Assembly: GCA_030637775.1 (NCBI GenBank)
Contig: DAOWFY010000104.1
Coordinates: 1-6,843 of the forward strand
Length of the DNA: 6,843 nucleotides
Source: DAOVGU01 sp030637775 [NCBI: bacterium]
GTDB taxonomy: Bacteria > Ratteibacteria > UBA8468
Reading direction: 5' to 3'
The stretch's first letter is position 1. Each line of letters opens with the position of its first letter. Of this stretch, positions 1 to 6,843 are shown in pieces. The position numbers and the translations under genes are program-made. Below the pieces are notes generated by a model. It had not been told where the DNA came from. It did not search any database and saw only the letters and a program-made list of their open reading frames with translations.

Positions 1-96
1 AAACTTAACTGTTACGACAGGGGTAAAATCGGAGGAGAGGAATGGCTAAAAGAATTAGAAAAGCGACTGAATTCTTTAAACGACTTTTTCGGATAA
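1..96 (+). CDS. C-terminal end of an unidentified protein (partial)
   Basis: Reading frame 1 is open from the first base to a TAA at 94-96, giving 31 residues that begin KLNCYDRGK and end LNSLNDFFG. The tail contains a plausible amphipathic helix (EEWLKELEKRLNSL), which looks like a genuine protein C-terminus rather than chance. There is too little to name a family. No stem-loop followed by a T-run is visible in 97-164, so I see no intrinsic terminator for it. The gene converges on the toxin gene, whose stop lies at 165. An alternative is a chance open frame of 31 codons, which is possible at this length. Confidence 0.5.
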   Translation, partial: KLNCYDRGKIGGEEWLKELEKRLNSLNDFFG

Positions 97-164
97 ACCT
101 GCTACATAGATAGAGGATGGAAAAAATATTAAAAAAGATGAGGCTAAAGTATTTTAACTGGTAT

Positions 165-500
165 TCAAATAATTTCGTGGAGTATGTTTCTAATTAGCGA
201 TTGTACAGTAGAAGAAATATGCCCTAATTTTTTTCTAATTAATCGTTGGTCGATTGTTATCAATTTGCCAAGTTTGACTAATGATTGTTTTGGTAACCCA
301 GCAAGTTTTTGGTCTAAGGGAGATAGTAAATATTCATCTTTTTCAGTCTTGCCTGAAATATGTGATGTGATAGCAGCAAGAATTAGATCATTTCTCTTTT
401 TGTTGTACCAATTTGCTGATACAATAAGTGCTGGTCTTTGTTTGCTACCAGATAGAAGAGTCCTCTTTGTTTTCCCAGAATTTAAAAGAAGATTCCGCAA
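165..500 (-). pseudogene. MazF/PemK-family toxin, N-terminally truncated
   Basis: From about residue 16 the product matches the MazF/PemK endoribonuclease family: SGSKQRPALIV carries the conserved Arg-Pro of the active-site loop, AAITSHIS the following strand with the Thr/Ser position, and LVKLGKLITIDQRLIRKKLGHIS the typical C-terminal half with the 'K.GKi.tid..li.kklG' pattern. Family members are usually 105-120 residues and begin with a strand like 'GDIVLxPFPFTDLSGSK'. Here that strand is missing. The residues ahead of LSGSK (RNLLLNSGKTKRTL) are the antitoxin 3' end read in another frame. The only upstream start is a TTG at 500-498 with no Shine-Dalgarno site, and an in-frame TGA lies at 506-504. 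I infer a deletion that removed the toxin start, so it is probably inactive or untranslated. A +1 shift from the antitoxin frame would read into it. The catalytic region itself looks undamaged. Confidence 0.75.
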
Positions 501-636
501 GTTTCAAGAGCTCAAGATCTCCAAATTTAATTTTTAATAATTGGGGCAACTTTATGAGTAATTTCCGTTGTTTTTCAGGTTCAAATTTCTTAATTGCTCT
601 TTCAACTTCTAACAAAGATAAATTCTGTGTTCCCAT
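445..636 (-). CDS. Antitoxin of a MazF/PemK-type TA module, C-terminus altered
   Basis: This 63-residue protein starts with ATG at 636-634, preceded at 8 bases by a strong GGGAGG. It is mostly helical and charged: an N-terminal segment with LSLLEVERAIKKFEPEKQRKLLIKLPQLL (residues 6-34), then LELLKLAESSFKFWENKED (41-59). Small proteins with this 'EVERAI..F...EQR.LL..LP.LL...LAE.SF.FW.N.ED' layout are found directly upstream of MazF/PemK toxins, where they neutralise the toxin. The FWENKED motif is normally followed by a few acidic residues before the stop. Here it runs into SSIW and TAG, a sequence that belongs to the toxin gene in another frame, so the last residues were probably lost with the toxin start. 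The reading frame overlaps the toxin remnant by 56 bases. The antitoxin may still be expressed, because promoter and ribosome site are intact. I recognise the type by pattern and context only. Confidence 0.7.
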   Translation of the reverse strand: MGTQNLSLLEVERAIKKFEPEKQRKLLIKLPQLLKIKFGDLELLKLAESSFKFWENKEDSSIW

Positions 637-644
637 TGTATTTC

Positions 645-650
645 CCTCCC
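645..650 (-). promoter_or_regulatory. Shine-Dalgarno site of the antitoxin gene
   Basis: On the - strand GGGAGG lies 8 bases before the ATG at 636-634. It is one of the strongest ribosome sites in the window and fixes the antitoxin start. Confidence 0.75.
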
Positions 651-673
651 AGAATCTTGTATGCTACCTTTTT

Positions 674-702
674 ATTTTATAATGAATGTCAAAGAATGTC
701 AA
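674..702 (-). promoter_or_regulatory. Sigma-70-type promoter of the toxin-antitoxin module
   Basis: On the - strand a perfect TTGACA (702-697) is followed after 17 bases by TAAAAT (679-674), a 5/6 match to TATAAT. An overlapping TATAAA is one base closer. The distance to the antitoxin ATG at 636 leaves a leader of roughly 30 bases that contains the GGGAGG site. The promoter is close to consensus, so the module is probably still transcribed although the toxin is damaged. Confidence 0.7.
684..702 (-). repeat. Two 9-bp direct repeats at one helical turn, over the -35 region
   Basis: GAATGTCAA occurs at 684-692 and 694-702 (TTGACATTC on the - strand), with a period of 10 bases. The upstream copy contains the -35 hexamer and the second copy lies in the spacer. 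Type II TA modules normally repress their own promoter through repeated operator half-sites, so this is a candidate operator. It is not an inverted repeat, and no binding protein is shown by the sequence. Confidence 0.5.
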
Positions 703-703
703 T

Positions 704-730
704 AGGACCCTTCACAAAGGCTCAGGGTGA
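704..730. repeat. Fragment of a dispersed intergenic repeat (CCCTTC...GCTCAGGGTGA type)
   Basis: The stretch ACCCTTCACAAAGGCTCAGG plus GTGA resembles a short repeat, roughly CCCTTCGACAAGCTCAGGGTGA, that recurs in intergenic DNA of many bacteria. It can form a weak hairpin with ACCCT (707-711) pairing with AGGGT (724-728). It ends almost at the -35 hexamer of the TA promoter. A second partial copy of the motif (GAACCCTTCG) sits at about 770-779, directly before the 781-850 element. Recognition is from memory of such repeats; copy number in this genome is not visible. Confidence 0.45.
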
Positions 731-780
731 GACTTTATGCCAGATTGCCACGGGACGGAGTTTACACTGAACCCTTCGCT

Positions 781-850
781 TGTCATTCTGAGCCAAAGGC
801 GAAGAATCTCGCTCAGGACAGGCTCCGTGAATGTGTCCCTCGCAATGACA
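781..850. repeat. Intergenic repeat element with imperfect terminal inverted repeats
   Basis: The 70-base element begins TGTCATTCTGAG (781-792) and ends CTCGCAATGACA (839-850). The ends are inverted repeats matching at 10 of 12 positions. The inside includes AAAGGCGAAGAATCTCGCTC and ACAGGCTCCGTGAA, in the style of the widely dispersed 'TGTCATTCTGAGC..AAGAATCT..CTCGCAATGACA' palindromic repeats (REP- or MITE-like). It encodes nothing itself. A 78-codon open frame from 737 runs through it, but its product is the usual low-information translation of this repeat. The rest of the gap, 851-920, shows nothing I can name. Confidence 0.6.
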
Positions 851-921
851 AAAAGCGCCAAATTGTCGTTTGATGCAAAGAAAAAGGTGTTGGGCGGGAA
901 TGCCTTGAGTGTGATTAAACC

Positions 922-949
922 TTGTGGATCACGATTGCCGCATTATAAT
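922..949 (+). promoter_or_regulatory. Candidate promoter of the UroD-like/CBM9 operon
   Basis: A perfect TATAAT lies at 944-949. Sixteen bases upstream is TTGTGG (922-927), a weak match to TTGACA. This leaves about 35 bases of leader before the ATG at 991, which has an AAGGA (981-985) ribosome site 5 bases ahead. It is the best candidate between the repeat and the first operon gene. In AT-rich sequence a TATAAT can occur by chance, so the call is tentative. Confidence 0.4.
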
Positions 950-990
950 CATCCTGATAAAGCAACCTTTTAATATATGAAAGGACTAAT

Positions 991-2112
991 ATGACTTCTC
1001 GAGAAAGGCTTTTGGCCGCCATGAAGTGCCAACCGGTAGACAGAGTGCCAATCTATATTAGAGGATTATTTGTCTATAATGAAAAAAGGATAAAGGAGAA
1101 GGATGGCAGTTTTTTACCTTTAATAGAAGCGGTAAAAGAGGATGCTGACTATTATCAATGGTGGCCTTATGCTACCAGCTGGGAAATGTTTTTTATTGCC
1201 AGTGGGGTAAGAGTAAAAGAAGAGGAGATATGCTTATCAGATAAGCCTAAAAAGTGGATTTATCGAACTTCTATCTCTACCCCTAAAGGAGAATTGGTCC
1301 AGGAATATACCCGTCCTGAAGGTCAGCCGGGATACGTGACTAAGCACCTTATTCAGAATGAGGAAGATGCAGAAAAGGTAAAAGCAATTCCTTATCAGCC
1401 TTTAAGACCCGATGTCTCTATTTTTTTTGATTACGAGAAGAGAGTTGGGGATAAGGGTTTTATAATGACCGGTATTGATGATGCTATCGAGAGGGTCAGT
1501 ACGCTTTTAGGTTCGGAATTATTAGCTATCTGGAGTATCGAAAAGAGAAAGATTATCTTAGAGTTACTTGATATTTTTACCGAAAGGATTAAGGGGTTAG
1601 CGGATTACTTTATCACTCAAGGGGTGGGTCCAGTTTTTGATGCTGTTGGGCCAGAACAGGCACTCCCTCCTTTACAGTCCCCTGAGGATTTTGAGGATTT
1701 TGTCTTCAATTATGATAGAAAAATCATCAGATTAGTACAAGAAAAGGGGGGTATTTTCCATCTTCACTCTCACGGGAAATTAAAAGCAGTACTTAAGAAA
1801 TTTGCCGAAATGGGGATGAACTGTCTGCATCCTTTGGAATCGCCACCTATGGGTGATGTGACATTAACTGAAGGCAGGGCAATTTTAGGAGATAAGGTCT
1901 GTATTGAGGGCAACATTCAAATCGGGGATATCTTTACCGAAGAACCGGCACTATTTCGCAAGAGAGTGAAGGAAACCGTAGAAGAAGGCAAGAAAATTGA
2001 AAATTTTATTCTCTGTCCCACCGCTTCTCCTTATCTTCCGGTTCTTAATGAGACTGCTCTGTCTAATTACATTTCTATGGTTAAAATTGGTCATCAGTTA
2101 GGGACCTATTAA
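991..2112 (+). CDS. UroD-superfamily protein (methyltransferase-like, not HemE)
   Basis: The 373-residue product starts MTSRERLLAAMKCQPVDRVP, the standard opening of the uroporphyrinogen decarboxylase superfamily, which confirms the ATG at 991. The second half carries HLHSHGK (residues 257-263), then LHPLESPPMGDVTL (279-292), CIEGNIQIGDIF (304-315) and FILCPTASPY (339-348), the order expected for the barrel fold. The heme-pathway HemE signature near the N-terminus (RQAGRY-like) is absent, so this is not the heme enzyme. Superfamily members MtaA, MtbA and CmuA move methyl groups between corrinoid and acceptor using His/Cys zinc ligands. Here His257, His259, His261 and Cys342 are possible metal ligands, but the MtaA-type H-x-C is replaced by H-x-H. 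The HSHG subgroup has no established function that I know. It is first in a likely operon, 9 bases before the oxidoreductase gene. A role on methylated or sugar-derived substrates is inference. The protein is probably cytoplasmic; no signal peptide is seen. Confidence 0.85.
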   Translation: MTSRERLLAAMKCQPVDRVPIYIRGLFVYNEKRIKEKDGSFLPLIEAVKEDADYYQWWPYATSWEMFFIASGVRVKEEEICLSDKPKKWIYRTSISTPKGELVQEYTRPEGQPGYVTKHLIQNEEDAEKVKAIPYQPLRPDVSIFFDYEKRVGDKGFIMTGIDDAIERVSTLLGSELLAIWSIEKRKIILELLDIFTERIKGLADYFITQGVGPVFDAVGPEQALPPLQSPEDFEDFVFNYDRKIIRLVQEKGGIFHLHSHGKLKAVLKKFAEMGMNCLHPLESPPMGDVTLTEGRAILGDKVCIEGNIQIGDIFTEEPALFRKRVKETVEEGKKIENFILCPTASPYLPVLNETALSNYISMVKIGHQLGTY

Positions 2113-2121
2113 TTAATAAAA

Positions 2122-3135
2122 ATGTGGCGTGGTGGTATTATCGGTCTTGGGCCAAACGGAAAAGCGCATTTACAGGTTCTACTGACTTTTCCTGAGGTAA
2201 AGATAGAGGCTGTCTCTGATATAAAAAGGGAAGTAACAGAAGAGATAGAAAAGAACTTTGGAATAAGGGGTTTTTCTGATTATCGTTCTCTGTTGAAACT
2301 GAACCTTGACTTTATCTACATCTGCACCCCTAACGATTTACATCAGGAGATGGTAATAGAAACAGCGCGCTCCGGTGTAAAAGCAATCTTCTGCGAAAAG
2401 CCCATTGCTCTTACCTTAGAAGATGCGGATGAGGTGATTTCAGAAGTGAAGAAAACCAAGACGAAGGTTTTAGTTAATTATTCCTTTCCCTTTACTCCGG
2501 AGATTAAAAAAATAACGGAAATCTTTAAACAAGGAGATTTGGGAGAACTGGTCTTTTGCTGGAGTCGAAGATTTAAGGGGGCAAATTTCTTTATGCAAAA
2601 GTCTACTGGGCCCTGGATGAAGAAATCAGCCTCCTGGGGAGGCTGGCTTATTCACCATACCACCCATGATCTGGAGTGGATGTCAAGAATAGGAGGAAGG
2701 GTCAAAGAACTTTATGGTAAGACCTTTACTACTAATCCCGACCCTCTTGCGATTGAAAGTACCTGGGCGATAATAACCTTTGAGAAGGTGGGAATAGGTA
2801 TCGTGGGAGATACTCTTGATGGGATGGCCGACCAATCTATGGGTATTCAGGGAAGGAAGGGATGTATTATTTTAGACAAAGAAAATAAAGTTCGCATCAG
2901 GTCTGAAGGGATGGAAAGGTTTGAGGAACTAGAATTGGTAATTAAAGGGGAGAGGAATAAGTATCTCCTTTCTGCCCGGCATTTCCTCCGGATCATGGAA
3001 AAAGGGATTAAGCCGGTTGTAGGTCTGGAAGAAGCAAAGGAAGCTTTAAGATTGGCTTTAGCTATTAGAAGCTCTGCCCGGGAGAAAAGAATAATAAGAT
3101 TAAATGAATTTAGCGCAGAAGGGAAGCAGGGATGA
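2122..3135 (+). CDS. Gfo/Idh/MocA-family NAD(P)-dependent oxidoreductase
   Basis: The 337-residue product has the two-domain family layout. The N-terminal Rossmann fold shows GLGPNG (G8, G10, G13), Asp33 at the end of the second strand (favouring NAD over NADP), FIYICTPNDLH (64-74) and the hallmark CEKP (91-94) with the probable catalytic Lys93. The C-terminal domain has GGWLIHHTTHDLEW (173-186), in which His182 fits the catalytic His of the usual 'GG...G.HDID' motif. Such enzymes oxidise or reduce sugars, inositols and sugar acids; the substrate here is unknown. The segment after the fifth strand reads VNYSFPF where many relatives have 'N.RF.P', so the usual Arg is absent. The ATG at 2122 places the glycine motif within eight residues of the start, as expected, but the ribosome site is weak (upstream AATTAATAAAA), which suggests translational coupling to the gene ending 9 bases earlier. 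A cytoplasmic location is likely. Confidence 0.9.
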   Translation: MWRGGIIGLGPNGKAHLQVLLTFPEVKIEAVSDIKREVTEEIEKNFGIRGFSDYRSLLKLNLDFIYICTPNDLHQEMVIETARSGVKAIFCEKPIALTLEDADEVISEVKKTKTKVLVNYSFPFTPEIKKITEIFKQGDLGELVFCWSRRFKGANFFMQKSTGPWMKKSASWGGWLIHHTTHDLEWMSRIGGRVKELYGKTFTTNPDPLAIESTWAIITFEKVGIGIVGDTLDGMADQSMGIQGRKGCIILDKENKVRIRSEGMERFEELELVIKGERNKYLLSARHFLRIMEKGIKPVVGLEEAKEALRLALAIRSSAREKRIIRLNEFSAEGKQG

Positions 3136-3161
3136 AAAAGATAATTATTATACCGAGATAA
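3132..3161 (+). other. Nine-codon minicistron bridging two operon genes (MKKIIIIPR)
   Basis: The ATG at 3132 overlaps the oxidoreductase TGA (ATGA, 3132-3135). It opens nine codons, MKKIIIIPR, ending TAA at 3159-3161, and the next gene's ATG follows after one base at 3163. The start region (ATGAAAAAGATAATT) closely resembles the start of the following gene (ATGAAAAAAATCATT). This may be a small reinitiation bridge that couples translation of the CBM9 gene to the oxidoreductase, since the CBM9 start has only a poor ribosome site. It may equally be a chance frame or a duplicated gene start. No protein function is implied. Confidence 0.35.
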
Positions 3162-3162
3162 A

Positions 3163-4092
3163 ATGAAAAAAATCATTTTTGCTTATAGTCTTTCAATCTT
3201 ATTTGTCTTATCATCTTTTGCTCTTGCCGAAGAAAAGGTTTATACCTGCTCTCGGCTGACTAAAGAGCCTGTTTTAGATGGAAGGATAGAGGAGCCCGCC
3301 TGGAAGAATATCCCGGAGGCAGGTGATTTTGTCATCTTAAAAACAGAATCACTAGCCACAAAACAGACCTCTTTTAAGATAGGATATAATGATGAAGCAA
3401 TATATATCGGGATCAAGTGTGTTGAACCGGAGATGGAAAAGATAGTAGTAAAGGATGGCCATACGGATTTCACAAACCTCTGGAATGAAAACAGTATCGA
3501 GATATTTATCTTCCCAAAAGGAACAGATAACTACTATCATTTTGTAGTCAGTTCTATTGGTTCTCGTTGGAACGGCATCGGAAAAGGTGACCCCAAAATA
3601 CCCCTGCTTAACTGGCAGGCAAAGAGTTATAAAGGAGAAGATTTCTACTCAATAGAAATAAGGATTCCCTTTGAGATTTTTTATACTGTTCCGGAAAAGG
3701 GTGAAAAATGGCGTATAAATATAGCCCGCAATAACTATACCGGCTCAAGAGAAAAATATACCTGCTGGCCGTATTTAAAGATGGGATTCCATGACCTGGA
3801 TAACTTTGGAAAGATTATCTTTCCTGAAAAAGTCCCTGACGAGAAGATAAGATCTAGTGCAGTTTCTTACTTTAGGGGGAAAATCTCTGCCAGCCTTAAA
3901 ATCCTTTCTAACTTCAAGAAAGAACTTCCCCAAAGAGAAACAGACTTTCTTATCATAAACCTTATCGAGGGAGCACCAGAAACGGCTAAATCAAATGAAT
4001 TGGAAAGAGTTGGATTTAACAGTGTTGGAAAAGGATTAAAAGTTGAGAAATGGCAAAACTTGGTGAGCATGCGGACAAAGCTGTATCAATAA
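3163..4092 (+). CDS. Secreted CBM9-like carbohydrate-binding protein
   Basis: The 309-residue product begins with a clear Sec signal peptide: MKK, then a hydrophobic core to about residue 20, and a likely cut after ALA at 20-22, before EEK. The mature part is a CBM9-like beta-sandwich: EPVLDGRIEEPAWKNI (35-50), AIYIGIKCVEPE (79-90), LWNENSIEIFIFP (106-118), FYSIEIRIPF (161-170), WRINIARN (183-190) and FGKIIFPE (215-222). Family members bind sugars or polysaccharide ends outside the cytoplasm. The canonical acidic 'W.DD..E' loop reads W-N-E-N-S-I-E here, so metal or ligand contacts may differ. About 85 further residues are helical and charged, ending WQNLVSMRTKLYQ, like a linker that would normally lead into another domain. 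The stop comes abruptly, 43 bases inside the next gene. The start is supported by the signal peptide, although only a weak GAGAT lies before it. No catalytic domain is present. Confidence 0.85.
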   Translation: MKKIIFAYSLSILFVLSSFALAEEKVYTCSRLTKEPVLDGRIEEPAWKNIPEAGDFVILKTESLATKQTSFKIGYNDEAIYIGIKCVEPEMEKIVVKDGHTDFTNLWNENSIEIFIFPKGTDNYYHFVVSSIGSRWNGIGKGDPKIPLLNWQAKSYKGEDFYSIEIRIPFEIFYTVPEKGEKWRINIARNNYTGSREKYTCWPYLKMGFHDLDNFGKIIFPEKVPDEKIRSSAVSYFRGKISASLKILSNFKKELPQRETDFLIINLIEGAPETAKSNELERVGFNSVGKGLKVEKWQNLVSMRTKLYQ

Positions 4093-6287
4093 AATTTGAG
4101 CACTTAAAGAAACCCGGGGGTCTGGCCAAGCGGCACTACAGGTTAGCCAATAGGGCGGCAAAGTATGTCCTTGCCGGGCTGGAGCGTCCATGGCCGGATT
4201 CAGATGCTATGCGTTTTGGGAAACATCCAAAAAGTGCTTCATCTGTCCAGCCTCTCAGAAATAGCGGGCATGGTCTCTGGGGCAACGCCAGAGCAGCAGT
4301 GGGTCTCGCAATACTCTCTAAAGTGGGCAGTTACGATCCATCATTAGCTGGAGGAGCTTCAAGGGAAGAAATCTGTCGCGTTGCCCAGGCGATAATAAAA
4401 TACGTTGCTCTAAGTCATTCTACGCAAGACCCTCGTTTCACCTGCGACGTAACGCAATACAGACAATTCAAGGAGTTTGGTCCCGAATGGGGATTATCAT
4501 GGCAGTCACCTGCTTATGCCGCAGAGCTTGCGCTTGGGGCCTGGCTTCTCTGGGAGCACCTTTCCCCAGATGTGCGAACTGTTGTAAACAACATTCTTAC
4601 CGCTGAGGTAGAGTTCAATCTGGATCGGCCTACCTATCTGAAGATGCCCGGTCGGTGTAATTGCGATCCCAATGTCTGGACAGGCCTTCCAAATGCTTAT
4701 GCGGTTAATATGCTGCCTGAAGATGCCAGATGCGATACCTGGGGGGAGGATATGTTCCGCTGGATGTTTAACTCCTTTGGTCTGCCTGAAGACCTTACCT
4801 CAAACCACATTGTTGACGCTCGTCCCCTCAAGGAGCGTATGGAGTATGCAAGCTTAAACGAGGATTGCACAATGGAAAATCACGGATTCTTCCACCCTCA
4901 ATACCTGCACATTTACAACTTACTCCAGCAAGCAGCGCTTCCCTTTGGGCTCGCAGGTAATCCGATACCTGAGGTAATCGGTCTTCATCGGAAGGTAATC
5001 TTTGAGCGAATAAAAAGCCAGGTTTCCTGGGAAGGACATTTTTTCTACAGCAATGGCTTTGACTGGCGTCCTTTCGCAGGTGCTCAAGAGATGGGCGCAT
5101 GGATGCATATGTTGTATGGCGATGCCGATGGCGCTGCCCTGGAGAAAAAAGGAGTTGAATCTAAAGAGGTATCCATGAACCGTTTCAATACCGGCGCAGT
5201 GGAAAAGGATGTAGAAGATGTTGAGTCCGATGGTCATAACGTAAGTTCTTTAGGGAGTTCTGCTAAGCTTTATCTGGGTCATTGCCTGTTTTTGCCTGAG
5301 GTTAAGCCAACACCATGGGAGGAAATGAATTGCGCACAAATCAAGACTGGAGAATACCCTCATATTAAAATGCTCTACAAGCGTACGGAACGCACTTTCT
5401 GCTCCTGGAGCAGTGGTCCCCTGAGCAATTACTATATCAGGAGGGAGCAACTATCCGAGAAAGATGTGCCACGGCATGCTGTATGCGCATTAGTCACAAC
5501 CAAGGGTGCAGATTGGGTTCTGGCTCCGGGGTGTTTAAACTTGAAGGGCGAGATTGAGGCAATGCCCCTTGCTCCTCTTCCTCCGGAAGCGGAGCGATGG
5601 ACAGAGGATGTGGTCCGTTTTACCAGTGAAGTGCATGGGGAGGATTTTACCTGGATCGGGGAAGTCAAGACCAACCAGGACTGTCTTTTGCGACGCTATG
5701 CGTTTGTGACCTTGCCCAAAGATCAGGTGCTTTATGTTGAATCTTTACAGCCTCTTGTCGGTTTGCGCATCAATAAGATAGCCACCGGACAGATAAGCAT
5801 TTTCAACGAGGATGCAGGTGCTCCCTTCACAGATAATAAGGTAGAGCTCTATACAGACACGGGAAAAAACTGTATGATTGGGCATACCAAAGAAGAGAAG
5901 GCGGAAACCATTGATTTAGATAGTCGGTGGTTTAACATTGATAATATTCTTGGTCTGGTACCTTTAGCATCAAAAGGTGTGAGATATTTAGCGGAACATC
6001 GGCGCACAGGACGGGGGCTTCTGATTGATCGGCTTATCACCAACTTCAGTGAAACGCCTGTAAATGCTGCTCCCCATATTCAAGGTCAACTATCATGCTT
6101 TGGACTGTTGATTCTTCCAGGACACAGTGCAGAAGAAACAGCCAGGGTAGCATCTACGGTTCACTTCTTGCATAATACACCTCTACGATTTTCAATTTGT
6201 GTTGGCGACTGGACTGTTTCAGGCAACTGGAGTGCTAAAGCATGGAATGATGTGGCGCCACTTTCAGTACAAGTGGGAAAAAGGTAG
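4050..6287 (+). CDS. Large (alpha/alpha)-toroid, polysaccharide-lyase-like protein
   Basis: The 745-residue product has two parts. Residues 30 to about 360 are helix-rich with repeated hydrophobic helices (LWGNARAAVGLAIL, WQSPAYAAELALGAWLLWEHL) and conserved-looking blocks NEDCTMENHGFFHPQY (270-285) and FYSNGFDWRP (332-341). Residues 440-745 are strand-rich (AVCALVTTKGADWVLAPG, LLRRYAFVTLPKDQVLYVESL). A toroid followed by a beta-sandwich is the layout of heparinase II/III and PL8-type lyases, and the NHG...Y cluster (Asn277, His278, Tyr285) is reminiscent of their Asn/His/Tyr sites. The family is not one I can name, and catalysis is inference. No signal peptide is present at this start, although lyases of this type are usually exported. 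The ATG follows an in-frame TGA at 4044-4046, so no longer start exists. It has only a weak ribosome site and overlaps the CBM9 gene by 43 bases in the -1 frame. Its G+C is visibly higher than that of its neighbours. Confidence 0.75.
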   Translation: MAKLGEHADKAVSIKFEHLKKPGGLAKRHYRLANRAAKYVLAGLERPWPDSDAMRFGKHPKSASSVQPLRNSGHGLWGNARAAVGLAILSKVGSYDPSLAGGASREEICRVAQAIIKYVALSHSTQDPRFTCDVTQYRQFKEFGPEWGLSWQSPAYAAELALGAWLLWEHLSPDVRTVVNNILTAEVEFNLDRPTYLKMPGRCNCDPNVWTGLPNAYAVNMLPEDARCDTWGEDMFRWMFNSFGLPEDLTSNHIVDARPLKERMEYASLNEDCTMENHGFFHPQYLHIYNLLQQAALPFGLAGNPIPEVIGLHRKVIFERIKSQVSWEGHFFYSNGFDWRPFAGAQEMGAWMHMLYGDADGAALEKKGVESKEVSMNRFNTGAVEKDVEDVESDGHNVSSLGSSAKLYLGHCLFLPEVKPTPWEEMNCAQIKTGEYPHIKMLYKRTERTFCSWSSGPLSNYYIRREQLSEKDVPRHAVCALVTTKGADWVLAPGCLNLKGEIEAMPLAPLPPEAERWTEDVVRFTSEVHGEDFTWIGEVKTNQDCLLRRYAFVTLPKDQVLYVESLQPLVGLRINKIATGQISIFNEDAGAPFTDNKVELYTDTGKNCMIGHTKEEKAETIDLDSRWFNIDNILGLVPLASKGVRYLAEHRRTGRGLLIDRLITNFSETPVNAAPHIQGQLSCFGLLILPGHSAEETARVASTVHFLHNTPLRFSICVGDWTVSGNWSAKAWNDVAPLSVQVGKR

Positions 6288-6300
6288 TTCAAATTATTTC

Positions 6301-6307
6301 AGGAGGG
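6301..6307 (+). promoter_or_regulatory. Shine-Dalgarno site of the CBM9 lipoprotein gene
   Basis: AGGAGGG lies 4 bases before the ATG at 6312 and 13 bases after the preceding stop. It is the strongest ribosome site in the operon, which suggests this gene is translated efficiently on its own rather than by coupling. Confidence 0.75.
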
Positions 6308-6311
6308 AAAA

Positions 6312-6843
6312 ATGCAAAAGAGAAAAAATGTTTTTAGATTATTAGGAATAGCGATTATTTTGCTTTTTGGGTGCTGGACAGTCAGCAAAACAGATGCCTC
6401 AAGCTCGGGAAAGACTGGAGAAAAGGAAAAATTTCCTGCCGTATTCTGCCCTTCTCTATCTTCTGAACCCACTATTGACGGAAGGATAAAAGAAAATGAA
6501 TGGCAGAATGCTTCAAAGGTTTCTAATTTTATCCGCCTGGACGGGGGCACGGCAAAAGAGCAGACAGACGTATTTGTCGGCAGAGACAAAAACAATTTAT
6601 ACATTGCCTTTCGCTGTTACGAGCCAAGATTAAAGGACTTAAAAATCTCATGCACCGAGCATAACGGAAATATATGGCAGGACGATGATATAGAAGTATT
6701 TATAGATACTAATATGGACAGGATAACCTATTTCCAGTTTATCTCTAATCCGATAGGAGCCAAATTTGAAGGGGCCAAATTTAAAACAAGATTTGAAAGT
6801 AGCTGGAATGGCCCCTGGAGTGCTAAAGGCTTAATTAATGAAA
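6312..6843 (+). CDS. CBM9-like carbohydrate-binding lipoprotein (partial)
   Basis: The frame is open from the ATG at 6312 to the window end, giving 177 residues without a stop. The N-terminus is a lipoprotein signal: MQKRK, a hydrophobic core, and LFGC with the lipidated Cys at residue 21 (Phe at -2 is less common). A Ser/Lys-rich linker (24-40) leads into a CBM9-like domain: EPTIDGRIKENEW (52-64), NLYIAFRCYEPR (95-106), IWQDDDIEVFID (121-132) and SSWNGPWSAKG (163-173). The acidic W-Q-D-D-D-I-E loop is intact, unlike the equivalent in the gene at 3163. It is a second member of the same domain family in this operon, with the start decided by an AGGAGGG site 24 bases after the toroid gene ends. 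It is probably anchored in a membrane facing the outside and binds carbohydrate. The missing C-terminus could hold only the end of the CBM or a further domain. Confidence 0.85.
   Translation, partial: MQKRKNVFRLLGIAIILLFGCWTVSKTDASSSGKTGEKEKFPAVFCPSLSSEPTIDGRIKENEWQNASKVSNFIRLDGGTAKEQTDVFVGRDKNNLYIAFRCYEPRLKDLKISCTEHNGNIWQDDDIEVFIDTNMDRITYFQFISNPIGAKFEGAKFKTRFESSWNGPWSAKGLINE

What the first reader, a model, noticed from the sequence alone, without database searches (positions are those of the whole stretch)
4044..4095. CBM9 and toroid genes overlap in a -1 frame: split gene, fusion or recombination joint
The upstream protein has the signal peptide and ends with a linker-like helix (WQNLVSMRTKLYQ). 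The downstream protein lacks a signal peptide and begins mid-overlap with a weak ribosome site. A -1 change anywhere in 4047-4092 would give one exported CBM9-toroid protein of about 1,050 residues. I found no canonical X-XXY-YYZ slippery heptamer, so an indel (biological or in the assembly) or a joint is more likely than programmed frameshifting.
Basis: partly seen in the sequence, partly recalled or inferred. Interest (0 to 1): 0.65.

Follow-up and report, generated by a model that had tools for sequence, protein, structure and literature searches.

The report
Two separate genes overlapping by 43 bases
A gene for a secreted sugar-binding protein runs 43 bases into the start of a separate, probably laterally acquired, lyase-like enzyme gene; it is most likely an ordinary overlap left by a recombination joint, not a broken fusion gene.

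Summary
The overlap is real: CBM9 ORF 3163-4092 and toroid ORF 4050-6287 share 43 bases in a -1 relation. The split-gene/fusion reading is not supported. In 83 toroid loci (74 distinct segments) none had a CBM9 recognisable in the chain or within the fetched flanks, with a profile that finds 11 of 17 held-out CBM9s. The best BLAST relative (Halocatena) has an equally long N-terminus, 31 against 27 residues, and no evident signal peptide. The predicted fold is a whole alpha-toroid plus beta-sandwich resembling PL8 lyases.

A joint is the better reading, by inference. G+C steps up at 4112 (4038-4152). Arginine codons are foreign (AGA/AGG 12 of 41). The 14 CBM9 codons in the overlap score as badly as only 2 of 121 native gene ends. 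CBM9 most likely reads on passively into the newcomer's 5' end. No empty site is held.

Caveat: toroid relatives are not always cytoplasmic. 3 of 66 named loci, and 4 of 4 matching genomes in another phylum, have signal-peptide-like N-termini. Interest is low for the overlap, moderate for the toroid family, for which no Pfam or NCBIfam model was found.

The parts
3163..4092 (+). CBM9-domain protein, 309 aa, signal-peptide-like N-terminus, tail of about 78 residues after the domain
   Evidence: ORF; Pfam CBM9_1 E 1.8e-7; tail without Pfam match and not clearly alignable with tails of relatives
4050..6287 (+). alpha/alpha-toroid plus beta-sandwich protein, 745 aa, no signal peptide, no Pfam or NCBIfam family
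4050..4092 (+). 43-nt overlap; native-like codon score in the toroid frame (+1.69), un-native in the CBM9 frame (-2.15)
4038..4152 (.). G+C change-point (best 4112), the likely recombination joint
6312..6843 (+). second CBM9 gene, cut by the contig end, strong ribosome site (AGGAGG)
991..2112 (+). UROD/MtaA-like gene of the same run
   Evidence: PF01208 E 1.7e-16; below NCBIfam cut-offs
2122..3135 (+). Gfo/Idh/MocA-family dehydrogenase of the same run
   Evidence: PF01408 E 2.4e-24

Best explanation
Two separate proteins are made. The upstream gene makes a secreted CBM9 sugar-binding protein. The downstream gene makes a complete toroid protein, most likely a soluble cytoplasmic lyase-like enzyme, starting at ATG 4050. 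The toroid gene was most likely acquired from another lineage and joined at or near the 3' end of the CBM9 gene, about 4040-4060. CBM9 lost its own last codons or stop there and now reads passively 14 codons into the newcomer until the first stop at 4090. The overlap has no function of its own. Shown: the overlap, completeness of the toroid chain against relatives, the composition step, the atypical codons. Inferred: lateral transfer, the exact joint, the enzyme's activity and location.
For: Toroid relatives are chains without CBM9. Halocatena WP_264556860.1, the best BLAST match, aligns from the same start region (one search's smaller alignment places this stretch otherwise). G+C 0.38 to about 0.50 with change-point 4112, range 4038-4152. 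AGA/AGG 12 of 41 arginines against 0.64 expected, P 6e-6; lysine 5.1% against 9.3%, isoleucine 4.0% against 8.5%; overall codon deviation exceeded by 4 of 141 native genes. The 14 CBM9 codons before the overlap score +3.49, those inside -2.15; 2 of 121 native gene ends are as low. Residues 1-22 of the toroid have pLDDT under 50. Absent from the 3 held genomes of the same genus and family, 77-93% complete.
Against: GC3 is not extreme: 30 of 141 native genes are higher, and 10 of 141 have a lower codon score. The best second change-point, 5716 (range 5592-6316), falls inside the toroid gene, not at its end. No repeat or mobile element marks the joint, only short two-copy matches. No empty site: 1 of 35 class genomes, its own, holds this DNA, and a DNA search cannot see diverged relatives. 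Loss of an older CBM9 tail is not shown. The overlap scores low even for out-of-frame reading of native gene starts (6 of 121 as low), and a selected overlap would also have odd codons in one frame.
Confidence: 0.7

Rival explanations
1. Ordinary native same-strand overlap formed by stop loss or start gain between two resident neighbours, without recent lateral transfer; the composition difference reflects the protein's amino-acid make-up.
For: Overlaps of 40 nt or more occur in 5 of 111 adjacent pairs here. The G+C excess is larger at codon positions 1 and 2 (0.57, 0.43 against 0.48, 0.36) than at 3 (0.46 against 0.41). Stop-loss origin is a known route (PMC3887535, abstract seen).
Against: Arginine codons are strongly atypical; the 3 held genomes of the same genus and family lack the gene.
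Confidence: 0.19
2. One exported CBM9-toroid protein split by a sequencing, assembly or real frameshift.
For: CBM9 has the signal peptide, the toroid does not; one frame change would join them; toroid relatives in another phylum are exported. Co-directional overlaps over 60 bp were mostly annotation or frameshift errors in one survey (PMC2478687, abstract and section 8 seen); this one is 43.
Against: 0 of 83 loci have a CBM9 in or near the toroid by a profile that finds 11 of 17 held-out CBM9s; exported relatives bring their own signal peptide at the toroid's own N-terminus; the toroid frame starts with ATG where its coding signal starts.
Confidence: 0.05
3. Chimeric assembly: unrelated sequences joined near 4050.
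For: Single 6843-bp contig of a fragmented genome; composition step; joint DNA seen in no other held genome of the class.
Against: Composition falls back by 5592-6316 and a native-like CBM9 gene follows, so one ORF lies between native flanks; a chimera would need two false joins.
Confidence: 0.05
4. Programmed -1 frameshifting gives some CBM9-toroid fusion.
For: The -1 relation and a 46-nt stretch open in both frames.
Against: No in-phase canonical slippery heptamer in the overlap; no counterpart in relatives.
Confidence: 0.01

Closest known systems
Same-strand overlapping gene pairs (e.g. holD/rimI, 32 bp in E. coli, up to 56 bp in relatives; PMC2478687 section 8 read)
   Same: Two co-directional genes, overlap of tens of bases, different frame
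   Different: holD/rimI is conserved among relatives; no relative of this pair was found here
PL8 polysaccharide lyases (hyaluronate, chondroitin AC, xanthan lyases; the family name is recalled)
   Same: Predicted alpha-toroid plus beta-sandwich; S. pneumoniae hyaluronate lyase 1c82 Z 20.6, rmsd 5.0, 570 aligned
   Different: 9% identity; Foldseek TM-scores about 0.35-0.5 for the lyases; none of 55 members matches a lyase model in Pfam at E 0.01; no profile match to solved structures
Halocatena marina plasmid protein WP_264556860.1, 'hypothetical protein'
   Same: Best BLAST relative, 25.5% over 568 residues, own chain, no evident signal peptide; neighbours annotated as sulfatases and an endo-1,4-beta-xylanase
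   Different: Archaeal; no CBM9 named among the 9 features listed (the table is incomplete)
Long exported toroid chains of G350, G397, G398
   Same: Homologous toroid part
   Different: Own signal-peptide-like N-terminus; C-terminal FGE-sulfatase and dockerin domains, no CBM9

Membership tests
Same-strand overlapping gene pair | Two intact ORFs, each like relatives that stand alone, sharing coding bases | tested here: met
   CBM9 relatives L060 and L061 are single chains of 345 and 347 aa
Split CBM9-toroid fusion gene | Relatives carrying both domains in one chain | tested here: not met
   0 of 83 toroid loci by a CBM9 profile of limited sensitivity (11 of 17 held-out); Pfam scans of the three 1257-1306-aa relatives show no CBM9
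Programmed -1 frameshift | In-phase slippery heptamer in the shared open stretch | tested here: not met
Programmed -1 frameshift | Arrangement conserved in relatives | tested here: not met
   1 of 35 class genomes, its own
PL8 polysaccharide lyase | Alpha-toroid plus beta-sandwich fold | tested here: met
   (pLDDT 72.6, pTM 0.78); by prediction only
PL8 polysaccharide lyase | Sequence match to a lyase family profile | tested here: not met
PL8 polysaccharide lyase | Catalytic Asn/His/Tyr set (recalled, not from a call) | tested here: inconclusive
   H278 and Y285 invariant in 55 rows, N208 in 90% or more; all three invariant in 9 rows; their place in the cleft not examined
Lateral acquisition | Atypical codon use | tested here: met
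   arginine codons P 6e-6, deviation exceeded by 4 of 141 genes; but GC3 not extreme, 30 of 141 higher
Lateral acquisition | Absent from close kin | tested here: met
   0 of 3 genomes of the same genus and family, 77-93% complete
Lateral acquisition | Donor or empty site identified | tested here: not met

The most novel reading that the evidence does not exclude
The toroid gene is a deep branch of an unnamed, widespread enzyme family with a PL8-like fold, a new polysaccharide-lyase or epimerase family, acquired laterally and placed into a CBM9/UROD/Gfo-Idh sugar operon. Toroid genes beside Gfo/Idh/MocA genes in other phyla (L092, L115) fit a shared sugar pathway.
Probability: 0.35. Interest if true: 0.45.

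Novelty: new member of a known kind. Interest (0 to 1): 0.22.

Why it matters
The overlap itself teaches little: it is what a joint at the 3' end of a gene would leave behind. The by-product may matter more: a family of roughly 700-860-residue proteins in many phyla (titles name Bacillota groups, Planctomycetota, Verrucomicrobiota, Omnitrophota, Armatimonadota, Spirochaetota and others) has the predicted fold of polysaccharide lyases and no Pfam or NCBIfam model that we found, so a first activity assay could name a family.

Tried and rejected
Tail homology of CBM9: against five tails, 18 to 436 of 500 shuffles scored as high (L062c and L062b 18, L062a 54, L061 244, L060 436). Control: L060 against L061 0 of 500, but L060 against the three L062 tails 12 to 423 of 500, so the test cannot decide across this distance. 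L062b was not recognised as CBM9 by my profile and should not have been in that set. In one search the L012 row was taken in a wrong frame; one search used L062 instead.

Profile searches of the toroid against PDB sequences gave nothing meaningful (E 0.66 and 0.33). CBM9 fold from one sequence: pLDDT 38.9, not used. First genome-contig scan with the window protein alone: 34 stretches, no relative. Plasmids: two Halocatena records only. Tree: WINDOW and G026/L064 meet on two long branches (4.64, 4.55; support 95/75), so this sister relation is not trusted. Termination-reinitiation coupling: judged unlikely, as the start lies 40 nt before the stop and one study (PMC10666635, abstract seen) ties coupling to very short overlaps or distances; not tested here. 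Literature: the listings named no paper on this family; no search was made with a family name, as there is none. Papers seen as listings only, except PMC2478687 (abstract, section 8), PMC3887535 (abstract and start of introduction) and PMC10666635 (abstract).

Rows dropped: codon statistics used 141 ORFs from 19 contigs of the own genome (20 fetched, one masked and left out); one search used the 121 complete ORFs. Of 66 loci, 54 with whole ORFs went into alignment A3, with over-long N-termini trimmed to 760 residues; three long chains were cut to 760-800 residues for the tree. In at least five of the 66 loci the start of the gene is not seen (L112, L124, L132, L145, L146). My greedy ORF caller lost some toroids to antisense ORFs (e.g. 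L103, L120, L129, L137), so one search scored 65; one search repeated the fusion test by stop-to-stop frames. Several loci hold the same gene twice: 85 segments, 74 distinct. Signal peptides in relatives were judged by eye and a hydropathy score, not by a trained predictor.

Full report
What is there. The window is the whole of one 6843-base contig of a 1.4-Mb, 177-contig genome, 83.5% complete. Genes in order: UROD/MtaA-like (991-2112), Gfo/Idh/MocA-like (2122-3135), CBM9 (3163-4092), toroid (4050-6287), CBM9 cut by the contig end (6312-6843). The 43-nt overlap at 4050-4092 is real, the toroid frame is open only from 4047, and no canonical slippery heptamer lies in phase within it. For scale, 5 of 111 adjacent same-strand pairs in 19 other contigs of this genome overlap by 40 nt or more with the same simple ORF caller.

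Is the toroid a fragment of a fusion? With the window protein, 7 of 99 genomes matched, its own included; the six others are weak (E 5e-14 to 2e-4) and lie in open frames of 732-840 residues. With a nine-row profile 13 of 386 genomes matched, its own included. A subset profile found 66 loci in a collection of 84,980 species genomes. Stop-to-stop frames there do not exceed 858 residues, too short for an added CBM9 of about 300; some of the 66 are incomplete. A stop-to-stop scan of all 83 toroid loci held (85 segments, 74 distinct) gave four frames over 900: one cut by a locus end and three of 1279-1306 residues in G350, G397 and G398. All three carry FGE-sulfatase and dockerin domains at the C-terminal side and no Pfam CBM9. 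CBM9 profile hits fell only in L060-L063, loci fetched as CBM9 loci. That profile found 11 of 17 held-out CBM9 stretches, so a remote CBM9 could be missed.

The N-terminus. The Halocatena protein, best by BLAST (25.5% over 568 residues), has 31 residues before the first shared motif, the window 27; a second alignment, of seven sequences, places this stretch otherwise. Many A3 members start nearer (median 2.5 residues before the aligned column; 4 of 54 have 29 or more), so the window's N-terminus is long, not short. The predicted structure (55 rows, pLDDT 72.6, pTM 0.78) is a whole alpha-toroid followed by beta-sandwich, with residues 1-22 under pLDDT 50. Nothing is missing that a fusion would need to supply, except a signal peptide.

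Export. Signal-peptide-like N-termini are visible in L119, L120 and L126 of 66 loci, and in all four genomes that matched among 84 of the phylum of G350. Halocatena and, as far as starts can be told, the relatives in the window's own class begin without one. So relatives are separate from CBM9 in this sample but not always cytoplasmic. Exported ones bring their own signal peptide; the window's toroid has none (score 0.18 against 2.59 for CBM9), so it most likely stays in the cytoplasm.

The joint. G+C rises from about 0.38 to 0.50 with a best change-point at 4112 (4038-4152 within three log units); the best fall is at 5716 (5592-6316), inside the toroid gene rather than at its end. GC3 is only mildly high (30 of 141 native genes higher) and the codon score low (10 of 141 lower). 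Arginine codons are clearly foreign: AGA 5 and AGA/AGG 12 of 41, against 0.41 and 0.64 in 141 native ORFs (P 6e-5 and 6e-6); lysine and isoleucine are about half the native share; overall synonymous deviation is exceeded by 4 of 141. The gene is absent from the 3 held genomes of the same genus and family. Scored with this genome's codon use, the 14 CBM9 codons before the overlap give +3.49 and those in the overlap -2.15; 2 of 121 native genes end as poorly. The same bases in the toroid frame give +1.69, with 46 of 121 gene starts as low. As a further control, native gene starts read out of frame reach -2.15 or lower in 6 of 121. The reading changes hands at the toroid's start codon. I take this as a joint with CBM9 running on passively. 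It is inference: no empty site is held (1 of 35 class genomes, its own, has this DNA), and nothing but short two-copy matches surrounds the ends. Whether CBM9 lost an older tail cannot be told: tails of the close pair L060/L061 align, but not those of more distant relatives.

What the toroid protein is. By predicted fold it resembles polysaccharide lyases of the PL8 kind (1c82, Z 20.6, rmsd 5.0, 570 aligned, 9% identity), with PL17 and heparinase-type lyases and human dermatan sulfate epimerase also listed; Foldseek TM-scores for these lyases are only about 0.35-0.5. By sequence it matches no lyase family: of 55 members one matched DUF3459 (E 0.001), one a phage family (E 0.004), none a lyase, and none NCBIfam. 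H278 and Y285 are invariant in 55 rows and N208 nearly so, which recalls the Asn/His/Tyr set of PL8, from memory and untested. So: works like an alpha-toroid lyase, likely; member of PL8, no.

Surroundings. UROD, Gfo/Idh/MocA and CBM9 genes also stand together in G013:C67 (L062), and Gfo/Idh/MocA genes lie directly upstream of toroid genes in L092 (Spirochaetota) and L115 (Clostridia). This fits a shared sugar pathway, by inference.

Verdict. Split gene and fusion are not supported, a joint is likely, and the overlap is ordinary. The family behind the toroid is the more interesting lead.

Noticed in passing
window 165-500 (-) and 445-636 (-): PemK/MazF-like toxin gene (Pfam PF02452 E 2.6e-15) with a 63-aa ORF overlapping its start, without Pfam match, in the place of an antitoxin.
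   Followed up: partly
window 711-860: Apparently non-coding, G+C-richer stretch with the word GTCATTCTGAG that looks like an intergenic repeat; only one further copy of that word in 163,855 bases fetched from other contigs of this genome, so this is weak.
   Followed up: partly
window 991-3135; L062 577-5125 (-): UROD, Gfo/Idh/MocA and CBM9 genes stand together both here and in G013:C67, suggesting a conserved sugar-processing gene set.
   Followed up: partly
L088 7055-10975, L160 4012-7839, L161 274-4047: Toroid relatives of 1257-1306 residues that join toroid, FGE-sulfatase and dockerin domains in one exported chain.
   Followed up: partly
L092 3801-4895, L115 3891-4943; L128 upstream of 2077: Gfo/Idh/MocA genes directly upstream of toroid genes: L092 (Spirochaetota) and L115 (Clostridia) by Pfam, L128 (Clostridiaceae) by N-terminal sequence only.
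   Followed up: partly
L145, L146, L081/L085/L087: Toroid relatives whose frame is broken into two or more pieces, real decay or sequencing errors.
   Followed up: no
L064 6778-8445 (-): The G026 toroid relative lies next to a DUF4838 gene and a 1006-aa signal-peptide-bearing protein without Pfam match.
   Followed up: no
alignment A3, 55 proteins: A widespread protein family with PL8-like predicted fold but no Pfam or NCBIfam model found.
   Followed up: partly
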